From Leptolyngbya sp. SIOISBB (GTDB lineage: Bacteria; Cyanobacteriota; Cyanobacteriia; Phormidesmidales; Phormidesmidaceae): 64,000 nucleotides of DNA. The stretch spans positions 6,534,026-6,598,025 of the forward strand of contig JAAHII010000001.1 in NCBI GenBank assembly GCA_010671905.1, in the 5' to 3' direction. Below are positions 1 through 64,000 of this stretch, piece by piece; within the stretch, counting starts at the first letter, position 1; every line of letters starts with the position of its first letter. The position numbers and the translations under genes are program-made. The notes beneath the pieces were generated by a model. That model ran no database searches, was not told the origin of the DNA, and was given only the letters and a program-made list of their open reading frames with translations.

Positions 1-377
1 AGGAGGAAGAAACCTACAACATCATTGCAGCCCACGGCTACTTTGGTCGATTGGTAGGGCGCACCAACGAAATCATTCTGGGGGTGAATGCCAATAGCCG
101 CAGCCTGCACTTCTTCCTGGCGGCTTGGCCGGTGATTGGGATCTGGTTCACGGCTCTCGGCATCAGCACGATGGCGTTCAACCTGAATGGGTTCAACTTT
201 AACCAGTCGGTGCTGGATTCGCAGGGCCGGGTGATTGGCACCTGGGCGGATGTGATCAACCGCGCCAACTTAGGCATGGAAGTGATGCATGAGCGCAACG
301 CCCACAACTTCCCGCTGGACCTGGCCTCAGGAGAGGCAACCCCAGTCGCGCTAAGTCAGATTGACATGATTCGTTAA
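1..377 (+). CDS. psbA: Photosystem II D1 protein, C-terminal part (window edge), altered Q_B loop
   Basis: Reading from base 3, the last 124 codons of D1, the reaction-centre subunit that binds P680, the Mn4CaO5 cluster and Q_B in the thylakoid membrane. Directly seen: the AAHGYFGRL segment, [20 protein letters not shown], and [15 protein letters not shown], so the cluster ligands equivalent to H332, E333, D342 and A344 are all kept, followed by a 16-residue tail of the kind removed by CtpA. Odd: between GRL (near residue 258) and NSRSLHFF the normal IFQYASFN is replaced by [13 protein letters not shown], in frame but 5 residues longer. That removes S264 and F265 of the Q_B/herbicide pocket; H252 and H272 remain. 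The N-terminal two thirds lie outside the window. Identity as D1 is secure; functionality is not. Confidence 0.95.
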
Positions 378-402
378 GTCATGTCGTTGTCGTGATGATT
401 GC

Positions 403-433
403 CACGCGCCTGCGATCGCAGGCGCGTTTTTTA
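403..433 (+). terminator. Rho-independent terminator of psbA
   Basis: A perfect palindrome, ACGCGCCTGC/GCAGGCGCGT around GATC, is followed by TTTTT about 25 bases after the psbA stop. The stem contains a HIP1 octamer. Confidence 0.85.
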
Positions 434-466
434 CATCTTCAGGATTCAGACAACAGCGTTAGGTGA

Positions 467-2119
467 CTACACCTGGGCCAAATGACGGTGGACAAACTGT
501 ACGCAAATGGAGCCTTCCCCGACACCGGAAGCCACCCGTTTCACTGAGCCATGGCGCACGTCACCCACCGCAAAAATACCGGGGACGTTGGTTTCGAGCA
601 AAAAGCGATCGCGTTCCAGCGGCCAGGGGGCATCTTTAGGCAGATCGGGACCGGTACAAATGAAGCCCCGCTCATCGCGTCCGACCACCCCGTGCAGCCA
701 GTCCGTACTAGGCACAGCGCCAATGAAAATGAACAGTGAGTTGGTCTCAAAAGTCTTGATTTCATCCGTTTGGGAATCTTTGACCAGAATTTTCTCTAAG
801 CGATCGCCGCCTTGGGCTTCTACCACACTGTGAAAGGGCAGGACGTCGATGTTATCGGTGCTCTCGATTTGGTCGATCAGATATTGGGACATGCTCTTCG
901 TCAGGGACTCACCCCGCACCAGTATCCGTACCCGCTTGGCAAATTTCGAGAAATACATCGCTGCCTGGCCTGCTGAGTTAGCGCCGCCAACCACATAGAC
1001 GTCTTCGCCTTCACAAGCCGCCGCTTCCGTTTGCGCCGCCCCGTAGTAGATCCCCGCTCCGGTAAACTGCTCAATCCCCGGCATCGATAATCGCCGCCAC
1101 GCCACCCCCATCGCCAAAATCATGGCATGGCAGCTAATTTCGCTGCCGTCCGCCAAGGTGATAATGCGGTAGGTATCTTCGACCCGAATGCCGGTGGCTT
1201 CTTGAGGGGCCAGGAGTTCTACCCCAAAGCGCTTGGCTTGGGTAACAGCGCGACGAGCCAGATCACTGCCACTCAGCCCGACGGGAAAACCCAGATAATT
1301 TTCAATGCGAGAACTGGTGCCCGCTTGACCGCCCGGAGCTTCTCGCTCAATCATGACGGTATGCAACCCCTCAGATGCACCGTAGACGGCGGCGGCCAGT
1401 CCCGCCGGGCCGCCGCCCACGATGACCAAGTCATAAAAAGGCTTAGCCGCTTCTGTTTGCATGCCGATTTGTTGGGCTAAGTCCGCAGGGCTCGGCTTCA
1501 CCAGTTTGTCACCGTCGGGTAACAGCACCAGCGGCAGGCAGGGATTATCTTTTTCCCCGGCATAGGTCACCAGTTGTTGGGCCTCAGAATTGCTCTCAAT
1601 ATCCAGCCAGCGATAGGGCACCTGGTTGCGAGCCAAAAAATCTCGCAGGGCATGGGATTGGGGCGACCAGCGATCGCTAATCACCTTAACTCCCCGAAAC
1701 TCGGGTTTGAAAGTGGCCTGCCAATCGTGCAGCAAATCATCCAGCACCGGGTAAAGCTTTTCCTCGGGCGGATCCCAGGGTTTGAGCAGATAATAGTCAA
1801 GTTGCGCCTGGTTAATCGCCTCGATCGCGGCATTGGTGTCGGCATAGGCTGTGAGTAAGGCCCGCTTAGCCAGGGGAAAGATCTCGCTCGCCTGTTGCAG
1901 GAATTCCACCCCGCTCATCATCGGCATCCGCTGATCTGCTAAGAAGAGGGCCACAGCGTCTCCCCGCAGCTTTAATTGCTGGACGGCCTCTAAGGCTTGG
2001 GTGCCCGAGTCGGCCCGCACAATGCGAAAGCGATCGCCATACTGCTTGCGCAAATCCCGAGCGATCGCTTGCAGCACCGCCGCATCGTCATCCACGGTTA
2101 AAATTACCGGTTTGTCCAT
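467..2119 (-). CDS. Response regulator receiver / glutaredoxin-like / thioredoxin-reductase-like fusion
   Basis: A 550-residue fusion. Residues 1-125 are a CheY-like receiver (acidic DDD at 10-12, phospho-acceptor D62 in LADQRMP, T90, K113). Residues about 143-222 look like a thioredoxin/glutaredoxin fold without a CxxC (KVISDRWSPQSHALRDFL). Residues 228-550 are a flavoprotein of the thioredoxin reductase family: FAD loop GGGPAG at 235-240, NAD(P)H loop VVGGANSAGQ, and a C-terminal GIFAVGDVR. The CxxC of true TrxB is replaced by AAQTEAAAC, as in the subfamily usually joined to cNMP or receiver domains, so its electron acceptor is unknown. The likely kinase partner is the cNMP-domain histidine kinase at 4117, on the other strand and separated by an MFS gene. 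Convergent with psbA. Confidence 0.88.
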   Translation of the reverse strand: MDKPVILTVDDDAAVLQAIARDLRKQYGDRFRIVRADSGTQALEAVQQLKLRGDAVALFLADQRMPMMSGVEFLQQASEIFPLAKRALLTAYADTNAAIEAINQAQLDYYLLKPWDPPEEKLYPVLDDLLHDWQATFKPEFRGVKVISDRWSPQSHALRDFLARNQVPYRWLDIESNSEAQQLVTYAGEKDNPCLPLVLLPDGDKLVKPSPADLAQQIGMQTEAAKPFYDLVIVGGGPAGLAAAVYGASEGLHTVMIEREAPGGQAGTSSRIENYLGFPVGLSGSDLARRAVTQAKRFGVELLAPQEATGIRVEDTYRIITLADGSEISCHAMILAMGVAWRRLSMPGIEQFTGAGIYYGAAQTEAAACEGEDVYVVGGANSAGQAAMYFSKFAKRVRILVRGESLTKSMSQYLIDQIESTDNIDVLPFHSVVEAQGGDRLEKILVKDSQTDEIKTFETNSLFIFIGAVPSTDWLHGVVGRDERGFICTGPDLPKDAPWPLERDRFLLETNVPGIFAVGDVRHGSVKRVASGVGEGSICVQFVHRHLAQV

Positions 2120-2675
2120 GACCCCATTCCCTCTTCGCAGCTACCTAAATCCACTGTTCATCAGTCCAATTGGGAGGCCGTCGCCAGGTCGCCAGGGCCA
2201 AGTGTGCCCTGCTGAATGACCCTGTGAAAGGCGGCGTGGCCTGCTCTCCGTAGATAGGATAACCCTTGTCTTCTCAGCTTGAATGTTCGCGATCACCCAA
2301 ATTACCCCCATCCGCAGGAGCCGCAGCTGCGGGCCTAAATCCCTCATCCCGTTTTTCTAAACCACAACGACAGATGCTTGCCCCCTTGCCGATCTGGTTC
2401 CTGAGCCATCACATCGCGATCGGTCGCACCGTCCAGCAGCAAGGGGATTACGCCTTGGGGACCGATTTCGGATTGACAGTAAGCTTCGTCCAGCGGTGAG
2501 GATTGAATCGGTTGTCCCAGAAGCATCACCCGCCAATGTTTCTGGGACAACCGACCGGCCTGTTCTCTAAATCATCCCGATCGCTGAATAATATCGATAG
2601 CGGGTATGGATGTTGTGCATCCTGCCAGCTGAGTCGTCGTGATAGGCTCAAGCTTCATTTCAGTGCCCTTGCCAT
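2120..2675. other. 556 bp intergenic region between divergent genes
   Basis: Shared upstream region of the receiver-TrxR fusion (minus) and the MFS gene (plus). Short ORFs exist on both strands, but none has a ribosome binding site or recognisable sequence. No clear palindrome was seen. It presumably carries both promoters. Confidence 0.5.
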
Positions 2676-3863
2676 ATGACTTCTGCCAAAATTCAGGTGA
2701 CGCTGTTGGCTCTGTGTCAGGCCCTAGCCATGACCACCAACACCATTCTCATTACGACTGCTGCCCTGATTGGCTATGCGTTGGCAGCGGATAAAGCCCT
2801 CGCCACGTTACCCTTAGCCGTGCGGCAAATCGCCACGATGACCGCAACGATTCCGGCCTCGTTACTGATGCAGCGTATCGGTCGGCGCGGCGGCTTTCTC
2901 ATCGGTACGCTGATCGGTATGGCGGGAGCTAGCGTCGGCATTTATAGCCTGGCGATCGCCCACTTCTGGCTGTTTACGATCGCGATGGGATTGTTGGGAA
3001 TTGCCAACAGTTTCGTTGGTTACTATCGCTTTGCCGCCGCCGATGTCGCCATTGACGCCTGGCGCTCCCAAGCGATTTCCTGGGTCATTGCGGGGGGCAT
3101 TATCGCCGCGATTCTCGGTCCGTGGTTGGCGACGGGGTCGCAAGGGTGGTTCAACAGTGAGCTGTACATCGGTGCTCTGGTTGCTGTGCTGGGCTTGCAA
3201 GTACTGACTAGTGCTTTATTGCTAGGGTTGCAGATTCCCCCAGTCGCAGTAGTCGCCACAGCCCAAAACGCTCGCCCGCTCGGGCAAATCATGCGGCAGC
3301 CGACCTTTTTGGTCGCGACCTTTGGCAGCATGATCAGCTACGGCATCATGGTGTTTGTCATGACAGCGACACCGCTGGCAATGTCCGCAGAACTCCACTC
3401 CTTTGACCAAACTGCATCCGTGATTCAGTGGCATGTGCTCGGCATGTTTGGGCCGTCATTAGTGACGGGCTGGCTGATTCAGCGATTTGGTGTATTAACG
3501 ATGATCCAAGCAGGGGCAGCGCTGACCCTGGGGTGCATGGCGGTGAATTTAGCGGGAACGAGTTTCTGGCATTTTGCGATCGCCCTCTTACTCCTCGGCT
3601 TGGGTTGGAATTTCATGTACGTCGGCTCCACCACCTTGCTGACGCAAACCCATACGCCAACCGAAAAAGGGAAAGTTCAAGCGGCCCACGATTTTCTCGT
3701 ATTTAGCTTTGTGGCCTTCGCGACGCTACTCTCAGGACGAGTGTTTTACCGGTTCGATTGGGCCTGGTTGAATCACCTGAGTTGGCCGCTCGTATTGCTG
3801 ACGCTGTTTACGGTGATTTGGCTGCAACAAACTCAACGGCGACAACCTCAGCAAGTCCGATAA
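2676..3863 (+). CDS. MFS transporter
   Basis: A 395-residue polytopic membrane protein with about 12 hydrophobic segments. The MFS signature LLMQRIGRRGGFLIGT lies after the second segment (residues about 63-78), and the second half contains ITGWLIQRFG-like and LLGLGWNFMYVGSTTLL motifs. Length and layout fit the major facilitator superfamily, in the branch that resembles YcaD/UMF1-type exporters. Substrate unknown. It sits between the receiver-TrxR fusion and the histidine kinase, so it may belong to the same redox or stress response, but it has its own start and a stem-loop downstream. No obvious Shine-Dalgarno; the ATG at 2676 is the only one that keeps the first membrane segment. Confidence 0.85.
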   Translation: MTSAKIQVTLLALCQALAMTTNTILITTAALIGYALAADKALATLPLAVRQIATMTATIPASLLMQRIGRRGGFLIGTLIGMAGASVGIYSLAIAHFWLFTIAMGLLGIANSFVGYYRFAAADVAIDAWRSQAISWVIAGGIIAAILGPWLATGSQGWFNSELYIGALVAVLGLQVLTSALLLGLQIPPVAVVATAQNARPLGQIMRQPTFLVATFGSMISYGIMVFVMTATPLAMSAELHSFDQTASVIQWHVLGMFGPSLVTGWLIQRFGVLTMIQAGAALTLGCMAVNLAGTSFWHFAIALLLLGLGWNFMYVGSTTLLTQTHTPTEKGKVQAAHDFLVFSFVAFATLLSGRVFYRFDWAWLNHLSWPLVLLTLFTVIWLQQTQRRQPQQVR

Positions 3864-3866
3864 AAT

Positions 3867-3902
3867 GCGATCCTCATCGCCATACCTGCAGGTTAGGATC
3901 GC
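3867..3902 (+). terminator. Stem-loop after the MFS gene
   Basis: Inverted repeat GCGATCCT/AGGATCGC begins 4 bases past the stop, with a smaller CCTGCAGG palindrome in its loop. There is no T tract, so this may be an RNA-stability hairpin rather than a terminator. Confidence 0.4.
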
Positions 3903-3963
3903 CCCCAGTAGAGCTGCAATGATTTGATGCGGGAGTTGCTTGAAAATACCGTCCCCAATCGTT

Positions 3964-3986
3964 AGGGTTTGGCACTGCCAAACCCT
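3964..3986 (+). terminator. Strong stem-loop upstream of the kinase gene
   Basis: Perfect 10 bp stem AGGGTTTGGC/GCCAAACCCT with loop ACT. It lies 130 bases before the kinase start and could end MFS read-through or belong to the kinase leader. Confidence 0.45.
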
Positions 3987-4116
3987 GACAGAAAACATTT
4001 CTTTCCTAGGACGGTGAGAGCCCTTAGCGGCTCAAATATAAGGGGAAGGGTCTCTAGCCCCCCTGGATTCGCATTTGCTGAGCTTCGCTTTTCTGGCCAA
4101 AAAATTGGGTGAAACT

Positions 4117-5523
4117 ATGCTGTGTTCAGAATCGTTATTGCAGATGAAGCCTTTCCAGGCGCTGTCCGCCGATCGCCTGCAGTGGATTTGCGATCGCGCC
4201 CAGCACCTTCACCTGGCGGCTGGGGAAGTGCTGGTTCGAGAGGGCGATCCCTCCCAAGGCTTCTTCATTCAACTGTGCGGTCAGATTACGGTCAGTCGCC
4301 AGGCCAATGGCGTCGATATGCCTGTCGGTCGTCATGAGAGTCCCTCCTTTTTTGGTGAGATTCAGGTACTGACCGAAGATGCTGTCCCCGTCACCCTCAC
4401 TGCCGATACAGAGACCGACCTCTATCGCCTGACCTGTAAAGACTTTTTAGAAGTGTTGCACAGCTGTCGAGAATTTGAGCGAGATATTTTTCGTACGGTG
4501 GGCGATCGGCTGAGGGGGCTGCAAACCTTCATCCAAACCCGAGAAAAAATGGCCGCACTGGGAACGTTGTCAGCTGGGCTCGCCCATGAACTAAACAATC
4601 CCGCTGCTGCCCTCGTCCGTGTGTTGAAAGATATCCAACCCGCCCTTTTGGAACTGCAGCGCATGAACCTGGTGTATGGCCAACAGCAGGTGGATGAGGC
4701 CCATACCGAGGAATGGTTAACAGTGCGCGATCAGGGCTTTGCCGCGATCGCCCAATCCCACCGCGATGCCCTAGCCCAAAGCGATTTAGAAGACGCCCTC
4801 ACCGACTGGCTAGAAGATTACGGCGTTGCGGAGCCCTGGCAACTGGCGGAACCGCTGGCCGCCGCCCAAATCCAGCCATCCACACTGGAGTCATTGGTGA
4901 CCCGGTGGCGAGACGAGACGACCGAACTGCGGGATATGGGGCTCCGTTGGCTGGCCCTCTCTTTTGACGTGATGGGGATGCTGAAAAACGGCCTAGAGGG
5001 TGCCGAGCGCATCTCGACCCTGGTACAGTCGATGAAATCTTATTCCTATATGGATCGGGCCGCCCAACAGCTGGTCAATATTCACGATGGGATTGAAGAC
5101 ACCCTGCGACTCTTTGCGTTCAAGCTTAAGCACGGTATTCAGATCAACCGCCACTACGAATCCGACTTGCCTCAGATCATGGCCTTTGGCAGTGAACTCA
5201 ACCAGGTCTGGACTAATTTGATCGACAATGCGATCGATGCCCTCAATGAAGGCAACCCTGACGGCAACCCGCCACAGATCACGATTCGCACCTGCAAAAA
5301 AGATTCGTATCTCCGGGTCGAAATTGAGGATAACGGGCCAGGGATTCCCCCTGAGGTGCAGACTCGCATCCTGGAGCCTTTCTTCACGACTAAGCCCATG
5401 GGTAAAGGCTCTGGACTGGGCCTCGATATTGTCCGCCGCATTGTGGAAAATCGCCACGGCGGCAGTCTAATGCTGGAATCGGTCCCCGGCAGCACCTGCT
5501 TTGCCGTCTTACTGCCTTTGTAG
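4117..5523 (+). CDS. Histidine kinase with N-terminal cyclic-nucleotide-binding domain
   Basis: Cytoplasmic sensor kinase of 468 residues from the ATG at 4117; an in-frame TTG at 4075 would add 14 residues and a second hydrophobic start that looks less natural. The first 125 residues form a Crp-like cNMP-binding beta-roll (AAGEVLVREGDPSQGFFIQLCGQI, then SFFGEIQVLTEDAVPVTLTA). The H box is ALGTLSAGLAHELNNP (H157 from this start), followed by N box NQVWTNLIDNAIDAL, G1 DNGPGIPPEVQTRILEPFFT and G2 GKGSGLGLDIVRRIV. There are no membrane segments. In cyanobacteria this architecture often occurs beside receiver-TrxR fusions like the one at 467-2119, so I infer that the two form a redox-linked two-component pair. 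Confidence 0.88.
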   Translation: MLCSESLLQMKPFQALSADRLQWICDRAQHLHLAAGEVLVREGDPSQGFFIQLCGQITVSRQANGVDMPVGRHESPSFFGEIQVLTEDAVPVTLTADTETDLYRLTCKDFLEVLHSCREFERDIFRTVGDRLRGLQTFIQTREKMAALGTLSAGLAHELNNPAAALVRVLKDIQPALLELQRMNLVYGQQQVDEAHTEEWLTVRDQGFAAIAQSHRDALAQSDLEDALTDWLEDYGVAEPWQLAEPLAAAQIQPSTLESLVTRWRDETTELRDMGLRWLALSFDVMGMLKNGLEGAERISTLVQSMKSYSYMDRAAQQLVNIHDGIEDTLRLFAFKLKHGIQINRHYESDLPQIMAFGSELNQVWTNLIDNAIDALNEGNPDGNPPQITIRTCKKDSYLRVEIEDNGPGIPPEVQTRILEPFFTTKPMGKGSGLGLDIVRRIVENRHGGSLMLESVPGSTCFAVLLPL

Positions 5524-5723
5524 AGAGGCGATCGCGCTACCACTCTTGGCATGATTCAAGTAATGCAAAATTTAGCCTTGGATTAAGATTGGATGCATCT
5601 TGATCGTGATGGGGGCAATCTACTCAGGACGAGGATTGCAAGCCGATCTGACTTTTATTGATCGCGCTTGCCTCTGAGCTAAAACGATAAACTAAACGAA
5701 TAACACCTGCCGCTAATGCCGCG

Positions 5724-6149
5724 ATGTCGTCTCAGCAAATCACGATTGAGTTACCGGAACCGGTTATGCGCCAACTCATGCGCATGGCAGCGGCGACCCA
5801 ACAACCCATCGAAGCATTGATAACGCAGAGTGTGTTAAGCAATTTGCCACCCTCTACCGACAATGCACCATCAGAACTGCAGGCTGAGCTACTAGCGATG
5901 CAAAGGCTCAGCAGCGAGGAGCTGTATGCGATCGCGCAGACACAAACGGCAACGGCTGCCAGCGATCGCCAAGTCGAGCTCTTAGAACGTCACGAAGACC
6001 ATCAATTCACGTCTGAAGAACGTCAGGAACTTAGCCGATTGCGCCAAGCTGCCGATCATCTGATGCTGCGTAAAGCTTATGCTTGGGCGCTCATTCGTTG
6101 GCGGGGACACAAACTTCCGGCTCTAAGCGATTTGCCGACACCGGCATGA
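5724..6149 (+). CDS. Conserved hypothetical protein, partner of the HNH nuclease
   Basis: A 141-residue hydrophilic, mostly helical protein. The start ITIELPEPVMRQLMRMAAATQQPIEALITQSV resembles a short beta strand plus helix-helix of ribbon-helix-helix type. The middle is acidic and Gln-rich; the end, RKAYAWALIRWRGHKLP, is basic. Its stop overlaps the start of the HNH gene (ATGA), so the two are translationally coupled. I recognise such pairs in cyanobacteria but no function. A DNA-binding antitoxin or nuclease-regulator role is inference only. Confidence 0.7.
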   Translation: MSSQQITIELPEPVMRQLMRMAAATQQPIEALITQSVLSNLPPSTDNAPSELQAELLAMQRLSSEELYAIAQTQTATAASDRQVELLERHEDHQFTSEERQELSRLRQAADHLMLRKAYAWALIRWRGHKLPALSDLPTPA

Positions 6150-6580
6150 GCATCTCCAGTCATCTGCGGCGACAAGTCATACAGGACGCTGATCATCGCG
6201 GCGAATACTGCCAAACTTCCTCACGGTTGACCGGCACGCCTCTGGTGATGGAACACATCCTGCCTCGTTCCTTAGGCGGTCGCGATGATCGTGAGAATCT
6301 GACTGCTGCCTGTTACCGATGTAATGAGTTTAAGGGAGCGAAAACTGAAGCTGTAGATCCGAAAACAGGTCAAATTGTGCCTCTATTCAATCCCCGAAGC
6401 GAGCGGTGGCAGACAAATTTTGTTTGGGGCAATGGTGGAACTCATATCATGGGCATAACCCCCATTGGGCGAGCAACTGTTATAACCTTGCGGCTAAATA
6501 ATGACAACCTTGTAGCAGCCAGGGCCATGTGGATTGAGTCTGGCTGGCATTCCCCTAACGTTGGACAGGCTGCTGAGTAG
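6146..6580 (+). CDS. HNH endonuclease
   Basis: A 144-residue protein starting at the ATG inside the ATGA overlap; an earlier in-frame ATG at 6083 lies inside the upstream gene. HNH core: MEHILPRSLGG, RDDRENLTAACYRCNEFKGAK, with the catalytic His in the EHI motif and metal/structural Cys pairs. The usual first zinc knuckle RCEYC reads RGEYC here, so one of four Cys ligands is Gly. Family members cut DNA nonspecifically or serve in restriction and mobile elements; the target is unknown. Confidence 0.8.
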   Translation: MSISSHLRRQVIQDADHRGEYCQTSSRLTGTPLVMEHILPRSLGGRDDRENLTAACYRCNEFKGAKTEAVDPKTGQIVPLFNPRSERWQTNFVWGNGGTHIMGITPIGRATVITLRLNNDNLVAARAMWIESGWHSPNVGQAAE

Positions 6581-6727
6581 TGTTCTCAGCAACACAGTTG
6601 CCCGTGAGCTTCCCCGTTGCACCATCACCATCTTGCAACGCCCCCTCTGTTGAGAAATTGGGTCTAGCTGCAACAAGCTGAGGCGCGATATCACTGCGAT
6701 AACAACCCAATCGCAGAGGATACCAAT

Positions 6728-6925
6728 ATGAATGTTTCCACTCTCTCCACCACTCACCCGACTGCTCGTCAACGTCGCCTCAAAGCGATTGTCAAATGTC
6801 TGGTCATTGAACTGGGCTATCTGGAGTACTGCCTTGCCGAAGGTTGGGAAGATGACCATGTTCAAACCGCCGCAGTGAGCCTTGATACTGCGATTGACTG
6901 TCTCAACGAACACTTATCTTCCTAA
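6728..6925 (+). CDS. Small conserved cyanobacterial protein
   Basis: A 65-residue protein with Thr/Ser-rich start, then a helical stretch LKAIVKCLVIELGYLEYCLAEGW. An HTAAVSL-like amphipathic second helix follows. No signal peptide or domain recognised. It is isolated between the HNH gene and a repeat cluster. Confidence 0.5.
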   Translation: MNVSTLSTTHPTARQRRLKAIVKCLVIELGYLEYCLAEGWEDDHVQTAAVSLDTAIDCLNEHLSS

Positions 6926-6947
6926 GGCGATCGCACCTCGCCTCACC

Positions 6948-7044
6948 TATCGCAGAATTCGGAATGCTGAGGTCGGAATTCGGAATTGAAAGGTTTGTCA
7001 GACGGCGATTACAGGGATCTGGAGTAATCTACCAAACTGCGGAT
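6948..7044 (+). repeat. Dispersed repeat family R1, copy 1 (degenerate)
   Basis: About 97 bp starting TATCGCAGAATTCGGAATG and ending ACCAAACTGCGG. Matches the other six R1 copies in this window (GAATGCGGAGGTCG core, then AATTGAAA, then ATCAAACTGCGG). Its right end runs into the hairpin at 7042. Confidence 0.6.
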
Positions 7045-7084
7045 CGCTGTGATATGCCACCCTTGGGGCCATATCACAGCGATC
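7042..7084. repeat. Perfect 15 bp inverted repeat
   Basis: GATCGCTGTGATATG and CATATCACAGCGATC face each other across 13 bases (7057-7069). No T tract. It sits at the right end of R1 copy 1, about 95 bases before the DUF4278 start. Confidence 0.75.
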
Positions 7085-7097
7085 AGTGAGAAAGAAC

Positions 7098-7131
7098 ACA
7101 CCTTTCTGCCAGGAAGCGGTCCGAAAGGTGT
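7098..7131 (+). promoter_or_regulatory. 5' leader stem-loop upstream of the DUF4278 gene
   Basis: ACACCTTTC/GAAAGGTGT stem with a 16-base loop, 46 bases before the ATG, followed by TTGTTTCT. It could be an attenuator or a stability element. Confidence 0.35.
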
Positions 7132-7176
7132 TGTTTCTATCAACAACAACGCACCCATTATGATGGAGCCCCCACC

Positions 7177-7353
7177 ATGAAACTCTCTTTTCTCGGTCAG
7201 TCTTACGAAGCGTCCATGCCTGCTGTCGAAGCTGCTGAAACCTCTGAGACCGCCACTTTCCTCGGTAAACCTTACGCCCGTAAGCAGTTCACAGTCGCGT
7301 TGCGTCAACCCAATGAAGAATTGACTTATCGCGGCGTTCGTTATCACCGCTAG
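7177..7353 (+). CDS. DUF4278 domain protein
   Basis: A 58-residue protein. It has the family layout: an N-terminal MKLSFLGQSYEA and a C-terminal LTYRGVRYHR joined by a short acidic linker. DUF4278 proteins are small, cyanobacterial and of unknown function. A good ribosome site is weak (ATGGAGCCCCCACC before ATG). A strong terminator follows at 7401. Monocistronic. Confidence 0.8.
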   Translation: MKLSFLGQSYEASMPAVEAAETSETATFLGKPYARKQFTVALRQPNEELTYRGVRYHR

Positions 7354-7400
7354 GGACACCGTCGCTGCTTTCCTCCTGCTCAACTCAAGTAAGACAACAC

Positions 7401-7434
7401 AGCCCCTTCGCCAATCATGGCGAAGGGGCTTTTC
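7401..7434 (+). terminator. Rho-independent terminator
   Basis: Perfect 12 bp stem AGCCCCTTCGCC/GGCGAAGGGGCT, loop AATCAT, then TTTT. Ends the DUF4278 transcript. Confidence 0.9.
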
Positions 7435-7518
7435 TCATGCCGATAGGAGCAGCATCCCTCGCACTCAGCCCCAATAATCTCCACACTCAATGGATATAAG
7501 CAAAACAAATGCAAGCAA

Positions 7519-7560
7519 TGTAACAATATCGTTACAAAATCTGTTACATTAATTTACATG
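7519..7560 (+). promoter_or_regulatory. HLR1-like (RpaB) repeats upstream of the light-harvesting-like gene
   Basis: Three direct repeats GTTACAAA (7531), GTTACATT (7543) and TTTACATG (7553). The last two are spaced by two bases, matching the HLR1 consensus (G/T)TTACA(T/A)(T/A)NN(G/T)TTACA(T/A)(T/A) in all but the final base. HLR1 is the site bound by RpaB in high-light-responsive cyanobacterial promoters. A TGTAAT element at 7573 could be the -10. Confidence 0.6.
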
Positions 7561-7592
7561 AAGAGCACATTCTTGTAATTGGGGTTGGTCCT

Positions 7593-7763
7593 ATGTACAC
7601 CACGCAACTAGACAATGGCGTTCTCAATGCTTATGCCGTCGAGCCGGAAATGTATCTGGCGGCATATCCTTCTCCAGAACAACAGCAGCGCTATGCCTTG
7701 CAGGGTGCGATCGCCACATTGTTGGTCACCGGTTTGTTCCTGGTGTCTTTGGCAGTGAGCTAA
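7593..7763 (+). CDS. ssl1498-family light-harvesting-like protein
   Basis: A 56-residue protein, too short for most gene finders. N-terminal MYTTQLDNGVLNAYAVEPEM, then AAYPSPEQQQRYALQG, then one membrane helix (IATLLVTGLFLVSLAVS). This layout is the cyanobacterial ssl1498-type light-harvesting-like family, single-helix thylakoid proteins related in outline to Hlips, but without the chlorophyll-binding ExNxR motif being obvious. The HLR1-like repeats upstream support light regulation. Confidence 0.7.
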   Translation: MYTTQLDNGVLNAYAVEPEMYLAAYPSPEQQQRYALQGAIATLLVTGLFLVSLAVS

Positions 7764-7828
7764 GGCCATTGAGGATTGAGATTCGCATCTGTTTCCACTT
7801 CACTTTTGATGCCTAAGGAGGCTTAGTT

Positions 7829-8026
7829 ATGTTTGCACCGGTTGTGGTTTTGACTCGTCGGCTCATGGGTACTCCGAAGTTCAATAAGGTGCGCGGCCAA
7901 GCGATCGCGCTGCATTCCAAGGTAATTACGAACTTCTGCAACCGGGTGGGCATTTCTAGTAAGGAACGTCAGGCGTTCATCCGCATGGCCCGTGACCACG
8001 GTAAAACGTTGGGTCTGCTGGCCTAA
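7829..8026 (+). CDS. Small conserved basic cyanobacterial protein
   Basis: A 65-residue basic protein (MFAPVVVLTRRLMG, KFNKVRGQAIALHSKVITNFC, ending ARDHGKTLGLLA). AAGGAGG lies 8 bases before the ATG. The family is widespread among cyanobacteria to my knowledge, always small and without a solved function. It follows the ssl1498-type gene by 65 bases, so co-transcription is possible. A terminator follows. Confidence 0.7.
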   Translation: MFAPVVVLTRRLMGTPKFNKVRGQAIALHSKVITNFCNRVGISSKERQAFIRMARDHGKTLGLLA

Positions 8027-8065
8027 CGCTCCGTCTTCAGTCTCCTGGAGTTTTCTTGGCGGTTG

Positions 8066-8096
8066 CCCCTGACCTTTTAGGTTGGGGGTTTTTTGT
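8066..8096 (+). terminator. Rho-independent terminator
   Basis: CCCCTGACCT/AGGTTGGGGG stem (two G-T wobbles), TTT loop, then TTTTTT. Ends the small basic protein transcript. Confidence 0.85.
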
Positions 8097-8289
8097 GCTC
8101 GTGTGACTAGCCTCACGGGCTCTCAGATCAAGGTGGGCGGGGACTCCTCCGGAGTGGCTCTGCCAACGCTCAGTTTTCTCAGGGAGCAATTAAGGAGCGC
8201 TTATTTTCACATCAGGGAGCGCTCAGGGGCGCGCCTCACTATAGAACTCAAGATGATTAAGTCGCTCCAGCGACGAAGGAGTTCAAACT

Positions 8290-8778
8290 ATGAAACGCAT
8301 TGCCCTTGCTTTAACTACCTTGACCGCCATTACTCTCGCCATTGCTCCTGCCAGCTACGCCGCACCTGACTTCGACGAACTGCGTCAAGCAAACCTCGAC
8401 AAAGACGCCGTCAACTTCGATGAACTGCGCCGCGAAAACTTGGATAAAGATGCGGTGTCCGAAATCCAAGTCAAAGCGATCGACTTCGACGAGTTACGCC
8501 GTGAGAACCTCGACAAAGATGCCATCAACTTCGATGAACTGCGTCAAGAAAACCTGGATAAAGATGCCGTCTACGAAGTCCTCGCCAAGGGGGTGGATTT
8601 TGATGAGTTGCGGCGCGAGAACTTAGACAAAGATGCCATCAACACGGATGAGCTGCGTCAAGCGAATCTCGAAAAAGGCCACAAGTTTGACCCGTTGCGA
8701 CAAGAAAACCTCGACAAGGATGCAGCGGCTCCCGGTGCGCCCTGGTACGAGAAACTTGAGGAAGGTGTTGGCCTTTAA
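8290..8778 (+). CDS. Secreted DELR/NLDKDA repeat protein
   Basis: A 162-residue protein with a clear Sec signal peptide (MKRIALALTTLTAITLAIA, cut after about ASYA) and GAAGGAG 9 bases before the ATG. The mature part is seven repeats of about 13 residues, consensus FDELRxxNLDKDA, four separated by short spacers (SEIQVKAI, YEVLAKGV). The sixth begins TDELR with NLEKGH, the seventh FDPLR. Alternating acidic and basic residues suggest amphipathic helices or an extended charged rod. No cysteines, no enzyme domain. Function unknown; periplasmic or extracellular. DNA repeats are diverged at the third codon position, so the repeats are held by selection rather than recent duplication. Confidence 0.85.
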   Translation: MKRIALALTTLTAITLAIAPASYAAPDFDELRQANLDKDAVNFDELRRENLDKDAVSEIQVKAIDFDELRRENLDKDAINFDELRQENLDKDAVYEVLAKGVDFDELRRENLDKDAINTDELRQANLEKGHKFDPLRQENLDKDAAAPGAPWYEKLEEGVGL

Positions 8779-8862
8779 TCTACGAAACTGAGCTTTGCTC
8801 GCGAGTGTGAAATCAATCGCACTCGCCCGATCTATCCACAACGTTCCCTCACACATCCACTG

Positions 8863-8899
8863 GCCCCCTTGATGCATTTCGGATTGAGGGGGCTTTTAT
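8863..8899 (+). terminator. Terminator after the repeat protein
   Basis: GCCCCCT/AGGGGGC stem with a long loop, then TTTTATT. About 85 bases after the stop. Confidence 0.7.
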
Positions 8900-8950
8900 T
8901 CCGGCTTGGTGCCTTGAACTCCACGTAGAGTCAATCATCTGCACCATGAA

Positions 8951-8984
8951 CCGCTGATAACATTAGCTATCAGCGGTTTTCTTA
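8951..8984 (+). terminator. Second terminator-like hairpin
   Basis: Perfect 9 bp stem CCGCTGATA/TATCAGCGG, loop ACATTAGC, then TTTTCTT. No gene lies between it and the previous terminator. Confidence 0.75.
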
Positions 8985-9260
8985 ATTGGTACCGCCACTC
9001 GTTGACGTGATGCGTGTGTCTTGTCCCCTAAGTTGAACATTTACGGAAGCATAAAGTGCATACATCTCATGCACTGGCAAGCACTCCAAGGTTCAAAATT
9101 GCACAAGGCAGTCAATCGTTTTTCGCATAAGCGGAGCAAAGTTGAGTGGTGGAAGCATAATTTAAACAACTTTTCTCAGATGTTTGCTAGTCTCTGTTTT
9201 CTTTGCTGGATTTGGGTTTTGACGCGCATTGGTGAGTGCTCATTAGCTTGGTAACTTGGC

Positions 9261-9437
9261 ATTGAAGTCCTGTTGGCCGGATTGTCGTATTGGCAGAGGG
9301 CAATTTATCCAACAGCTGTTAAACAATTGGTATTTCAGTTCCGTTGGCCGGGATTCAGAGTTTGCGGGGTCTTCAGGGATCTACCAACCTGGCATTGTAA
9401 GTTTCAGTCCCGTTGGCTGGGATTCAGGGGTTGCGGG
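9261..9437 (+). CRISPR. Decayed CRISPR array: three degenerate repeats, two spacers, no cas genes
   Basis: Three 37-base repeats at 9261-9297, 9332-9368 and 9401-9437; consensus begins GTTTCAGTCCCGTTGGCC and continues GGGATTCAGAGTTTGCGG. Spacers are 34 and 32 bases. The repeat has the usual short internal hairpin (GTCCC/GGGAT). Repeat 1 is most diverged, as for an array end. No cas gene is in the window. The regular 69-71 base period is direct evidence; assignment as CRISPR rather than another interspersed repeat is inference. Confidence 0.6.
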
Positions 9438-9641
9438 CTTCCCTTCCTGTTCTTCCCGCCAAGCAGGGAACTGCACTGCCAAAAACCCCAGGGCCACGAT
9501 CGCCACAACCCCAGACGCAAGACAAATGCTGATCACAGCCATTCGGTTCATCGCTCACCTACCTCAATCTCTAATCTTTGATATCAATACCTTTGAGTGG
9601 CCCATAGCCACCAACCTCTGTACCACTGGCATTTGCCAATC

Positions 9642-10057
9642 TCATAAAAGGCATTTCATCACTGCTGCCTCCAGATGCCAATCGAGAGCGACCCATAAGT
9701 TGTAAAGCCCAGTTGCAGCATCCTCCTGAGTGGGTTTGGGTTGTGCGTGCCAATTAGTAGTGACAGTGATTATGATAGTCTTTCCGTCCTCATCAAACTC
9801 ACTCAGCTCAGCCCTGGCGACAAGTGATCCGTTGGGGCCGATTTCTCGAACCTGAGTCATGAAGATCTCTACCGCTTCATTGCTTCTGGCGGCTGCTCTT
9901 TCCTCAGCTGCATTTCTTCTGGCGGCAAATTGGTCACGTAATTCCTGATACTGCTTTCTTGCCGTTTCTCGGTTGACCTGGTACTCGGCAATTTTTGCTG
10001 GAGCTTCTACGTATTGAGTGCTGTCTTCAGGGATCTGCTCTAATGCACTAACAGCAA
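9642..10057 (-). pseudogene. Gene fragment, C-terminal part of a coiled-coil/repeat protein
   Basis: An open frame runs leftward from the orphan CRISPR-like repeat at 10058 to a stop at 9642, about 138 codons; the first ATG is only at 9860. It begins AVSALEQIPEDSTQYVEAPAK and continues AEYQVNRETARKQYQ. That LxxIPxxSxxYxEAxxKLxxY motif is a common linker in cyanobacterial lipoproteins and surface proteins. The rest (TIIITVTTNWHAQPKPTQEDA) looks like a small globular end. The true N-terminus and domain are missing, so I call it a fragment cut at the repeat. Confidence 0.55.
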
Positions 10058-10094
10058 GTTTCAGTCCCGTTGACCGGGATTTGGAGTTTGCTAC
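10058..10094 (+). repeat. Orphan CRISPR-like repeat
   Basis: GTTTCAGTCCCGTTGACCGG then GATTTGGAGTTTGCTA: same consensus as the array at 9261 but 657 bases downstream of its last repeat, with the gene fragment between. Suggests that material was inserted into the array, or that the array was broken up. Confidence 0.6.
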
Positions 10095-10429
10095 AGTGGG
10101 GCTTGTATTCCACTGCCAGAGAGGGGTTGAGGGGTAGTTTTGGAAACCGCTTCATGAAGCCTCAAATGTAGCTCAAACATAGCGCCAGATTCTCGTAATC
10201 ACTTAGCCAAGACTTAAATGAAGTATTGATTTGTCAAGGTCCTACACTTTTTGGCAAACCTCCCAGGGATTGGGCGATCGCTTCGGTTTGCCAAATTTAG
10301 CCACCTCGCATCAGGATAAGAACTGCTCAGCGAGATGACAGCGGCTCGACACCCAAATAACACGATTGATCACGTGCCGCTTCTAATCAGCAAACGGTAA
10401 TCAACGCTATTGCCATAGGGTTAATTTAA
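10095..10429. other. Intergenic, no gene seen
   Basis: About 335 bases between the last CRISPR-like repeat and tRNA-Leu. Contains a HIP1-like site but no ORF, strong hairpin or promoter I can support. Confidence 0.4.
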
Positions 10430-10510
10430 TGCGGATGGCGAGACTCGAACTCGCACGGCAAAGCCACACGCCCCTCAAGCGTGCGTGTCTACCAATTCCA
10501 CCACATCCGC
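10430..10510 (-). tRNA. tRNA-Leu (anticodon GAG)
   Basis: Reverse strand folds as a class II tRNA: acceptor GCGGATG/CATCCGC plus discriminator A, anticodon stem CACGC/GCGTG with loop TTGAGGG (anticodon GAG), variable arm TGGCTTTGCC, T arm GCGAG-TTCGAGT-CTCGC. CCA is not encoded. Confidence 0.95.
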
Positions 10511-10694
10511 GTGGGAGGTCCGGTACTCAGAGGGATTGCAAGAACCGTTTAATAAAGATAGCTCAGATCCGGACAGTTTCAATGGCCAATTTGTGCGCGG
10601 TATTCACAGTCGATCGCGGGGTCAAAAGTTGCGCCGCCACCTTCACAGTGGCTGCACACAGCAAATTAGGTTGAATTTGAGATATGCCCGCAGC

Positions 10695-11087
10695 TTATGC
10701 GGCTGAATCTTGGGCGGCCAAAAAGCGCTGGAGCCGCATCAAATTCAGGCTTTGTCCCAGGTTGATTGGTAGTACAGAGACGCCCTCAATCCGCGATTGC
10801 ACCCACTCATCGCCCCAGCACCATTCATGAAAGCCATCGACGCCTTCCCACAGCAAAAAGCGAATGCTCTGGGGGGTCAGATCAGTCACTTGATGCTGCA
10901 CCTTGAGCGGGCCTAGATAACTGGTAAACGTCGTGCCTGATTCAAGCACATCGGGTAAACCGATCGAAAAGGTTTGCGGCCACAGCCATTGCTTAAACTG
11001 ACGCGGCTGCAGCAGGCTATCGCGAATCACCTCAGCGGGGGCATCCACCTCAACCCGCAACGTCGATTGTTGATAAGTGCCGAACAT
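10695..11087 (-). CDS. SRPBCC-family protein
   Basis: A 130-residue protein with the START/SRPBCC pattern: an N-terminal strand STLRVEVDAPAEVIRDSLLQP, W-rich centre (FKQWLWPQ), the curved sheet TSYLGPLKVQHQVTDLTPQS and a C-terminal helix LGQSLNLMRLQRFLA. This fold binds hydrophobic ligands; the substrate is unknown. Single gene, convergent with nothing and divergent from the deacylase gene at 11233. Confidence 0.75.
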   Translation of the reverse strand: MFGTYQQSTLRVEVDAPAEVIRDSLLQPRQFKQWLWPQTFSIGLPDVLESGTTFTSYLGPLKVQHQVTDLTPQSIRFLLWEGVDGFHEWCWGDEWVQSRIEGVSVLPINLGQSLNLMRLQRFLAAQDSAA

Positions 11088-11232
11088 AAGCTTCCATGCG
11101 CTGATACACGCTTATTGTGACGTAGCCTGGTAAATTTTGACGGCTTTATCAGGAGTCGTGAATGATGCCTGGGCTTCACTCACTCACACTTTTCGCTGAG
11201 AGAATAGAAATCGTTCTGTCAGTCAGGTACTT

Positions 11233-12360
11233 ATGGATGCCGAAATCACGGTGTTGCCGTTACTGCAAATGGCTTCGGGCGATCCGCTGTTGCTGCAACA
11301 ATATCGATTTATCGGGGCCCACTCAGGCAAGGTGGTGTATCTGCAAGCCAACTTGCACGGGGCCGAAATTGCGGGCAATTCTGTCATTCATCGCCTGTTG
11401 ACCTATCTCAATACGCTAGCGGAAACGGCCCTGCATGGCGAAATTCGCCTGGTACCTGCTTGTAATCCTATCGGGGTCAACACCCGTGCTCACAACTTTG
11501 CCAGTGGTCGGTTTAACCCCTATGACGGATATGACTGGAATCGGATCTTTTGGGATTGGGAACAGGAGCATCACGGTGCTAAAGCCTTTGCCAAAAAGCA
11601 TTTGGAGAGCGATCGCGCCACCATTCAGCAAACTTATCGTCAGTTCATCTGGCAACACTTTGAAGCGGAACTCGACGCCTTAAAGTCGCCCATGGGGGTG
11701 CCCGTCCACCAACGATATCGCACAGGCTTACAGCAATTGGCGCTAGATGCTGACATCGTGATTGACCTGCACAGCTCTAGCAATCAAGGATTGGTGTACA
11801 CCTACTATTTTCGCGATCGCGCCCCCTCTATCCCCTACTTCGACTTAGACTTTGCCATTTTGCTAGATCAGTTTGACGGCAATGCCTTTGACGAAGCCTT
11901 CATTAATCCCTGGTTGGAGTTAGAAAAAGCCTTTGCGGCGCTGGGGCGATCGCTGCGGTTCGATGTGGAAGCCTGGACCTTGGAGTTGGGCACGGGCATG
12001 AAAATGGATGCCCAGGCGATAGAACGCGGGGTGAATGGCATTTTGAATTACCTGCGACAGCAGCAAGTGTTGCAAGATGGTGAGGCCATTTTTCACCACT
12101 CAGTGCCCCTAACTCGTGCCAGCCAACTGACCAAGTATTACGCCACTGCTGGGGGCTTTGTCCAACGTCGGGTGGCGATCGGCACCTGGGTACAGTCTGG
12201 AGAGATGCTGTATGAGCTGCTCTGCTTGAATAAAACGGGACAGTTGCCCCACACCATCACCGTAACAGCCCAACAGGCAGGACTGGTCTACGATCTGTCC
12301 ACGAGCGAAGCAGTCAGTGAAGGGGAATACGTGCTTGGAGTGATGGTACCGGATGAGTAG
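11233..12360 (+). CDS. Succinylglutamate desuccinylase/aspartoacylase-family zinc hydrolase
   Basis: A 375-residue M14-type deacylase. Zinc site: NLHGAEIAGN (HxxE, residues about 39-42) and, further on, VIDLHSS for the second His. ACNPIGVNTRAHNFASGRFN matches the substrate-loop Arg/Asn motif of the family, and a C-terminal beta domain (about 290-375, QQAGLVYDLSTSEAVSEGEYV) fits. The family removes acyl groups from amino acids or cleaves amide bonds; exact substrate not predictable. The start could be the ATG at 11233; an upstream ATG at 11162 is in another frame. Confidence 0.85.
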   Translation: MDAEITVLPLLQMASGDPLLLQQYRFIGAHSGKVVYLQANLHGAEIAGNSVIHRLLTYLNTLAETALHGEIRLVPACNPIGVNTRAHNFASGRFNPYDGYDWNRIFWDWEQEHHGAKAFAKKHLESDRATIQQTYRQFIWQHFEAELDALKSPMGVPVHQRYRTGLQQLALDADIVIDLHSSSNQGLVYTYYFRDRAPSIPYFDLDFAILLDQFDGNAFDEAFINPWLELEKAFAALGRSLRFDVEAWTLELGTGMKMDAQAIERGVNGILNYLRQQQVLQDGEAIFHHSVPLTRASQLTKYYATAGGFVQRRVAIGTWVQSGEMLYELLCLNKTGQLPHTITVTAQQAGLVYDLSTSEAVSEGEYVLGVMVPDE

Positions 12361-12411
12361 AGGCGAAGCATTTTGGTAGTAATATCAATTCTGCAAAATA
12401 GCGCTACAAAT

Positions 12412-12497
12412 CGAGGATCCCCCGCTGTCGCCGCCCCCTTAGAAAAGGGGCTACTCTCAGGGTTTCCCCCTTTTTAAGGGGGATTGAGGGGGATCTT
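12412..12497 (+). repeat. Partial copy of MITE R2 (interior only)
   Basis: GATCCCCCGCTGTCGCCGCC, then TTTCCCCCTTTTTAAGGGGG and GATTGAGGGGGATC. Same interior as the 210 bp R2 elements at 20375 and 46893, without their outer inverted ends. Confidence 0.6.
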
Positions 12498-12541
12498 TCC
12501 CTTTGGCAGATGTGTAGTTCAATTTTAGAGAATTGGTAGTA
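12497..12541 (+). repeat. Partial copy of dispersed repeat R4
   Basis: CAGATGTGTAGTTCAATTTT then AGAGAATTGGTAGT. Matches one end of the R4 copies at 38297 (reverse) and 46734. Confidence 0.45.
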
Positions 12542-12646
12542 ACGTTACGCATCAGATAACATCGCTATTCACAAACTGTCTCGCCCGTGCAGCGGTGGGT
12601 GCAGGGGAAAGGGCTGTGAAGATTAACAGACGTTGCGTCCCTGGCG

Positions 12647-12994
12647 TTATTCGCGAAGGTTGACGGGTTTCTGCCACACGATGAGGACGAGGCAGCCATC
12701 GTCGCTTGCTACCCAGTGATCACTCCCCGGCGCATTGATGACGAGGGAGCCCGCTGGATACGCCTGATGCTGGTCACGCTGGGAGCCGGACAGCACAAAG
12801 ATGTGTTCATAGCCAGTGTGGTCGTGGTGAGGGACGTGGGCTCCGGGGGCATACCGTAGCAAAGCTGCCGAGGGGCCGGTGCTGTCACCATAGAGCCGAT
12901 GAATTTCGACCCCAGGGCGAAAGGGTTGCCAGGGTAGGGTGTCGGCGCGATCTCTGAGCGACCAGATATCGGGGATGACGAGGGGAGACAGCAT
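12647..12994 (-). CDS. Cupin-domain protein (ChrR-like)
   Basis: A 115-residue single cupin. Metal motif APGAHVPHHDHTGYEHIFVLSG (H-H-H-E) and a second box AGSLVINAPGSDHWVASDDG. I take the ATG at 12994; the frame stays open upstream only because it reads through an 8-base tandem repeat. ChrR-type cupins bind Zn or other metals in anti-sigma factors or as oxygenases; here it stands alone. It follows the ABC ATPase gene on the same strand. Confidence 0.8.
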   Translation of the reverse strand: MLSPLVIPDIWSLRDRADTLPWQPFRPGVEIHRLYGDSTGPSAALLRYAPGAHVPHHDHTGYEHIFVLSGSQRDQHQAYPAGSLVINAPGSDHWVASDDGCLVLIVWQKPVNLRE

Positions 12995-12997
12995 GGG

Positions 12998-13075
12998 TGG
13001 CTGGGTGATTGGGTAGTTGGGTGATTGGGTAGTTGGGTGGCTGGGTAGTTGGGTGGCTGGGTAGTTGGGTGCTGA
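12998..13075. repeat. 8-base tandem repeat (GGGTRRYT)n
   Basis: About nine units alternating GGGTGATT, GGGTAGTT and GGGTGGCT, directly upstream of the cupin start. Such short tandem repeats are frequent in some cyanobacteria and change length by slippage. Confidence 0.85.
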
Positions 13076-13084
13076 AAGGATCCC

Positions 13085-13200
13085 TGAATACCTAAGACCC
13101 AGTACCTGAGACCCAAGACCCAAGACCTAACAACCAAGACCTCCGGGCAGGCTCCACCAACAGACCCTCATACCCTGCCACCCTCATACCCTGCCACTCC
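13085..13200. repeat. 7-base and 16-base tandem repeats
   Basis: A run of imperfect CCCAAGA-type heptamers (13091-13141), then CCTCATACCCTGCCA twice (13168-13197). Together with the octamer run they fill the whole gap between the cupin and ABC genes. Confidence 0.7.
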
Positions 13201-14750
13201 TAATGCCCGGCCATACGTTGACCGATGACTCTCAGATCGGCGTCAGCGATCGCGCTTTCATAGACAAATTCGCCTTCACTCATAACGAGGATGCGATCGG
13301 AGAGGGCGAGCAGTTCATCCAAGTCTTCGCTGACCAGGAGGACAGCGACGCCACGGTTGCGGGCTTCGATAATCATGTCGTGGATAAAGTCCACCGCTGC
13401 AAAGTCCAGGCCAAAACTGGGATTCGCCGCAATTAGCAACTGCACCTCATGGGAAGCCAGTTCACGGGCGAGGACGGTACGCTGCACGTTGCCGCCAGAG
13501 AGGTGACTGATGGGCGTTTCGACGGACGGAGTTTTGACGGAGAAAGTTTGCACCAATCCCACAGCGGTATTACGAATGGCTTTGAGGATCAGGAGCCAGT
13601 TCCATTTCGCCTGGGGCGGGCGATCGAAGGTGCGTAACGCCATATTTTCGGCCACGCTCATAGTGGGCACACAGGCATTTTTGAGCGGTTCTTCCGGTAG
13701 GGAATAGACGCTGTGTTTCGCCATTTCAGCTCGGGTGGCGGTGTACAGGTCGCCGTTAACTTTCAGATGCCCCGCAGTGGGGATTCGCTGGCCGGATAGA
13801 CAATCCACAAATTCTCGCTGTCCATTGCCCGATACTCCGGCAATGCCTACGATTTCACCGGTGTGGACCTGCAGATTCACGCCGGTGACCGCTGGCAGCC
13901 AGTTGTCTTTATTGGCGTGTAAGTCCACAACTTCCAACACCGGGGTGCGAGTCTCTACCTTGGCTTTAGGCACGGATTTATGCTGACGTTCTTGACCCAG
14001 CATCATTTCGGCCATGGCGTCGATCGATAAATCTTTGACATGGCCTTGCCCAGCCAGTTGACCGCGCCGCAAAATCGTCACTTCATCAGCAAAGGCCTGC
14101 ACCTCGCGAAATTTATGAGTAATCAGCAACACGCTGAGTTGCCCTTGGGAAACCGCTGCTTTTAAGAGTCCCAAGACCTCGTCGGCTTCGTCGGGCGTGA
14201 GCACAGAGGTGGGTTCGTCCAGGATCAGCAGGCGGCTCTTGAGGTAGAGCTGTTTGAGAATTTCTAACTTTTGCTTTTGTCCCGCCGCGAGTTGCCCCAC
14301 GGGCGTGGCCAAATCCACATGGAAGGGGGCCGCATCCATAAAGTCTTGCAGCGCTGCCAGTTCGGCCTTCCAGTTAATCAGGTTTTTGTTGTCATAGCGA
14401 GAGAGCACTAAATTTTCGGCCACGGTCATGGCGGGCACAGAGGTGAAGTGCTGATAAACCATGCCAATGCCGCAAGCGTGGGCATCTTTGGGACTGTGAA
14501 TCACCTGGGGCTGTTCGTTGATCAAGATTTGTCCCGCCGTGGGATGGTAGAAGCCCATGACGCATTTCACCAGGGTGCTTTTGCCCGCGCCGTTTTCTCC
14601 CAACAGGGCGTGTAAGGTACCGGGCCGGAGCGTCATGGAAACTTGGTCGAGGGCGGTGAAGCTGCCAAAGCGCTTGGTCATCTCGACCACATCCAGTTGG
14701 GGTGGCTTTTCAAGACTCAAAGTCCGGGTGGGTAAGGTGGCAGTATCCAT
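13200..14750 (-). CDS. ABC transporter ATPase, two ABC domains (nucleoside/simple-sugar type)
   Basis: A 516-residue protein from the ATG at 14750; the frame extends further upstream through an R1 repeat but that part is repeat-encoded. Two ATPase modules: Walker A GENGAGKST, LAAGQKQKLEIL signature and LLILDEPTSVLTP in the first; a degenerate second with GVSGNGQ, HLSGGNVQRTVLARE and LLIAANPSFGLD. This tandem, asymmetric ATPase is typical of importers for nucleosides, ribose or galactose (RbsA, BmpA/NupA systems). LIAANPSFGLD is the form seen in nucleoside-type members. No permease or binding-protein gene is in the window, so the system is either split or orphaned. Confidence 0.85.
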   Translation of the reverse strand: MDTATLPTRTLSLEKPPQLDVVEMTKRFGSFTALDQVSMTLRPGTLHALLGENGAGKSTLVKCVMGFYHPTAGQILINEQPQVIHSPKDAHACGIGMVYQHFTSVPAMTVAENLVLSRYDNKNLINWKAELAALQDFMDAAPFHVDLATPVGQLAAGQKQKLEILKQLYLKSRLLILDEPTSVLTPDEADEVLGLLKAAVSQGQLSVLLITHKFREVQAFADEVTILRRGQLAGQGHVKDLSIDAMAEMMLGQERQHKSVPKAKVETRTPVLEVVDLHANKDNWLPAVTGVNLQVHTGEIVGIAGVSGNGQREFVDCLSGQRIPTAGHLKVNGDLYTATRAEMAKHSVYSLPEEPLKNACVPTMSVAENMALRTFDRPPQAKWNWLLILKAIRNTAVGLVQTFSVKTPSVETPISHLSGGNVQRTVLARELASHEVQLLIAANPSFGLDFAAVDFIHDMIIEARNRGVAVLLVSEDLDELLALSDRILVMSEGEFVYESAIADADLRVIGQRMAGH

Positions 14751-14785
14751 GATGCGGTAGTTGGGAGAGTAAAGTCGGATGGTGG

Positions 14786-14886
14786 TATAGCAGAATGCGG
14801 AATGCGGAGGTCGGAATGCGGAATTGAAATGCCTGCCAGAAGATGGTTTCAACAATCCGGAGCGACCTGATCAAACTGTGATTTGC
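14786..14886 (+). repeat. Dispersed repeat R1, copy 2
   Basis: Starts TATAGCAGAATGCGGAATG, contains AGGTCGGAATGCGGAATTG and ends CTGATCAAACTGTGATTTGC. Lies just 5' of the ABC gene and extends its reading frame artificially. Confidence 0.75.
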
Positions 14887-14935
14887 GATCGCCCAAGGGC
14901 GATCGCCGGAATCGTGGCAGGGTCAAAACGAACCA

Positions 14936-15619
14936 TTAGCTCTGAATCGCTTCAATCAAGGCGGTAGACGTGGCGATCGCCCCAAACACGCCCCCCTGCA
15001 TAGTGACCATTTTGAGGGCCGCGAGGTAGTTGCCATAGTCGGTCGCCCCTGTGCAATCTGATAGCATCAGGCATTCATAGCCGCGATCGTTGGCCTCGCG
15101 CATGGTGGTGTGAACGCAAACGTCGGTCGTAATGCCGGTCAGGATGACATTTTGAATACCGCCGCGACTGAGGACGAGTTCTAAATCCGTCGCGTAAAAG
15201 GCTCCTTTGCCGGGTTTGTCAATGACGACTTCCCCCGGTAGAGGGGCCAGTTCAGGAATGATGCCCCAACCCGGTTCGCCCCGAACCAGAATTTTGCCGC
15301 AGGGGCCAGGATCCCCAATGCCTGCGCCGATTTGACGCGATCGCCAGCGCTTATTTTCCGGTAGGTCGGACAGATCAGGTCGATGGCCTTCGCGGGTGTG
15401 GATGATGGTATAACCGAGCGATCGCATCACCGCCAGGAGTTTTTGCAACGGTTCGATCGGCGCTCGCGTCAGCGACAGGTCGTACCCCATTTTGTCGACA
15501 TAGCCCCCCTGACCACAAAAGTCAGTTTGCATATCGATGACGATGAGCGCCGTATTGTCTGGCCGCAAATCGCCATTGTAAGGATAGGGATACGGATCAG
15601 CGTCGACAGTACGTCCCAT
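14936..15619 (-). CDS. Cysteine hydrolase, isochorismatase-like
   Basis: A 227-residue enzyme from the ATG at 15619 (a GTG at 15643 would add 8 residues). Catalytic triad visible: D in [13 protein letters not shown] in [14 protein letters not shown] in [19 protein letters not shown]. These motifs and length fit the biuret/N-carbamoyl amidohydrolase branch of the family rather than true isochorismatase. Next to a nucleoside-type ABC ATPase and a cupin, a role in degrading an imported nitrogenous compound (pyrimidine, ureide or biuret) is plausible inference. Confidence 0.85.
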
Positions 15620-15717
15620 GGTGCCTATACATAAAATTCTCACTGGAGACTTAGCATCTCACCGATCATCAGGAGAGTTCAGCACGAACGAATGGCATGA
15701 AAAATCATGATTGTTGA

Positions 15718-15809
15718 TATAGCAGAATGCGGAATGCGGAAGTCGGAATGCCTATCAGATAGCAGTTTCAGAAATTGAGAGTGACTTGATCAAACTGCGG
15801 CTTGCCATA
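15718..15809 (+). repeat. Dispersed repeat R1, copy 3
   Basis: TATAGCAGAATGCGGAATGC at the left and TGATCAAACTGCGGCTTGCC at the right; about 92 bp, shorter because one GAATGCGGAGGTCG unit is missing. Confidence 0.75.
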
Positions 15810-16025
15810 CTAAATTTCGGCGAACGAGTCGGCGATCTCTGTTGCTGTATGCGAGCACGTCATTCTAAGCACCAGATAGGGGATCAATAGCTTAAATGGA
15901 GTTTTGAAAGATCGATGCGATAAGGCTTTTGCTCCTGTACTCCACACCTTAACGGTCGCACTCTGCTACATCATGCTGTCATGCCCCCCAACTGCTCAAG
16001 AAATTTACTCAGTAGACCTCTTGCG

Positions 16026-16080
16026 CCAATAGCGCCCCCTAAATTCCCTAGACATCAGGGAATTTAGGGGGCGCTATTGG
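16026..16080. repeat. Perfect 24 bp inverted repeat
   Basis: Left arm 16026-16049 (begins CCAATAGCGCCCCC, ends AATTCCCT), loop AGACATC, right arm 16057-16080 exactly complementary. No T tract. Downstream of the secreted protein gene at 16158; could stop transcription from either side or be a mobile palindrome. Confidence 0.85.
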
Positions 16081-16157
16081 CTCATGTAGAACCTGCAAGA
16101 GTCGTTTCCCCAAGTTTGAGAGACAAAATGGGGCCTTATGTTACTCGTGCAAGGGCT

Positions 16158-16730
16158 CTAATCGATGATAGGAGCGGCATTCGCAAACCCCATGATATTG
16201 GTCGTCAAGTTGGCTAAAGCCGTCGTGGCTTGGGTGCGCCCTGTTGCTAGCGGAAAGACCTCAAAGGAATTGGCCACACCAGGTACACCGCCCCCTGCCA
16301 TTGGAGTAGCAGTCGTCATCACACCGCAGAAGCCATTTGCGGGCCTAAAACAGATTGCTGGATAGCCAGCGCCGGTCATGCCCACGTCAAAGACCCAATC
16401 GCTATAGGCGCTCGTGTTGAAAGAATTTAGGCGATCGCGGTATTGAATACAGCGTCCTTGACCACTAATCGCACCCACTTGGGAAAAGACCGCTAGACTA
16501 CCCTGAACGGGAACGCCGATGGAAGCATCCGGCGTCACAATCAGTGCATTCGCTTGCTGAGTTCCTAAGCCAGACGGATCATCCTGCAAGCTGCCGCTGG
16601 GAACAGAGCAGCCAAAAGTTCGTCCAGGAAAGGGTTGGGCAACACTAGCCGGACTCAAGCTCGTCAGGATAGGTACTGCGCCGACAGCCGCCACCATTAA
16701 TTTTAGAGAGATAGAACTAAAAAGCTTCAT
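16158..16730 (-). CDS. Secreted hypothetical protein
   Basis: A 190-residue protein with a Sec signal peptide (LKLMVAAVGAVPILTSLSPA, cut near SVA-QPF). The mature part has four cysteines (FGCSV, GRCIQY, AICFRP, GFCGVM), which could form two disulphides, and a Gly/Ala/Thr-rich end. No recognised domain. Likely periplasmic or extracellular. Confidence 0.65.
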   Translation of the reverse strand: MKLFSSISLKLMVAAVGAVPILTSLSPASVAQPFPGRTFGCSVPSGSLQDDPSGLGTQQANALIVTPDASIGVPVQGSLAVFSQVGAISGQGRCIQYRDRLNSFNTSAYSDWVFDVGMTGAGYPAICFRPANGFCGVMTTATPMAGGGVPGVANSFEVFPLATGRTQATTALANLTTNIMGFANAAPIID

Positions 16731-17012
16731 AGCTATAGACTCGTCAACTCCATGTGGATTGATTTAGAGGCGAGGTTGTCAGGCATAGCTGGGCTGGCAA
16801 TCCTCTAGAAGCTTTTCAGGCTCAAACTAAATTTTTCAGGACAATAATGTGCGGCTGAGGTCATGGAATGCGATCATCACGACTGCGATCGCCGTGTATT
16901 TGTTTGTGCCACTGGCGGCTCCTAACAAATCCTTGCTTTGACGAATTGATAATGCGCTGAGTCGCAGCTCCCCTAATGCAAACTTTTGATCGCCTCAGGC
17001 TTGATCAGAGCC

Positions 17013-18491
17013 CTACTGTTGGCGGCGTCTTTCGGCTAGCTTTAAGACAATTTCACCATGCACAGCGCGGGTGAGCGGATAGAAGTAGCACAGCACCAAC
17101 GCACAGCAAAGTAGCGTTAGCGGCACTAACCCCATAAATGCCCGAATGGCCAGCAATGCCGAGTCAGGCTGAATTGCCTGCGCCGGGGGAAAGCCCGTTC
17201 CGTCTAACGAGGCCCCCAACACGAAGCGCCGCGCCACGATGCGAATGTCGGATTCTGCCAAAAAATTAGCGGCTTCGAGCGCCAGTCCGACCAAAAACAG
17301 GCCCCCTGCCAGCCCAAATTTTTGCAGTAGTGTCATGAACGAATAAAAAATGCCCTCGCGCCGCTTGCCGGTATTGAGTTCATCCAATTCAATGATGTCG
17401 GGCAGCATGGCCCAGGGCACCACGTAGGCCGTCGCCACGCCAAAACTCGCCCCGACACAGAGCGCATAGAGCAGCCCCGTTTGCCCCGGCTGCAAAAAGA
17501 ACAGGCCAATTTGCACCAGCAGCCACACCCCAATCCCGACAAAAAAGACCCCTTGCTTGCCCAGTCGGCGGCTCAGCAGATTGCACGGCCACATCATAAA
17601 AATCGCCGTGCCCTGTACCAACAGTGCGGGCAAAAAGTAGGAGTCTAGCCCCATCCAAAACGTGGCGTAGAAAGGGATGATGCTGGCGGTAATTTGCAGC
17701 GCCAGCCAGGCAAATAAATAGATACCCACCACATAGAGAAAGGCCCGATTGCGAAAAGCAATGCGGAGCTGCTCGAAAAACGGAATGTCGGCTTCTGCAG
17801 GGTCGGGCTTAGTTTGAGTCGCAATAGCGGTGCGTTGGGCTTGGGGATAGGTGCCAAACACGCACACTAGTAAAGGAACCACGGAGGCGATCGCACAAAT
17901 GCCCCCCAGTACGGTGTACTGCAGCGTTTCTTGTTCAATCACTGAGGTAACCACTAGTCCCAACGCCAGCGCCCCGATCGCCCCCAGCAGCGAAAACCCC
18001 AGGCGGAAGCTGTTGAGATCCGTCCGTTCGTCATAGTCCTGAGTCAGCTCTGCGGTCAGAGTCGCATAGGGCAGATTCGCGGTGGTGAAGAAGATCTGGA
18101 ACAGCACCGACGTCGCCACGTAATACCAAAACCGAAACCCAGAACTGCCCCCCGGCACCAGCCACATCAGAAAAAACGTGATGCCAAAAGGCAACGCGCT
18201 CAGCAAAATCCAGGGATAGCGGCGACCCCAACGAGTTTGAGTGCGATCGCTCAACACCCCCACGAGTGGATCATTAACTGCATCCCACACCTTGCTGATC
18301 AGCAGCACCGTACCCGCCGCCGCTGGGCGCAGGCCTGCCACATCGGTCAAAAAAATCAAAAAAGAGAACGCAATCAAGTTGGAGGTCATGCCCGCGCCCA
18401 TGTCTCCAGCGCCGTAAGCTAGCTTTGTCCATAAGGACAGCTTGGCCGGTGCCTCTGCTGGGTTAGCAGATTTCGCAAACTCATGGGTCAT
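17013..18491 (-). CDS. GPH-family sugar:cation symporter (MFS)
   Basis: A 492-residue transporter. The N-terminal KLAYGAGDMGAGMTSNLIAFSF, DAVNDPLVGVLSDRTQTRWGRRYPW and YATLTAELTQDYDERTDLNSFR are signatures of the glycoside-pentoside-hexuronide family (MelB/XylP), and LPDIIELDELNTGKRREG matches the second-half motif. Twelve membrane helices. Probable sugar or lysolipid substrate. Divergent from the phosphoribosyltransferase gene across about 90 bases. Confidence 0.88.
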   Translation of the reverse strand: MTHEFAKSANPAEAPAKLSLWTKLAYGAGDMGAGMTSNLIAFSFLIFLTDVAGLRPAAAGTVLLISKVWDAVNDPLVGVLSDRTQTRWGRRYPWILLSALPFGITFFLMWLVPGGSSGFRFWYYVATSVLFQIFFTTANLPYATLTAELTQDYDERTDLNSFRLGFSLLGAIGALALGLVVTSVIEQETLQYTVLGGICAIASVVPLLVCVFGTYPQAQRTAIATQTKPDPAEADIPFFEQLRIAFRNRAFLYVVGIYLFAWLALQITASIIPFYATFWMGLDSYFLPALLVQGTAIFMMWPCNLLSRRLGKQGVFFVGIGVWLLVQIGLFFLQPGQTGLLYALCVGASFGVATAYVVPWAMLPDIIELDELNTGKRREGIFYSFMTLLQKFGLAGGLFLVGLALEAANFLAESDIRIVARRFVLGASLDGTGFPPAQAIQPDSALLAIRAFMGLVPLTLLCCALVLCYFYPLTRAVHGEIVLKLAERRRQQ

Positions 18492-18582
18492 CGGTGCCCC
18501 TCATATCCATCGGTTGAGCCTATCAAGTTGTATCATGGCTCAATCTTGTTCTCATGCTGCTAGCGCTGTTGCAATCGCCATT

Positions 18583-19107
18583 ATGTCCGACCTTTATGTC
18601 ACGTGGGATGATTACCACGACCTGATTGAGAGTCTTGCTGTCCAGGTTTACCAGTCAGGCTGGGAGTTCAACCAAATCGTTTGCCTAGCCAAAGGGGGGC
18701 TACGGGTTGGCGATCTATTGTGCCGCATCTATGATGTGCCGCTCGCAATTTTGTCTACTGCTTCCTACGGCGGCAAAAATAATCAAAAGCGTGGCAAAAT
18801 CGTCTTTTCCAAAGACCTCACGATGACCACCGCCAACTTGGGCGATCGCGTTTTGGTCGTGGATGATTTGGTGGATTCGGGTACCACGTTAGAACGCAGC
18901 TTGCAATGGCTGCATCATCACTACGGCTTTTACATCGACGAAATTCGGACAGCGGTGCTCTGGCAAAAAGCCTGTTCTTCGGCCAAGCCCGACTACTATG
19001 GCCGCTACCTGGAAGACAGCCCGTGGATTCACCAACCCTTTGAAAAGTACGAGCGGATGCAAATTGCCGATCTTGTCGCCAGCCGCAAAGTGCCGGAAAG
19101 CGTTTAG
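18583..19107 (+). CDS. Phosphoribosyltransferase
   Basis: A 174-residue type I PRTase. The PRPP loop VLVVDDLVDSGTTLERSL is complete. MSDLYVTWDDYHDLIESLA is the usual start of this xanthine/hypoxanthine (Gpt-like) branch, so I start at 18583 rather than at the in-frame ATG at 18442 that overlaps the divergent gene's start. Purine salvage is likely. Confidence 0.85.
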   Translation: MSDLYVTWDDYHDLIESLAVQVYQSGWEFNQIVCLAKGGLRVGDLLCRIYDVPLAILSTASYGGKNNQKRGKIVFSKDLTMTTANLGDRVLVVDDLVDSGTTLERSLQWLHHHYGFYIDEIRTAVLWQKACSSAKPDYYGRYLEDSPWIHQPFEKYERMQIADLVASRKVPESV

Positions 19108-19258
19108 ACCTCAATTCTGCGATTAACGATTTGTCGGCAGCGATGAGAACCGATTTAGCGTTATGCAATGGTCGGGCAACGGCAGAGATTGCCTGAGCGA
19201 CGTAGGTGGCAACCAGTAAGACGTAGGTGGCAAATTAGTGCTTCCTGTGGTGCTTTGG

Positions 19259-19308
19259 GCTGCATCCCTTAAGTAGCGACTGAGCGATCGCTGCTTAAGG
19301 GATGCAGC
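19259..19308. repeat. 15 bp perfect inverted repeat
   Basis: GCTGCATCCCTTAAG/CTTAAGGGATGCAGC, extended inside by AGCG/CGCT. Abuts R1 copy 4, as the hairpin at 7042 abuts R1 copy 1. Confidence 0.75.
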
Positions 19309-19396
19309 TTGATCAGGTCACCCTGGATTGTTGAAAGTGTTTGCTGGCAGGCATTTCAATTCTGCATTCCGACCTCCACATTCCGCATTATGCTCT
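19306..19396 (-). repeat. Dispersed repeat R1, copy 4
   Basis: Reverse orientation: GCTTGATCAGGTCACCCTGG, GGCATTTCAATTCTGCATTC, then CACATTCCGCATTATGCT. Confidence 0.75.
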
Positions 19397-19784
19397 ACCG
19401 CCAGCCGTCGATCGGCCTCGTCATCCCTACCAGAAATTAGCCATACCGATTGCATAACACTAGACTTAGTGGCTGACTATTGCATACTTATCTCTACCTC
19501 AAAGCGAGCAACAAAAACCCTAGCTTGAACTTTGGTAGCCGCCCTAAAACACTGCCAATCGCGCTCAAACGTTTCGTCATAGGCACTTTGCGCACCGCAC
19601 AAAACTCTACAGAGGACATAACTTCCGCAGGTCCTTAGAGCCGGTCTACTGGTGATCAGTAATTTGCGCTGCATAATCGAATTTGAAATTCTGTAAATTA
19701 CGTAACATTTTCGTTTAAATTCATGGATTATGCAACTTCAATGGTTATTGTATAAGGGTACACAAAAAAGTTCGGGTTGAAGTT
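19397..19784. other. 388 bp intergenic region upstream of the RHH-like gene
   Basis: Short ORFs only. Contains GCATAATC (19671) facing GATTATGC (19727), an 8-base inverted pair about 60 bases before the next start, possibly the operator of its ribbon-helix-helix protein. Confidence 0.35.
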
Positions 19785-20282
19785 GTGAGCAAACGAGTCA
19801 CCATTGCCGTTCCAGAGGTGTTGTTCGAGCGATTGCAACCCGTCAAAAATCACCTCAACATATCTGCGATTTGCCAGGAGGCTTTAGACATGGCTGTTAC
19901 TTATGAAGAAATCAAACAACAATCGATGTCCGATGAGGACCTTGTTGATCGGCTCCGCACAGAGAAGCAAGTTTTGCTCAAAAAGGTGCAGCAAGAAGGC
20001 TATGAGTTGGGCGTGCGCTCGGCTTCTCGGTTGTCTTACCGCGACTTTCATCATTTCAGTCGGGTGCAGCCGCTAGCCGCTAGCTTTGATGAAGATGTGC
20101 TGGAATATCTCTGGGATTATCTCGATCAGCGCGGCTATCCCCAAGCGGCTCGTACCCACGATGCTGATTTTGCCCACTTGTTGGAAGTCAGTTCCCAATC
20201 TCGGATTCTCTTTTGTCAGGGATGGATCGATGGCGTGCTCTCCATCTGGGAAGTGATCAAAGACGAGGTTGAAGCTGAATAA
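19785..20282 (+). CDS. Ribbon-helix-helix-like protein with C-terminal unknown domain
   Basis: A 165-residue protein starting GTG. Residues 1-50 (VTIAVPEVLFERLQPVKNHL, ISAICQEALDMAV) resemble a CopG/MetJ ribbon-helix-helix DNA-binding unit. The remainder is acidic with a Trp/Tyr-rich block (YLWDYLDQRGYP) and no known domain. A transcription factor or orphan antitoxin is possible. No toxin-like partner is adjacent. Lower confidence in function than in being a gene. Confidence 0.65.
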   Translation: MSKRVTIAVPEVLFERLQPVKNHLNISAICQEALDMAVTYEEIKQQSMSDEDLVDRLRTEKQVLLKKVQQEGYELGVRSASRLSYRDFHHFSRVQPLAASFDEDVLEYLWDYLDQRGYPQAARTHDADFAHLLEVSSQSRILFCQGWIDGVLSIWEVIKDEVEAE

Positions 20283-20520
20283 AGGAGTCAGTCACTATTT
20301 AAACCTCAGCCAGATTCAGCGGTGGAGTTTTGCCCCTTGGCCTCACCTCACCGCCTGCGGCACCTCTCCTTCTCAAGGCTGCCGCTTATACACATCTCTA
20401 GAGCTCAGCGCAAATGGCAGATCCCCCGCTGTCGCTGCCCCCTAAAGCCCTGCGGGCATGGCTGCGCTAGAAGAAGGGGGCTCTATCCGATTCAAACTGG
20501 GATTTCCCCCTTTTTAAGGG

Positions 20521-21695
20521 TAGGGCTGATTCATTGTAGTGAGAGTAAAACCTTGTCGAGGCGGTTGGCAAAATGGCGTTTCGCGGCTGCCACCGAATCG
20601 ATGCCCACGCGTCGGGCAGCAGAGATAAAGAAGTTGCGAATGGTGGAATAGTTGGCGGGACCCTGCCCGCTGCGCTGAGGGGCGCGGTCTTCGCCCAGGA
20701 CAACATCCTTGGGCCAATGCAACCGATTCTCAATTGACCAATGTCCTTGCACGCCTTCTAGAAAGGCCTCAGCCGATAAGGCCAAATCAGAGATGTAGTA
20801 GTGCGTTTGGGCAAAGGGCTGATCGTCTCGATACCCCCAGCGCTCGACACACAGCCAGCGGCGCAGTCCAGGCCATTGGGTCGGCCAATCCCCCAGATGT
20901 TCGTACACCGAAACCCGTCGATGCACCCAGCGACCATGGCTGCGCTCTTGACGCTGAGCGACGTCGCAGGGCCTCGGCTCAGGCGCTTCACTAGCTGCCA
21001 CTAGCCAAGCGAATAGGGTCGGCTGATGGGCTTTAACGCACAGCAGATAGTGCGCCTGTTGCTGATGCAACAGCATGACTGTTTTTGTGACAGTGCAAAG
21101 CATCGGCAGTGACCACCGTATCCTTCAGCTCAAGGGTAGCGAGCAGTTGCTGTACCAGGTGTTGCTCGCTGGTGTGTTTATTTTCCATCGGTTGACTATG
21201 CAGCACCAGGCCGCGCTGATGGCTGAAGAGACTCACCAGCATGACGAAGTTCTGCTGCGCCGTGTCATAGTCGCGAAGACTGCCTTTGATACTTTTGCCA
21301 TCCACTGCCAACCATTCCCCGGCTTGCCGGCCGAAGGTCTGCTGCGCCCACTGATTAAAGACGTTGGCAAACACTGTGAAGTCTAGGGTGACGAGGATCC
21401 GACGAAAGGTCGAGTAAGAGGGCATCCGCTTCGGGACCGGCACCGCCAACTGACGACACAGTTCGGCCCCGTATTCCTGGGCAAAGGTTTCCAAAGGACG
21501 ACTCCCCCAGTAGCCGCACATCGCACCACTAATCATCAACAGCAATACGAACCACAACTCATGGCGTAACCCACGCAGATGACGAAAGTCCGGTACCGCT
21601 TGCAGCAGGGTCAGCAAGTACATAGTCGGTTCAGCCTCCAGCAAAAAGCGCTAATTCCTAGCATGCTTTTTCTTTTGCCGTATGAATCAACCCTG
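20521..21695 (-). mobile_element. ISAs1-family insertion sequence, 1175 bp
   Basis: Ends are imperfect inverted repeats (TAGGGCTGATTCATT at left; CAGGGTTGATTCATA reading in from the right). It is flanked by an 11-base direct repeat CTTTTTAAGGG (20510-20520 and 21696-21706), a target-site duplication close to the 8-10 bases known for the family. Inserted inside MITE R2. Confidence 0.85.
20531..21644 (-). pseudogene. ISAs1-family transposase, frameshifted
   Basis: First frame (21644 leftward) gives LLTLLQAVPDFRHLRGLRHE, LAVDGKSIKGS and VVTADALHC; the second frame gives HQQQAHYLLCVKAHQPTL, ENRLHWPKDVVLGEDR and RNFFISAARR. Joined they make about 370 residues, the normal family length, with the DDE residues in VDGKS, TADALH and the EN-HW motif. 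The break is at an A5 run (21082-21086 as T5 on the plus strand); removing one base restores the frame. Either a real indel or a homopolymer error. Confidence 0.88.
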
Positions 21696-21800
21696 CTTTT
21701 TAAGGGGGATGAAGGGGGATCCAAGCTCAGGCGTCTTCTAAAGAATGACTTATGTATAAGCCGTAGCCTTAGTAAGGAGAGGCTTAACTAGACTCTGGTT

Positions 21801-21846
21801 CCTCTCCTAAGCCCTCCGGGCAGGCTTCGCCAAAGGCCAGGAGAGG
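21801..21846. repeat. Inverted repeat CCTCTCCT/AGGAGAGG
   Basis: Stem of 8 bases around a Pro/Gly-like GC-rich loop (CCCTCCGGGCAGGCTTCGCC). Similar CCTCTCCTT-type stems flank both R2 copies. Confidence 0.5.
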
Positions 21847-21921
21847 AGAGGTTTTACCGATCAGAACACCTCCAGTTTTCAACTTAGATTGCGGTTTAGG
21901 AGCATCGTAGCTAGGCGATCT

Positions 21922-21957
21922 CCCTCGTAGATAGCTGTAATGCAGTGACTACGAGGG
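21922..21957. repeat. 9 bp inverted repeat CCCTCGTAG/CTACGAGGG
   Basis: Stem with an 18-base loop in the gap before the EamA gene's 3' end. No T tract. Confidence 0.5.
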
Positions 21958-22085
21958 CGAGCCTTTTTGAAGGCTTTAGTCGGTTGCATTAATTCAGAGC
22001 GCCCCCTTGCCGAAACGTGAATGCAGCGCCGATCCAGTAATTGGGATGGTCAAAAAGCGATCGCTTCACGCCACTCCAGCGATCG

Positions 22086-22974
22086 CTACGGTTCAGTGGC
22101 TAACCGAGTTGTACGAGCAGCGGTCACCTTTTGCCCCAGCAAAACACTGGTAAAGATAATTGCCATGCCACCAAGTTGCAGGGGCGTCAACGCTTGATGG
22201 AGCCAGAAAAATCCCAGTAGGGGTGGCCATGACTGGACTCAGCAATCCCAAGTAAGAAACAGCTGTCGCGGAAAGCCGTCCAATGCCACGAAACCACAGC
22301 AGGTAAGCCAGTCCAGTCCCCACGGTGCCGAGATAGATGAGGCCTTGCAGGTTGGTCGGCGTTAATTCAGTAAAGGGGCCTTCCACAATGAGGGCAACGG
22401 GGAGCAAGAGCGCGCCGCCCACCATCAGTTGCCAGGCGGTAAAGACCAACAGCGAGACGGGTGGCCGCCAGCGTTTAACCAGCACGGTACCGAGGCCCAT
22501 GGCGGCTGCCCCCGCTAGGGCCGCGAGAATGCCCCAAAGATCAAGCTGGGCCGATGGGCCGAGGACGAGCAGGGCAATGCCCACGAAACCAGCGATCGCT
22601 AGAGGCATCGTCCCTTTGGCAGGCTTTTCCTGCAAAATCAACCAGGAGAATAAGGCTACTAACAAGGGCTGAATCGCCCCCGCCGTGGCCGCCACGCCCC
22701 CTGGTAGACGATAGGCCGCGACAAATAATAAGGCTTGAAAAACGCCGATATTGAGTGCGCCGAGAATTAAGATGCGCCCCCACCAGATGCCTTGGGGCAG
22801 TTTTCTGAGCGCCAAGGTGAGCAAGAGACCAATGGGCAGCGATCTCAATGCCGCCACCAGTAGCGGATGCCCCGGCGGCAAAAACTCTGTCGCCACAATG
22901 TAGGTGGTACCCCAGGCCAAGGGAGCCAGGGCGGTTAGCGCGATATCTTCTAACTGAGTCGTGGAGGATTTCAT
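22086..22974 (-). pseudogene. EamA/DMT-family transporter with C-terminal frameshift
   Basis: Ten-helix drug/metabolite transporter; the first 240 or so residues are normal (LAPLAWGTTYIVATEFLPPG, ALRSLPIGLLL, GGVAATAGAIQPLLVALFSW, the second EamA repeat, AVSYLGLLSPVMAT). The annotated frame then gives a hydrophilic PTGIFLAPSSVDAPATWW tail ending at 22093. Dropping one base from the G4 run at 22220-22223 restores LLGFFWLHQALTPLQLGGMA then IIFTSVLLGQKVTAA, the expected tenth helix, ending at 22086 (295 residues). Real mutation or consensus error. Confidence 0.8.
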
Positions 22975-22997
22975 GATGGGGGTAGCCGAGTAGAGAA

Positions 22998-23414
22998 TTA
23001 TTCAGGGGCAGGCAATGTCGCCTGCGGCAGTTCCGTAAATTCGAGGACGTTTAAGTCAGGGTCACGAATGAAAATCGATGTTTTGCCATCCCCAAACGTG
23101 ATGGGGCCTTCGGTGATGGGAATATGGTGATCCTCTAAAAAAGTCTTGGCGGCAGCCACCGATGCCACTGCGATCGCGTAGTGGGTGTAGCCGGGATACC
23201 GTTCGGCGACGTCCATCAGAATGTTGCGTCGGTCATGGTGACAATCACCGCTGGCAATCAGATTAATCTCAATGCCGCTGGGGTGCTTAACGACAAAAAC
23301 TTGCTCCTTTTCATCGCGGCGAATGATTTGGAAGCCCAGGGTTTGATAAAACTGCATGGATTGATTCACATCCATGACTCGCAGGCCAATGTGGTCGAGT
23401 TTTGTGATCTGCAT
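22998..23414 (-). CDS. VOC-family (glyoxalase-like) protein
   Basis: A 138-residue protein with two beta-alpha-beta-beta-beta modules. KLDHIGLRVMDVNQSMQFYQ starts the first; HYAIAVASVAAAKTFLEDH starts the second. Metal ligand candidates are H8 and E56 (GIEINLI), H in THYAIAV and E in NVLEFTE. Dioxygenase, lyase or antibiotic-binding activity cannot be told apart. 23 bases separate it from the EamA start, so the pair is probably an operon. Confidence 0.85.
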   Translation of the reverse strand: MQITKLDHIGLRVMDVNQSMQFYQTLGFQIIRRDEKEQVFVVKHPSGIEINLIASGDCHHDRRNILMDVAERYPGYTHYAIAVASVAAAKTFLEDHHIPITEGPITFGDGKTSIFIRDPDLNVLEFTELPQATLPAPE

Positions 23415-23509
23415 AAATTTTTCGGGGTTCTTGATTGCTGAGCGATCGCGCTCCTAGTCTCTAGGGACTGTCATCTTTTTGCGGCTGCATTCTTTTGCGG
23501 CAAAGCGAT

Positions 23510-23702
23510 CAGCCCCTAGCTAACACAAGTTTGGGTTAAGCGAAAACCCGTTACTTTCCCCTCCGCTGGCGGGACTAATGGGGTGGGTAAGCCACCGTCA
23601 AGCCCTCCTCGTCCTGCTGCCACCCCTCTGCTGGAGGAGATTTGGCTCTCTGGCTATTCTGATAATCCTTATCCCGAACTCAGGGTAGCTAGGGGCTTAG
23701 GG
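23510..23702. mobile_element. Possible MITE with about 30 bp imperfect inverted ends
   Basis: Left end CAGCCCCTAGCTAACACAAG then TTTGGGTTAAG; the right end read on the reverse strand is AAGCCCCTAGCTACCCTGAG then TTCGGGATAAG. About 193 bp, non-coding. No second copy in the window, so this rests on the ends alone. Confidence 0.5.
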
Positions 23703-23757
23703 TGGGGCGCGATCATGTCCGTCGTCAACGCGTTCTAGATTGAACGGATGATGCGTC

Positions 23758-24111
23758 CTAGAGTGCCGACACGTCGGCATAAATCAGATAGTTGACGATG
23801 CGATCGCACTGCAGCTTCAGAATCGTGGCAAACGGTACCGAAAATTGACTGCCATCTAGCCGGGTATAGTTCACCTGCCCGTTGCAGATTAAGTCGTCCC
23901 CTGCCCCCCAGACTTGATCAATCTGGTGCGACATGTCAGCAATGCTCTGAAAGAAGCTGGCATTCGCGGCCAAGACCGCATCTTTGCCTTTGAGGGGTTG
24001 GGCATTCGCAAACCGAAAGCTCACATCATCAGCGAGAAAGTGAGCCAGATCGGCGACGCTGCGGGCATCCACGCTGTTGTAGAGCTGCGTGGCAAATTCA
24101 ACTGGGTTCAT
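23758..24111 (-). CDS. NTF2-like (SnoaL-type) protein
   Basis: A 117-residue single-domain alpha-beta cone: MNPVEFATQLYNSVDARSVA, DDVSFRFANAQPLKGKDAVL, then four strands (HQIDQVWGAGDDLICNGQVN, YTRLDGSQFSVPFATILKL) and IVNYLIYADVS. I start at the ATG 24111 (an upstream ATG at 24159 adds a poor leader). Ligand or enzyme activity unknown. Divergent from marR across two palindromes, so likely under its control. Confidence 0.8.
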   Translation of the reverse strand: MNPVEFATQLYNSVDARSVADLAHFLADDVSFRFANAQPLKGKDAVLAANASFFQSIADMSHQIDQVWGAGDDLICNGQVNYTRLDGSQFSVPFATILKLQCDRIVNYLIYADVSAL

Positions 24112-24174
24112 GGGGCCTCCTATTGAGTCGTTGAGCGAGCGCAAGAGAGGATTAAGCATCCTCTTGAAAATTAA

Positions 24175-24229
24175 CTTGATATCAAGATACTTAAAATAAA
24201 GATGAATGTCAAGACTCTTGATATCGAGA
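24175..24229. promoter_or_regulatory. Tandem MarR-type operators
   Basis: CTTGATATCAAG (24175-24186, perfect palindrome) and TCTTGATATCGAGA (24216-24229), 41 bases apart, in the 130-base gap between the divergent NTF2-like and marR genes. The second lies 13 bases before the marR ATG. Fits autorepression and repression of the NTF2-like gene. Confidence 0.7.
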
Positions 24230-24241
24230 TATCATGTCGTT

Positions 24242-24745
24242 ATGACTCAAGATCGCATCGACAAAATTTTGGCCCAGTGGCGGCAAGAAGCCCCCGACCT
24301 AGAGGCGTCCTCCCTGGAAGTGGTTGGGCGCATCTTGCGGCTCGCTCGCCTGATCGAAAAGCACCGCGAGGCCGTATTAGCCGACTTTGACCTAAATCTT
24401 TGGTCCTTTGATATGTTGGCGACGTTGCGCCGCCAAGGCTCTCCCTATCGGCTCAAGCCCACGGAACTCTATGGCCTACTGATGTTGTCTTCTGGCGCGA
24501 TGACTAACCGTATCGATCGCCTTGAAAAAGAGGGCTTAGTTACACGGTTGCGAGACCCGGAGGATCGGCGCGGCATCCGGGTGCAACTCACGAGTCAGGG
24601 CATGGAACTAGTAGATGCGGTCATGCCGGTCTTGTTCGAGCAGGAAAATCGGCTGTTAGCAGCGTTGAGTCAATCGGAAACCCAAACGCTGGTTGGCCTG
24701 TTACGCCAGTTTTTAATCACCCTGGACAGTGAAAATCTTGCTTGA
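24242..24745 (+). CDS. MarR-family transcriptional regulator
   Basis: A 167-residue winged-helix repressor. DNA-recognition helix and wing: YRLKPTELYGLLMLSSGAMT, NRIDRLEKEGLVTRLRDPEDRRGIRVQLT. Helices at both ends for dimerisation. Start at 24242 ATG; the in-frame ATG at 24206 would run through the second operator. Its 3' end is the origin of the duplicated relic at 26234. Confidence 0.88.
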   Translation: MTQDRIDKILAQWRQEAPDLEASSLEVVGRILRLARLIEKHREAVLADFDLNLWSFDMLATLRRQGSPYRLKPTELYGLLMLSSGAMTNRIDRLEKEGLVTRLRDPEDRRGIRVQLTSQGMELVDAVMPVLFEQENRLLAALSQSETQTLVGLLRQFLITLDSENLA

Positions 24746-24778
24746 GACGTGGACTCCAGATTGAGCCAAAACTTGTGA
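24746..24778 (-). pseudogene. 3' relic of a dehydrogenase gene next to marR
   Basis: After the marR stop the sequence GACGTGGACTCCAGATTGAG then CCAAAACTTG is the reverse complement of the last codons of a LAQFGVKV-ending gene. The same end is intact in the dehydrogenase at 26352. It is cut by R1 copy 5. Confidence 0.65.
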
Positions 24779-24912
24779 TTTAGCAGAATGCGGAATGCGG
24801 AGGTCGGAATGCGGAGGTCGGAATGCGGAGGTCGGAATGCGGAGTTGTAAGACGCGCTAGAAAGCGGTTTCAAAACTCTAGGGTATCTTGATCAAACTGC
24901 GGCTTGCTATAT
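24779..24912 (+). repeat. Dispersed repeat R1, copy 5 (expanded)
   Basis: TTAGCAGAATGCGGAATGCG at left, then three tandem AGGTCGGAATGCGG units, ending ATCAAACTGCGGCTTGCTAT. At 134 bp the longest copy; shows that the inner unit varies in number. Confidence 0.8.
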
Positions 24913-24919
24913 AGGTCGA

Positions 24920-25301
24920 CTAAGCCTCCAAATCCTGACCGACTATGATGCGATGTCCATCGATCGTCCTAATGCCAAACTCTCGCATGCCCCATGATTC
25001 CCTTTTTAGGGGGTTGATGAGGTCTGCCCCCCTTGAGACCACAAAATCGAAATAGGTATCGACATCGTCAACGACCAAGTATCCGAAATAAGCGTGGGTC
25101 CCTAGCTCACTGGGCTGAATGGCCTCAGGGCAATGCCAGGCCATAATGCGGCAGGTGCCTTTGACAAACATTCACCATCCCGGATCACCCATCTCGTGAA
25201 TAGAAAATTCTAAAATATCTCGGTAATAGGCAGCTGAAATAGGCAACTGATTTTTCGAGATCGAAGACTGCCAGAACAAATATTGTCTTTTAAACGGCCA
25301 T
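24920..25301 (-). pseudogene. VOC-family gene, decayed
   Basis: Reading from ATG 25301: MAV, stop, KTIFVLAVFDLEKSVAYF, a small duplication of GCCTATT that shifts the frame, YYRDILEFSIHEMGDPGW, a TGA stop, then the open part MFVKGTCRIMAWHCPEAIQP, GTHAYFGYLVVDDVDTYFDF and IRTIDGHRIIVGQD. Restored, it is a normal VOC protein of about 125 residues. Two stops plus a frameshift mean a real pseudogene. Neighbour of an intact VOC gene. Confidence 0.75.
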
Positions 25302-25347
25302 GCTTCTAATCGGGTGACTACTCGCTAAGCATTAGGAATCGACATAG

Positions 25348-25740
25348 TTAACCAGCATCTTGGCCAAAGGTCAACATGTGGCCATCCGGATCTTGGATAC
25401 TAAATTCTCGCATCCCATAAAAGGTGGTTTCTAAAGGCGTACCTTGGTAGCCATTTTTAATTAAGTGTTGATAAAGTGATTCGACATCATCTAGATAGAA
25501 ATAGAAAACTGTCGGCCAACGAGTATCTTGATTGGGGTTGATATCTCTAGCCAAGTTTAAATCGGTTCCTGTCTCCGAAAGCATCAGTTCAGCATTACCA
25601 GATCGAATCGTTCCCCAGCGCCATTCTTTTAGTGCGTCTCTAGGACTGACTAATTTAAAATTCAAGGCTGTTTCGTAGAAGGCCAGACTGGCCTCAAGAT
25701 TAGAGACATTGAGCATTGGAGTAAGCTGAGTTAGTGTCAT
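25348..25740 (-). CDS. VOC-family protein (bleomycin-resistance-like)
   Basis: A 130-residue protein: LTPMLNVSNLEASLAFYETA, then GNAELMLSETG and VFYFYLDDVESLYQHLI, ending EFSIQDPDGHMLTFGQD. Lower G+C than its neighbours. The two modules are complete. Ligand unknown. It looks like the functional relative of the decayed copy downstream. Confidence 0.82.
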   Translation of the reverse strand: MTLTQLTPMLNVSNLEASLAFYETALNFKLVSPRDALKEWRWGTIRSGNAELMLSETGTDLNLARDINPNQDTRWPTVFYFYLDDVESLYQHLIKNGYQGTPLETTFYGMREFSIQDPDGHMLTFGQDAG

Positions 25741-26200
25741 GATTAAAGTCTAGTAAACAGGCTTGCGACAGGATACTAAGGTAAGGTTACGCCATCCCAT
25801 TCATGATTAGTATCAGAAAAAAGACCACGCTATTCCTTTCTCCCCATCCACATCGAACAGCGCCCAATCAATCACCAGAGACTTTGGCTCGCCATGCTGC
25901 GAGCCCTCCAGTTAGTTGTTTTTTACAGTCCAATTTTCTCAGATGAATTCTGCCATGTTATTTTCTGACTGAGATAAAACTGATTAAATTTACCCTTTAG
26001 CATAGGACTAAACTGTGTTGCAAGTCAGTAATTGTTTGGGCAGTAATAATGGATTTGCTAAGATGTATTTTCTATCAAAACTAAAAAATAAGTTCTACTC
26101 AAATAAAGATTTAAATCAACTAAGTGAGAATGAATTTATTTTCTTGATTCTTGAATAAATCCCTTTGTCTTTATCTCGATAGAGGCTGTTTCAGGAAAGA
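25741..26200. other. A+T-rich intergenic stretch
   Basis: About 460 bases, no ORF or hairpin that I can support. It separates two relics of the marR/dehydrogenase duplication, so it is probably acquired or decayed sequence. Confidence 0.4.
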
Positions 26201-26233
26201 TGAATTCAAAAAAAAATCTAGTTGTTGAAGCTG

Positions 26234-26384
26234 ATGATTTCATTGATATTCTGGATGTAGTGATTCCTGTTTTGTTCGATCAGAAAAATTGTCTGACAGC
26301 ATATTTTAGTCCAGCTGAAATCCAAGCGTCGATATGCCTGCTCTGCCAGTTTTAGTCATCCTGGACAGCGAAAATCTCGCTTGA
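26234..26384 (+). pseudogene. 3' relic of a second marR gene
   Basis: Translation from the frame of an ATG at 26201 gives DVVIPVLFDQKNCLTAYFSP then AEIQASICLLCQF, clearly diverged from the MarR end (DAVMPVLFEQENRLLAALSQ). A one-base loss in a T run truncates it at QF; the DNA match continues through CATCCTGGACAGCGAAAATC past the old stop. It overlaps the 3' end of the dehydrogenase. Confidence 0.7.
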
Positions 26385-27449
26385 GACTTTGACGCCAAAC
26401 TGAGCCAAGATTTGCAGGGCAGGCTCAATTTGCGGGGCGGTGTCTGGGTAAGCAACGCCTGGTGCTGGGGGCACAGCGCCATCGAGGCCGAGCAAGCGTT
26501 CCAGTTGGATTAAAGCCCCCAGTGCCGTTAAGTGCGTTTGCCCCTGAGGATCAGCAATCGTGGCATTGACCGTTTTGAAGGTGCCGTGGTCGTCGTGGCC
26601 ACTAACCGCAATATGAATTTCATGGCTGGCACCGCTGCCGGGATTGTAGAGGAGCGATCTCCGCAAGGGTGTAAAGCGATCTCCGCTGATCAACTGCCAA
26701 ATGCCAGAGCGGGTCAAGAAGCGTAGGAGATTGGTCGAAAAGGCATCGTCAAAGGCAATGCGAGCGGCAACAGTTTTGGCTCCTGTGGTTTGTGGCAGCG
26801 TCAGCTGATCGGGCGTGTCAAAGCGATACACCGGCGTGGTGTAGCCACCGGGAAAGGTCACTGTAAGCGGGTCAGTATAGGGAAAGACGCGCTGAGCTTG
26901 CCCCTCAATCATCGTCTCAAAAGGCGTCGCCAGCCGATCCATATATTCCACGGAATTCGGGCCTGACTTATCTTTGACCGAAAAGAGCACGCTAATGTCG
27001 ATGGTCTCGGGTTGCTGCAGGGTTTTAGCCACGGCGACGGCCATCACGGCAGCAATTCCCCCCATCCACCCCGATGAGAACAATACCGGGGCTGACAGAG
27101 ATTTGCTTGCCAATTCGGCCACCGAGGCTCGCAGTCTTTCTGGCCATCGGGTGACATCCAGGTAAGGAATGCCCCGTTGCACGGCATCCATCAGCAAATA
27201 ATTATAGGGGTCATTCACCACGGCCAGAATGGCACTCGGGTGCTGCCCTCGTAATGGGTTGGGCTGTTCAACATCCAGTTGCATGCCATTAGCATTGCCC
27301 AACTCGGTCGCCAGGGCTGCCGCTTTTTCGAGATTTCTGCCAGCGATGATCAGCTGCAGGTCAGGATGACGCTGACGAATTAAGGTAGCCACCTGTCGGC
27401 CCACAACGCCATAGCCTCCGGCAATCAGAATGCCGTTTTGAGTCGTCAT
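26352..27449 (-). CDS. Saccharopine dehydrogenase-like NAD(P)-binding protein
   Basis: A 365-residue protein with N-terminal Rossmann loop ILIAGGYGVVGRQVATLIRQ, ILAVVNDPYNYLLMDAVQRG and LFSSGWMGGIAAVMAVAVAK, typical of the saccharopine dehydrogenase/homospermidine synthase-like superfamily. Catalysis unknown. Its last residues, SSEIFAVQDD, are encoded opposite the marR relic, so the original gene end was tail-to-tail with marR. Confidence 0.82.
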   Translation of the reverse strand: MTTQNGILIAGGYGVVGRQVATLIRQRHPDLQLIIAGRNLEKAAALATELGNANGMQLDVEQPNPLRGQHPSAILAVVNDPYNYLLMDAVQRGIPYLDVTRWPERLRASVAELASKSLSAPVLFSSGWMGGIAAVMAVAVAKTLQQPETIDISVLFSVKDKSGPNSVEYMDRLATPFETMIEGQAQRVFPYTDPLTVTFPGGYTTPVYRFDTPDQLTLPQTTGAKTVAARIAFDDAFSTNLLRFLTRSGIWQLISGDRFTPLRRSLLYNPGSGASHEIHIAVSGHDDHGTFKTVNATIADPQGQTHLTALGALIQLERLLGLDGAVPPAPGVAYPDTAPQIEPALQILAQFGVKVSSEIFAVQDD

Positions 27450-27540
27450 TTTAGTAAATTCTCCAACGGTGTCAGAGTACGGTTACGGGGCTAAAAAAAT
27501 TGGTTGTTCAATAGCCTCCGATATCGTCAAGCAAGGCGGT

Positions 27541-28044
27541 TCAATACAGCCAATCGCGATACTGGGGATGCTCTTTCATGTCTTCAAAGACCCAGACCAT
27601 GCGATCGAGAAACCAGGTCTTGCCCAAAATCATCCAAGACAGTCCCAGTCCTGTGGGCCACGGTTGCAGGTTCCACAGTCCCCACAGGCAAATGACAAAG
27701 CCGATCGCATTCACGAGATTGGTAAAGGTGATCACCGGGCGGTGGTGGGAGGGAATCGGCACCTGATCGTGGTTGAGCCAGGCACGCTCGCCCATCACGG
27801 CTTTGGAGGCCCAGTGATGCGTCGTTTGAGGCTTGGAAAAAGCGCGGGGATTGAGCCAGATCCACAGAATAATAAGGAGAACTGGCGCGATCGCCCACCA
27901 GCCGAGCCAGACCCGACTCCAAATCGCTAGAATTAGCAGCGGCAAACCCGCATAACGCGTCCAAACACTCCAGGGATTAGCGTGCCGCTCCCAGACGGCG
28001 TTGGTCATATGAAAAGACTGAGCAACCTGCTGAAAGAAAGTCAT
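27541..28044 (-). CDS. DUF6653-family membrane protein
   Basis: A 167-residue protein from ATG 28044 (28077 possible). Helices: YAGLPLLILAIWSRVWLGWW, APVLLIILWIWL, then VNAIGFVICLWGLWNLQPW. Conserved RHANPWSVWTRY at the start and HQxxxxxRDWLY-like end (EDMKEHPQYRDW). Function unknown. Confidence 0.7.
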   Translation of the reverse strand: MTFFQQVAQSFHMTNAVWERHANPWSVWTRYAGLPLLILAIWSRVWLGWWAIAPVLLIILWIWLNPRAFSKPQTTHHWASKAVMGERAWLNHDQVPIPSHHRPVITFTNLVNAIGFVICLWGLWNLQPWPTGLGLSWMILGKTWFLDRMVWVFEDMKEHPQYRDWLY

Positions 28045-28102
28045 GGCAACATTCTCCTGGTGAAGTCGTTTCTGCAAAAACGATAAAGCGTAGCGTTTTC
28101 TC

Positions 28103-28149
28103 TAGGACCTATCTGATTGAGTCACAAAGACTCAATCAGATAGGTCCTA
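28103..28149. repeat. Perfect 21 bp inverted repeat
   Basis: Arms TAGGACCTATCTGATTGAGT plus C (28103-28123) and its exact complement (28129-28149), loop ACAAA. It lies between two divergent genes, so it cannot be a terminator for either; perhaps a mobile palindrome or a large operator. Confidence 0.8.
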
Positions 28150-28196
28150 TTTAAGATCAGTGCTATGTCTATTATGTGAAGCCACCAGATTAGCCA

Positions 28197-28673
28197 ATGG
28201 AGAGATACAATCCGCTGTCCGCAGCCGATACGTTAGAAGACAGAAAACAGCAAGCTCTCCATCAGTGCGAGCATTTGATCAAAGATTTTGCAAAACGGGC
28301 TGACCGACACAAAGTTCGATACAAGCGGCTTCAGGTGATCAGCATTACCTTAGCGGTGTGCACAACGATTTTGGCGGCGTTGTCTGCGAGTCAAGTACTC
28401 GGGCCATTAGATTGGGTTGTCCCAATGGTCAGCGGTTTAGCAACCCTGGCAACGACGTTATTGAGTCAAACCAACTCTCAGAAAATGTGGGTTGAGTCTC
28501 GCAATATTTCTCAGCAGTTGCAAACGCATTTGTTTCTTTATTTGCAGTACAGCGGGGAATATGCAAATGTGCCCGATGATTCAGAACGACTGCAATTATT
28601 CTCGCAGCGCTTAATGGAAGTCTGGTCGCAAGGACAAGAGAGTTGGTCACAGCAAGCCTCTTCTAGACAATGA
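28197..28673 (+). CDS. DUF4231 (SLATT-type) membrane protein
   Basis: A 158-residue protein: N-terminal coiled segment, then two adjacent membrane helices (LQVISITLAVCTTILAALSA; WVVPMVSGLATLATTLLSQ) and a cytosolic helical tail. This is the DUF4231/SLATT layout, proposed from genome context to act as a pore-forming effector in conflict systems. No nucleotide-sensing partner (CD-NTase, TIR) is next to it. Function remains a guess. Confidence 0.75.
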   Translation: MERYNPLSAADTLEDRKQQALHQCEHLIKDFAKRADRHKVRYKRLQVISITLAVCTTILAALSASQVLGPLDWVVPMVSGLATLATTLLSQTNSQKMWVESRNISQQLQTHLFLYLQYSGEYANVPDDSERLQLFSQRLMEVWSQGQESWSQQASSRQ

Positions 28674-28734
28674 ATACGGCGTAGTTGGCAGTTCGTCGGA
28701 TCACGCAACTGCGCAGTATTCATGTTTTGCCCGC

Positions 28735-29262
28735 TCAAATCCCCATAGCCGATCGCGTTGCAAAGACAATAATCCCCAAGCCAATCAGGAGCACGCCGAT
28801 GGTCGCCATCGTTGGGGTTGGACTAAACAGAGACGCTTGCCCGTGAGCGGATGGGGCCGTTACCCAATTTTCTTGGCTGGGGAATCGGAGCGCTGTCAGC
28901 GCCAGCAGGGTGAGGGGCACCGCCGCGATCGCACCCAAGATTTCAATAATCAGCAGGGCCGGAGACATAGCATCGGGTGAAACGGGGAAAATCTGGGCTA
29001 AGTCCAGGCCGTAAACGCCAAGGTAAGACAGCCCAAAACAGACAGCAGCCATGATTGCCCAGCGTTCAGCTTTCCAGACGAAATAAACGAGCAGTAGGCT
29101 GCCGATGCACAAGGTGGTCAAAAACGTATTGAAGGCACCCAAGGTGAAGGGGTTGATGTGGGCAAAACTGCGCGTCTCAATGGGGCCACCCGGCACCAGA
29201 GTACTGAGCGCTATCCCCGAGGCACCTAATGAAGCGGCAGTCCAGTAGTTGTAGCGTGTCAT
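28735..29262 (-). CDS. Membrane protein of unknown function
   Basis: A 175-residue protein with four or five hydrophobic helices (NTFLTTLCIGSLLLVYFVW; AIMAAVCFGLSYLGVYGL; LLIIEILGAIAAVPLTLLAL; ATIGVLLIGLGIIVFATRS). It and the next gene are on the same strand, divergent from the TetR gene with its palindromes, so probably a TetR-controlled operon. Confidence 0.65.
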   Translation of the reverse strand: MTRYNYWTAASLGASGIALSTLVPGGPIETRSFAHINPFTLGAFNTFLTTLCIGSLLLVYFVWKAERWAIMAAVCFGLSYLGVYGLDLAQIFPVSPDAMSPALLIIEILGAIAAVPLTLLALTALRFPSQENWVTAPSAHGQASLFSPTPTMATIGVLLIGLGIIVFATRSAMGI

Positions 29263-29321
29263 GGTGTTGACCTCAGAGTGAATTAAAGCGGATAAAAACG
29301 GAAGCGACGTTGACGAGTTTG

Positions 29322-29936
29322 CTAGCGGCGATCGCTGGGCTGATAGGGCATTTCATTCAGCAAATGACTGATGAGCAACTTGAGAAAAAATAAGGGCAAG
29401 AACCATTCCAATCCTGGCGTTGGGGCAAAGAGATAGAGATTACCCAGTAACGCCAGGCAGTAAAGTCCTAAGGCGATCGGCCTTTGTAGGTAAAGTGGGC
29501 TGCGCAAAATCAAACCCGCTGCCAGTAGCAAATAGCTGGAGACGCCAACAAAGAAGCGGGCATCGCCGCCGCGAAACAGCAGTGCCACCAAGCCAACGTG
29601 AAACAAATGCACCGCGACAAAGGTCATATGCTGTCGCCAATCCTGACTGGGCCGGTGATACCAACGCTTCGCTGCTGCTGTGGCATTGGTGAGCACACCC
29701 CCGACCAGATCGAATCCCAAAATCGCGATTAACCCGAGTTGCCAGGGACTCCAGTCCATCGGCAGGGTTGAAGCATAGAGGGGGGCGGCGATCGCCGCCC
29801 CCACCGAAGGCACCAGTTGCAACGCCACCTCTGCTGGAGTAGCCCCTGGCCCGATAAATTGATCTAGCTGCCCCAGCCACCCCGAACGCGGGGTAGGCAG
29901 ATAACCGGGCTGCGGCATTTCTGTTTGCATTTTCAA
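29322..29936 (-). CDS. Membrane protein of unknown function
   Basis: A 204-residue protein with five or six helices (LQLVPSVGAAIAAPLYA, LGLIAILGFDLVGGVLT, FVAVHLFHVGLVALLF, SSYLLLAAGLILR). RWYHRPSQDWRQHMTF is a polar loop. Directly downstream of the TetR operators, about 60 bases before the next membrane gene. Likely the regulated target. Confidence 0.65.
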   Translation of the reverse strand: MKMQTEMPQPGYLPTPRSGWLGQLDQFIGPGATPAEVALQLVPSVGAAIAAPLYASTLPMDWSPWQLGLIAILGFDLVGGVLTNATAAAKRWYHRPSQDWRQHMTFVAVHLFHVGLVALLFRGGDARFFVGVSSYLLLAAGLILRSPLYLQRPIALGLYCLALLGNLYLFAPTPGLEWFLPLFFLKLLISHLLNEMPYQPSDRR

Positions 29937-29947
29937 TTCCTATGACC

Positions 29948-29988
29948 TCATAACAGTTGTTATGCAGTGAACATAACAACTGTTATGA
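29948..29988. promoter_or_regulatory. TetR operators (two 16 bp near-palindromes)
   Basis: CATAACAGTTGTTATG (29949-29964) and CATAACAACTGTTATG (29972-29987), each a palindrome except for its centre, and exact reverse complements of each other. They lie between the divergent membrane gene (12 bases from its start) and tetR. Confidence 0.8.
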
Positions 29989-30029
29989 TAAATTGTCAAC
30001 AGGTCAGTTCTAAGGTTTTGGAATAACCC

Positions 30030-30635
30030 ATGGTTCAGCAAGATCGGCGTTTGGAAGTGTCAGAAGCGGCCTGGCGAGTCATTGTGCGAGAAGGGTTAGA
30101 CCGCACCAGTATGCGAGCGATCGCCCAGGAGATGAACTGCACCACAGGGGTCGTCACTCACTATTTCCGCAATAAACAGGAGCTGATTTTGTTTGCCCTA
30201 CATCAGGTGACGGAGCGGTTGCAGGGGCTGATGCAGGTTGCGATCGCAAACGTTTCCGGTATTGACCGGTTAGTGGCGATGCTGTCGTCGTTTTTGCCTG
30301 TGGATCAAGAACGGCAAGCAATTTTGCGGGTGTGGGTCGCTTTTTTGGGCTACGCCGTCGGGCGCGATGCCTTGATGGCAGAGCATCAGCAGAGCGCCGG
30401 ACAACTTCGACAAGTCATGATTCAAGAATTGGCCACGCTGCAGCAGCAGGGTGTCATTCGTCCTGACGTTGAGCCAGAGAGTGAGGCCAATGTGCTGTTG
30501 GCGTTGGTGAATGGAGTCAGTTTAGATACGCTGGTTCAAGCCCAACGGCTGAGTGCTGAGCAACAACAAGCAACGCTACAGCGCTACGTAGATCAGCTAC
30601 GGCCTAACGAGATGACCTCATCGACTCCGCGATAG
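30030..30635 (+). CDS. TetR/AcrR-family regulator
   Basis: A 201-residue repressor. Helix-turn-helix: LDRTSMRAIAQEMNCTTGVV then THYFRNKQELILFAL, with the hallmark G-V-V-T-H-Y-F. The larger C-terminal helical part holds the ligand pocket. Probably represses itself and the two membrane genes through the palindromes just upstream. Confidence 0.9.
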   Translation: MVQQDRRLEVSEAAWRVIVREGLDRTSMRAIAQEMNCTTGVVTHYFRNKQELILFALHQVTERLQGLMQVAIANVSGIDRLVAMLSSFLPVDQERQAILRVWVAFLGYAVGRDALMAEHQQSAGQLRQVMIQELATLQQQGVIRPDVEPESEANVLLALVNGVSLDTLVQAQRLSAEQQQATLQRYVDQLRPNEMTSSTPR

Positions 30636-31042
30636 TAGCCGGTGTGGCGCTTTGATTATCGACAACCCACGCTGAGGGACTATCAGAATCGCTCCGACCA
30701 GGTAACTGAGCGCATAGGGGGGAACGAAAAAAGCGCGATGTCTGCATCTTGGGGAAGGACGCTTACGATGGGCAGACGAGCTTGCCATTGGGGGAAGCTC
30801 GTTGGGTAGGCTGCCTAGCCTGCCCAACCCCACTCGTTTGCGGGGCTTCAACCGACCACTCAAGAACGGCCAGGAGGGCCATCAAACCGACCCGTAATCG
30901 GCTGGAATACAAGGCATCCCGCAGATCATTTCGTTCACCTGAGAACGTCGAGTTCGTCACTCCATGAATATTCTGGATCGGGGTGTCCCAAGCATCGGGG
31001 CATATTCACCATTCAACTGCGAGGGGCTTTCGCATTGACCGG
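30636..31042. other. 407 bp intergenic region
   Basis: No supported gene. An inverted repeat, GTTGGGTAGGC/GCCTGCCCAAC (30803-30830), lies in a 72-codon frame (GKDAYDGQTSLPLGEARWVG, then KPTRNRLEYKASRRSFRSPE) that I could not identify. It may be a relic of a mobile element or an RNA. Confidence 0.4.
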
Positions 31043-31576
31043 TCAGTCCTCAGCAATAAACTGCCAGGTTTCATCTAACTGGAAATGACTCCACAGATTG
31101 AACCGCAAATCATCGGGACTCGATCGCACAAAACCAGAATTGCCATGGGGGTGAATGCCCGTCCACAAACGCAGTCCGTGGTCATCAATCCCATTGGCGG
31201 CAGGGCCTGGAGCCTCAATACGTTTAACCCGAAACCAGCCAATACGTCGCGGCGTTGTGAGGGTTTCTCCTGCCATCACCTGTTCGGCAACTCGGTCAAA
31301 GGCCGGACGGGAGAAAGCATAAGCGACTCTCAGCGGCCAATTAAACATAATGATCGAAACTACTATCATGAGGGACACCGCCGCTTGCCATTGAAGGCGT
31401 TTTTGAGATCTCAGGGTAGGCAGCGTCAGCAACGCCATAATCACGACTGTCAGAAACGCTGCTGCCAAGCCGCCCAACAACCAGAGCGCAATAATCTCTA
31501 GCGGTTTTAGCGATAGGAGAATCAGTAGAGTGGGTGGCAGGGCGATCGTGCTCCAGACCAAAAATCGTTTCATCAT
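31043..31576 (-). CDS. Membrane protein of unknown function
   Basis: A 177-residue protein with three N-terminal helices (FLVWSTIALPPTLLILLSL, IIALWLLGGLAAAFLTVVIM, WQAAVSLMIVVSIIMFNW) and a soluble end with IGWFRVKRIEAPGPAANG and HGLRLWTGIHPHGNSGFV. The soluble part has the look of a small extracytosolic sheet. No family recognised. Single gene. Confidence 0.6.
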   Translation of the reverse strand: MMKRFLVWSTIALPPTLLILLSLKPLEIIALWLLGGLAAAFLTVVIMALLTLPTLRSQKRLQWQAAVSLMIVVSIIMFNWPLRVAYAFSRPAFDRVAEQVMAGETLTTPRRIGWFRVKRIEAPGPAANGIDDHGLRLWTGIHPHGNSGFVRSSPDDLRFNLWSHFQLDETWQFIAED

Positions 31577-31751
31577 TTACTCCATATCAACACAGTGACG
31601 TAATTTACTTCACTATGAGTGCTTCTCAATCGTGTAAGTTCCAGCTTTAGGCAACCTTCAATTGATTACTTGATAATGAAGCTTCATCGGGCAAAGATTA
31701 AGGAGAGAACCGTTTCGTGATTGCTCAAAGTTGCGCAGGTATGCACATCAT

Positions 31752-32348
31752 TTACAGTACTGAGCTTTCTAAAGCAGGGGGGAATTCATCTCCGTCGCAG
31801 TAAGCTTCGAGGGCACGGAGCACGCCACCATAGTCACGGCTCGCTTCATCGCGGTTAACGACGCTGGCCTGGTGAGCGATCGAACGATCATTCGCAGAGG
31901 TAATCGTCCGCTCAGCATCCGCAAAAGGAGCCATCGCCCGCTTGGCCTCAGCCATTTGCCGCAACCCTGCCGCGAGGTTGAAGCTCAGACTCTGCAGGTT
32001 GTCATCCTCTAAGGCCAACGCTTCTATTACCTCTGCAGTGCGCAGAGGTACCTCAGCTTCTGCGAGTAAGCCTGCTTGCGTGCGAGTGCCATCAGCAGCT
32101 AAACCTTGCCGATAAGCAGTTCCAGCCTGCTCAGTGTGTGCTTCAGTAATGGTGTAAATCTGTTGGCACTCCGCCCGACGCGCTGCTGCCCGGCGCTGTC
32201 GCGCTCCAGTCGGATCATCTAAGTCAAAGGTACAGGCCGTTAAGTTCAGCAAGGCAGTGGTGCCAATAAACAGTCGCCCCCATATTCGAGGATTGAATGT
32301 TCGAGATATCCAGCTCTTGGTAGTTGGCATAATGGCTTGAGGTTTCAT
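31752..32348 (-). CDS. Predicted lipoprotein
   Basis: A 198-residue protein with a lipobox (LFIGTTALLNLTAC), so the mature chain begins at Cys about position 39. The body is Ala-rich and helical (RRAAARRAECQQIYTITEA, ALEDDNLQSLSFNLAAGLRQ), ending with two further Cys-containing helices (RALEAYCDGDEF). No enzymatic motif. Anchored to the plasma or outer membrane. Confidence 0.65.
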   Translation of the reverse strand: MKPQAIMPTTKSWISRTFNPRIWGRLFIGTTALLNLTACTFDLDDPTGARQRRAAARRAECQQIYTITEAHTEQAGTAYRQGLAADGTRTQAGLLAEAEVPLRTAEVIEALALEDDNLQSLSFNLAAGLRQMAEAKRAMAPFADAERTITSANDRSIAHQASVVNRDEASRDYGGVLRALEAYCDGDEFPPALESSVL

Positions 32349-32461
32349 ACAGACATTGAATGAAAGCGATCTCAGGTTGCTTCAGAAAGTCAAACAGCTC
32401 ATTGAGTCTAGCTTGTGGTCACTCATAGGGCATTACACTCTCCATTTGCTGCCTTCTGATT

Positions 32462-32680
32462 TCAGGAACATTGCCAAAACTTCTTGTCTGACCGAAAGCA
32501 GCTTATTAACACCTCTAATAAGCTGCTTTGAACTCCATGTATTTTTAGAAGATCAGCAATTATATTTTCGGTTTCCGCCTGTAATTCGGGATTGAGATAA
32601 TAGCCGCACAAATCGGAAACTCGCATCTCCTCAAGCAATATTTCCTGTTGTTCATCATTTAATTGGTCAAGCGATGACAA
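32462..32680 (-). CDS. Possible small acidic protein
   Basis: A 72-residue frame (MSSLDQLNDEQQEILLEEMR, SDLCGYYLNPELQAETENI) that looks protein-like but lacks a ribosome site and matches no family I know. It overlaps the hairpin at 32495. It could equally be a fragment. Confidence 0.3.
   Translation of the reverse strand: MSSLDQLNDEQQEILLEEMRVSDLCGYYLNPELQAETENIIADLLKIHGVQSSLLEVLISCFRSDKKFWQCS
32495..32529. terminator. 14 bp perfect stem-loop
   Basis: AAAGCAGCTTATTA/TAATAAGCTGCTTT with loop ACACCTC, A's on one side and T's on the other, so it can terminate in both directions. Confidence 0.6.
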
Positions 32681-32819
32681 GCTTGACTAAATGCACCCGT
32701 ATGCGAAAAAGCACAGCAAAAATATAAACATTTTAGGTAAAAGTTTATTCATAGCTGTAGGAAGGATTTAATCGCTATTAAAATATTAACTCTTTAAACA
32801 ATTATGGGTATTACTTTTA

Positions 32820-34031
32820 CTAAAGTATATTGGGATCAATGTCAGCCAACCACCACCTCTTATCAGAATTCCACTTGAATTTCCAATATTCGGTAAATGA
32901 TCGTAGACGAGGTTTCCCTCTAGTCACATATCCTTTAGGGGAAATCAAAAAGTTAATCATGCTCGCATTGATCTGTACTTTAAACAGATGTCCATCCTGT
33001 TCTTTCCTGAAATCTAAAAGAGCGATTTCAGATACTTTAGGTTGATAGATAACATCAATACTTGCACCATAGTTTTGTTGGAACTCATTATACTGAGCAG
33101 TATAGAAGGGTTCTGAAACATATTGCTTCATTGTTGTGAAATCTTTGTTCATCCAATCCTGCTGATATTGTGTGAACAAACGACAGACGTTCTCGAATAA
33201 CTCTTGCTCGTTGAGGAGATCCTGATATTGTTGAGAATCAATACTTGATTTAAGGGGAATTGCTTCCCAGATGTCGTTGCCAAGCTGATAACGAACTGAA
33301 TATTGGTTCGTAAATTCTGGAGAAATTGATTGAGTATGTTTGATTAGATCTTCATCCTCTGTGAATTCTTTTCTCCTGAACCGAATAAAGTTGTAAATCT
33401 CGCTAAGAAAAGCCATTGGCAGCAATCCCACCACTAGAAACAACACAGCTCTCAAGCCAGGAAACGAGAACGAGGTTCTACCAGGAGTGCTAGAGGAAAT
33501 ACCGCCTCCACCCTTATTGTGAACCAGGAAATCTCCAGCATAGAAGTTGTAGTTAGGCATGACAGAAATCAGGTTGTAGACAGTGATGGGTTCGCCAACA
33601 TATTGCAAGCTAGAAATACGAAGATTAGATTCTTTTCCTAGTAGTTGATCGCCGATTTTAAGTTGTCTTACCTCAACCTGTTTGATCCCTTCTGGGGTAA
33701 GAACGTAAAAGGGATGTGTCCCAGTGACTTTGATCGCATCATTGATCACGTAATACTCAGTTGCCGCAACTTCTTGAACTGTACCAACGGTTCCAATTTC
33801 CGATTGATGTCGAGACAGACTGTAACCAATGACCTGACTACCTTGTTGCAGTTGACTGATAGGTTGGTAGCCTGCTGGTGTCAAAATTGGGGTGTCGCCA
33901 GCAAAACATCCGCCACCACCGCCGCCACCGCCACCGCCTCGTGCATAAGCGGTCTCTGCTGTAAATAGACAAGACACCAGTAAGGCCAGAACGATTCCTA
34001 ATAATTGCCGCAACTGATTTTTCGTCTTCAT
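32820..34031 (-). CDS. Secreted/membrane Tim44-like protein with an inserted Hint (intein-like) domain
   Basis: A 403-residue protein from ATG 34031 (ATG 34112 would add 27). Order: signal peptide (LGIVLALLVSCLFTAETAYA), ten glycines, a Hint domain of about 131 residues, KGGGG linker, one membrane helix (LRAVLFLVVGLLPMAFLSEI), a linker, and a C-terminal Tim44-like domain (LFTQYQQDWMNKDFTTMKQY, VSEPFYTAQYNEF, EYWKFKWNSDKRWWLADI). Hint landmarks: first residue Cys after the Gly run (CFAGDTPILTPAGYQPISQL), block B TGTHPFYVL, and terminal NFYAGDFLVHN followed by Lys. Splice-competent inteins need Cys, Ser or Thr there; Lys suggests cleavage or bacterial-intein-like chemistry instead. Cyanobacterial Tim44-like proteins with ARGGGGG starts are known; the Hint insertion splits the glycine run exactly. 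A+T-rich relative to neighbours. Confidence 0.85.
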   Translation of the reverse strand: MKTKNQLRQLLGIVLALLVSCLFTAETAYARGGGGGGGGGGCFAGDTPILTPAGYQPISQLQQGSQVIGYSLSRHQSEIGTVGTVQEVAATEYYVINDAIKVTGTHPFYVLTPEGIKQVEVRQLKIGDQLLGKESNLRISSLQYVGEPITVYNLISVMPNYNFYAGDFLVHNKGGGGISSSTPGRTSFSFPGLRAVLFLVVGLLPMAFLSEIYNFIRFRRKEFTEDEDLIKHTQSISPEFTNQYSVRYQLGNDIWEAIPLKSSIDSQQYQDLLNEQELFENVCRLFTQYQQDWMNKDFTTMKQYVSEPFYTAQYNEFQQNYGASIDVIYQPKVSEIALLDFRKEQDGHLFKVQINASMINFLISPKGYVTRGKPRLRSFTEYWKFKWNSDKRWWLADIDPNIL

Positions 34032-34217
34032 ATACTGAGGAGATACTAGGTTGAGTGTGAAGGCTTGAAAGGAGAACAAGATAGACAATAATCTCACAGC
34101 ACCAGTAGACATGATTGTGATATCAACACTAGTCAGAATGTTTGGCAGCTTGGTTCTATCTCCAGTTTCTATCTATCATCTCGAACGATAACATTTAGGC
34201 AAAAAACTGGTTATCAA

Positions 34218-34610
34218 TTACTGTGGGCGCAGTGAATTCAATCCCGGAATATCCCAAGCTTCCTGAAAGCGCCGATCCACCATTCTCCAGACAACGACAG
34301 CATCTGTTTCAAAAGCATAATCATCGATTATCATGCGCGGACAAGCGTGTACCATAACAAATTCGTGACCCACAGTATGGGCTTGTTTAATTTGTACGTT
34401 AAAGGTGTTGTGGGTCAGCTCACCCAATTTTGTGAAAAACGTTTTAAGGCCCTCTAAGCCATCATAGTCGCCTTGAATCTGTGGTAATTCAGGATTGATA
34501 TAATGCCAAACAAAGTCATCGCAAAAGTGTTCTCTGGCCTCCTCCAGTCTGTCCGGAACAAGGGTAGGGAGTTGCTCAATCAGAGAGACGTTAGTTTGGG
34601 AATTGGTCAT
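34218..34610 (-). CDS. NTF2-like (SnoaL-type) protein
   Basis: A 130-residue protein: EAREHFCDDFVWHYINPELP, DYDGLEGLKTFFTKLGELTH, NVQIKQAHTVGHEFVMVHAC and VVVWRMVDRRFQEAWDI, the strand-helix order of the SnoaL/limonene-hydrolase-like fold. Ligand unknown. Downstream neighbour of a GNAT gene on the same strand. Confidence 0.8.
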   Translation of the reverse strand: MTNSQTNVSLIEQLPTLVPDRLEEAREHFCDDFVWHYINPELPQIQGDYDGLEGLKTFFTKLGELTHNTFNVQIKQAHTVGHEFVMVHACPRMIIDDYAFETDAVVVWRMVDRRFQEAWDIPGLNSLRPQ

Positions 34611-34664
34611 GGTATTTTCCTGACTTCAGTATGGGCGGTTAGAAAATGGCGAAATTTCATCAAT

Positions 34665-35309
34665 CTAATCAGGCAAAAGTAAAGTAACCCCTACAGGTTT
34701 TGGAAACATCAACCAATATTGCTGTTGACTCCCTGAGGGAATTTCGGTGTGCACTTGCTGAAAGCCCAAGTGTTCATAGAGGCCCACATTATGGGGATTT
34801 TCAGTGCGTAGCCAGCAAGTGGTGTAGCCCTGATGTCGCATATCATTGAGGGCTGATTGAATCATCTGTTTGCCGAGCCCTTTACCTGCTTGGTCGGGAC
34901 GCACCCCCACGGCCCAAATGTAGGCAAAGTCTTTGGGGGCATGGTGGATGAGGGCCTGTTCACACACGTCATCGTGAATCATCAGCCGCTGAAAAGCCGA
35001 TCGCCCGACTGACCAAGGGAGCCAGAGCATCCCGCTACGCAAGAGTTCTAGGAATTTGAGCGGACTAGAAAAGACCTTACCGGGCACCCAAGCTAAAACC
35101 CCGCCACCACCAGGGGTAATGTCAACGCCGCCATAGCGCTGACTACAGCGGATGAGTGGCAGAAAGAGCTTGGTGAGCTGTTGTATGCGCGTGAGGGCAT
35201 CGGGCAGCATGTAGGCCATAAACGAGTCTTGTGCGAATGCGTAGCCCAAGACGGTAGCGGCAGCTTTTTGCTGATTGACAGTCAATGAATGGTTGGCAGG
35301 GGTAAACAT
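34665..35309 (-). CDS. GNAT-family N-acetyltransferase
   Basis: A 214-residue enzyme from ATG 35309; the frame continues upstream only through repeat R3. Acetyl-CoA loop VRPDQAGKGLGKQMIQSALN (R/Q-x-x-G-x-G/A), then GYTTCWLRTENPHNVGLYEH and LGFQQVHTEIP. Substrate unknown; the family acetylates amines on small molecules or proteins. Confidence 0.85.
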   Translation of the reverse strand: MFTPANHSLTVNQQKAAATVLGYAFAQDSFMAYMLPDALTRIQQLTKLFLPLIRCSQRYGGVDITPGGGGVLAWVPGKVFSSPLKFLELLRSGMLWLPWSVGRSAFQRLMIHDDVCEQALIHHAPKDFAYIWAVGVRPDQAGKGLGKQMIQSALNDMRHQGYTTCWLRTENPHNVGLYEHLGFQQVHTEIPSGSQQQYWLMFPKPVGVTLLLPD

Positions 35310-35419
35310 GGTTCTCACCGAAGGATAAAGTACGGGGCAATGTTGAGAGGGATGCGATCGCCATTGTCTGGAGAGGAAAGAAGCTAATGAGCGAGCATCA
35401 TATAAATTCCGCAATTGGG

Positions 35420-35565
35420 CCTGAGGCACAGCGGGATCACATTTTCTCTCCTGAGAGGGGCTGCGGGGTGGGTCGACCATGAGGGCTGGGGAGCGAACCC
35501 ACCCCGCCTTTGGCACCCCTCCCGAGAGAGAAAAAACTGGCACATGATTGAATTTCCACTCCTAA
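35420..35565 (-). repeat. Dispersed repeat R3, copy 1
   Basis: Reverse strand: TCTCTCTCGGGAGGGGTGCC, then GGCGGGGTGGGTTCG, a central region, CGACCCACCCCGCAGCCCCT and CTCAGGAGAG. Matches the copy at 50492 over about 150 bp. Internally palindromic (GGGTGGGTTCG/CGACCCACCC). Confidence 0.7.
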
Positions 35566-35575
35566 CGAGCACTCG

Positions 35576-35761
35576 TCAGTTGCGGCCTGCGATTGTCGTG
35601 TCTGACGGGGCAGCCGTAGCAGGCTCGCCCTGTATCAGGCTCCAGGAATTTTTGAGCAGGCCGTCCGACAGATTGGGATGAGGTACTGTGTCAGCCATGA
35701 ACAGCGTTATCGCAATCGCTAGCACCAAACGGGAAAGCTTAATTTCTTTGAGTATTTGCAT
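35576..35761 (-). CDS. Possible small secreted or membrane peptide
   Basis: A 61-residue frame from ATG 35761, five-base spacing after the amine oxidase stop. The start LSRLVLAIAITLFMADT is hydrophobic enough for a signal or membrane helix; the rest is polar. No homologue known to me. Could be chance. Confidence 0.35.
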   Translation of the reverse strand: MQILKEIKLSRLVLAIAITLFMADTVPHPNLSDGLLKNSWSLIQGEPATAAPSDTTIAGRN

Positions 35762-35795
35762 GACGCTAATATCCTCAGAGTGTGTTTGCAACGGG

Positions 35796-37163
35796 TCATG
35801 CGGCTAGCACAGCATTGGCGGCAGCTTCGCCCGCAGCGCATGCCCCTTCCATATAGCCGCGCCAGACTTTCGATAGGTGAGTGCCAGCCCAGTGGATGCG
35901 GCCGCAGGGCTGCCAGAGGCGATCGCCAATGGTTGTGAGCGTTCCGGGCGTCATGTAGGAGCAAGCCCCGCCATTTGACCAAGGTTCAGCCGCCCACTGT
36001 TTGACCACCATCTGCACTGGTTTACGGGCCGCTTCTCCCAGGGACTTGGCAGCCAGGTCAAGAATGATTTGGTCGCGTTCAGCTTCGGTCGCGTCGTCTA
36101 ACTGGATCGAAGTCTCCCCGCCAAACAGCACCGTAATCACCCCGCGCTGCGACTCCGTGTCGCCGAGGTCAAAGATGCCAGTCATGCGGTTGTCGATGCT
36201 CATGACCACGCCCGAGAGATCTTGGTTGCGCCAAAAAGGCGTCTCGTAGGTAAGGATGGCCTTGGCATATCGGCCCATCGGGCAGCGTTGGTGAAATTCG
36301 CGGCGGTAGGCGGGCAGCATTGGCTCAAACTCAAGCCGATTGATCATCACCGGGGGCAGCGCGCAGATCAGATGTTGGCCATGCCAAGTGGTTGCTTCAC
36401 ACTCAACGGTGACGCCCTCGTCATCTTGGATGATGCGCCGCACAGGCGAGCTGAGTGACACGACCCCGTTGACCGTTGAGGCCAGTCCCTGAGAAACCAA
36501 CTGACTGCCCATCATATGGGCGGACTGGCCACCAGTATTGGTGTCACCCATCAAGAGAATGTCGCCGCAGGTTTTGAACAAATGCATGGCTTCAAGGCAG
36601 GAGACTTCTTCTGGTCTGACCCCAAAGAAGGCATTGGTGCTGGCGGTCATCAACGCGTGTAAGCCTGGAGTCTCGATATTCTGCTTCATCCAGCTAGCGA
36701 AGGTCATGGCGTCGAGTTCATCAGCTTTCGTATGAGCCCACGGCGCGTCAATGTCTAGATCGGTCAGCTCACGCTCCAACTTAGCCATGACAGTTTGGAG
36801 TTCTGGCAGCACCGCTTCCCGTCCAGGAAAACTGCCCACTTCACCGAGATGGCGCGTCTCTCCGTCCATAGCCACTTCTTTGCCGGTCACAAACTGCCGA
36901 ATCAGAGGCACCTTGAATTCTTGAACAAGGGCATGCATCCGCGTATGCGCATCGGCCAGCCAAGCACCGCCTAAATCGACGTGCTCTCCCAGGTACTCGC
37001 TGTATTCGGAGCAGGTGAGGCCCCCGACGCGATCTCGGGCTTCGAGTACAGCGACGCGCTGCCCCGCTTGGGAGAGTATCCGTGCCGCGTAGAGTCCAGA
37101 TAATCCTGCCCCCACAATAATCGTGTCGAAAACTGCCGGTTCCATGGTTTTGCTTTGATTCAT
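35796..37163 (-). CDS. Flavin monoamine oxidase-family protein
   Basis: A 455-residue flavoprotein. FAD dinucleotide loop DTIIVGAGLSGLYAARILSQ and VLEARDRVGG near the N-terminus, GGAWLADAHTRMH, and the C-terminal HWAGTHLSKVWRGYMEGA, the substrate/FAD clamp of the MAO/L-amino-acid-oxidase family. A K near MGRYAKAILTYETPFWR matches the conserved catalytic lysine region. Oxidises an amine or amino acid; substrate not predictable. Divergent from a TetR gene with a palindrome between them. Confidence 0.85.
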   Translation of the reverse strand: MNQSKTMEPAVFDTIIVGAGLSGLYAARILSQAGQRVAVLEARDRVGGLTCSEYSEYLGEHVDLGGAWLADAHTRMHALVQEFKVPLIRQFVTGKEVAMDGETRHLGEVGSFPGREAVLPELQTVMAKLERELTDLDIDAPWAHTKADELDAMTFASWMKQNIETPGLHALMTASTNAFFGVRPEEVSCLEAMHLFKTCGDILLMGDTNTGGQSAHMMGSQLVSQGLASTVNGVVSLSSPVRRIIQDDEGVTVECEATTWHGQHLICALPPVMINRLEFEPMLPAYRREFHQRCPMGRYAKAILTYETPFWRNQDLSGVVMSIDNRMTGIFDLGDTESQRGVITVLFGGETSIQLDDATEAERDQIILDLAAKSLGEAARKPVQMVVKQWAAEPWSNGGACSYMTPGTLTTIGDRLWQPCGRIHWAGTHLSKVWRGYMEGACAAGEAAANAVLAA

Positions 37164-37245
37164 GATGTTCCTTCTGTGGGGTCTTCAGAGCGGCCATTCG
37201 AGAGTGTCCACGCTGAAAACTCAGTTCAAATTGACGTTTTTAAAA

Positions 37246-37263
37246 ATTCACCGCTTGGTGAAT
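37246..37263. promoter_or_regulatory. TetR operator palindrome
   Basis: ATTCACCGCTTGGTGAAT, a 7+7 palindrome, with a further GGTGAAT half-site at 37280. Lies between the amine oxidase and tetR starts. Confidence 0.7.
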
Positions 37264-37367
37264 CTAAATTGATTCTACAAATGGTGAATTTATTTTGTCA
37301 ACCCTTATCGGCATCCTGTAGTCTCAGAGAGGGATTGCCGGCGATCGCCGGCATAGGAGGGTTTGCT

Positions 37368-37946
37368 GTGGGACGAAAAAACTTGGCTGTTGAGCGGCGA
37401 GAGGACATCCTGGATGCCTTCGAGCAATGCATCCTAGAGCGGGGAATTGAGGGCAGCTCGTTTCAAAACATCGCTCAGGTGCTGGGAATGGATCGGAAAA
37501 TCATCAGCCACTATTTTGGGAATCGTGAGGCTTTGGTCGATGCGATGACCCAGCGAATTGTTGATGCCTTTGACTCGCGGATGCATGAGGCGCTGGTAAA
37601 TCTGGCACCATCGGCCGGTTTTATGGCACTCGTAGACGCGTTCTACGGTGCGGAGGAGGCGACTGAGCGGACGGAAATTCTCTGGACGGAGATCGTGGCC
37701 TACGCGACGCGATCCGAGTCTGTGCGCGATCGCCTGCGACAGAGCTACGACAAATTATTCGAGGGTGTAGGCGAGATTCTAAAACGGGAGTATCCGCAGG
37801 CATCGGAAAACCAGCTGCAGACGGCAGTCTATATCGTGGGCACGCTGCTCGATCGATCCCCTGCTTTGGAGTGGATCGGCGTCAAAGGATCGCCGATCAA
37901 ATCGGCTAAGGTGGCGATCGCGAAAGTCTTGGAAAGTCTGGAATAA
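37368..37946 (+). CDS. TetR-family regulator
   Basis: A 192-residue regulator. I choose GTG 37368 because AGGAGG lies 7 bases ahead and the chain then begins GRKNLAVERREDILDAFEQC, the usual start; the longer frame from 37155 would cross the operator. HTH: GIEGSSFQNIAQVLGMDRKI then ISHYFGNREALVDAM. Likely represses the divergent amine oxidase. Confidence 0.88.
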   Translation: MGRKNLAVERREDILDAFEQCILERGIEGSSFQNIAQVLGMDRKIISHYFGNREALVDAMTQRIVDAFDSRMHEALVNLAPSAGFMALVDAFYGAEEATERTEILWTEIVAYATRSESVRDRLRQSYDKLFEGVGEILKREYPQASENQLQTAVYIVGTLLDRSPALEWIGVKGSPIKSAKVAIAKVLESLE

Positions 37947-38005
37947 CTTGGCCCTAGACGTAAACCTGCCGTCCCGTTTTTGTAGGGCGCGTCATCAATT
38001 AATCC

Positions 38006-38109
38006 TATAGCAAGCCGCAGTTTGCTCAGGTTGCCTGGATTTTTGAAACTGCCTTCCGGCAGGCATTTCAATTCCGCATTCCGACCTCAGCATTCCGCAT
38101 TCTGCTATA
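38006..38109 (-). repeat. Dispersed repeat R1, copy 6 (full ends)
   Basis: TATAGCAAGCCGCAGTTTGC at left and CAGCATTCCGCATTCTGCTA plus TA at right: terminal inverted repeats TATAGCA/TGCTATA are intact, so the element is bounded here. Confidence 0.85.
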
Positions 38110-38296
38110 GAAGCCTTTGGGGGCAAGCATGACCGCGCCCGCATTCACTCAACAGGCCCTAGCAGCAGCGGCTTGCTTTTTTCGACTTATCCGACAACCT
38201 GCTTCATGAGGAGGGTGACTGTGTCAGTGAGGACGAGACGGCGGTTGCCACTGTAGACGGACGTGGTCGCGCCTTATCCGCACTGGAAAAAGGATT

Positions 38297-38400
38297 AATA
38301 CCGATTCCCTAAAATCCAGCTACACATCTTCCCCCTTCGCCCCCTTACCCCCAGAGCCCTCAACTCCGATCTGTCGCTCTATTCTGGAGAACTGGCATAA
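38297..38400 (-). repeat. Dispersed repeat R4, copy 1
   Basis: Reverse strand: CCAGTTCTCCAGAATAGAGC at one end; GATGTGTAGCTGGATTTTAG then GGAATCGGTA at the other, with an AGGGGGCGAAGGGGG centre. Same layout at 46734. Confidence 0.65.
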
Positions 38401-38681
38401 GGGCTGCGTGCGACCAGAGCAGTGGATATGCATACGGAACTCTCTTCGCAAACGCCTGGAACCGGAGGCAGGATGTCAACCTCACCGAGAGGATTTGACC
38501 ACTCATCAAAGTCAGCCCCAGCAACGAATAAGTCAATATACTCATTGCCTAAACCCTATATTAGAATTATTCTTATTTAAGACTTGCTCTGTTATCTGTG
38601 GCCAGTCCTAGTCTGCATAGGTTGCTTCGCGGTTAAAAGCGAGTATGGTGGGCGCTAGGTTGTTCCAGCACTGGACAAAAC

Positions 38682-38984
38682 ATGATGAGAAAAGAAGAGA
38701 AGAACGGTGTCATCTCGGGCAATGTGCCTAATCTGATGCAAGAAAACTGCCGACAGGTTGAACTCGATCTGCGGACACAATTAGGTCGTGAGTTGCGTGA
38801 GATTCTAATCACAACGAAGTTAAAGCAACGAGAACTCTCAACCTTGCTGGCGATTCAGCAACCTGAGGTATCTCATCTATTTAATTGTCATTTCAATCGA
38901 TTTACGATAGATAAATTGGTTCAACTGTTAAATCGCCTGGGATGGGTGGTCGATTTTCAAGTGCATCCCTGTGAACCTGAGTAA
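38682..38984 (+). CDS. XRE-family HTH protein (orphan antitoxin-like)
   Basis: A 100-residue protein. HTH residues about 35-85: LGRELREILITTKLKQRELS, LLAIQQPEVSHLFNCHFNRF, IDKLVQLLNRLGW. This is the HigA/COG5606-type layout, normally downstream of a RelE/Gp49 toxin. No toxin ORF precedes or follows it here, so it is solitary, or the toxin was lost. Confidence 0.75.
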   Translation: MMRKEEKNGVISGNVPNLMQENCRQVELDLRTQLGRELREILITTKLKQRELSTLLAIQQPEVSHLFNCHFNRFTIDKLVQLLNRLGWVVDFQVHPCEPE

Positions 38985-39371
38985 ACATCAAGCCTAAAAG
39001 CATCCAGCCGAAAATTGTCCTCAACTAGTAGATTGGCAATTTTGGTTTTGGCTTCAGAACCATGAAATTCATTTTCATGGTTTTAAAATGTCAGCAATCT
39101 AAATATTTTCTTGAAAAATAATTTGTCTTAGAGAGCACAGAATCTCTAAAAGACAGACTAGAGTCTAATGAATAAAAATAAAATCTCAAGATAAGTCAGA
39201 GAATCTTGATGGTTTAGAGTTCATTCTGAATTCGAATAACCGATCAGTCATGAGCTCAATCTAGAGGCTTTATGAATCAAGAGAAGCATTCAAGCTTTAT
39301 CAGTAGCGATTGCCAGAATTTCCTTTAATAAAACAAGGATAGTGTTAGCGATCAGCTATTTCCTGGTTATG
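38985..39371. other. A+T-rich intergenic stretch
   Basis: About 390 bases with no ORF or RNA I can support. It separates the HTH gene from R1 copy 7. Confidence 0.4.
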
Positions 39372-39476
39372 TATAGCAAGCCGCAGTTTGATCAGGTCGC
39401 CCTGGATGGTTAAAATCGCTTTCCAGCCTACATTTCAATTCTGCATTCCGACCTCCGCATTCCGCATTCTTGTATA
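39372..39476 (-). repeat. Dispersed repeat R1, copy 7
   Basis: TATAGCAAGCCGCAGTTTGA at left; ACCTCCGCATTCCGCATTCT then TGTATA at right, about 105 bp. Confidence 0.8.
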
Positions 39477-39539
39477 AATCAACGACTCTCAGAAGTTCAC
39501 TAGAGCCAACAAGAACATCATTCAGTATCAAAAATATAG

Positions 39540-39593
39540 TTCAGCAATGTATTCAAATATAGGAAAATTCCTATATTTGAATACATTGCTGAA
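39540..39593. repeat. Perfect 26 bp inverted repeat upstream of katG
   Basis: Arms 39540-39565 (TTCAGCAATGTATTCAAATA...) and 39568-39593, exact complements, with a two-base centre. About 220 bases before the katG start; could be a cruciform or a regulator's site for peroxide control. Confidence 0.85.
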
Positions 39594-39712
39594 AGAATAA
39601 AATTCAATTCTTTAATTTTAACTTGATAGGAAAAAATCTATAAAATAAAGTTTTTGAAAAATCAGTTATTTTGTATATTTAAAAGCTACTATAAATTCAA
39701 ATCATGTTGTGA

Positions 39713-42039
<2,327 letters not shown>

Positions 42040-42245
42040 CTTGCCTAAGCTCAGCGCTTAAGGCTGCAAGCGTGTGATGCATCACCTCATCCGCTGATTG
42101 AGATGAGGTGATGCGCACCTTGAAGCATTTCGAACCGGGAAGGCAAGTCAAAACAGAACACCAGGCCGTGTTTTCAGTAACCTGCAATCCCCAACCGATG
42201 CCGTTTTGGCGGTATGTAGTAATGGCGCTTTCTCAAGCGTAATCC

Positions 42246-42380
42246 ATGATGAATGAATCAACGTTTCAACTCTTTCGAGGAGTTCTTTTCTTTTTGGATG
42301 TTTGTGCCCAACTCGCCGATCCTTGGTTCTGGTGGCTAGCGATCGCCTGTTTATGGCTGTACTGGATGCCCGTCTTGTAG
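42246..42380 (+). CDS. Possible small membrane peptide
   Basis: A 44-residue frame with a hydrophobic Trp-rich tail (ADPWFWWLAIACLWLYWMPV). No good ribosome site. Could be chance. Confidence 0.25.
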   Translation: MMNESTFQLFRGVLFFLDVCAQLADPWFWWLAIACLWLYWMPVL

Positions 42381-42460
42381 GCGCCTGTTATGACGCGTCA
42401 TCCATTCAGGGCTAGCTGGTTGACGCAACTGTTGAAGACCAGTAAGGAGAGAGGAAAGGG

Positions 42461-43018
42461 GTGTTCAATTGTGAAGGCCAACGGGTTCCTCAAGTCATCT
42501 TTCAGATGCTGAATGAGGAGGAACCGTCCGAGCTGTCGACGGCGGATCTCTTTGATCACAAAGTCGTGGTGGCGTTTGCCGTGCCGGGAGCATTTACTGA
42601 CCCGCATTCCTCCATTCAACTACTGGGCTACAGCAAGTATGCGCCAGTCTTTTACCGGAACGGTGTCGATGAGATCCTTTGCCTTGCAGTGAATGATCCG
42701 TTTTCGTTAGCCGCTTGGGCCAAGAGCGAAGGCAGTGATCAGGTGCGCTTTATCCCCGATGTTAATGGTGACTTTACTCGCGGCATGGGGATGCTGATCA
42801 ACCTCACGCATAAAGGAATGGGGTATCGCTCCCGGCGTTATTCCATGCTTGTGAGAGATGGAATCATCACCAAAATGTTTGTGGAACAAGAGAGCCTTGA
42901 CATGGTTCCGGTGGTGTCTAACGCCGCAACCATGTTGAACTCCATCAACCCAGAGGTCAAGAAGCCTGAGCAGACGTCAGTGCTGATGCAAATGTGGCGG
43001 ACGATGCTGTCTGACTAA
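42461..43018 (+). CDS. Peroxiredoxin-5-like protein lacking the peroxidatic cysteine
   Basis: A 185-residue protein from GTG 42461 with AAGGAGAGAGGAAAGG ahead. The Prx5 (AhpE/type II) fold is complete: KVVVAFAVPGAFTDPHSS, GVDEILCLAVNDPFSLAAWA, VRFIPDVNGDFTRGMGMLIN, YSMLVRDGIITKMFVEQE. The signature PGAFTPTC reads PGAFTDPH: the catalytic Cys is His49. Two other Cys (4 and 74) remain. So it cannot act as an ordinary thiol peroxidase; a binding or chaperone role, or decay, are the alternatives. Frame and codon use are otherwise intact, which argues against recent decay. Confidence 0.8.
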   Translation: MFNCEGQRVPQVIFQMLNEEEPSELSTADLFDHKVVVAFAVPGAFTDPHSSIQLLGYSKYAPVFYRNGVDEILCLAVNDPFSLAAWAKSEGSDQVRFIPDVNGDFTRGMGMLINLTHKGMGYRSRRYSMLVRDGIITKMFVEQESLDMVPVVSNAATMLNSINPEVKKPEQTSVLMQMWRTMLSD

Positions 43019-43151
43019 ACCATTAATCTAGCAGCCTGACCCCCAGCCAATGGGACGGCAGGGTCATCGCAGTATGATCCTACCGACCTGACCAGGGATG
43101 TCAGTAGGCACTGCATTTCAGAGGTCGTAATCTACTAATTTGGGGTGTCCA

Positions 43152-44123
43152 TCAAAGGGTAATCGCAACTTTCCCTTGGACTTGCCTTTCCTCTAGATCG
43201 CGAATGGCTTGGGGCACAGCACTGAGGGGATAGGTACGATCGCAAAACGGCGTGACTTTACCGGCCTCAATTAGCTCCTTTAACGTCAGCAAATCGGCTT
43301 GATTAAGCTTGGAGGTCAAACACTTCACCTGACGATCGCGGCGCTTGCCCACCCAAGGACCCAGCAACATGGCGCGAAAGAAAGCGGACGTGGAACCGCC
43401 GACCATGACATAGGTACCGCCCGGTTTCAGCGCTGAGAAGTAGTCGGCAAAAGGCCGATAAGCCGCCGTATCCAAAATCAGGTCGTAGGGTTGATCCGGG
43501 TGCGTCACGGCGGCATGGGTGTAGTCGATGACGCGATCAGCCCCCAGTTGCTGCACCATGGCTACTTTTGCGGAACTGCAAGCCCCGGTTACGTCAGCGC
43601 CCAACGCTTTCGCAATTTGCACCGCAAAAGAACCGACACCACCCGCTGCCCCGACAATCAACACCCGTTGCCCAGACTGAATTTGCCCCACATCGCGCAG
43701 TCCCTGCAGTGCGGCTAGCCCCGATACAGGAACGGTGGCCGCTGCCTCAAAGGTGAGGTGCTCGGGCAGGGGAGCCAGGGTCGTCGCTGGGGCACACACA
43801 TACTCGGCAAAGCCCCCAAACCCCGATTCTGATAAATCGCCAAAAACCAAATCTCCCGGTTGGAACTGAGTCACAGTAGACCCCACTGCTTCGATCTCAC
43901 CCGCGATCGCACTCCCCAAAATCGAGTGCTTAGGTTTTCGTAAGCCGCCGTAAATCAGCCGAATCAGAAATGGCGTCCCCCGCATCAGATGCCAAACTCC
44001 AGCATCAACAGAAGCCCCCCGTACCCGCACCCGCACTTCATCATCTTGGGGCACGGGCTTAGCAACATCGACCAAGCTCAGCACATCAGGAGCCCCATAT
44101 TCAGCCTGAGCGATCGCCTGCAT
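43152..44123 (-). CDS. Medium-chain (MDR) NAD(P)-dependent alcohol/quinone reductase
   Basis: A 323-residue oxidoreductase. I start at ATG 44123 with GGAG 9 bases ahead (an upstream GTG/ATG at 44210 would add 29 residues that look like a leader). The N-terminal GroES-like domain (DDEVRVRVRGASVDAGVWH), then GQRVLIVGAAGGVGSFAVQI, the Rossmann loop, and a C-terminal HxxG-type end (RQVQGKVAITL). No catalytic zinc ligands, so quinone/enone reductase type. Faces a TetR gene over two palindromes. Confidence 0.85.
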   Translation of the reverse strand: MQAIAQAEYGAPDVLSLVDVAKPVPQDDEVRVRVRGASVDAGVWHLMRGTPFLIRLIYGGLRKPKHSILGSAIAGEIEAVGSTVTQFQPGDLVFGDLSESGFGGFAEYVCAPATTLAPLPEHLTFEAAATVPVSGLAALQGLRDVGQIQSGQRVLIVGAAGGVGSFAVQIAKALGADVTGACSSAKVAMVQQLGADRVIDYTHAAVTHPDQPYDLILDTAAYRPFADYFSALKPGGTYVMVGGSTSAFFRAMLLGPWVGKRRDRQVKCLTSKLNQADLLTLKELIEAGKVTPFCDRTYPLSAVPQAIRDLEERQVQGKVAITL

Positions 44124-44218
44124 CGTCTGTACTCCTTGTTCCGTAACCACAGCACTTGCGATTGACATTAACGCACCTCCCATCAGGAACAGCCTCATCC
44201 AGGTATTCACACAACCTC

Positions 44219-44253
44219 AACTTACAGTGTAAGTTTAACTTACGGCGTAAGTT
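44219..44253. promoter_or_regulatory. Two TetR operators, AACTTACNNNGTAAGTT
   Basis: AACTTACAGTGTAAGTT (44219-44235) and AACTTACGGCGTAAGTT (44237-44253), 17 bases each and 18 apart. They sit between the MDR and tetR starts. Confidence 0.85.
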
Positions 44254-44350
44254 TGTCAATATGGAAGGCGACCCCGTCTAGCCAAAGCTCGCGGTTGGCT
44301 CGTGAAAGGGTTGCCGTGTCGACGTTTGGAGGCGATAACGAAAGATTGCA

Positions 44351-45031
44351 ATGGCTCAGCCTCCGTCTGCTCAATCCATGCCCCAGACCCCGTTAAGTCG
44401 AGACCGGATCTTGCAGGTCGCGCTACAGCGAGCGGACGCCGAGGGGCTGGAAGCCCTATCGATGCGGAAGCTGGCGCAAGACTTAGGAGTTAAGGCCATG
44501 TCGCTCTACAACCATGTGGCGAACAAAGACGACATCATCGACGGCATGGTTGATCGGGTGGTGAGTGAAATCGAACTTCCCAGTTTGGCAGTGGATTGGC
44601 AAACTGCGATGCGGCAACGGGCGACCTCGGCCCATGCGGTACTGTTGCAGCATCCTTGGGCGACCATGGCGATGATGTCGCGAGTTAATGTGGGGCCAGC
44701 GATGTTGCGCTATGTGGAGGCGACGTTGGCCTGTCTAGTGGAGGCAGGGTTTTCGTATCCGCTGGCCGATTATGTGTGGAATGCGATCGACAGTCACATT
44801 TATGGCTTCACCCTACAGGCCTTGAACTTTCCCTTTGAAGCTGATGAGTATGCGACGGTGGCAAAAGACTACGTGGCCATGATTCCACCCGCTCAATATC
44901 CGTACCTCAATCAACTCACTCACCACGTCATCGAGGGGCGTCATGACGGCCTCCATGACTTTGAGTTTGGGCTCAACATCCTCCTCGATGGCTTAGAGAC
45001 GCTGCGGCAAACGACTGCCCACAATCATTAG
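44351..45031 (+). CDS. TetR-family regulator (TetR_C type)
   Basis: A 226-residue regulator. HTH: LEALSMRKLAQDLGVKAMSL then YNHVANKDDIIDGM. The C-terminal ligand domain contains HPWATMAMMSR and SHIYGFTLQALNFPF as in the TetR_C family (class of TetR/TtgR-like tetracycline sensors). Likely represses the MDR gene and itself. A start at 44378 is also possible. Confidence 0.88.
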   Translation: MAQPPSAQSMPQTPLSRDRILQVALQRADAEGLEALSMRKLAQDLGVKAMSLYNHVANKDDIIDGMVDRVVSEIELPSLAVDWQTAMRQRATSAHAVLLQHPWATMAMMSRVNVGPAMLRYVEATLACLVEAGFSYPLADYVWNAIDSHIYGFTLQALNFPFEADEYATVAKDYVAMIPPAQYPYLNQLTHHVIEGRHDGLHDFEFGLNILLDGLETLRQTTAHNH

Positions 45032-45046
45032 TCCCCTTGGTGGCAT

Positions 45047-45598
45047 TCAGAACTTCAACCCTGGCAAACCATCAATACTTTGGGCATTTTTCATTTTTTG
45101 GTACTCATCCAACCCGGCTGCCCCTTTAGCTGCGGTCCACTTATCTAGGACATCGCGGTCACCGACAAAGTCGTAAAAGGGCACAGAGTAACCGCAGGAA
45201 CTACCCACGCGGGTGACATCCACCGTAATAATGGCTCGCCAGCCCAGTTTGTCTTCAAATTGTCCTGCCAACTTTTGGAATTCCTCGGAGCCTTTGGGCA
45301 GATAGGTGCCCTGGCCAAAAAAACGTACAATTTGCGGCGGCCCTTCAAACGCACACAGCATGATCACGATGCGCCCGTTTTCGCGAATGTGGGCGATCGT
45401 CTCCACGCCACTGCCTGTCAGATCCTGGTAGGCCACTCGCGTTGGGCTGAGAATCCGCAGCGAATCAGCCCCTTTGGGTGAGCAATTGACATGGCCAGAG
45501 TCTGACAGCGGGGCGGTCGCTACGAAAAAGATTTTTTGTTTTTCCACCCACGCTTGCATCGACTCACTAATCTCGGTAAAAACCTTACCCATAACCAC
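45047..45598 (-). CDS. Pyridoxamine 5'-phosphate oxidase-family protein
   Basis: A 183-residue flavin-binding split-barrel protein (KIFFVATAPLSDSGHVNCSP, VAYQDLTGSGVETIAHIREN, RIVIMLCAFEGPPQIVRFFG). FMN or F420 binding is likely by family; true PNPOx activity is unlikely because the C-terminal PLP motif is absent. Single gene between tetR and the acyltransferase. Confidence 0.85.
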   Translation of the reverse strand: MVMGKVFTEISESMQAWVEKQKIFFVATAPLSDSGHVNCSPKGADSLRILSPTRVAYQDLTGSGVETIAHIRENGRIVIMLCAFEGPPQIVRFFGQGTYLPKGSEEFQKLAGQFEDKLGWRAIITVDVTRVGSSCGYSVPFYDFVGDRDVLDKWTAAKGAAGLDEYQKMKNAQSIDGLPGLKF

Positions 45599-45691
45599 CT
45601 CTAATGACTACAGTTACTGACTCCGGAGGGGAGTATCGCCTTAGCCTGAACGCCTGAAGAATAAAAAGTCAGCGATCGCTCGGCCACTCTC

Positions 45692-46603
45692 TTACCCTGC
45701 CACCCGCTTACCCTCGCACTCCTCCACCAACCGATCGAGTTCCCTCTGCATGGTGCTTTCAACCAATTGATAGCACTGATCAACATAGTCGCGATCGCGG
45801 GCCGCCGCCTCACCATAGTGGTCAAACCAAATGGGCGGACAAATGCGGGTATGAATGGGTTTGGGAAAAGGGATGTTGGGTAACGGGCCGATTGCGAGCC
45901 CCCATGGCCAGCCCAGATAGATTGGCAAAACCCCTGGGTCGATGCCAAGTGGCCAGGGAATTTTGCCTGGGGCGATCGCCTTGAGCTGATCGTAGATTTC
46001 TGCTAGCACGATCAGGGTTTCGTGGGCGCCGTGGGAAATCATGGGCATAATTGGCAGTTTGTACTCCAGCGCCAATCGCACAAATCCACGTCGACCGTTG
46101 AGAAAAATTTGGTGTCGCAATGTATAGGGGCGAAAAACGTCCTTCGCGCCCCCTGGATAAATGACGAGACTCGCCCCCGACTCTAGCGCGGCTAGGGCCA
46201 TGCGGGGTTCTGCTCGCAGCGCTCCGAGATGGGCGGCCAGGCGGGCGATCGCTGGCATAGCCTGCCACATTTTGGGATCCATCAGCGCATAGATTGGCCG
46301 GTCTGGCCCAAATTGATGAAACCATTCATAGGTCATGGCCAACGTATCAGGGGCGGCCATGCCGCCATTGTGGGAGCCGATCAACATCACCTGACCGGCC
46401 GGAATTTGCTCCCAGCCATCCGTTGTCGTCTGGAAGTAGGTGTGGGTAATCCATTCCAGCAGGGGCAGCGATCGCTCAATATTAACGGGAGAGCGACCGT
46501 CTAACGACAACCCATTGAGTTCGTTAGCGGGGGCGATCGTCGCCTGCCACCCGAGTTGCAGGAAGGGTTTCAGACGATCGTTCCAGTCCGTTAGCGTTTG
46601 CAA
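45692..46603 (-). CDS. Lysophospholipid acyltransferase-family protein
   Basis: A 303-residue enzyme of the DGAT2/PlsC type. GQVMLIGSHNGGMAAPDTLA holds the catalytic His region, LVIYPGGAKDVFRP the second block, NGRRGFVRLALEYKLPIMPM the third, and ICPPIWFDHYGEAA near the end. Likely cytoplasmic face of the membrane, transferring acyl groups to a lipid. The exact acceptor is unknown. Confidence 0.8.
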   Translation of the reverse strand: MQTLTDWNDRLKPFLQLGWQATIAPANELNGLSLDGRSPVNIERSLPLLEWITHTYFQTTTDGWEQIPAGQVMLIGSHNGGMAAPDTLAMTYEWFHQFGPDRPIYALMDPKMWQAMPAIARLAAHLGALRAEPRMALAALESGASLVIYPGGAKDVFRPYTLRHQIFLNGRRGFVRLALEYKLPIMPMISHGAHETLIVLAEIYDQLKAIAPGKIPWPLGIDPGVLPIYLGWPWGLAIGPLPNIPFPKPIHTRICPPIWFDHYGEAAARDRDYVDQCYQLVESTMQRELDRLVEECEGKRVAG

Positions 46604-46733
46604 GGCCCAAGCTCTCGACGACAGCCTTTCTAGTGTCGCCGATTGGGGTCAGAGATCCGTCACTCACAGCGGCAATTCCAATGTTTTCCATTGAGAACCT
46701 CGGCAATTGATGCCATCGAATACCAGTTCTCCA

Positions 46734-46825
46734 GAATAGAGCTACCGATTTTAGTGGCGGGCCATGGGCGCAAGGGGGTGAAGGGGCAAGGATGTGTCGC
46801 TAGATTTTAGAGAATCGTTAGTGTC
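46734..46825 (+). repeat. Dispersed repeat R4, copy 2
   Basis: CCAGTTCTCCAGAATAGAGC at left, GGGGGTGAAGGGGCAAGG in the middle, GATGTGTCGCTAGATTTTAG then AGAATCGTTAGT at right. Same order as 38297 in the opposite orientation. Confidence 0.65.
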
Positions 46826-46892
46826 TCGATTTATTCGCCACCCGGGTTGCGCCTAGAGTGTCATGGGTTATGGAACCTCTCCTCTCCTGCTC

Positions 46893-47102
46893 AAGGCTGC
46901 CGCTTATACACATCTCTAGAACTCAGCGCAAATGGCAGATCCCCCGCTGTCGCTGCCCCCTTAAAAGGGGGCTCTATCCGATTCAAACTGAGATTTCCCC
47001 CTTTTTCTAGCGCAGCCATGCCCGGAGGGCTTTAGGGGGATTGAGGGGGATCGAACCTCATGTGTGTTCTAAACGAATGACTTATGTATAAGCCGTAGCC
47101 TT
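46893..47102. mobile_element. MITE R2, copy 2 (intact, 210 bp)
   Basis: Ends AAGGCTGCCGCTTATACACA and, reversed, AAGGCTACGGCTTATACATA. Interior GATCCCCCGCTGTCGCTGCC and TTCCCCCTTTTTCTAG. Non-coding. Flanked by CCTCTCCT-type sequences on both sides, as copy 1 is. Confidence 0.8.
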
Positions 47103-47170
47103 CTCAAGAAAAGGAACTGGAATCTTCCGTCAAATTTAGGTTGGATGCTTTGTCCCGGTTGTATCTGAGC

Positions 47171-47189
47171 CTCTCCTTCTCAAGGAGAG
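47171..47189. repeat. CTCTCCTT/AAGGAGAG hairpin
   Basis: 8 bp perfect stem with loop CTC, 69 bases beyond MITE R2 copy 2. Same motif flanks copy 1. Confidence 0.5.
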
Positions 47190-47747
47190 ATGCCACAGGC
47201 GGTGAGGTTCACCCACGCTGATGAAGTTCAGAATGTTGTTCTAGCAATGCCTTGAAGCGATTTGACGAGCAACCATCCAAGTGGCGAAAGACTAAGGACA
47301 CTAACGAGAATCGGGATAAACCCCCGCGCCACCAAGTTTGCGGCAGCTCAGAGTCAAAGTCTCCACCGCTGCCGCGATTAGGGCGGTGATGCATGACTCT
47401 TGACGTTGTTATGGTGGCTTCTGAAAGGTGATTCCCTAACCAGAGCGTCACAGTCATCTTGGGCCGGGCGTGGTCAGAGCGATCCAGATCTTAAAGGGCG
47501 ACTCGCTGCTTCATAACCACCGATAGAAACTCGGAGTATCTCATCAACAGTCTGATGTTGCTTTAAATCCCCAGAAGTCAGATCTTCTAAATCCTTAAGG
47601 ATTCCTTATTTCCTTCCTTAAAAGGAACAACTCCAAGACAATTTCTTTATCGAAGTTAATGTTTTCAGCAAAGATTTGTTGGGGTTTTTCAAAAAAATAT
47701 CGCCATTTTCATACGATAAAAATATACGGTTTCTCGGAGGAGTTTTG
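47190..47747. other. Intergenic stretch before the ppsA leader ORF
   Basis: About 550 bases. One 82-codon minus frame (47209-47457) has no support. The last 150 bases are A+T-rich and likely hold the promoter. Confidence 0.4.
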
Positions 47748-47861
47748 ATGATGATTTCCCTAGAGAATCCGGTCTCTACCACCAGCTACAGTCAAGAAGG
47801 CCTTCAGATGATTGCTTGGCTAGGTGGCGTTCACGGTTCCCTGCCCCCCTGGTACGTCTAG
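47748..47861 (+). CDS. 37-residue ORF upstream of ppsA
   Basis: MMISLENPVSTTSYSQEGLQ then MIAWLGGVHGSLPPWYV. A strong GGAGGAG lies 7 bases before the ATG. Ends with GG-VHGSLPPWYV, hydrophobic and aromatic. No known family. It could be a leader peptide for ppsA, a small membrane-associated protein, or a peptide precursor. Confidence 0.5.
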   Translation: MMISLENPVSTTSYSQEGLQMIAWLGGVHGSLPPWYV

Positions 47862-48055
47862 GTTCCTGATAGTCGCTGTTTAATGCCCTGAAGCAGTCAT
47901 TCTACTCTCAGAATGATCCCTGTCATCATCCTGATCTAGATTGCGAGGTCTGTGGATTTTGATGGTTTTTAGAAAATAAATTTTCGATTTTTAAGGGGTT
48001 GATCGATCTACGGCGATCACCACAGTTTTAGTTTTTGATATTTAGGAGTTCAACC

Positions 48056-50478
48056 ATGGTCTCTACAACAGTTGAAAAAGCTCAAGGTCTGGTATTGTGG
48101 CTGGACCAAATTCGTCTAGATGACGTGCCGATTGTCGGTGGCAAAAACGCCTCTTTGGGCGAGATGATTCAACAGTTGACTCCCAAAGGCATCAACGTAC
48201 CAGCGGGGTTTGCAACCACCGCCCAGGCCTACCGCCAGTTCATTCAGTTCAATGACCTGGATGACAAATTGCGATCGCTCTTCGCTGACCTTGACGTGAG
48301 CAATGTGCAAAACCTGCAGCAGCGAGGGCAGGCGGCGCGATCGCTCATGCTCCATGCGCCCTTTCCTCCCGCCCTAGAAGTCGCCATTCGCGATGCCTAT
48401 CGGGAGATGTGCAATCGCTACGGGGCCGAGACTGACGTGGCGGTTCGTTCCAGTGCCACCGCTGAAGATTTGCCCGACGCCAGCTTTGCGGGCCAACAAG
48501 AAACCTATCTCAACGTCCACAGCGAATCCGAAGTCATCGAGTCCTGCAAAAAATGCTTTGCCTCACTGTTTACCGATCGTGCCATTTCCTATCGTCAAAC
48601 CAAAGGCTTCGACCACTTTGAGGTGGCTCTGTCGGTCTGTGTGCAAAAGATGGTACGGTCAGACCTCGCGACTTCCGGCGTGATGTTCTCCATTGATACG
48701 GAAACGGGCTTTCGCAACGCGGTACTGGTTACGGCGGCCTATGGCTTGGGCGAAAACGTGGTGCAGGGCACCGTTAATCCCGATGAGTATCGGGTCTTTA
48801 AACCCACCCTGAAAACCGGGCACCAGCCGATTTTGAGCAAGCGGTTAGGCAGCAAAGCGCTGCGAATGGTGTACAACACTGGCGGCACCAAGCTCGTGAA
48901 AAACCTGCAGGTGCCCCGCTGGGAACAAAAGCGATTCGCCATTTCTGATTTTGATGTGCTGCAGCTCGCTCGCTGGGCTTGCACCATCGAAGACCACTAC
49001 AGCGAGTTACGCGGCGTTTATTCGCCGATGGATATTGAATGGGCCAAAGACGGACAATCGGGAGAACTCTTCATCGTCCAGGCACGGCCCGAAACGGTGC
49101 AGTCTCAGCGGCAAACCAATGTGCTGCAGACCTATCACCTCGACAAACCTGCTGATGCTCACGTGCTGACATCGGGCCGAGCGGTGGGGGCCATGGTCGG
49201 TGCGGGCAATGCCTGCGTCATTTTGGATGTCGACGATATTGATCAGTTCCAGCCGGGGAAGTGCTCGTCACCGCCAAAACGGACCCCGACTGGGAACCGA
49301 TTATGAAGCAGGCGGCGGCGATCGTCACTGACCAAGGGGGCCGGACCTGTCACGCGGCGATCATTGCACGGGAGTTAGGCATTCCCGCGATCGTCGGTTG
49401 CGGCAATGCGACTGCCGTGATTCAGACGGAACAAATGGTGACCGTTTCCTGTGCCGAGGGAGAAGAAGGTCAGGTCTATGACGGCGAAATTCCCTTCACG
49501 GTCGAAGAAACTCCGTTGGATGACTGCCCTGATACCCACACCCACATCATGATGAATGTGGGCAATCCCGAAATTGCGTTCAGTGTATCGGCATTGCCAA
49601 GTGCCGGAGTCGGGTTAGCGCGGATGGAGTTCATTATTGCCAACCACATCAAAGTTCACCCGATGGCGCTGCTCAATTTCGACACGCTGACGGATGGCTC
49701 TGCCAAACGCAAAATCGCCCGCTTGACCGAGCAGTATGACGAGAAGCCGCAATACTTTGTGGATAAACTCGCCCAGGGCATCGGCACGATCGCGGCGGCC
49801 TTCCACCCCAAACCAGTCATCGTTCGCCTATCTGATTTCAAGAGCAACGAATACGCTCACCTGCTCGGCGGTTCGGCCTTTGAGCCCGATGAAGAAAACC
49901 CCATGATCGGCTGGCGGGGCGCGTCTCGCTATTACGACGATCGCTATCGAGAAGGTTTTGCGTTGGAATGTCAGGCCCTTAAGCGGGTGCGCGAGGCGAT
50001 GGGATTGACGAACGTGATTCTGATGGTGCCCTTCTGTCGGACGCCAGAGGAAGGTCGCCGCGTAATTGCGGAAATGGCCAAGCATGGACTAGTGCAGGGC
50101 GAAAACGGCCTGCAAGTCTACGTCATGTGCGAGCTGCCCAGCAACGTCATGATGGCCGAAGAGTTTGCCGATGTCTTTGACGGCTTCTCCATCGGCTCTA
50201 ATGACCTGACCCAGTTGACGTTGGGCCTGGATCGCGACTCTGCTCTCGTAGCCCACCTGTTTGACGAGCGTAACCACGCTGTTCAACGCATGGTCGCCAA
50301 AGCGATCGCGGCGGCCAAAGCCAAAGGTCGCAAGATCGGCATTTGCGGTCAAGCCCCCAGCGACTACCCCGAGTTCGCCCGCTTCCTCGTCGAGCAGGGC
50401 ATCGACTCCATTAGTCTGAACCCCGATGTGGTGATCAAGACCACGCTGGCGATCGCTGAACTCGAACAGTCGCTCTAG
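48056..50478 (+). pseudogene. ppsA: Phosphoenolpyruvate synthase, single-base frameshift
   Basis: Two frames join into 807 residues, the normal length. ATG 48056 has TTAGGAG ahead. N-terminal ATP-grasp domain (VGGKNASLGEMIQQLTPKGI, AVRSSATAEDLPDASFAGQQ), then the central phosphohistidine domain [20 protein letters not shown] with His in TCHAA, and the C-terminal PEP/pyruvate barrel (LARMEFIIANHIKVHP, CELPSNVMMAEEFADVFDGF, SIGSNDLTQLTLGLDRDS). The frame breaks at FQPG(E)VLVTAKT, where the G4 run 49255-49258 is one G short. Converts pyruvate + ATP to PEP + AMP + Pi. If the indel is real, only the ATP-grasp part is made. Confidence 0.9.
50449..50478 (+). repeat. ppsA-tail repeat A (native 3' end of ppsA)
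   Basis: GGCGATCGCTGAACTCGAAC AGTCGCTCTAG, coding IAELEQSL. Copies B, C and a degenerate D follow downstream, each after a cargo module. Confidence 0.85.
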
Positions 50479-50491
50479 ATTGCTAAGGATC

Positions 50492-50655
50492 GGGAATTTA
50501 ATAATGTGTCAATTTTCCCCTCTCTCGGGAGGGGTGCCCGCAGGGCGGGTGGGGTGGTTTCGATCTCAAGCACTCGCGGTTAACCCACCCCGTGAGCCCC
50601 TCCCAGGAGGGGAAGCGTGGTCGGCTTTGCCTCAGATCAAATTGAGAACTTTATT
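50492..50655 (+). repeat. Dispersed repeat R3, copy 2
   Basis: Contains CCTCTCTCGGGAGGGGTGCC, GGCGGGTGGGGTGGTTTCG, AACCCACCCCGTGAGCCCCT and CCCAGGAGGGG, matching 35420 in opposite orientation over about 150 bp. Lies between ppsA and the first cargo module. Confidence 0.7.
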
Positions 50656-50800
50656 TAATCCTTGTTCCTAAGCATCGGCCTGAGAAACCGCGCCTCCCGC
50701 TATCCCAGGCCGATTGATCTAACCTCGGTGCAGTCGGGCTTTTGGGCACCCGCTACGATAGTGTCTAAGAACAGTTGTATAGCAGCGTTTTCCTAAGGCT

Positions 50801-51121
50801 ATGACGACCGTCAGCGCAGAGCATATTCAAATTACGCCCGGTGTTTGCGGCGGCAAACCACGCATTGCCGGACATCGGCTTCGGGTTCAAGACATTGTCA
50901 TCTGGTACGAGCATCTTGGTCAGTCCCCGGATGAGATTGTTTATCACTATCCCAGCATTACCCTGGCTGACGTGCATGCAGCCCTCGCCTACTATTACGA
51001 CCACATAGACGAAATCCGGCGCGACATTCGAGACAGTGAAGGCTTTGCCGATCAGCTCGCTGCTCAAACGCCCTCCCTTTTGCAGCGCAAACTTAGGGAA
51101 AACAATGCCGGGGCGGATTAA
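50801..51121 (+). CDS. DUF433 antitoxin-like protein
   Basis: A 106-residue protein. QITPGVCGGKPRIAGHRLRV (first strand/helix of the DUF433 HTH), DIVIWYEHLGQSPDEIVYHY, LADVHAALAYYYDHIDEIR. DUF433 proteins usually precede a DUF5615 PIN-like toxin, as here, with 17 bases of overlap. Antitoxin role is by family. Confidence 0.82.
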   Translation: MTTVSAEHIQITPGVCGGKPRIAGHRLRVQDIVIWYEHLGQSPDEIVYHYPSITLADVHAALAYYYDHIDEIRRDIRDSEGFADQLAAQTPSLLQRKLRENNAGAD

Positions 51122-51440
51122 GTTTCACCTGGATGAAAATGTCAGCAATGCAGTGGCAGCAGGACTGCGCAGGCGAGATATCGATGTCACAACCACAGCT
51201 GAGCAAAACCTGATTGGAGCCTCTGAACAGGATCAAATTAGGTTTGCATCTATGCAAGAACGAGTGATATTCACTCACGATGATGATTTTTTGAAACTTC
51301 ACCAAACCAACATCGTCCATGCAGGCATTGTTTACTGCCATCAAGGCAGTCGTTCCATCGGCGAAATGTTCAAAACCTTGGCAATGATTTGGGAATGTGT
51401 CACACCAGAGGAAATCACGGGAAAAGTAGAATTTATTTGA
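51105..51440 (+). CDS. DUF5615 PIN-like toxin
   Basis: A 111-residue protein from ATG 51105 (overlapping the DUF433 gene). KFHLDENVSNAVAAGLRRRD (Asp of the PIN-like site), ASEQDQIRFASMQERVIFTH and DDDFLKLH, the acidic nuclease triad pattern. Expected to be an RNase paired with DUF433. Confidence 0.8.
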   Translation: MPGRIKFHLDENVSNAVAAGLRRRDIDVTTTAEQNLIGASEQDQIRFASMQERVIFTHDDDFLKLHQTNIVHAGIVYCHQGSRSIGEMFKTLAMIWECVTPEEITGKVEFI

Positions 51441-51461
51441 TTTCCTGGCAAAGCTGATTGA

Positions 51462-51492
51462 GGCGATCGCCGAACTCGAACAGGCGCTCTAG
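51462..51492 (+). repeat. ppsA-tail repeat B
   Basis: GGCGATCGCCGAACTCGAAC AGGCGCTCTAG, after the toxin stop. Encodes IAELEQAL, the ppsA ending with synonymous and one missense change. Confidence 0.8.
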
Positions 51493-51580
51493 CGGTTATG
51501 AATATGACGATGCGGGGATAGCGAGTCTCCGCGTTATGATTCGGGTAGCGTGACCATTCAGTTTGTCGCCCATGACAGTT
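51493..51580 (+). promoter_or_regulatory. Upstream region of Uma2 gene, duplicated at 56017
   Basis: TTATGAATATGACGATGCGG, CGTTATGATTCGGG and GTGACCATTCAGTTTGTC recur upstream of the arginase-like gene at 56096, in the same order and up to the same ATGAC start codon. Confidence 0.7.
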
Positions 51581-52228
51581 GCCTTAGCGACTCCCCTCAG
51601 TCAAATTGTGCTTGCCCCCGGCAGTGCCATCACCGTCGATGGTCTAACTTGGCAGCACTATGAATTGCTGTTGGCAGAACTGGGCAGCGATCGCGCGACT
51701 CGACTCACCTATGACGCTGGGAGGTTGGAGATTCGGATGCCCAGCCAGCTACACGAAATCTTGAACCGACTACTAAGCAAAATCATTTTTGCATTGGCCG
51801 AAGAGTTAGAGATCGAAGTTGTCGATTTGGGTTCTACCACGTGGAATCGACCCGATCTCAAGAAAGGCATTGAGCCAGACAGCTGCTTTTTAATTCAAAA
51901 CGCCCATCGGGTTACGGGGCTGAATCCAGATATTCCCGCTGACTTACCGCCGGATTTAGCGATCGAAGTTGACATCGCCAGTGCCTCTGATCAAAAACTG
52001 GCCATCTATCAAGCGCTCGGTGTCCCAGAGCTTTGGGTTTACCAACAAGGGCGGCTTAAGATCCTTCATCTCCAGGCTGCTCCGTCCCTCGAAGCAGAAG
52101 ACAGTCTGGCGTTTTCTCAGATTTCTCGTCACCAATTGCAAACCTGGATTGAGCTGCGCGAAACCGCAACTGATTTAGCGGTCATTAAAGCTGTGCGCCA
52201 ATATTGTCAGCAGTTAAAAAGTGCCTGA
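51572..52228 (+). CDS. Uma2-family endonuclease-like protein
   Basis: A 218-residue PD-(D/E)xK-like protein (DUF820). LATPLSQIVLAPGSAITVDG, LTYDAGRLEIRMPSQLHEIL, IEPDSCFLI, DLPPDLAIEVDIASASDQKL and LGVPELWVYQQGRLKILHL are the family blocks; E/D in EPD and IEVD are the likely metal ligands. Start 51572 (ATGACAGTT), at the end of the duplicated upstream block, rather than 51563. Very common in cyanobacteria, function unresolved. Confidence 0.85.
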   Translation: MTVALATPLSQIVLAPGSAITVDGLTWQHYELLLAELGSDRATRLTYDAGRLEIRMPSQLHEILNRLLSKIIFALAEELEIEVVDLGSTTWNRPDLKKGIEPDSCFLIQNAHRVTGLNPDIPADLPPDLAIEVDIASASDQKLAIYQALGVPELWVYQQGRLKILHLQAAPSLEAEDSLAFSQISRHQLQTWIELRETATDLAVIKAVRQYCQQLKSA

Positions 52229-52250
52229 TTTCTCTCTTTGGACTGAGCTT

Positions 52251-52281
52251 GGCGATCGCTGAACTTGAACAGTTGCTCTAA
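52251..52281 (+). repeat. ppsA-tail repeat C
   Basis: GGCGATCGCTGAACTTGAAC AGTTGCTCTAA, encoding IAELEQLL, after the Uma2 gene and before the HEPN/MNT pair. Confidence 0.8.
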
Positions 52282-52308
52282 CTGGCTGACGATGCCGATG
52301 GGCAATGC

Positions 52309-52680
52309 TCAAAAGAGGGCACTGCGAATCTGTTGAATAGCTTGCTTGAGGGGGGCAATTTCGACATTGCAAATGCGGTAAACTTCCTCAGCATCAATGT
52401 TGAAATAGTCGTGAGCTAGCAAGTTGCAGATACCGGCGATACCTGTCCAGTTGATTTCAGGATGTTGCTCAAAGAAGTCTGGTTCAATACGCTTGCTGAT
52501 GCGTTGAATATTTTCCCCGATCGCAATCAGCATCATCGCGATCGCATCGAGCCGATCTAGGCCCGCGTCATCTTGCAAAAAATCAGTCGGTGAATGGATA
52601 TCCGAAAATCGCCGCTCAATGCGCCGAATGGCTTCTTCTGTTTCCAGAAATAGCTCTAGCAGCAGCGATCGGTCATACAT
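52309..52680 (-). CDS. HEPN-domain (HepT-like) toxin, catalytic Arg replaced
   Basis: A 123-residue four-helix protein. The usual RNase motif R-N-x3-H reads CNLLAHDYF: His90 and Tyr92 are present but position 85 is Cys. Other family parts: FLQDDAGLDRLDAIAMMLIA and WTGIAG. It overlaps the MNT gene by 8 bases. With the Arg lost, RNase activity is doubtful. Confidence 0.8.
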   Translation of the reverse strand: MYDRSLLLELFLETEEAIRRIERRFSDIHSPTDFLQDDAGLDRLDAIAMMLIAIGENIQRISKRIEPDFFEQHPEINWTGIAGICNLLAHDYFNIDAEEVYRICNVEIAPLKQAIQQIRSALF

Positions 52681-53029
52681 ATACAGCCTCGAGATCGATA
52701 CGGCGCTTAAGATACGGATTCATGCCATCCCAGTAGCGCACCACATCGACCGGGCATCCAAAAATGGTTTCTAGCTCAGCTTTGAGGCAGGCCCGCTTCA
52801 GCATATCGGGTTGCATGTGAACCACCACATCAATGTCGCTCTCTGCGTGAACATTGCCCCGTGCTACTGAGCCAAAAATACCAATCTGGTCGACGGCATA
52901 CTGCTCTGCCAGCGTCCTTTTGAGTTGACTCAGCTGAGCTAGAACTTTGTCTCGATGCGCTAAACTCTGGGCACTCGCTTCCATCGGCTTTATGCAGGTC
53001 CCGGCAGGGCTGGATTCTCTTGCTGTCAT
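52673..53029 (-). CDS. MNT-type nucleotidyltransferase antitoxin (MntA-like)
   Basis: A 118-residue protein from ATG 53029, with GGAGG 10 bases ahead. GIFGSVARGNVHAESDIDVV is the minimal nucleotidyltransferase motif (GS-x10-D-x-D, D65 and D67). HEPN/MNT pairs inhibit the toxin by transferring AMP or another group. First gene of the minus-strand pair. Confidence 0.85.
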   Translation of the reverse strand: MTARESSPAGTCIKPMEASAQSLAHRDKVLAQLSQLKRTLAEQYAVDQIGIFGSVARGNVHAESDIDVVVHMQPDMLKRACLKAELETIFGCPVDVVRYWDGMNPYLKRRIDLEAVYV

Positions 53030-53100
53030 TAGGATAATGCCTCCCTTCACGGTTGGAGGGATTTAGAAAGTGTATGCCTTGAATGACAGTAGCCTAACTT

Positions 53101-53156
53101 TTCACCGGCGACTTGACGGTGATTAGAGCTGTGCGGCAGTTTTGTGGCGATCGCTA
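53101..53156 (+). pseudogene. Relic of a second Uma2 3' end
   Basis: Frame DLTVIRAVRQFCGDR, closely like the Uma2 ending DLAVIKAVRQYCQQLK, and terminates at TAA. No start or body. Indicates another Uma2 cassette was here. Confidence 0.6.
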
Positions 53157-53293
53157 ACTCCCATAGGCAGTGGGTTGTCAATGCCTCACCAATTATGATG
53201 ATTGAGTAGGCACGCAGGGCTTCCTGGAGTCAACTCAGCCTACGGCGATTCTGAACGCGCTGAAGTTCTGGGTTGTGTAGAACAATTGGGTGA

Positions 53294-53506
53294 ATGCCAA
53301 AGAAAATTCGTGAACTAAAACAGCAATTACGCAAAGTCGGATTTCAAGAATTACCAGGAAAGGGTAGCCATACAAACTGGATACATCCTCTCTATGCTGG
53401 AAAAATAACGGTCTCTGGCAAAGATGGAGCAGATGCCAAACCCTATCAAGAGAAAGAGATTTTGAGAGCGATTAAGCAAGTGGAGGAGGCCCAAAATGAC
53501 CGATAA
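53294..53506 (+). CDS. hicA: HicA-family toxin
   Basis: A 70-residue double-stranded RNA-binding-like mRNA interferase. GKGSHTNWIHP contains the catalytic His region; KKIRELKQQLRKVGFQ is the first helix. Overlaps hicB by 11 bases. Confidence 0.85.
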   Translation: MPKKIRELKQQLRKVGFQELPGKGSHTNWIHPLYAGKITVSGKDGADAKPYQEKEILRAIKQVEEAQNDR

Positions 53507-53723
53507 GCTCAAGTATCAAATGATTATTCAGTGGTCAGATGAGGACAGTTGCTTTCTCGTCGGGTTTCCAGACTTTCCAGGGCAACAATGGCGCACCCAT
53601 GGCGAAACCTATGAAGCCGCCGCTAGTAATGGCATGGAAGCACTCGAATCGCTCGTCATCGCCTATGAAGCAGCCAACGAGCCCTTACCAGAGCCGACGA
53701 CCATTGTTACTGCTGCGGCATAG
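53496..53723 (+). CDS. hicB: HicB-family antitoxin
   Basis: A 75-residue partial RNase-H-fold antitoxin: YQMIIQWSDEDSCFLVGFPD, FPGQQWRTHGETYEAAASNG, MEALESLVI. Lacks a separate C-terminal HTH, like many short cyanobacterial HicBs. Neutralises HicA. Confidence 0.85.
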   Translation: MTDKLKYQMIIQWSDEDSCFLVGFPDFPGQQWRTHGETYEAAASNGMEALESLVIAYEAANEPLPEPTTIVTAAA

Positions 53724-53868
53724 ATTTTTGTGGCGATACGATGAAATTGTGACTAGGCAGTGGGTGATCAATCCAGCCTACGGCGATTTGCGATCGTGCT
53801 GAACGGGAACACTGTCACTACAGTAAACCCTTTCTAGCTCTTTATTTGCACAAGGTAGACTCGTCGCT

Positions 53869-55713
53869 ATGGTTGATATTGCACCGGATAAGCAAAACAT
53901 TGATAGCGTCTTCTCTAACACTGTCTACTACATCGACTTCTACCAGCGCGATTATAAGTGGACAGAAGAGCCAGTCACCCGATTACTGGACGATATCTTC
54001 TACAAGTTCAACCAGGAATATGAACTCCTTAAAGACCTCGATCCTAAAAAGGAAATCATTGCGGCCAAATACCCTTGGTACTATCTCAACACTTACGTCA
54101 CCAATACTGTTAATGGCAAAGTCTATGTGGTAGATGGACAGCAGCGTCTCACGACCCTGACACTCATCCTAATCAAGCTTTATCGCGCAGCTCTGGCGCG
54201 GGAGTCCAAACTACACAAATGGCTAGATACCAAGCTGGTCGGACAATCCGGCTTTCACGAAGAATTCTGGATGAACCATGAACGACACCGCCATGCTTTA
54301 GAAGCTCTCAAAGAAGGCGAAGACCTCGGCAGCATTGATACCTCATCCGGGATTACAGCCGTCAACATGGTGCAAAACTACCGCACCATCACTACTTACC
54401 TTGACCAAGAAATCCTCGATAAAAACAAACTTGAAACCTTCATCTTCTATTTCCTCTATCGGCTAGTGCTAATCAATCTGGCCGTCGAACAAACTGACGT
54501 ACCAATGGTCTTCGAGGTCATTAACGATCGCGGTGTGCGCCTGCGTCCCTACGAAATCATCAAAGGCAAGCTGCTAGGTCAAATTGACAAGCTTGAATTA
54601 GACCAGGGCGACTATAACGGCGTTTGGGAAACCCAAGTTCAGACTATCAACAGCTACCGCGAAGACGAAATCGATACCTTCTTCCGCTACTACCTGAAAG
54701 CCAAACACTCCGATACTCGCAAAGACGGTACTCGCTTTGACGGTGACTACCATCGGGAAATGTTCAGCAATGTTATGAGCGAGTCTCTGCGGGTCAACCA
54801 TAATCCCGCTGGCGTTAAAGATTTCCTCGACAACGAGTTTAAGTACTTCACCAGTCTCTATCTCAAGATCCTAGAAGGGACAAAAGCCACAAATTCGACC
54901 TATCCACATGTTTTCCTCAATCGGCTCAATGAGATGGATGGGCAATTCCTACTCATCTTTTCTAACTGTTACCTTGACGACCCTGAAGAAGAAATCAAAA
55001 TTCGCACCGTTTCATACGAAATTGATCGTCTGTTTTCTCTTCTGCAATTACAAAATGCTTACGACAGCAATGCCTTTGCCACGCTGCTCTATCAGATTTC
55101 CGCAGAGATTCGGGAGCAACCTGTCGATCAGATTCGCTCCGCCTTTGATCGCTTTTTGATGCAAGAATTATCCCGCCAGCGCCTAGCTACCGTAGCGGAG
55201 CCCTTCCAATACGCTTACTTCCGCAATACTGGCATCAATCTTAATATTCGTTTTAAGCGGTACTTTTTCGCCCGCATCGAACAATTCCTCGCGAAGGAAA
55301 CCAATATGGGCATGAAGCATCCTGTAGAGGATTTAGTCACCCGACGCGGGCATGTCAATGGCTTTCATATTGAGCACATTCTGTCTTACAACGAAGACAA
55401 TTTGGAATTGTTCAATGGCGATGTCGATCTCTTTGAGCAAGAGCGCAACCGCTTGGGTGGACTTTTACTGCTTAAGGGACTCGACAACATATCAAGCGGT
55501 AATGAGATCTATGTTGAAAAACTTAAGTCCTATGCCAATACCCTGTACTGGAACGAAACTCTCAGAGAAGATTCCTATAAGTCTAAATTGGATATGAAAG
55601 CATTAAAAGAGCGTTACAAATTGGAACTGCAACCTTATAATTCCTTTGGTCCTGAAGAATTAAACGCTCGCCAAAAACTCCTCTTCGAAATCAGCTCAAT
55701 CATCTGGAATTAG
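53869..55713 (+). CDS. DUF262-DUF1524 GmrSD-type restriction protein
   Basis: A 614-residue single-chain nuclease. DUF262 (GmrS) motifs: YQRDYKW at 25-31, VVDGQQRLTTLTLI at 87-100, EVINDRGVRLRPYEIIKGKL at 216-235. DUF1524 (GmrD) HNH end: NGFHIEHILSYNEDN about 496-511 and ERNRLGGLLLL at 525-535. Usual HxxP-like motif reads HILS. Type IV restriction enzymes of this architecture cut modified phage DNA. Stands alone in the toxin-antitoxin island, start ATG 53869. Confidence 0.85.
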   Translation: MVDIAPDKQNIDSVFSNTVYYIDFYQRDYKWTEEPVTRLLDDIFYKFNQEYELLKDLDPKKEIIAAKYPWYYLNTYVTNTVNGKVYVVDGQQRLTTLTLILIKLYRAALARESKLHKWLDTKLVGQSGFHEEFWMNHERHRHALEALKEGEDLGSIDTSSGITAVNMVQNYRTITTYLDQEILDKNKLETFIFYFLYRLVLINLAVEQTDVPMVFEVINDRGVRLRPYEIIKGKLLGQIDKLELDQGDYNGVWETQVQTINSYREDEIDTFFRYYLKAKHSDTRKDGTRFDGDYHREMFSNVMSESLRVNHNPAGVKDFLDNEFKYFTSLYLKILEGTKATNSTYPHVFLNRLNEMDGQFLLIFSNCYLDDPEEEIKIRTVSYEIDRLFSLLQLQNAYDSNAFATLLYQISAEIREQPVDQIRSAFDRFLMQELSRQRLATVAEPFQYAYFRNTGINLNIRFKRYFFARIEQFLAKETNMGMKHPVEDLVTRRGHVNGFHIEHILSYNEDNLELFNGDVDLFEQERNRLGGLLLLKGLDNISSGNEIYVEKLKSYANTLYWNETLREDSYKSKLDMKALKERYKLELQPYNSFGPEELNARQKLLFEISSIIWN

Positions 55714-55980
55714 AAGCTAATAGTTTGACCGCCTCTCACTCGAATTAATCTAACGTCAGGTAAGCCAGCCTTCACATTGGTCCGTCTCATATGCCTGCGA
55801 TCGCTCCAGCGTGATGGTTTAAGGATGATGCTTCTTCTGGTGTAGAGGAACGATAGGCGCTCTTCCACTTTCCCCAATACTCACCGTACGATCAAAACCA
55901 GAGCAAGTCAGTGAAGACAGCGATCGCCATTTTGCTCTGTAGATATCGGGCCAAATTGGCCGCAAGATTATGATTACGGG
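55714..55980. other. Intergenic stretch before tail repeat D
   Basis: About 270 bases; no ORF supported. Contains scattered HIP1-like GCGATCGC sites. Confidence 0.4.
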
Positions 55981-55981
55981 T

Positions 55982-56016
55982 GGCGATCGCTGCGCCGCAC
56001 TTAAGTAGTCGCTCTA
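55982..56016 (+). repeat. ppsA-tail repeat D (degenerate)
   Basis: GGCGATCGCTGCGCCGCACT, then TAGTCGCTCTAAT. Keeps the two ends of the 30-base unit and leads into the second copy of the Uma2-type upstream block. Confidence 0.5.
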
Positions 56017-56105
56017 ATCGCTTGAATATGCTACTGCGGGAAGCCACTAGCCCAACGTTATGATTCAGAGACTGTGACCACTTAGTTTTCCGCTTATGAC
56101 GGTTA
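56017..56105 (+). promoter_or_regulatory. Upstream region of the arginase-like gene, homologous to 51493-51580
   Basis: TTGAATATGCTACTGCGGGA, CAACGTTATGATTCAGAG, GTGACCACTTAGTTTTCC and TATGACGGTTAC. Same blocks in the same order as upstream of Uma2; both genes start MTV. Confidence 0.7.
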
Positions 56106-56690
56106 CGCCTGCCACGTCTCTTGATTCTTTGAATCTGTTCTTTCCGCAGTGGCAAGGCTCGGGAAGGTTTGAACTCTACGAAGGCGCAAAGATCCTTCGC
56201 GAAGTTCTGTGCGAAAAGCGATCCTTTTTTGAAGTTCCGGTTTCTCAGTCTTACTCGCTAGATATCAGTGAAAACATTCTGGGCTATTGGCAAATCTATG
56301 CTCAACTTTTAGACGCATGCCAAATACTTCAACTGCATAATCCAGAACAGATTTTGACGATTGGTGGAGATTGTGGTGTCGAAATTGCTCCAGTTTCCTT
56401 TCTCAACAAAAGATATAACGAGTCTTTGAATGTTATCTGGTTGGATGCTCACGGAGATCTCAACACGCATTTGTCCTCTCCCAGCGCCCATTTTCACGGT
56501 ATGCCATTGAGGCTGTTGTTAGGGGAAGGCGAAGAGTCGATCTTAAGCCATACTTTTTCGACATTGCGTCCTGAGCAAGTCTTGCTGGTTGGAGCCAGAG
56601 AGCTAGACCCACCAGAAAGTAGCTTTATTGAGCACAAGGATCTGTTCACTGTCTCCGCAGAAGAGATTAACCAGGGGCATTTCACTGGAA

Positions 56691-58244
56691 CTGGACAGTG
56701 CGAAGTTCTTTTTGCGAATCAGGTATGCCCCTAGAAAAAGAACATTCCAGGCAGGAATGTTCGAGACTGGCTGAAATAACCACAATCAGCCAAATTCATT
56801 ATGGAGTTATGCCAGCGTTGGGAGCAAATCCTGCAGCAGTTGCGCCCCGTCTTCGGACGTGAAGCGACTTTCGACTGGTTTGTGCGCTTGATGTGGGGAA
56901 TTCTATTGAATCCTCAGCCTGCCACTATCACCCGTTACGTGAACGCGTTAGGTCTCAGCGAAAGCGTCTATGCTCAGGCGCTGCATTGGTTCCATAGCCG
57001 GGCCTTCAGGGTTGATGAGCTGTGCCGCCACTGGGGACGGTGGTTGCAAGAACACCCCCAGTGTTGCCGATTACAAGGGCAGCGGGTCTATGTGGGCGAT
57101 GGGTTCAAAGTGAGCAAAGAAGGTCGCCAGATGCCTGGGGTGAAAAAGCTGCATCAGGAATCGGCCGATGTCAGTAAGCCGGAATGGATTCGGGGGCACT
57201 ACTTCAGTGCGTTAGGTCTGCTGTTAGGGAGCGGCCCCGCTCTGTTTGCCACCCCGATAGTGCTCAAGCTTCACGATGGCCTTGAACCGCCTGAGGGGGA
57301 GGCTCAACTCAGTCTCGTAGAGAAGATGGCAGCCTTGTGTATCGCGTTCATGGAACGCGGCAGTACGGTAATTTTGGATGCCTACTATGCCTCTGGCAAG
57401 GTCTTAAAACCCTTTCGGCAGCATGGCTTGCACTTAATCACACGGGTACGCATTTCGACAGTGGCTCATGCGCCCTTTTCTCCCTCTACCCGGTCGTCGG
57501 GGACCGGGACGACCGCGCCAATGGGGCTCTGAGGTGAGATTGCGAGAGTTGTTTTTGCCTCTGGAAGATTGCGCACACGCCTCGCTCTGGCTTTATGGTC
57601 GATACGTCAGGGTCTGCTACCAGTGCTTTGAGCTCTATTGGGATAGTCCTGATGAGCCGGTCTTGTTTGTGTTGACTCAACTGCCAGGGGGGGAAGCCCA
57701 TCATCTTGCTCGCTAGTGATGTCACCCTGCCAGCCACCGAGGTCATTGAAGCCTATGGCTGGCGCTTCAAAATCGACCTGAGCTTCCGAACGTTGGTGCA
57801 TCTGTTGGGAGGATTTGGCTATCGCTTCTGGCTCAAAGCCATGGACTCAACCGGTCTCTGGCCCCAAAACTTATCCTTGGGTGACCACGATGAATCGTTT
57901 CGACACCAAGTCACCCGGAAGGTTGAAGCCTTTGAACGCTTCCTCCACCTCAACGCGATGCCTTCGGCGTGCTCCAAAGTCCTGGCCCTCGAAATGCCTC
58001 AGAGCGTTTGGACACACTTTCCCAGATGGTTCCGGACATTACCCAGCCACGGCTATCCCAGCGAGCAAATTGTTCGACTCTCTCTCCAACATCAACTCGC
58101 CAGTAATTTAGCTGAAAGCAGACAGTCTCTACTTTTGACTAAATTACTCGCAGATAAAAACGCGGCCCCAAAAAGCAGTAGCTCGGCCGTCATTGCAGCT
58201 TTAGCTTTGGTCGACAAACACAACACAAACTTATGACTGTCCAG
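56691..58244 (+). mobile_element. IS element (IS4/IS701-like), 1554 bp
   Basis: Ends: CTGGACAGTG at left and, inverted, CTGGACAGTC at right (9 bp perfect). It is flanked by the direct repeat TCACTGGAA (56682-56690 and 58245-58253). A hairpin AACATTCC/GGAATGTT (56741-56761) lies near the left end, as in IS that block outside transcription. Confidence 0.85.
56801..58236 (+). pseudogene. DDE transposase (DDE_5/IS701-like), two frameshifts
   Basis: Three frames: IRGHYFSALGLLLGSGPALF and VILDAYYASGKVLKPF; then LPGRRGPGRPRQWGSEVRL; then VIEAYGWRFKIDLSFRTLVH. Removing one T from the T4 run 57476-57479 and one G from the G7 run 57687-57693 gives 477 continuous residues. Both breaks are at homopolymers. 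Confidence 0.85.
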
Positions 58245-58515
58245 TCACTGGAATCACATCGAGGTTAATTAAATCGGGTTCTGACAAGGTGTACATTCAC
58301 CTTGATTTAGATGTGATTGATCCTAATGATTTTCCTTACGTTACTTGCCCGACCCATAACGGTATCCGTATTGAAAAGCTCCAGGATTTGATCGATCTTT
58401 TAAGCAAAGATTTTGATGTTGTTGGTTGTAGTGTTCTGGAATTTTTGCCGACTGAACCGAAAAAGAAGGCCACTTTAGCAGTGGCTAAGTTACTCGACGA
58501 AATAGGTCTTCGTCC

Positions 58516-59187
58516 CTAACTGCGTAGCCGATAACCCATGCCTCTCACTGTCTCGATCGCGTCATTCCCCAACTTACGCCGCAGATGGCGAATGTAGACC
58601 TCGATGATGTTAGAGCCGGGATCATAGTCGTAGCCCCAGACCCGATTCAGCAACTGCTCCTTACTCATCACCTGCATGGGATGCCGGAGCAGCACCTCTG
58701 CCAGAACAAATTCTTTGGCCGATAGCTCCACCAGGCGACCGTCTACCCAGGCTTGCCGGGTCAGCAAATCGAGCGACAAATGACCGACCTGAAGGCGGGT
58801 TTCGGAAGGGGGAGAGTGGGTCGGATGGCGATCGCGGAGCTGGACTTTGATGCGAGCGAGTAACTCTTCAAAGCGAAAGGGCTTGGTCATGTAGTCATTT
58901 GCCCCCCCTTCCAACGCCGTCACCGTGTTGTCCACGCCGTCGCGGGCGGTGAGGACAATGATGGGCAGACACTCTCCCTGTCCCCGCACCGCTTGCAGTA
59001 CCTCCAGACCATCCTTACCCGGCAACCCCAAATCGAGAATGAGCAGGTCAAAATCTGATCCCCGGGCCAACTCTGCCGCTTGATGACCATCTTCGACGAC
59101 TAAGGTGGTGAAGCCGTGAGCCTTAAGCCCCGCCTTGAGAAAATCAACGATGTGTGGGTTGTCTTCGGCGATCAGAATGCGATTCAT
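58516..59187 (-). CDS. OmpR-family response regulator
   Basis: A 223-residue regulator: receiver with E8/D9, D52 in LLILDLGLP and K in MTKPF; then a winged-helix domain (EFVLAEVLLRHPMQVMSKEQ, LLNRVWGYDYDPGSNIIEVY, IRHLRRKLG). Overlaps the kinase by 44 bases, so translationally coupled. Its stop overlaps the stop of the convergent arginase-like gene by 4 bases. Confidence 0.92.
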   Translation of the reverse strand: MNRILIAEDNPHIVDFLKAGLKAHGFTTLVVEDGHQAAELARGSDFDLLILDLGLPGKDGLEVLQAVRGQGECLPIIVLTARDGVDNTVTALEGGANDYMTKPFRFEELLARIKVQLRDRHPTHSPPSETRLQVGHLSLDLLTRQAWVDGRLVELSAKEFVLAEVLLRHPMQVMSKEQLLNRVWGYDYDPGSNIIEVYIRHLRRKLGNDAIETVRGMGYRLRS

Positions 59188-60622
59188 ACTGAGGAGTTTC
59201 CGATGGATAGACTGCGGGCTCTAACGGCAGGATGAGCGTAAAGGTCGCCCCGTGCCCCAGTTCGCTGGTCAGTTCAATGCGTCCGCCGTGGGCTTCGACG
59301 ATCGCGCTGACGATCGCTAGCCCTAAGCCCGCTCCTTCAAACGGTTGATTATTGTTGGTGGCGCGGGCAAACCGCTCAAAAATGCGGGCCTGATCAGCTG
59401 AGGCAATCCCTTCGCCGGTATCGCGCACCCAAAATCGTAAATAGTCGCCGTCCACAGCAGAGCCCAGGGCGATGGTGTCCCCTGGCTGGGTATGACGCAG
59501 GGCATTTTGCACCAGGTTCATGACCGCTTGAGAAAAGCGCTGCCGGTCTAAAGTCGCTGGGTACAGCCCCTTCGCCTCTAGTCGCCAGTCACGGTCTGCG
59601 GTCAGCGATCGCGACTTCAGGTACAGCTCCTCGGTCAGCCAGTCTAAATCCTCGGGTTTCAAGATGAGGAAATCGGGCCGTTCGGCTTTGGTCAGCAGCA
59701 ATAAGTCGTTAACCAATCGATTCATCTGCTGCAGCTCATTGGTAATCAAAGCAATGGTTTCGGGCTGTTTCTCCGGGCGATAGGCTAGGGTTTCCAGTTG
59801 GCCCTGAATCACCGTGATCGGTGTGCGCAACTCATGGCTGACATCTTTGAGAAATTCCTGCTGCCCGTCAAAGGCATTTTGCAGTCGATCCAGCATGTCG
59901 TTGAAGGTCGCCGCGACGGCGGTGATTTCATCCTTACCCTGCAGGGGAATCCGCTGACTCATGTCCGATTCGGTAATCTGCCGCGCCGTGCGGTTCATCA
60001 AATGCAAGGGACGAAGCAGTCGCCCGGCGGTGACCCAGGCAATCACAAAGAAGCTGCCTAGCACCGCCACCGATACCTTGAGCACCAGCCGAATAGCCGT
60101 TGTGCCCGACTGATAGGCGATCGTTTTATCTTCGACCGCGACGAAAGTGCCCCTGACGTCATCCCCAATCATGAGTGGCTCAGCAGCGTAGACGATGTTA
60201 CGATCTGGCCCTTCTAAGCGGTGCTGCTGGGGCGTTTCTAAGCTGGCCCAGCGAGTCACTAAGTCCGGGTCGCGGGCTAACCAATCTGGCATCGGTCCGC
60301 TTGCCCGATAGAACTCACCGTCGATAAAGGTGATCACCCATTCATCCTCAGCGGGGACATAGGCCGTCAGCATCTGATCAAACAGCGTTGTAATTTCCGC
60401 CTCGGTAGGCTGCTGAGTGGTCAGGGGGGCGGCAGCTTGCTGAAATCGACCTATCTCTTCGGCTAGGGCGGCTTCTGCCTGCTCGTACAAGCGATCGCAG
60501 TAGATCTGCCGCGTGACCCAAGTCGCCATGCCGGTCGTCGAGACGGCGAGTAGGAAGTACCAGGCCAACAAGCGGGTGCGAAAGTTACGAAAAGACATCA
60601 GCCACTCCGTTACTCGTTTCAT
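59144..60622 (-). CDS. Membrane sensor histidine kinase
   Basis: A 492-residue kinase: helix 1 (FRTRLLAWYFLLAVSTTGMA), an extracytosolic sensor of about 130 residues, helix 2 (LKVSVAVLGSFFVIAWVTAG), HAMP (RLLRPLHLMNRTARQI), H box FLKDVSHELRTPITVIQGQL (H263), N box QAVMNLVQNALRHT, G1 VRDTGEGIASADQARIF, G2 GAGLGLAIVSAIVEAHGG. Cognate regulator is encoded just downstream. Signal unknown. Start overlaps the doxX stop by 4 bases. Confidence 0.92.
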   Translation of the reverse strand: MKRVTEWLMSFRNFRTRLLAWYFLLAVSTTGMATWVTRQIYCDRLYEQAEAALAEEIGRFQQAAAPLTTQQPTEAEITTLFDQMLTAYVPAEDEWVITFIDGEFYRASGPMPDWLARDPDLVTRWASLETPQQHRLEGPDRNIVYAAEPLMIGDDVRGTFVAVEDKTIAYQSGTTAIRLVLKVSVAVLGSFFVIAWVTAGRLLRPLHLMNRTARQITESDMSQRIPLQGKDEITAVAATFNDMLDRLQNAFDGQQEFLKDVSHELRTPITVIQGQLETLAYRPEKQPETIALITNELQQMNRLVNDLLLLTKAERPDFLILKPEDLDWLTEELYLKSRSLTADRDWRLEAKGLYPATLDRQRFSQAVMNLVQNALRHTQPGDTIALGSAVDGDYLRFWVRDTGEGIASADQARIFERFARATNNNQPFEGAGLGLAIVSAIVEAHGGRIELTSELGHGATFTLILPLEPAVYPSETPQYESHSDRRRQPTHR

Positions 60623-61041
60623 CGTACCGATTCCTCAGAGTAAGTTGCAGGGGTGGCGCTATCGGCCTGACGGTCGAGACTCACCGGCCCCGAACCATAG
60701 GCGGTAACCATCAACAGACCGCCAATGATGGCGAGATTTTTCAGGAACTGAGTCATCTGGGTCGGATCCGCGATGGGGTTGTGAAACACCAGGGTCGCGG
60801 GGATGAGGAACGCCAGCAGCAAGCCAGCGCCAATGCGGGCTTTGAATCCTAAAATCAAAGCGATGCTGCCTAAGAAGACAAAGGCGATCGTAAACACGGT
60901 GACGAGCGGCGCGAGGGGCAGACCGGCCTGGGCGATTTGCTGCTGGGTACCCGCGAAGTTGGAAATTTTGCCGATGCCGCTATTAAGGAAGATAACCGCG
61001 ATCGCCGTGCGAGCTAAGAGGGGGATGTACTTTTGAAGCAT
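60619..61041 (-). CDS. DoxX-family membrane protein
   Basis: A 140-residue four-helix protein: YIPLLARTAIAVIFLNSGIG, KISNFAGTQQQIAQAGLPLA, FLGSIALILGFKARIGAGLL, FLKNLAIIGGLLMVTAYGSG. This is the DoxX/SURF4-like fold. Co-transcribed with the kinase and regulator (ATGA overlap), so it may be part of a redox- or thiol-sensing operon. Confidence 0.85.
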   Translation of the reverse strand: MLQKYIPLLARTAIAVIFLNSGIGKISNFAGTQQQIAQAGLPLAPLVTVFTIAFVFLGSIALILGFKARIGAGLLLAFLIPATLVFHNPIADPTQMTQFLKNLAIIGGLLMVTAYGSGPVSLDRQADSATPATYSEESVR

Positions 61042-61185
61042 GATGGAAAATTTCTCCGAATTTACGAAAGTGAATGAACAAACTGGATGACCATTAAGGT
61101 CAGGGATAAAACAACTCAGGCAGGGAAGTCAGGAAAAATTTGGGCGTCGCTTAACCAAGGTATGAATTGGTTTCCAGATTCAATT

Positions 61186-61275
61186 CGGCATGCCCCCTAA
61201 ATCCCCCAATTTTGGGGGACTTTAAGACTCAGTTCCCCCCAGAATTGGGGGGGCTAGGGGGGCCAAATCATGCCG
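61186..61275. repeat. Palindromic repeat, GGGGGATTTAGGGGG type
   Basis: Outer CGGCATG/CATGCCG, then GCCCCCTA/TAGGGGGGC and ATCCCCCAATT/AATTGGGGGG. Lies between the doxX and NADH dehydrogenase genes. Similar GGGGGATT palindromes occur at 12412 and inside R2. Confidence 0.6.
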
Positions 61276-61326
61276 CTATTCAGCAATGCCAAAGTTTGGC
61301 TGATGAGCGTTAACGTCAACCTACCT

Positions 61327-62652
61327 CTAGAAATGGCCAGTCGATTTGGCCAGCAGCAACGGCCGATCGCCCTGTGCCCCGTCAGATGAGGGGTTGGTTG
61401 TCATTGGGGCAGACAAAATGACGCGAATGGCGCGATCTCCCCGGCTGTAGCCATGCAGCCAGTTCAGCAGCACCGCTAAGCGATTGCGGAATCCTGGCAA
61501 ATACACCAGGTGCACGCTGAGCCACATCAGCCAGGGCAAAAATCCGGTCAACAAAATGGGGCCAATTTTGCCGACTCCGGCATAGCCACCAATAATGGCG
61601 AGGCGGCCTTTATTCAAATAGCTGAAGGTTGTCGGCATTTTGCCCCGCAACTGACGGCGAATATTGCGGGCCACCGCTACCCCCTGCTGCAAGGCCTCAG
61701 GAGCTACGCCCGTCAGGGACTTACCGTTCTGCTCAGCATGGGCCAAGTCACCGATCGCGTACACATTGTCATGGTCAATCAGTTGCAGCGTCGGGCGCAC
61801 CGCCAGCTTGCCTTTGCGAGCAGTGGATAGGTTTGCTGTCGCGGCGGGCATGGCGGCTTCCAAACCGGCGGCCCAGACGACGGTGCCGACGGGCAAGACT
61901 GAGCCATTTTGAAACTCAACGGCCTGCTCAGTCACCCGACTCACCCGCGTTTGAAAATGCACCTTCACGCCCAACTGCCGCAGTTTGCGAGTGGTATAAC
62001 GACCCAAGCGATCGGGCAGATTCGCCAAGAGGTTATCCCCTGACTGCACCAGAATAATCTGCATGTCTTGCCAGTTCAGGCCGGGATAGTCGCGGCGGAC
62101 GGCGCGTTTGAGTTCCACCAAGGTCCCTGCCATCTCGACGCCAGTAGGGCCGCCGCCCACAATGACGAAGGTCAGCAACTGCTGCCGCTGCACCGGGTCA
62201 GGTTCGCGGGCGGCTTGCTCAAATCGCTGCAGAATATGTTGGCGTAGTGTCACTGCCTGATCTAACGTCCGTAAGGGAAAAGCGTGTTCCATGGCACCGG
62301 GTACGCCCAAAAACTGAGTCTGGCTGCCAGTCGCTAGCACCAAATAGTCATAGGAAATGAGTTGGTCGGCGGTTTCGACCACTTGATGCTCAAAATCGAT
62401 GTTCTGGACAGTGGCCATCAAAAATTGAGTGCGTGGCGCGCGCCGTAGCACCGTCCGCAGCGGATAGGCGATGCTCTCAGGTTCAATTTGAGCCGCCGCG
62501 ACCTGATATAGCAGCGGGATGAACGTGTTGTAATTGTTGCGATCAATCAGCAGCACCTCGGCTCCGCTCTGGGCGAGAGACTGAGCTGTTTGCATACCGC
62601 CAAAGCCAGCACCGACGACAACGACCCGAGGGGGATTTGAAAGTGTGTTCAT
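61327..62652 (-). CDS. Type II NADH dehydrogenase (NDH-2)
   Basis: A 441-residue membrane-associated flavoprotein. FAD loop VVVVGAGFGGMQTAQSLA, LDYLVLATG-type segment, NAD loop VIVGGGPTGVEMAGTLVELK, VYAIGDLAHAEQNGKSLTGV (GD motif) and a C-terminal amphipathic anchor with LLTGFLPWLMWLSVHLVYL. Passes electrons from NADH to the quinone pool; cyanobacterial NDH-2s are thought to be redox sensors. Confidence 0.88.
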   Translation of the reverse strand: MNTLSNPPRVVVVGAGFGGMQTAQSLAQSGAEVLLIDRNNYNTFIPLLYQVAAAQIEPESIAYPLRTVLRRAPRTQFLMATVQNIDFEHQVVETADQLISYDYLVLATGSQTQFLGVPGAMEHAFPLRTLDQAVTLRQHILQRFEQAAREPDPVQRQQLLTFVIVGGGPTGVEMAGTLVELKRAVRRDYPGLNWQDMQIILVQSGDNLLANLPDRLGRYTTRKLRQLGVKVHFQTRVSRVTEQAVEFQNGSVLPVGTVVWAAGLEAAMPAATANLSTARKGKLAVRPTLQLIDHDNVYAIGDLAHAEQNGKSLTGVAPEALQQGVAVARNIRRQLRGKMPTTFSYLNKGRLAIIGGYAGVGKIGPILLTGFLPWLMWLSVHLVYLPGFRNRLAVLLNWLHGYSRGDRAIRVILSAPMTTNPSSDGAQGDRPLLLAKSTGHF

Positions 62653-63049
62653 AGTTCAGGTGTGTTTGAACGGTTGACATGTTTTGAGCATCACAAGTTG
62701 TACCGTTCGCTGCCTGAATCTATGCTGAAAAAATTTTCAGGTTGGGCAACAACGCCACTCCCGCATTGAGTGTCTTTGTTGCCCAGGAGGCATTGCCAGA
62801 TGTTTCGGGCAATTCTCTAACCATTTCCAGCGTTATCGTCAACTGCTCAAGCTAGAGAGTCTTCATCGAGAAACCACGTTCTACCCAAATTATGGGCTGT
62901 CAGCTGCGATCGCCCTCATTAGATCCCTTGTGATACCAACGTAGCAATGGGGTTGCCCCTTCCTCATGTTTTGGATGGCAGGTTTCTCTCTCATACTTGT
63001 GAGGCTGCCGGAAATAGCCAAAATATTGCTGGTATTACTGTAGTTAGGA
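62653..63049. other. 397 bp intergenic region
   Basis: No supported gene or strong hairpin. Promoters of NDH-2 (minus) and of the hypothetical at 63050 (plus) probably lie here. Confidence 0.4.
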
Positions 63050-63805
63050 GTGGAGCAACAGCAAGTGCAAGAAATGCTAACTGCAATCATCTCGGCCGTT
63101 ACTTCAGTTTTGGTTGTGCTCGTAACTTACAGCTTAAATTCTTATCGTGAAGCGAAGTTAAAAGAAAAGAGAGACTATGAAAGAGTCGTTTCAACCTATT
63201 TAAATCCTCTAAGGCTGTCTTTAGTTGAAAACTACTTTCGATTATCTGAAATCTTAGCCAGAGTCTCTGAATCAGACAGGAAACATGAAGCGTTGCTTTA
63301 CGTTGATAATGCGGAAGAAGTTTCTGAAAAATCCTCAAAATGGTTTAACAATCATGGTTGCTACTTAATATCGTCATGCTATATCACAGCCCGCTTATTT
63401 TATTACTTAGACAAAGTTAGGATAGATCTAACATATCTTAAGCTCAGCCAAAAAGATGACACCGAGTTGATTAGTCAGGTAACCATACTCAGCCGATTTT
63501 TTCGGCAAGGATATGGGATTTACTACTTACTACAGCCAAGTATTGGCAATGATATCTATCTTGCTAGCGAACAAAGGCTGATGACCTATCGTGAGTTTTG
63601 CCAGTTACTACAAAATCCAGAGGCTAGGGTTTGGTTCGATAGATTGTTGAATTTCTATATCGAGATGGGCAAGGGGGAACAGCTGAAACGGAGTGAAGAT
63701 ATTCTGAGCGCCATTCAAAATATGTCATTGTTTCTAGATAAGCTTGCAGGTGGAGGAAACTCTATCCAAGAGCGGCTTGAAATTGAAGGTATAAGCTCTT
63801 TCTAA
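63050..63805 (+). CDS. Hypothetical protein, one N-terminal membrane helix
   Basis: A 251-residue protein from GTG 63050; an ATG at 63074 (MLTAIISAVTSV) is as likely. Helix LTAIISAVTSVLVVLVTYSL near the start, then a charged helical body (NSYREAKLKEKRDYERVV) and FNNHGCYLISSCYITARLFY. A+T-rich, unlike its neighbours, so probably acquired. No family recognised; the layout (single helix, then helical body) is seen in small defence effectors, but I have no specific evidence. Confidence 0.6.
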   Translation: MEQQQVQEMLTAIISAVTSVLVVLVTYSLNSYREAKLKEKRDYERVVSTYLNPLRLSLVENYFRLSEILARVSESDRKHEALLYVDNAEEVSEKSSKWFNNHGCYLISSCYITARLFYYLDKVRIDLTYLKLSQKDDTELISQVTILSRFFRQGYGIYYLLQPSIGNDIYLASEQRLMTYREFCQLLQNPEARVWFDRLLNFYIEMGKGEQLKRSEDILSAIQNMSLFLDKLAGGGNSIQERLEIEGISSF

Positions 63806-64000
63806 TACAGCCTGATTTTGCATTGCAAGGACGATCTAGAGAGCTTTTTGATGTCATAAATCATCTTCCGCAAGCGTCTCCGTGAGGATAAAACTGCAGG
63901 CTTTATAAGGGTTCATAGGTCACACTTCATTTGCCCCACGCGACGAGATATTCCAACTTTCAATGCTTTCAGAATACTAATACTCGGTGGCATAAGTCTC
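63806..64000. other. Window end, no gene seen
   Basis: 195 bases after the hypothetical gene with nothing I can support. Confidence 0.4.

What the first reader, a model, noticed from the sequence alone, without database searches (positions are those of the whole stretch)
32820..34031. Hint (intein-like) domain splitting a secreted Tim44-like protein
A 131-residue Hint domain with Cys1, TGTHPF and terminal HN interrupts the Gly-rich stretch that in relatives runs straight into the membrane helix. The +1 residue is Lys, so normal splicing is not expected; N-terminal cleavage or release of the signal-Gly part is. The host gene is A+T-rich and lies among non-homologous neighbours, so the whole protein may be mobile.
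Basis: partly seen in the sequence, partly recalled or inferred. Interest (0 to 1): 0.75.

Follow-up and report, generated by a model that had tools for sequence, protein, structure and literature searches.

The report
Intein-like domain in Tim44-like protein
A cyanobacterial membrane protein carries a small, probably self-processing (intein-like) domain between its signal peptide and its membrane anchor, and distant bacteria carry two to four such domains in a row at the same spot, in every complete copy read between a glycine and a lysine, which hints at a protein-cutting or protein-joining reaction worth testing.

Summary
The 403-aa protein at 32820-34031(-) is signal peptide, R-Gly10, a 131-residue Hint domain (Cys42-Asn172, +1 Lys173), Gly/Ser linker, one membrane helix and a Tim44-like domain. 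The closest solved folds are bacterial intein-like (BIL) domains: Tetrahymena BUBL BIL2 and Clostridium thermocellum BIL4. It is no one-off: other cyanobacteria have the same architecture, and homologues in Desulfobacterota, Legionellaceae and single Auribacterota and Gottesmanbacteria MAGs carry tandem arrays of 2-4 Hints, several near LemA or DUF350 genes. All 49 complete Tim44-linked Hints read have Cys1, final His-Asn, Lys+1 and Gly+2; one truncated relative (L169) ends HG|G. The Hint is the most constrained part of the gene (dN/dS 0.055 against Tim44 0.197, one pair). A Hint-free relative (L005) is best read as a loss. Best reading: an active type-A-BIL-like autoprocessing domain in a secreted position, with Lys+1 as possible acceptor amine. 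No cleavage was measured. Recent mobility of the Hint by itself is not supported.

The parts
32820..34031 (-). Hint/Tim44-like membrane protein gene, 403 aa
33942..34031 (-). signal peptide, residues 1-30, ends AYA (cleavage site inferred from the motif)
   Evidence: hydrophobic segment; alignment
33909..33941 (-). Arg31 and Gly32-41 run before Cys1 (three residues, RGG or RRG, in 11 of 14 cyanobacterial copies)
33516..33908 (-). Hint domain Cys42-Asn172 (131 aa)
33513..33515 (-). Lys173, +1 residue, K in all 49 complete Tim44-linked Hints read
33456..33512 (-). Gly/Ser linker, residues 174-192, low confidence (disordered) in the model
33378..33452 (-). membrane helix, residues 194-218
32838..33212 (-). 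Tim44-like domain, residues 274-398

Best explanation
The block is an active, type-A-BIL-like autoprocessing Hint domain, fixed in a secreted, membrane-anchored Tim44-like protein. After export, Cys42 takes over the peptide bond of Gly41 as a thioester (N-S shift) and Asn172 cyclises, freeing Lys173. The thioester is then either hydrolysed (the Hint is cut out) or attacked by an amine of Lys173, which rejoins RG(n) to KGGGG and leaves the Hint-free membrane protein. The array homologues would do this two to four times in one precursor. Shown here: the domain, its predicted fold, its position, invariance of the residues such chemistry needs, purifying selection, and conserved arrays. Inferred: that it reacts at all, that it does so outside the cytoplasm, and whether ligation or cleavage is the outcome. 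The use of the mature Tim44 part (several homologues lie near LemA or DUF350 genes) is unknown; a role in envelope maintenance is a guess.
For: C1, block-B T..H, penultimate H, final N, K+1 and G+2 in 40 of 40 Tim44-linked Hints, G(-1) in 39 of 39 readable; 9 more Hints of four Legionellaceae genes agree at C1, G(-1), HN, K+1 and G+2. In genes reached through Tim44 or whole-protein similarity rather than the junction pattern, 23 of 24 junctions are HN|KG: window, L002, L003, L004, L168 and L169, 9 of L139-L141, 9 of L195-L198; read; the exception is L169. dN/dS: Hint 0.055, helix 0.108, Tim44 0.197. Identity to the sister: Hint 92.5%, TM+Tim44 70%. Best folds are BILs. Array positions 1 and 2 are each one clade across Legionella, Auribacterota and Desulfobacterota; position 3 needs two changes. 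Contrast: five intein-like hits share E|C...HN|C, and two PT-HINT proteins have +1 Ala and, less surely, Leu.
Against: No activity was tested. The regular expression required Cys at the start and [HS][NG] with +1 K/G/A/R/S/T at the end, so a Hint without these would not have been counted (none was seen when the printed proteins were read, apart from incomplete ones). Cyanobacterial copies decay: L005 has lost the Hint, G013 keeps a 39-residue remnant, L168 has a frame break after the Hint, L017 ends after it, L169 ends HG. Conserved active sites are also expected of a selfish splicing element. Over seven divergent rows the Hint is only slightly more conserved than Tim44 (53% against 49%). Array model poor (pLDDT 54.6).
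Confidence: 0.68

Rival explanations
1. Isopeptide variant (a sub-case of the best reading): the side-chain amine of Lys+1 (or a Lys on another protein) attacks the Gly thioester, so the N-terminal R-G(n) peptide ends up on a lysine side chain, as reported for Tetrahymena BUBL BIL2.
For: Lys+1 is invariant where a canonical intein has Cys/Ser/Thr; the residues between signal peptide and Cys1 are RGG in 10 and RGGGG in 7 of 40 Hints, like the RGG motif noted for BUBL (PMC9200820, passage). Top Foldseek and VIA-align hits are BUBL BIL2, for which the structure authors state an isopeptide bond to a Lys epsilon-amine (PMC8616854 section 2.4, passage).
Against: 2lwy (Z 20.0) ties with BUBL BIL2 (20.8), and an intein has Z 19.2. 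The peptide to be transferred would be tiny (3-11 residues, inferred). Lys could be conserved for another reason. I could not check which Lys is used in BUBL.
Confidence: 0.15
2. Cleavage only (also a sub-case): the Hint cuts itself out, giving a new N-terminus Lys-Gly(n) on the Tim44 membrane protein and a free Hint; no ligation.
For: Reviews state that cleavage products dominate in BILs, which lack the +1 nucleophile (PMC4031507; PMC7664689; passages).
Against: Does not explain why +1 Lys and +2 Gly are invariant, nor why arrays are kept.
Confidence: 0.3
3. Passive relic: the Hint is a leftover folded insert without activity.
For: Loss or decay tolerated in some cyanobacterial copies: L005, L168, L017, L169.
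Against: Lowest dN/dS of the gene; 49 of 49 complete Hints keep the active residues.
Confidence: 0.06
4. Selfish, recently mobile Hint cassette that jumps between Gly-codon runs.
For: Unrelated proteins (phage tail proteins) also carry Hints inside Gly runs; unit number varies 2-4 in arrays.
Against: Cyanobacterial Hints are one clade (97/94), array positions 1 and 2 each one clade, flanks conserved in the sister, no endonuclease domain in the Pfam table. A single origin of all Tim44 Hints is not rejected (p-AU 0.288).
Confidence: 0.12

Closest known systems
Type A bacterial intein-like (BIL) domains, e.g. C. thermocellum BIL4 (PDB 2lwy; the name BIL4 is recalled)
   Same: Fold (Z 20.0), His-Asn end, no +1 Cys/Ser/Thr, about 130 aa
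   Different: Gly(-1)/Lys+1/Gly+2 invariant in the copies read; place between signal peptide and membrane helix of a Tim44-like protein; tandem arrays in homologues
Tetrahymena BUBL BIL2 (PDB 6tmm, 6y75)
   Same: Best fold match (Z 20.8, 1.7 A over 135); RGG-type residues before Cys1 and isopeptide to Lys reported
   Different: No ubiquitin-like domain here; the N-terminal piece is only 3-11 residues after signal-peptide removal (inferred)
PT-HINT domains of polymorphic toxins (PF07591)
   Same: Same Pfam family
   Different: No toxin domain follows; junctions of the two examples read differ (one of them uncertain)
Intein-like hits in other cyanobacteria
   Same: Hint, Cys1, HN
   Different: Those have +1 Cys and -1 Glu in a shared site (5 of 5 read)
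Bacterial Tim44-like proteins (PF04280, NF033779)
   Same: Signal peptide, Gly-rich stretch, hydrophobic stretch, Tim44 domain as in Hint-free L126, L149, L158
   Different: Hint domain(s) placed before the membrane helix

Membership tests
Type A BIL | Hint fold with Cys1 and C-terminal His-Asn | tested here: met
   (fold from a predicted model)
Type A BIL | no Cys/Ser/Thr at +1 | tested here: met
   Lys in 49 of 49 complete Hints
[quoted passage not shown]
   the Gly run varies in length, but its place in the protein and the residues -1, +1, +2 are invariant
Type A BIL | cleavage or splicing activity | not testable with these tools
   needs expression
Canonical (class 1) intein | +1 Cys/Ser/Thr | tested here: not met
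   contrast
BUBL-type BIL | ubiquitin-like domain before the BIL | tested here: not met
   only signal peptide and R-G(n) precede
BUBL-type BIL | isopeptide to Lys | not testable with these tools
   needs mass spectrometry
Polymorphic toxin PT-HINT | Pfam PF07591 over its cut-off | tested here: met
   31.1 bits against 27.7
Polymorphic toxin PT-HINT | C-terminal toxin domain behind the Hint | tested here: not met
   Tim44-like domain follows
Tim44-like (PF04280) | Pfam match over cut-off and Tim44 fold | tested here: inconclusive
   window 26.4 bits against 29.6; fold match 2cw9 E 5.1e-5; five array homologues are over the cut-off

The most novel reading that the evidence does not exclude
A bacterial family of secreted 'RGG-Hint-Lys' units that join a Gly carboxyl to a Lys amine without ATP, single in cyanobacteria and in tandem arrays of up to four in other phyla, on membrane-anchored Tim44 proteins: a prokaryotic counterpart of the ubiquitin-dispensing BUBL inteins.
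Probability: 0.15. Interest if true: 0.9.

Novelty: new variant of a known kind. Interest (0 to 1): 0.64.

Why it matters
What BIL domains are for in bacteria is largely open (my own knowledge), and they are described as lying in variable regions (PMC5874633, passage). Here is a set in which both junctions are fixed from cyanobacteria to Legionellaceae and Desulfobacterota, in a non-toxin membrane protein, with tandem arrays of two to four. That makes the product of a BIL reaction predictable and testable, and it asks directly whether Lys+1 can stand in for Cys/Ser/Thr as the acceptor. If it can, it is a compact Gly-to-Lys ligation tool.

Tried and rejected
Canonical intein rejected: +1 Lys. 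Toxin release rejected: no toxin domain in the Pfam tables. Defence system: no PADLOC match for the window protein, one array protein, one LemA and one DUF350 protein. Empty ancestral site in L005 rejected in favour of loss: it nests inside carriers (99/95), and 22 nt match the start of the L003 Hint at the expected place (16 of 22; 10 of 5000 shuffles do as well anywhere in the region). A first global DNA alignment there was too fragmented to use. Further copies in the own genome: none found. Synteny in Hint-free same-genus genomes: G005 has the upstream neighbour but its contig ends there, so no verdict. In 386 genomes drawn from the phylum the whole protein found only itself and two distant Hints, so the gene is rare. 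Single or double origin of Tim44 Hints: unresolved. Array fold: model too poor to use. Plasmid and phage records gave only distant Hints; the first viral scan found nothing.

Rows dropped. Tim44 tree: L020 and L026 (missed by a regular expression) and 12 of 25 Hint-free candidates; the program warned that long branches meet between the cyanobacterial clade and the rest. Hint tree: 78 of 106 distinct Hints, as non-Tim44 rows over 80% alike were dropped; few columns for so many rows. Not among the 49 complete Hints: the first of L027 and of L141, the ones of L030 with unread bases, and L169; the readable ends of the first three are also HN|KG. In one search, 5 of 12 contrast loci could not be read and the L171 end is uncertain.

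Selection bias: the genome-contig scan used a pattern HN[KG][GC][GL][GSA], so +1 counts on those loci are biased. The non-Tim44 set (66 distinct Hints: -1 G 61; +1 G 28, K 25, A 13) is biased in the same way, and its viral part is the best 80 of 155 loci.

Literature: no paper in the held PMC library holds both 'Tim44' and 'Hint domain'; the listings showed no title or abstract start on Hint arrays or Tim44-Hint proteins. Many subscription papers are not held, so this is weak. The primary BUBL and BIL papers were seen only in reference lists.

Full report
What is there. The minus-strand gene 32820-34031 encodes 403 aa. Residues 1-30 look like a signal peptide ending AYA; R31-G41 is an Arg-Gly10 run; C42-N172 is the Hint; K173 and a Gly/Ser linker follow; one helix (194-218) fits a membrane anchor, with RFRRK at its end. 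A Tim44-like domain follows (274-398). Pfam gives PT-HINT over its cut-off and Tim44 just under. An AlphaFold2 model from 16 aligned sequences has mean pLDDT 80.6 and pTM 0.49; block means are 82-94 in the Hint and 81-94 in the Tim44 part; residues 22-39 and 175-192 are under 50. Foldseek ranks Tetrahymena BUBL1 BIL2 and the C. thermocellum BIL domain first, then inteins, and finds human Tim44 for the other end; VIA-align gives Z 20.8 and 20.0 for the two BILs (a tie by its own rule) and 19.2 for the next intein. By the positive-inside rule the Hint would face the outside of the membrane and Tim44 the cytosol (inference). If signal peptidase cuts after AYA, the N-terminal piece is 11 residues here and 3 in 11 of 14 cyanobacterial copies (RGG or RRG; inference).

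It belongs to a family. In the order, 63 genomes searched with the Tim44 part gave 5 full genes and one remnant: four with the Hint (window, L002, L003, L004) and L005 without it. In 386 genomes drawn from the whole phylum, the whole protein found only itself and two distant Hints, so it is rare. A scan of GTDB species genomes with a Hint alignment found 30 loci. They include the same architecture in Calothrix, Nostoc and a Xenococcaceae MAG, and a truncated gene in Fischerella, and a surprise: arrays. Legionella massiliensis (L028), a Syntrophales MAG (L029) and an Auribacterota MAG (L031) have three Hints in a row, a deltaproteobacterial MAG (L032) four, a Thermodesulfobacteriota MAG (L036) two, a Gottesmanbacteria MAG (L027) two, the first partly in a neighbouring frame. 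Of the 40 Hints, 16 run into the next one after K-G (7) or K-GGG (9); L027 and L197 have longer linkers. Behind the array come a Gly/Ser run, a hydrophobic stretch and, in L028, L029, L031 and L032, two Tim44 stretches (L036 is cut off by its contig). A LemA gene lies close by in L027 (divergent), L029, L030, L032 and L036; DUF350 is over its cut-off in L030 and just below it in L031 and L032; the small gene before L028 looks the same by eye but had no match. In nine cyanobacterial loci listed I saw, by eye, no such neighbours.

Samples not picked by junction. In 247 genomes of the phylum of the Syntrophales MAG (Desulfobacterota; the call gives no name), 46 had a match to the array-type Tim44 profile; 7 were of the double-Tim44 type (E<1e-100), and the 6 whose front part could be read (L029, L032, L036, L139, L140, L141) all carry arrays; the seventh (L143) is cut by its contig. 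In 140 genomes of the family of L. massiliensis, 5 have the gene, with 2, 2, 2, 3 and 3 Hints. Three other matches that I read in full (L126, L149, L158) are Hint-free Tim44 proteins with a Gly-rich stretch. In 243 genomes of the Calothrix order, 3 matched: L018's own; L168, with Hint and Tim44 in different frames after a long poly-Gly; and L169, cut by its contig, with a Hint end ILVHG instead of HN and no Gly run.

Junction rule. Of 40 complete Tim44-linked Hints, 40 have Cys1, T..H, His, Asn, Lys+1 and Gly+2; Gly(-1) in 39 of 39 readable. The regular expression required Cys at the start and [HS][NG] at the end and allowed six residues at +1; reading the printed proteins showed no other complete Hint. 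Nine further Hints from L195-L198 agree. Counting only junctions in genes reached without the junction pattern, 23 of 24 are HN|KG; L169 is the exception. As a contrast, five intein-like hits in other cyanobacteria share E|C...HN|C, and two PT-HINT proteins have K|C..HN|A and, less surely, C|C..HN|L (5 of 12 loci could not be read that way).

Selection and history. Between window and sister gene, dN/dS is 0.055 in the Hint, 0.108 in the helix and 0.197 in the Tim44 part (crude NG86, one pair). Five neighbouring genes are 81-95% identical and in the same order, the Hint 92.5%, TM+Tim44 only 70%. Over seven divergent cyanobacterial rows the contrast is weak (Hint 53%, Tim44 49% mean identity). 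In the Hint tree the 14 cyanobacterial Hints are one clade (97/94), joined by Gottesmanbacteria (99/84); array positions 1 and 2 are each one clade across phyla, position 3 needs two changes because L029's third groups with the fourth of L032 and L141. So the array is old. Whether all Tim44 Hints share one origin is open (p-AU 0.288). In the Tim44 tree L005 sits beside Adonisia's gene (L021, the same gene as L003; 99/95) inside carriers, so its lack of a Hint is best read as a loss; a 22-nt stretch after its GGG resembles the start of the lost Hint (16 of 22; 10 of 5000 shuffles as good). The Gottesmanbacteria Tim44 falls within the cyanobacterial ones on a long branch (96/70), whereas its Hint falls just outside: transfer of the whole gene is likely, its direction open. 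Several cyanobacterial copies are decayed (remnant in G013, L017, L168, L169).

Mechanism. For type A BILs a review gives: thioester at the N-terminus, Asn cyclisation at the C-terminus, then attack of the freed amino group on the thioester, with cleavage products dominating (PMC4031507, passage). The residues needed are invariant here. What that model does not predict is an invariant Lys+1. Tetrahymena BUBL BIL2 is reported to form an isopeptide to a Lys epsilon-amine (PMC8616854, passage) and to have an RGG motif (PMC9200820, passage). The RGG|Hint|K layout resembles this, which is why I keep the isopeptide reading as the bold alternative. I did not see the primary BUBL paper.

Limits. Everything is from sequence and prediction. 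No reaction, product or location was measured.

Noticed in passing
L006 1507-1929, L007, L042, L043 (Leptolyngbya genomes), L033-L038, L041 and viral contigs L046-L125: Hints inside Gly runs near the start of phage tail proteins: L034 matches Phage-tail_3 and Rcc01698_C, L042 matches GpJ FNIII-A and Phage-tail_3. Only these two were checked by Pfam. +1 is mostly K, G or A; tandem Hints in L100, L104 and L117. Not part of the Tim44 story; may be a class of its own.
   Followed up: partly
L045 (Sericytochromatia) and L009: Hint followed by another Cys-led Hint-like start after a single Lys (HN-K-CLAADT in L045, HN-K-CLAAGS in L009), in non-Tim44 proteins.
   Followed up: no
window about 32460-32752, minus strand: Small lipoprotein-like ORF (MNKLLPKMF...) interrupted by an in-frame stop; an 89-aa ORF starting MNKFLPS lies at the same place in L016.
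   Followed up: partly
L168 1341-1520 and L017 4400-4477: Long poly-Gly runs after the Hint; the frame changes between Hint and Tim44 in L168, and the frame ends there in L017. Real decay, slippage or assembly error cannot be told apart.
   Followed up: no
L044 (Patescibacteria): Two Hint-like starts with HN|KGGGGG between them in one open frame cut by the contig end; host domain unknown.
   Followed up: no
L039 (archaeon MAG): Hint with HN|KGGGGGGG behind a predicted beta-propeller (PQQ/BamB-like) region.
   Followed up: no
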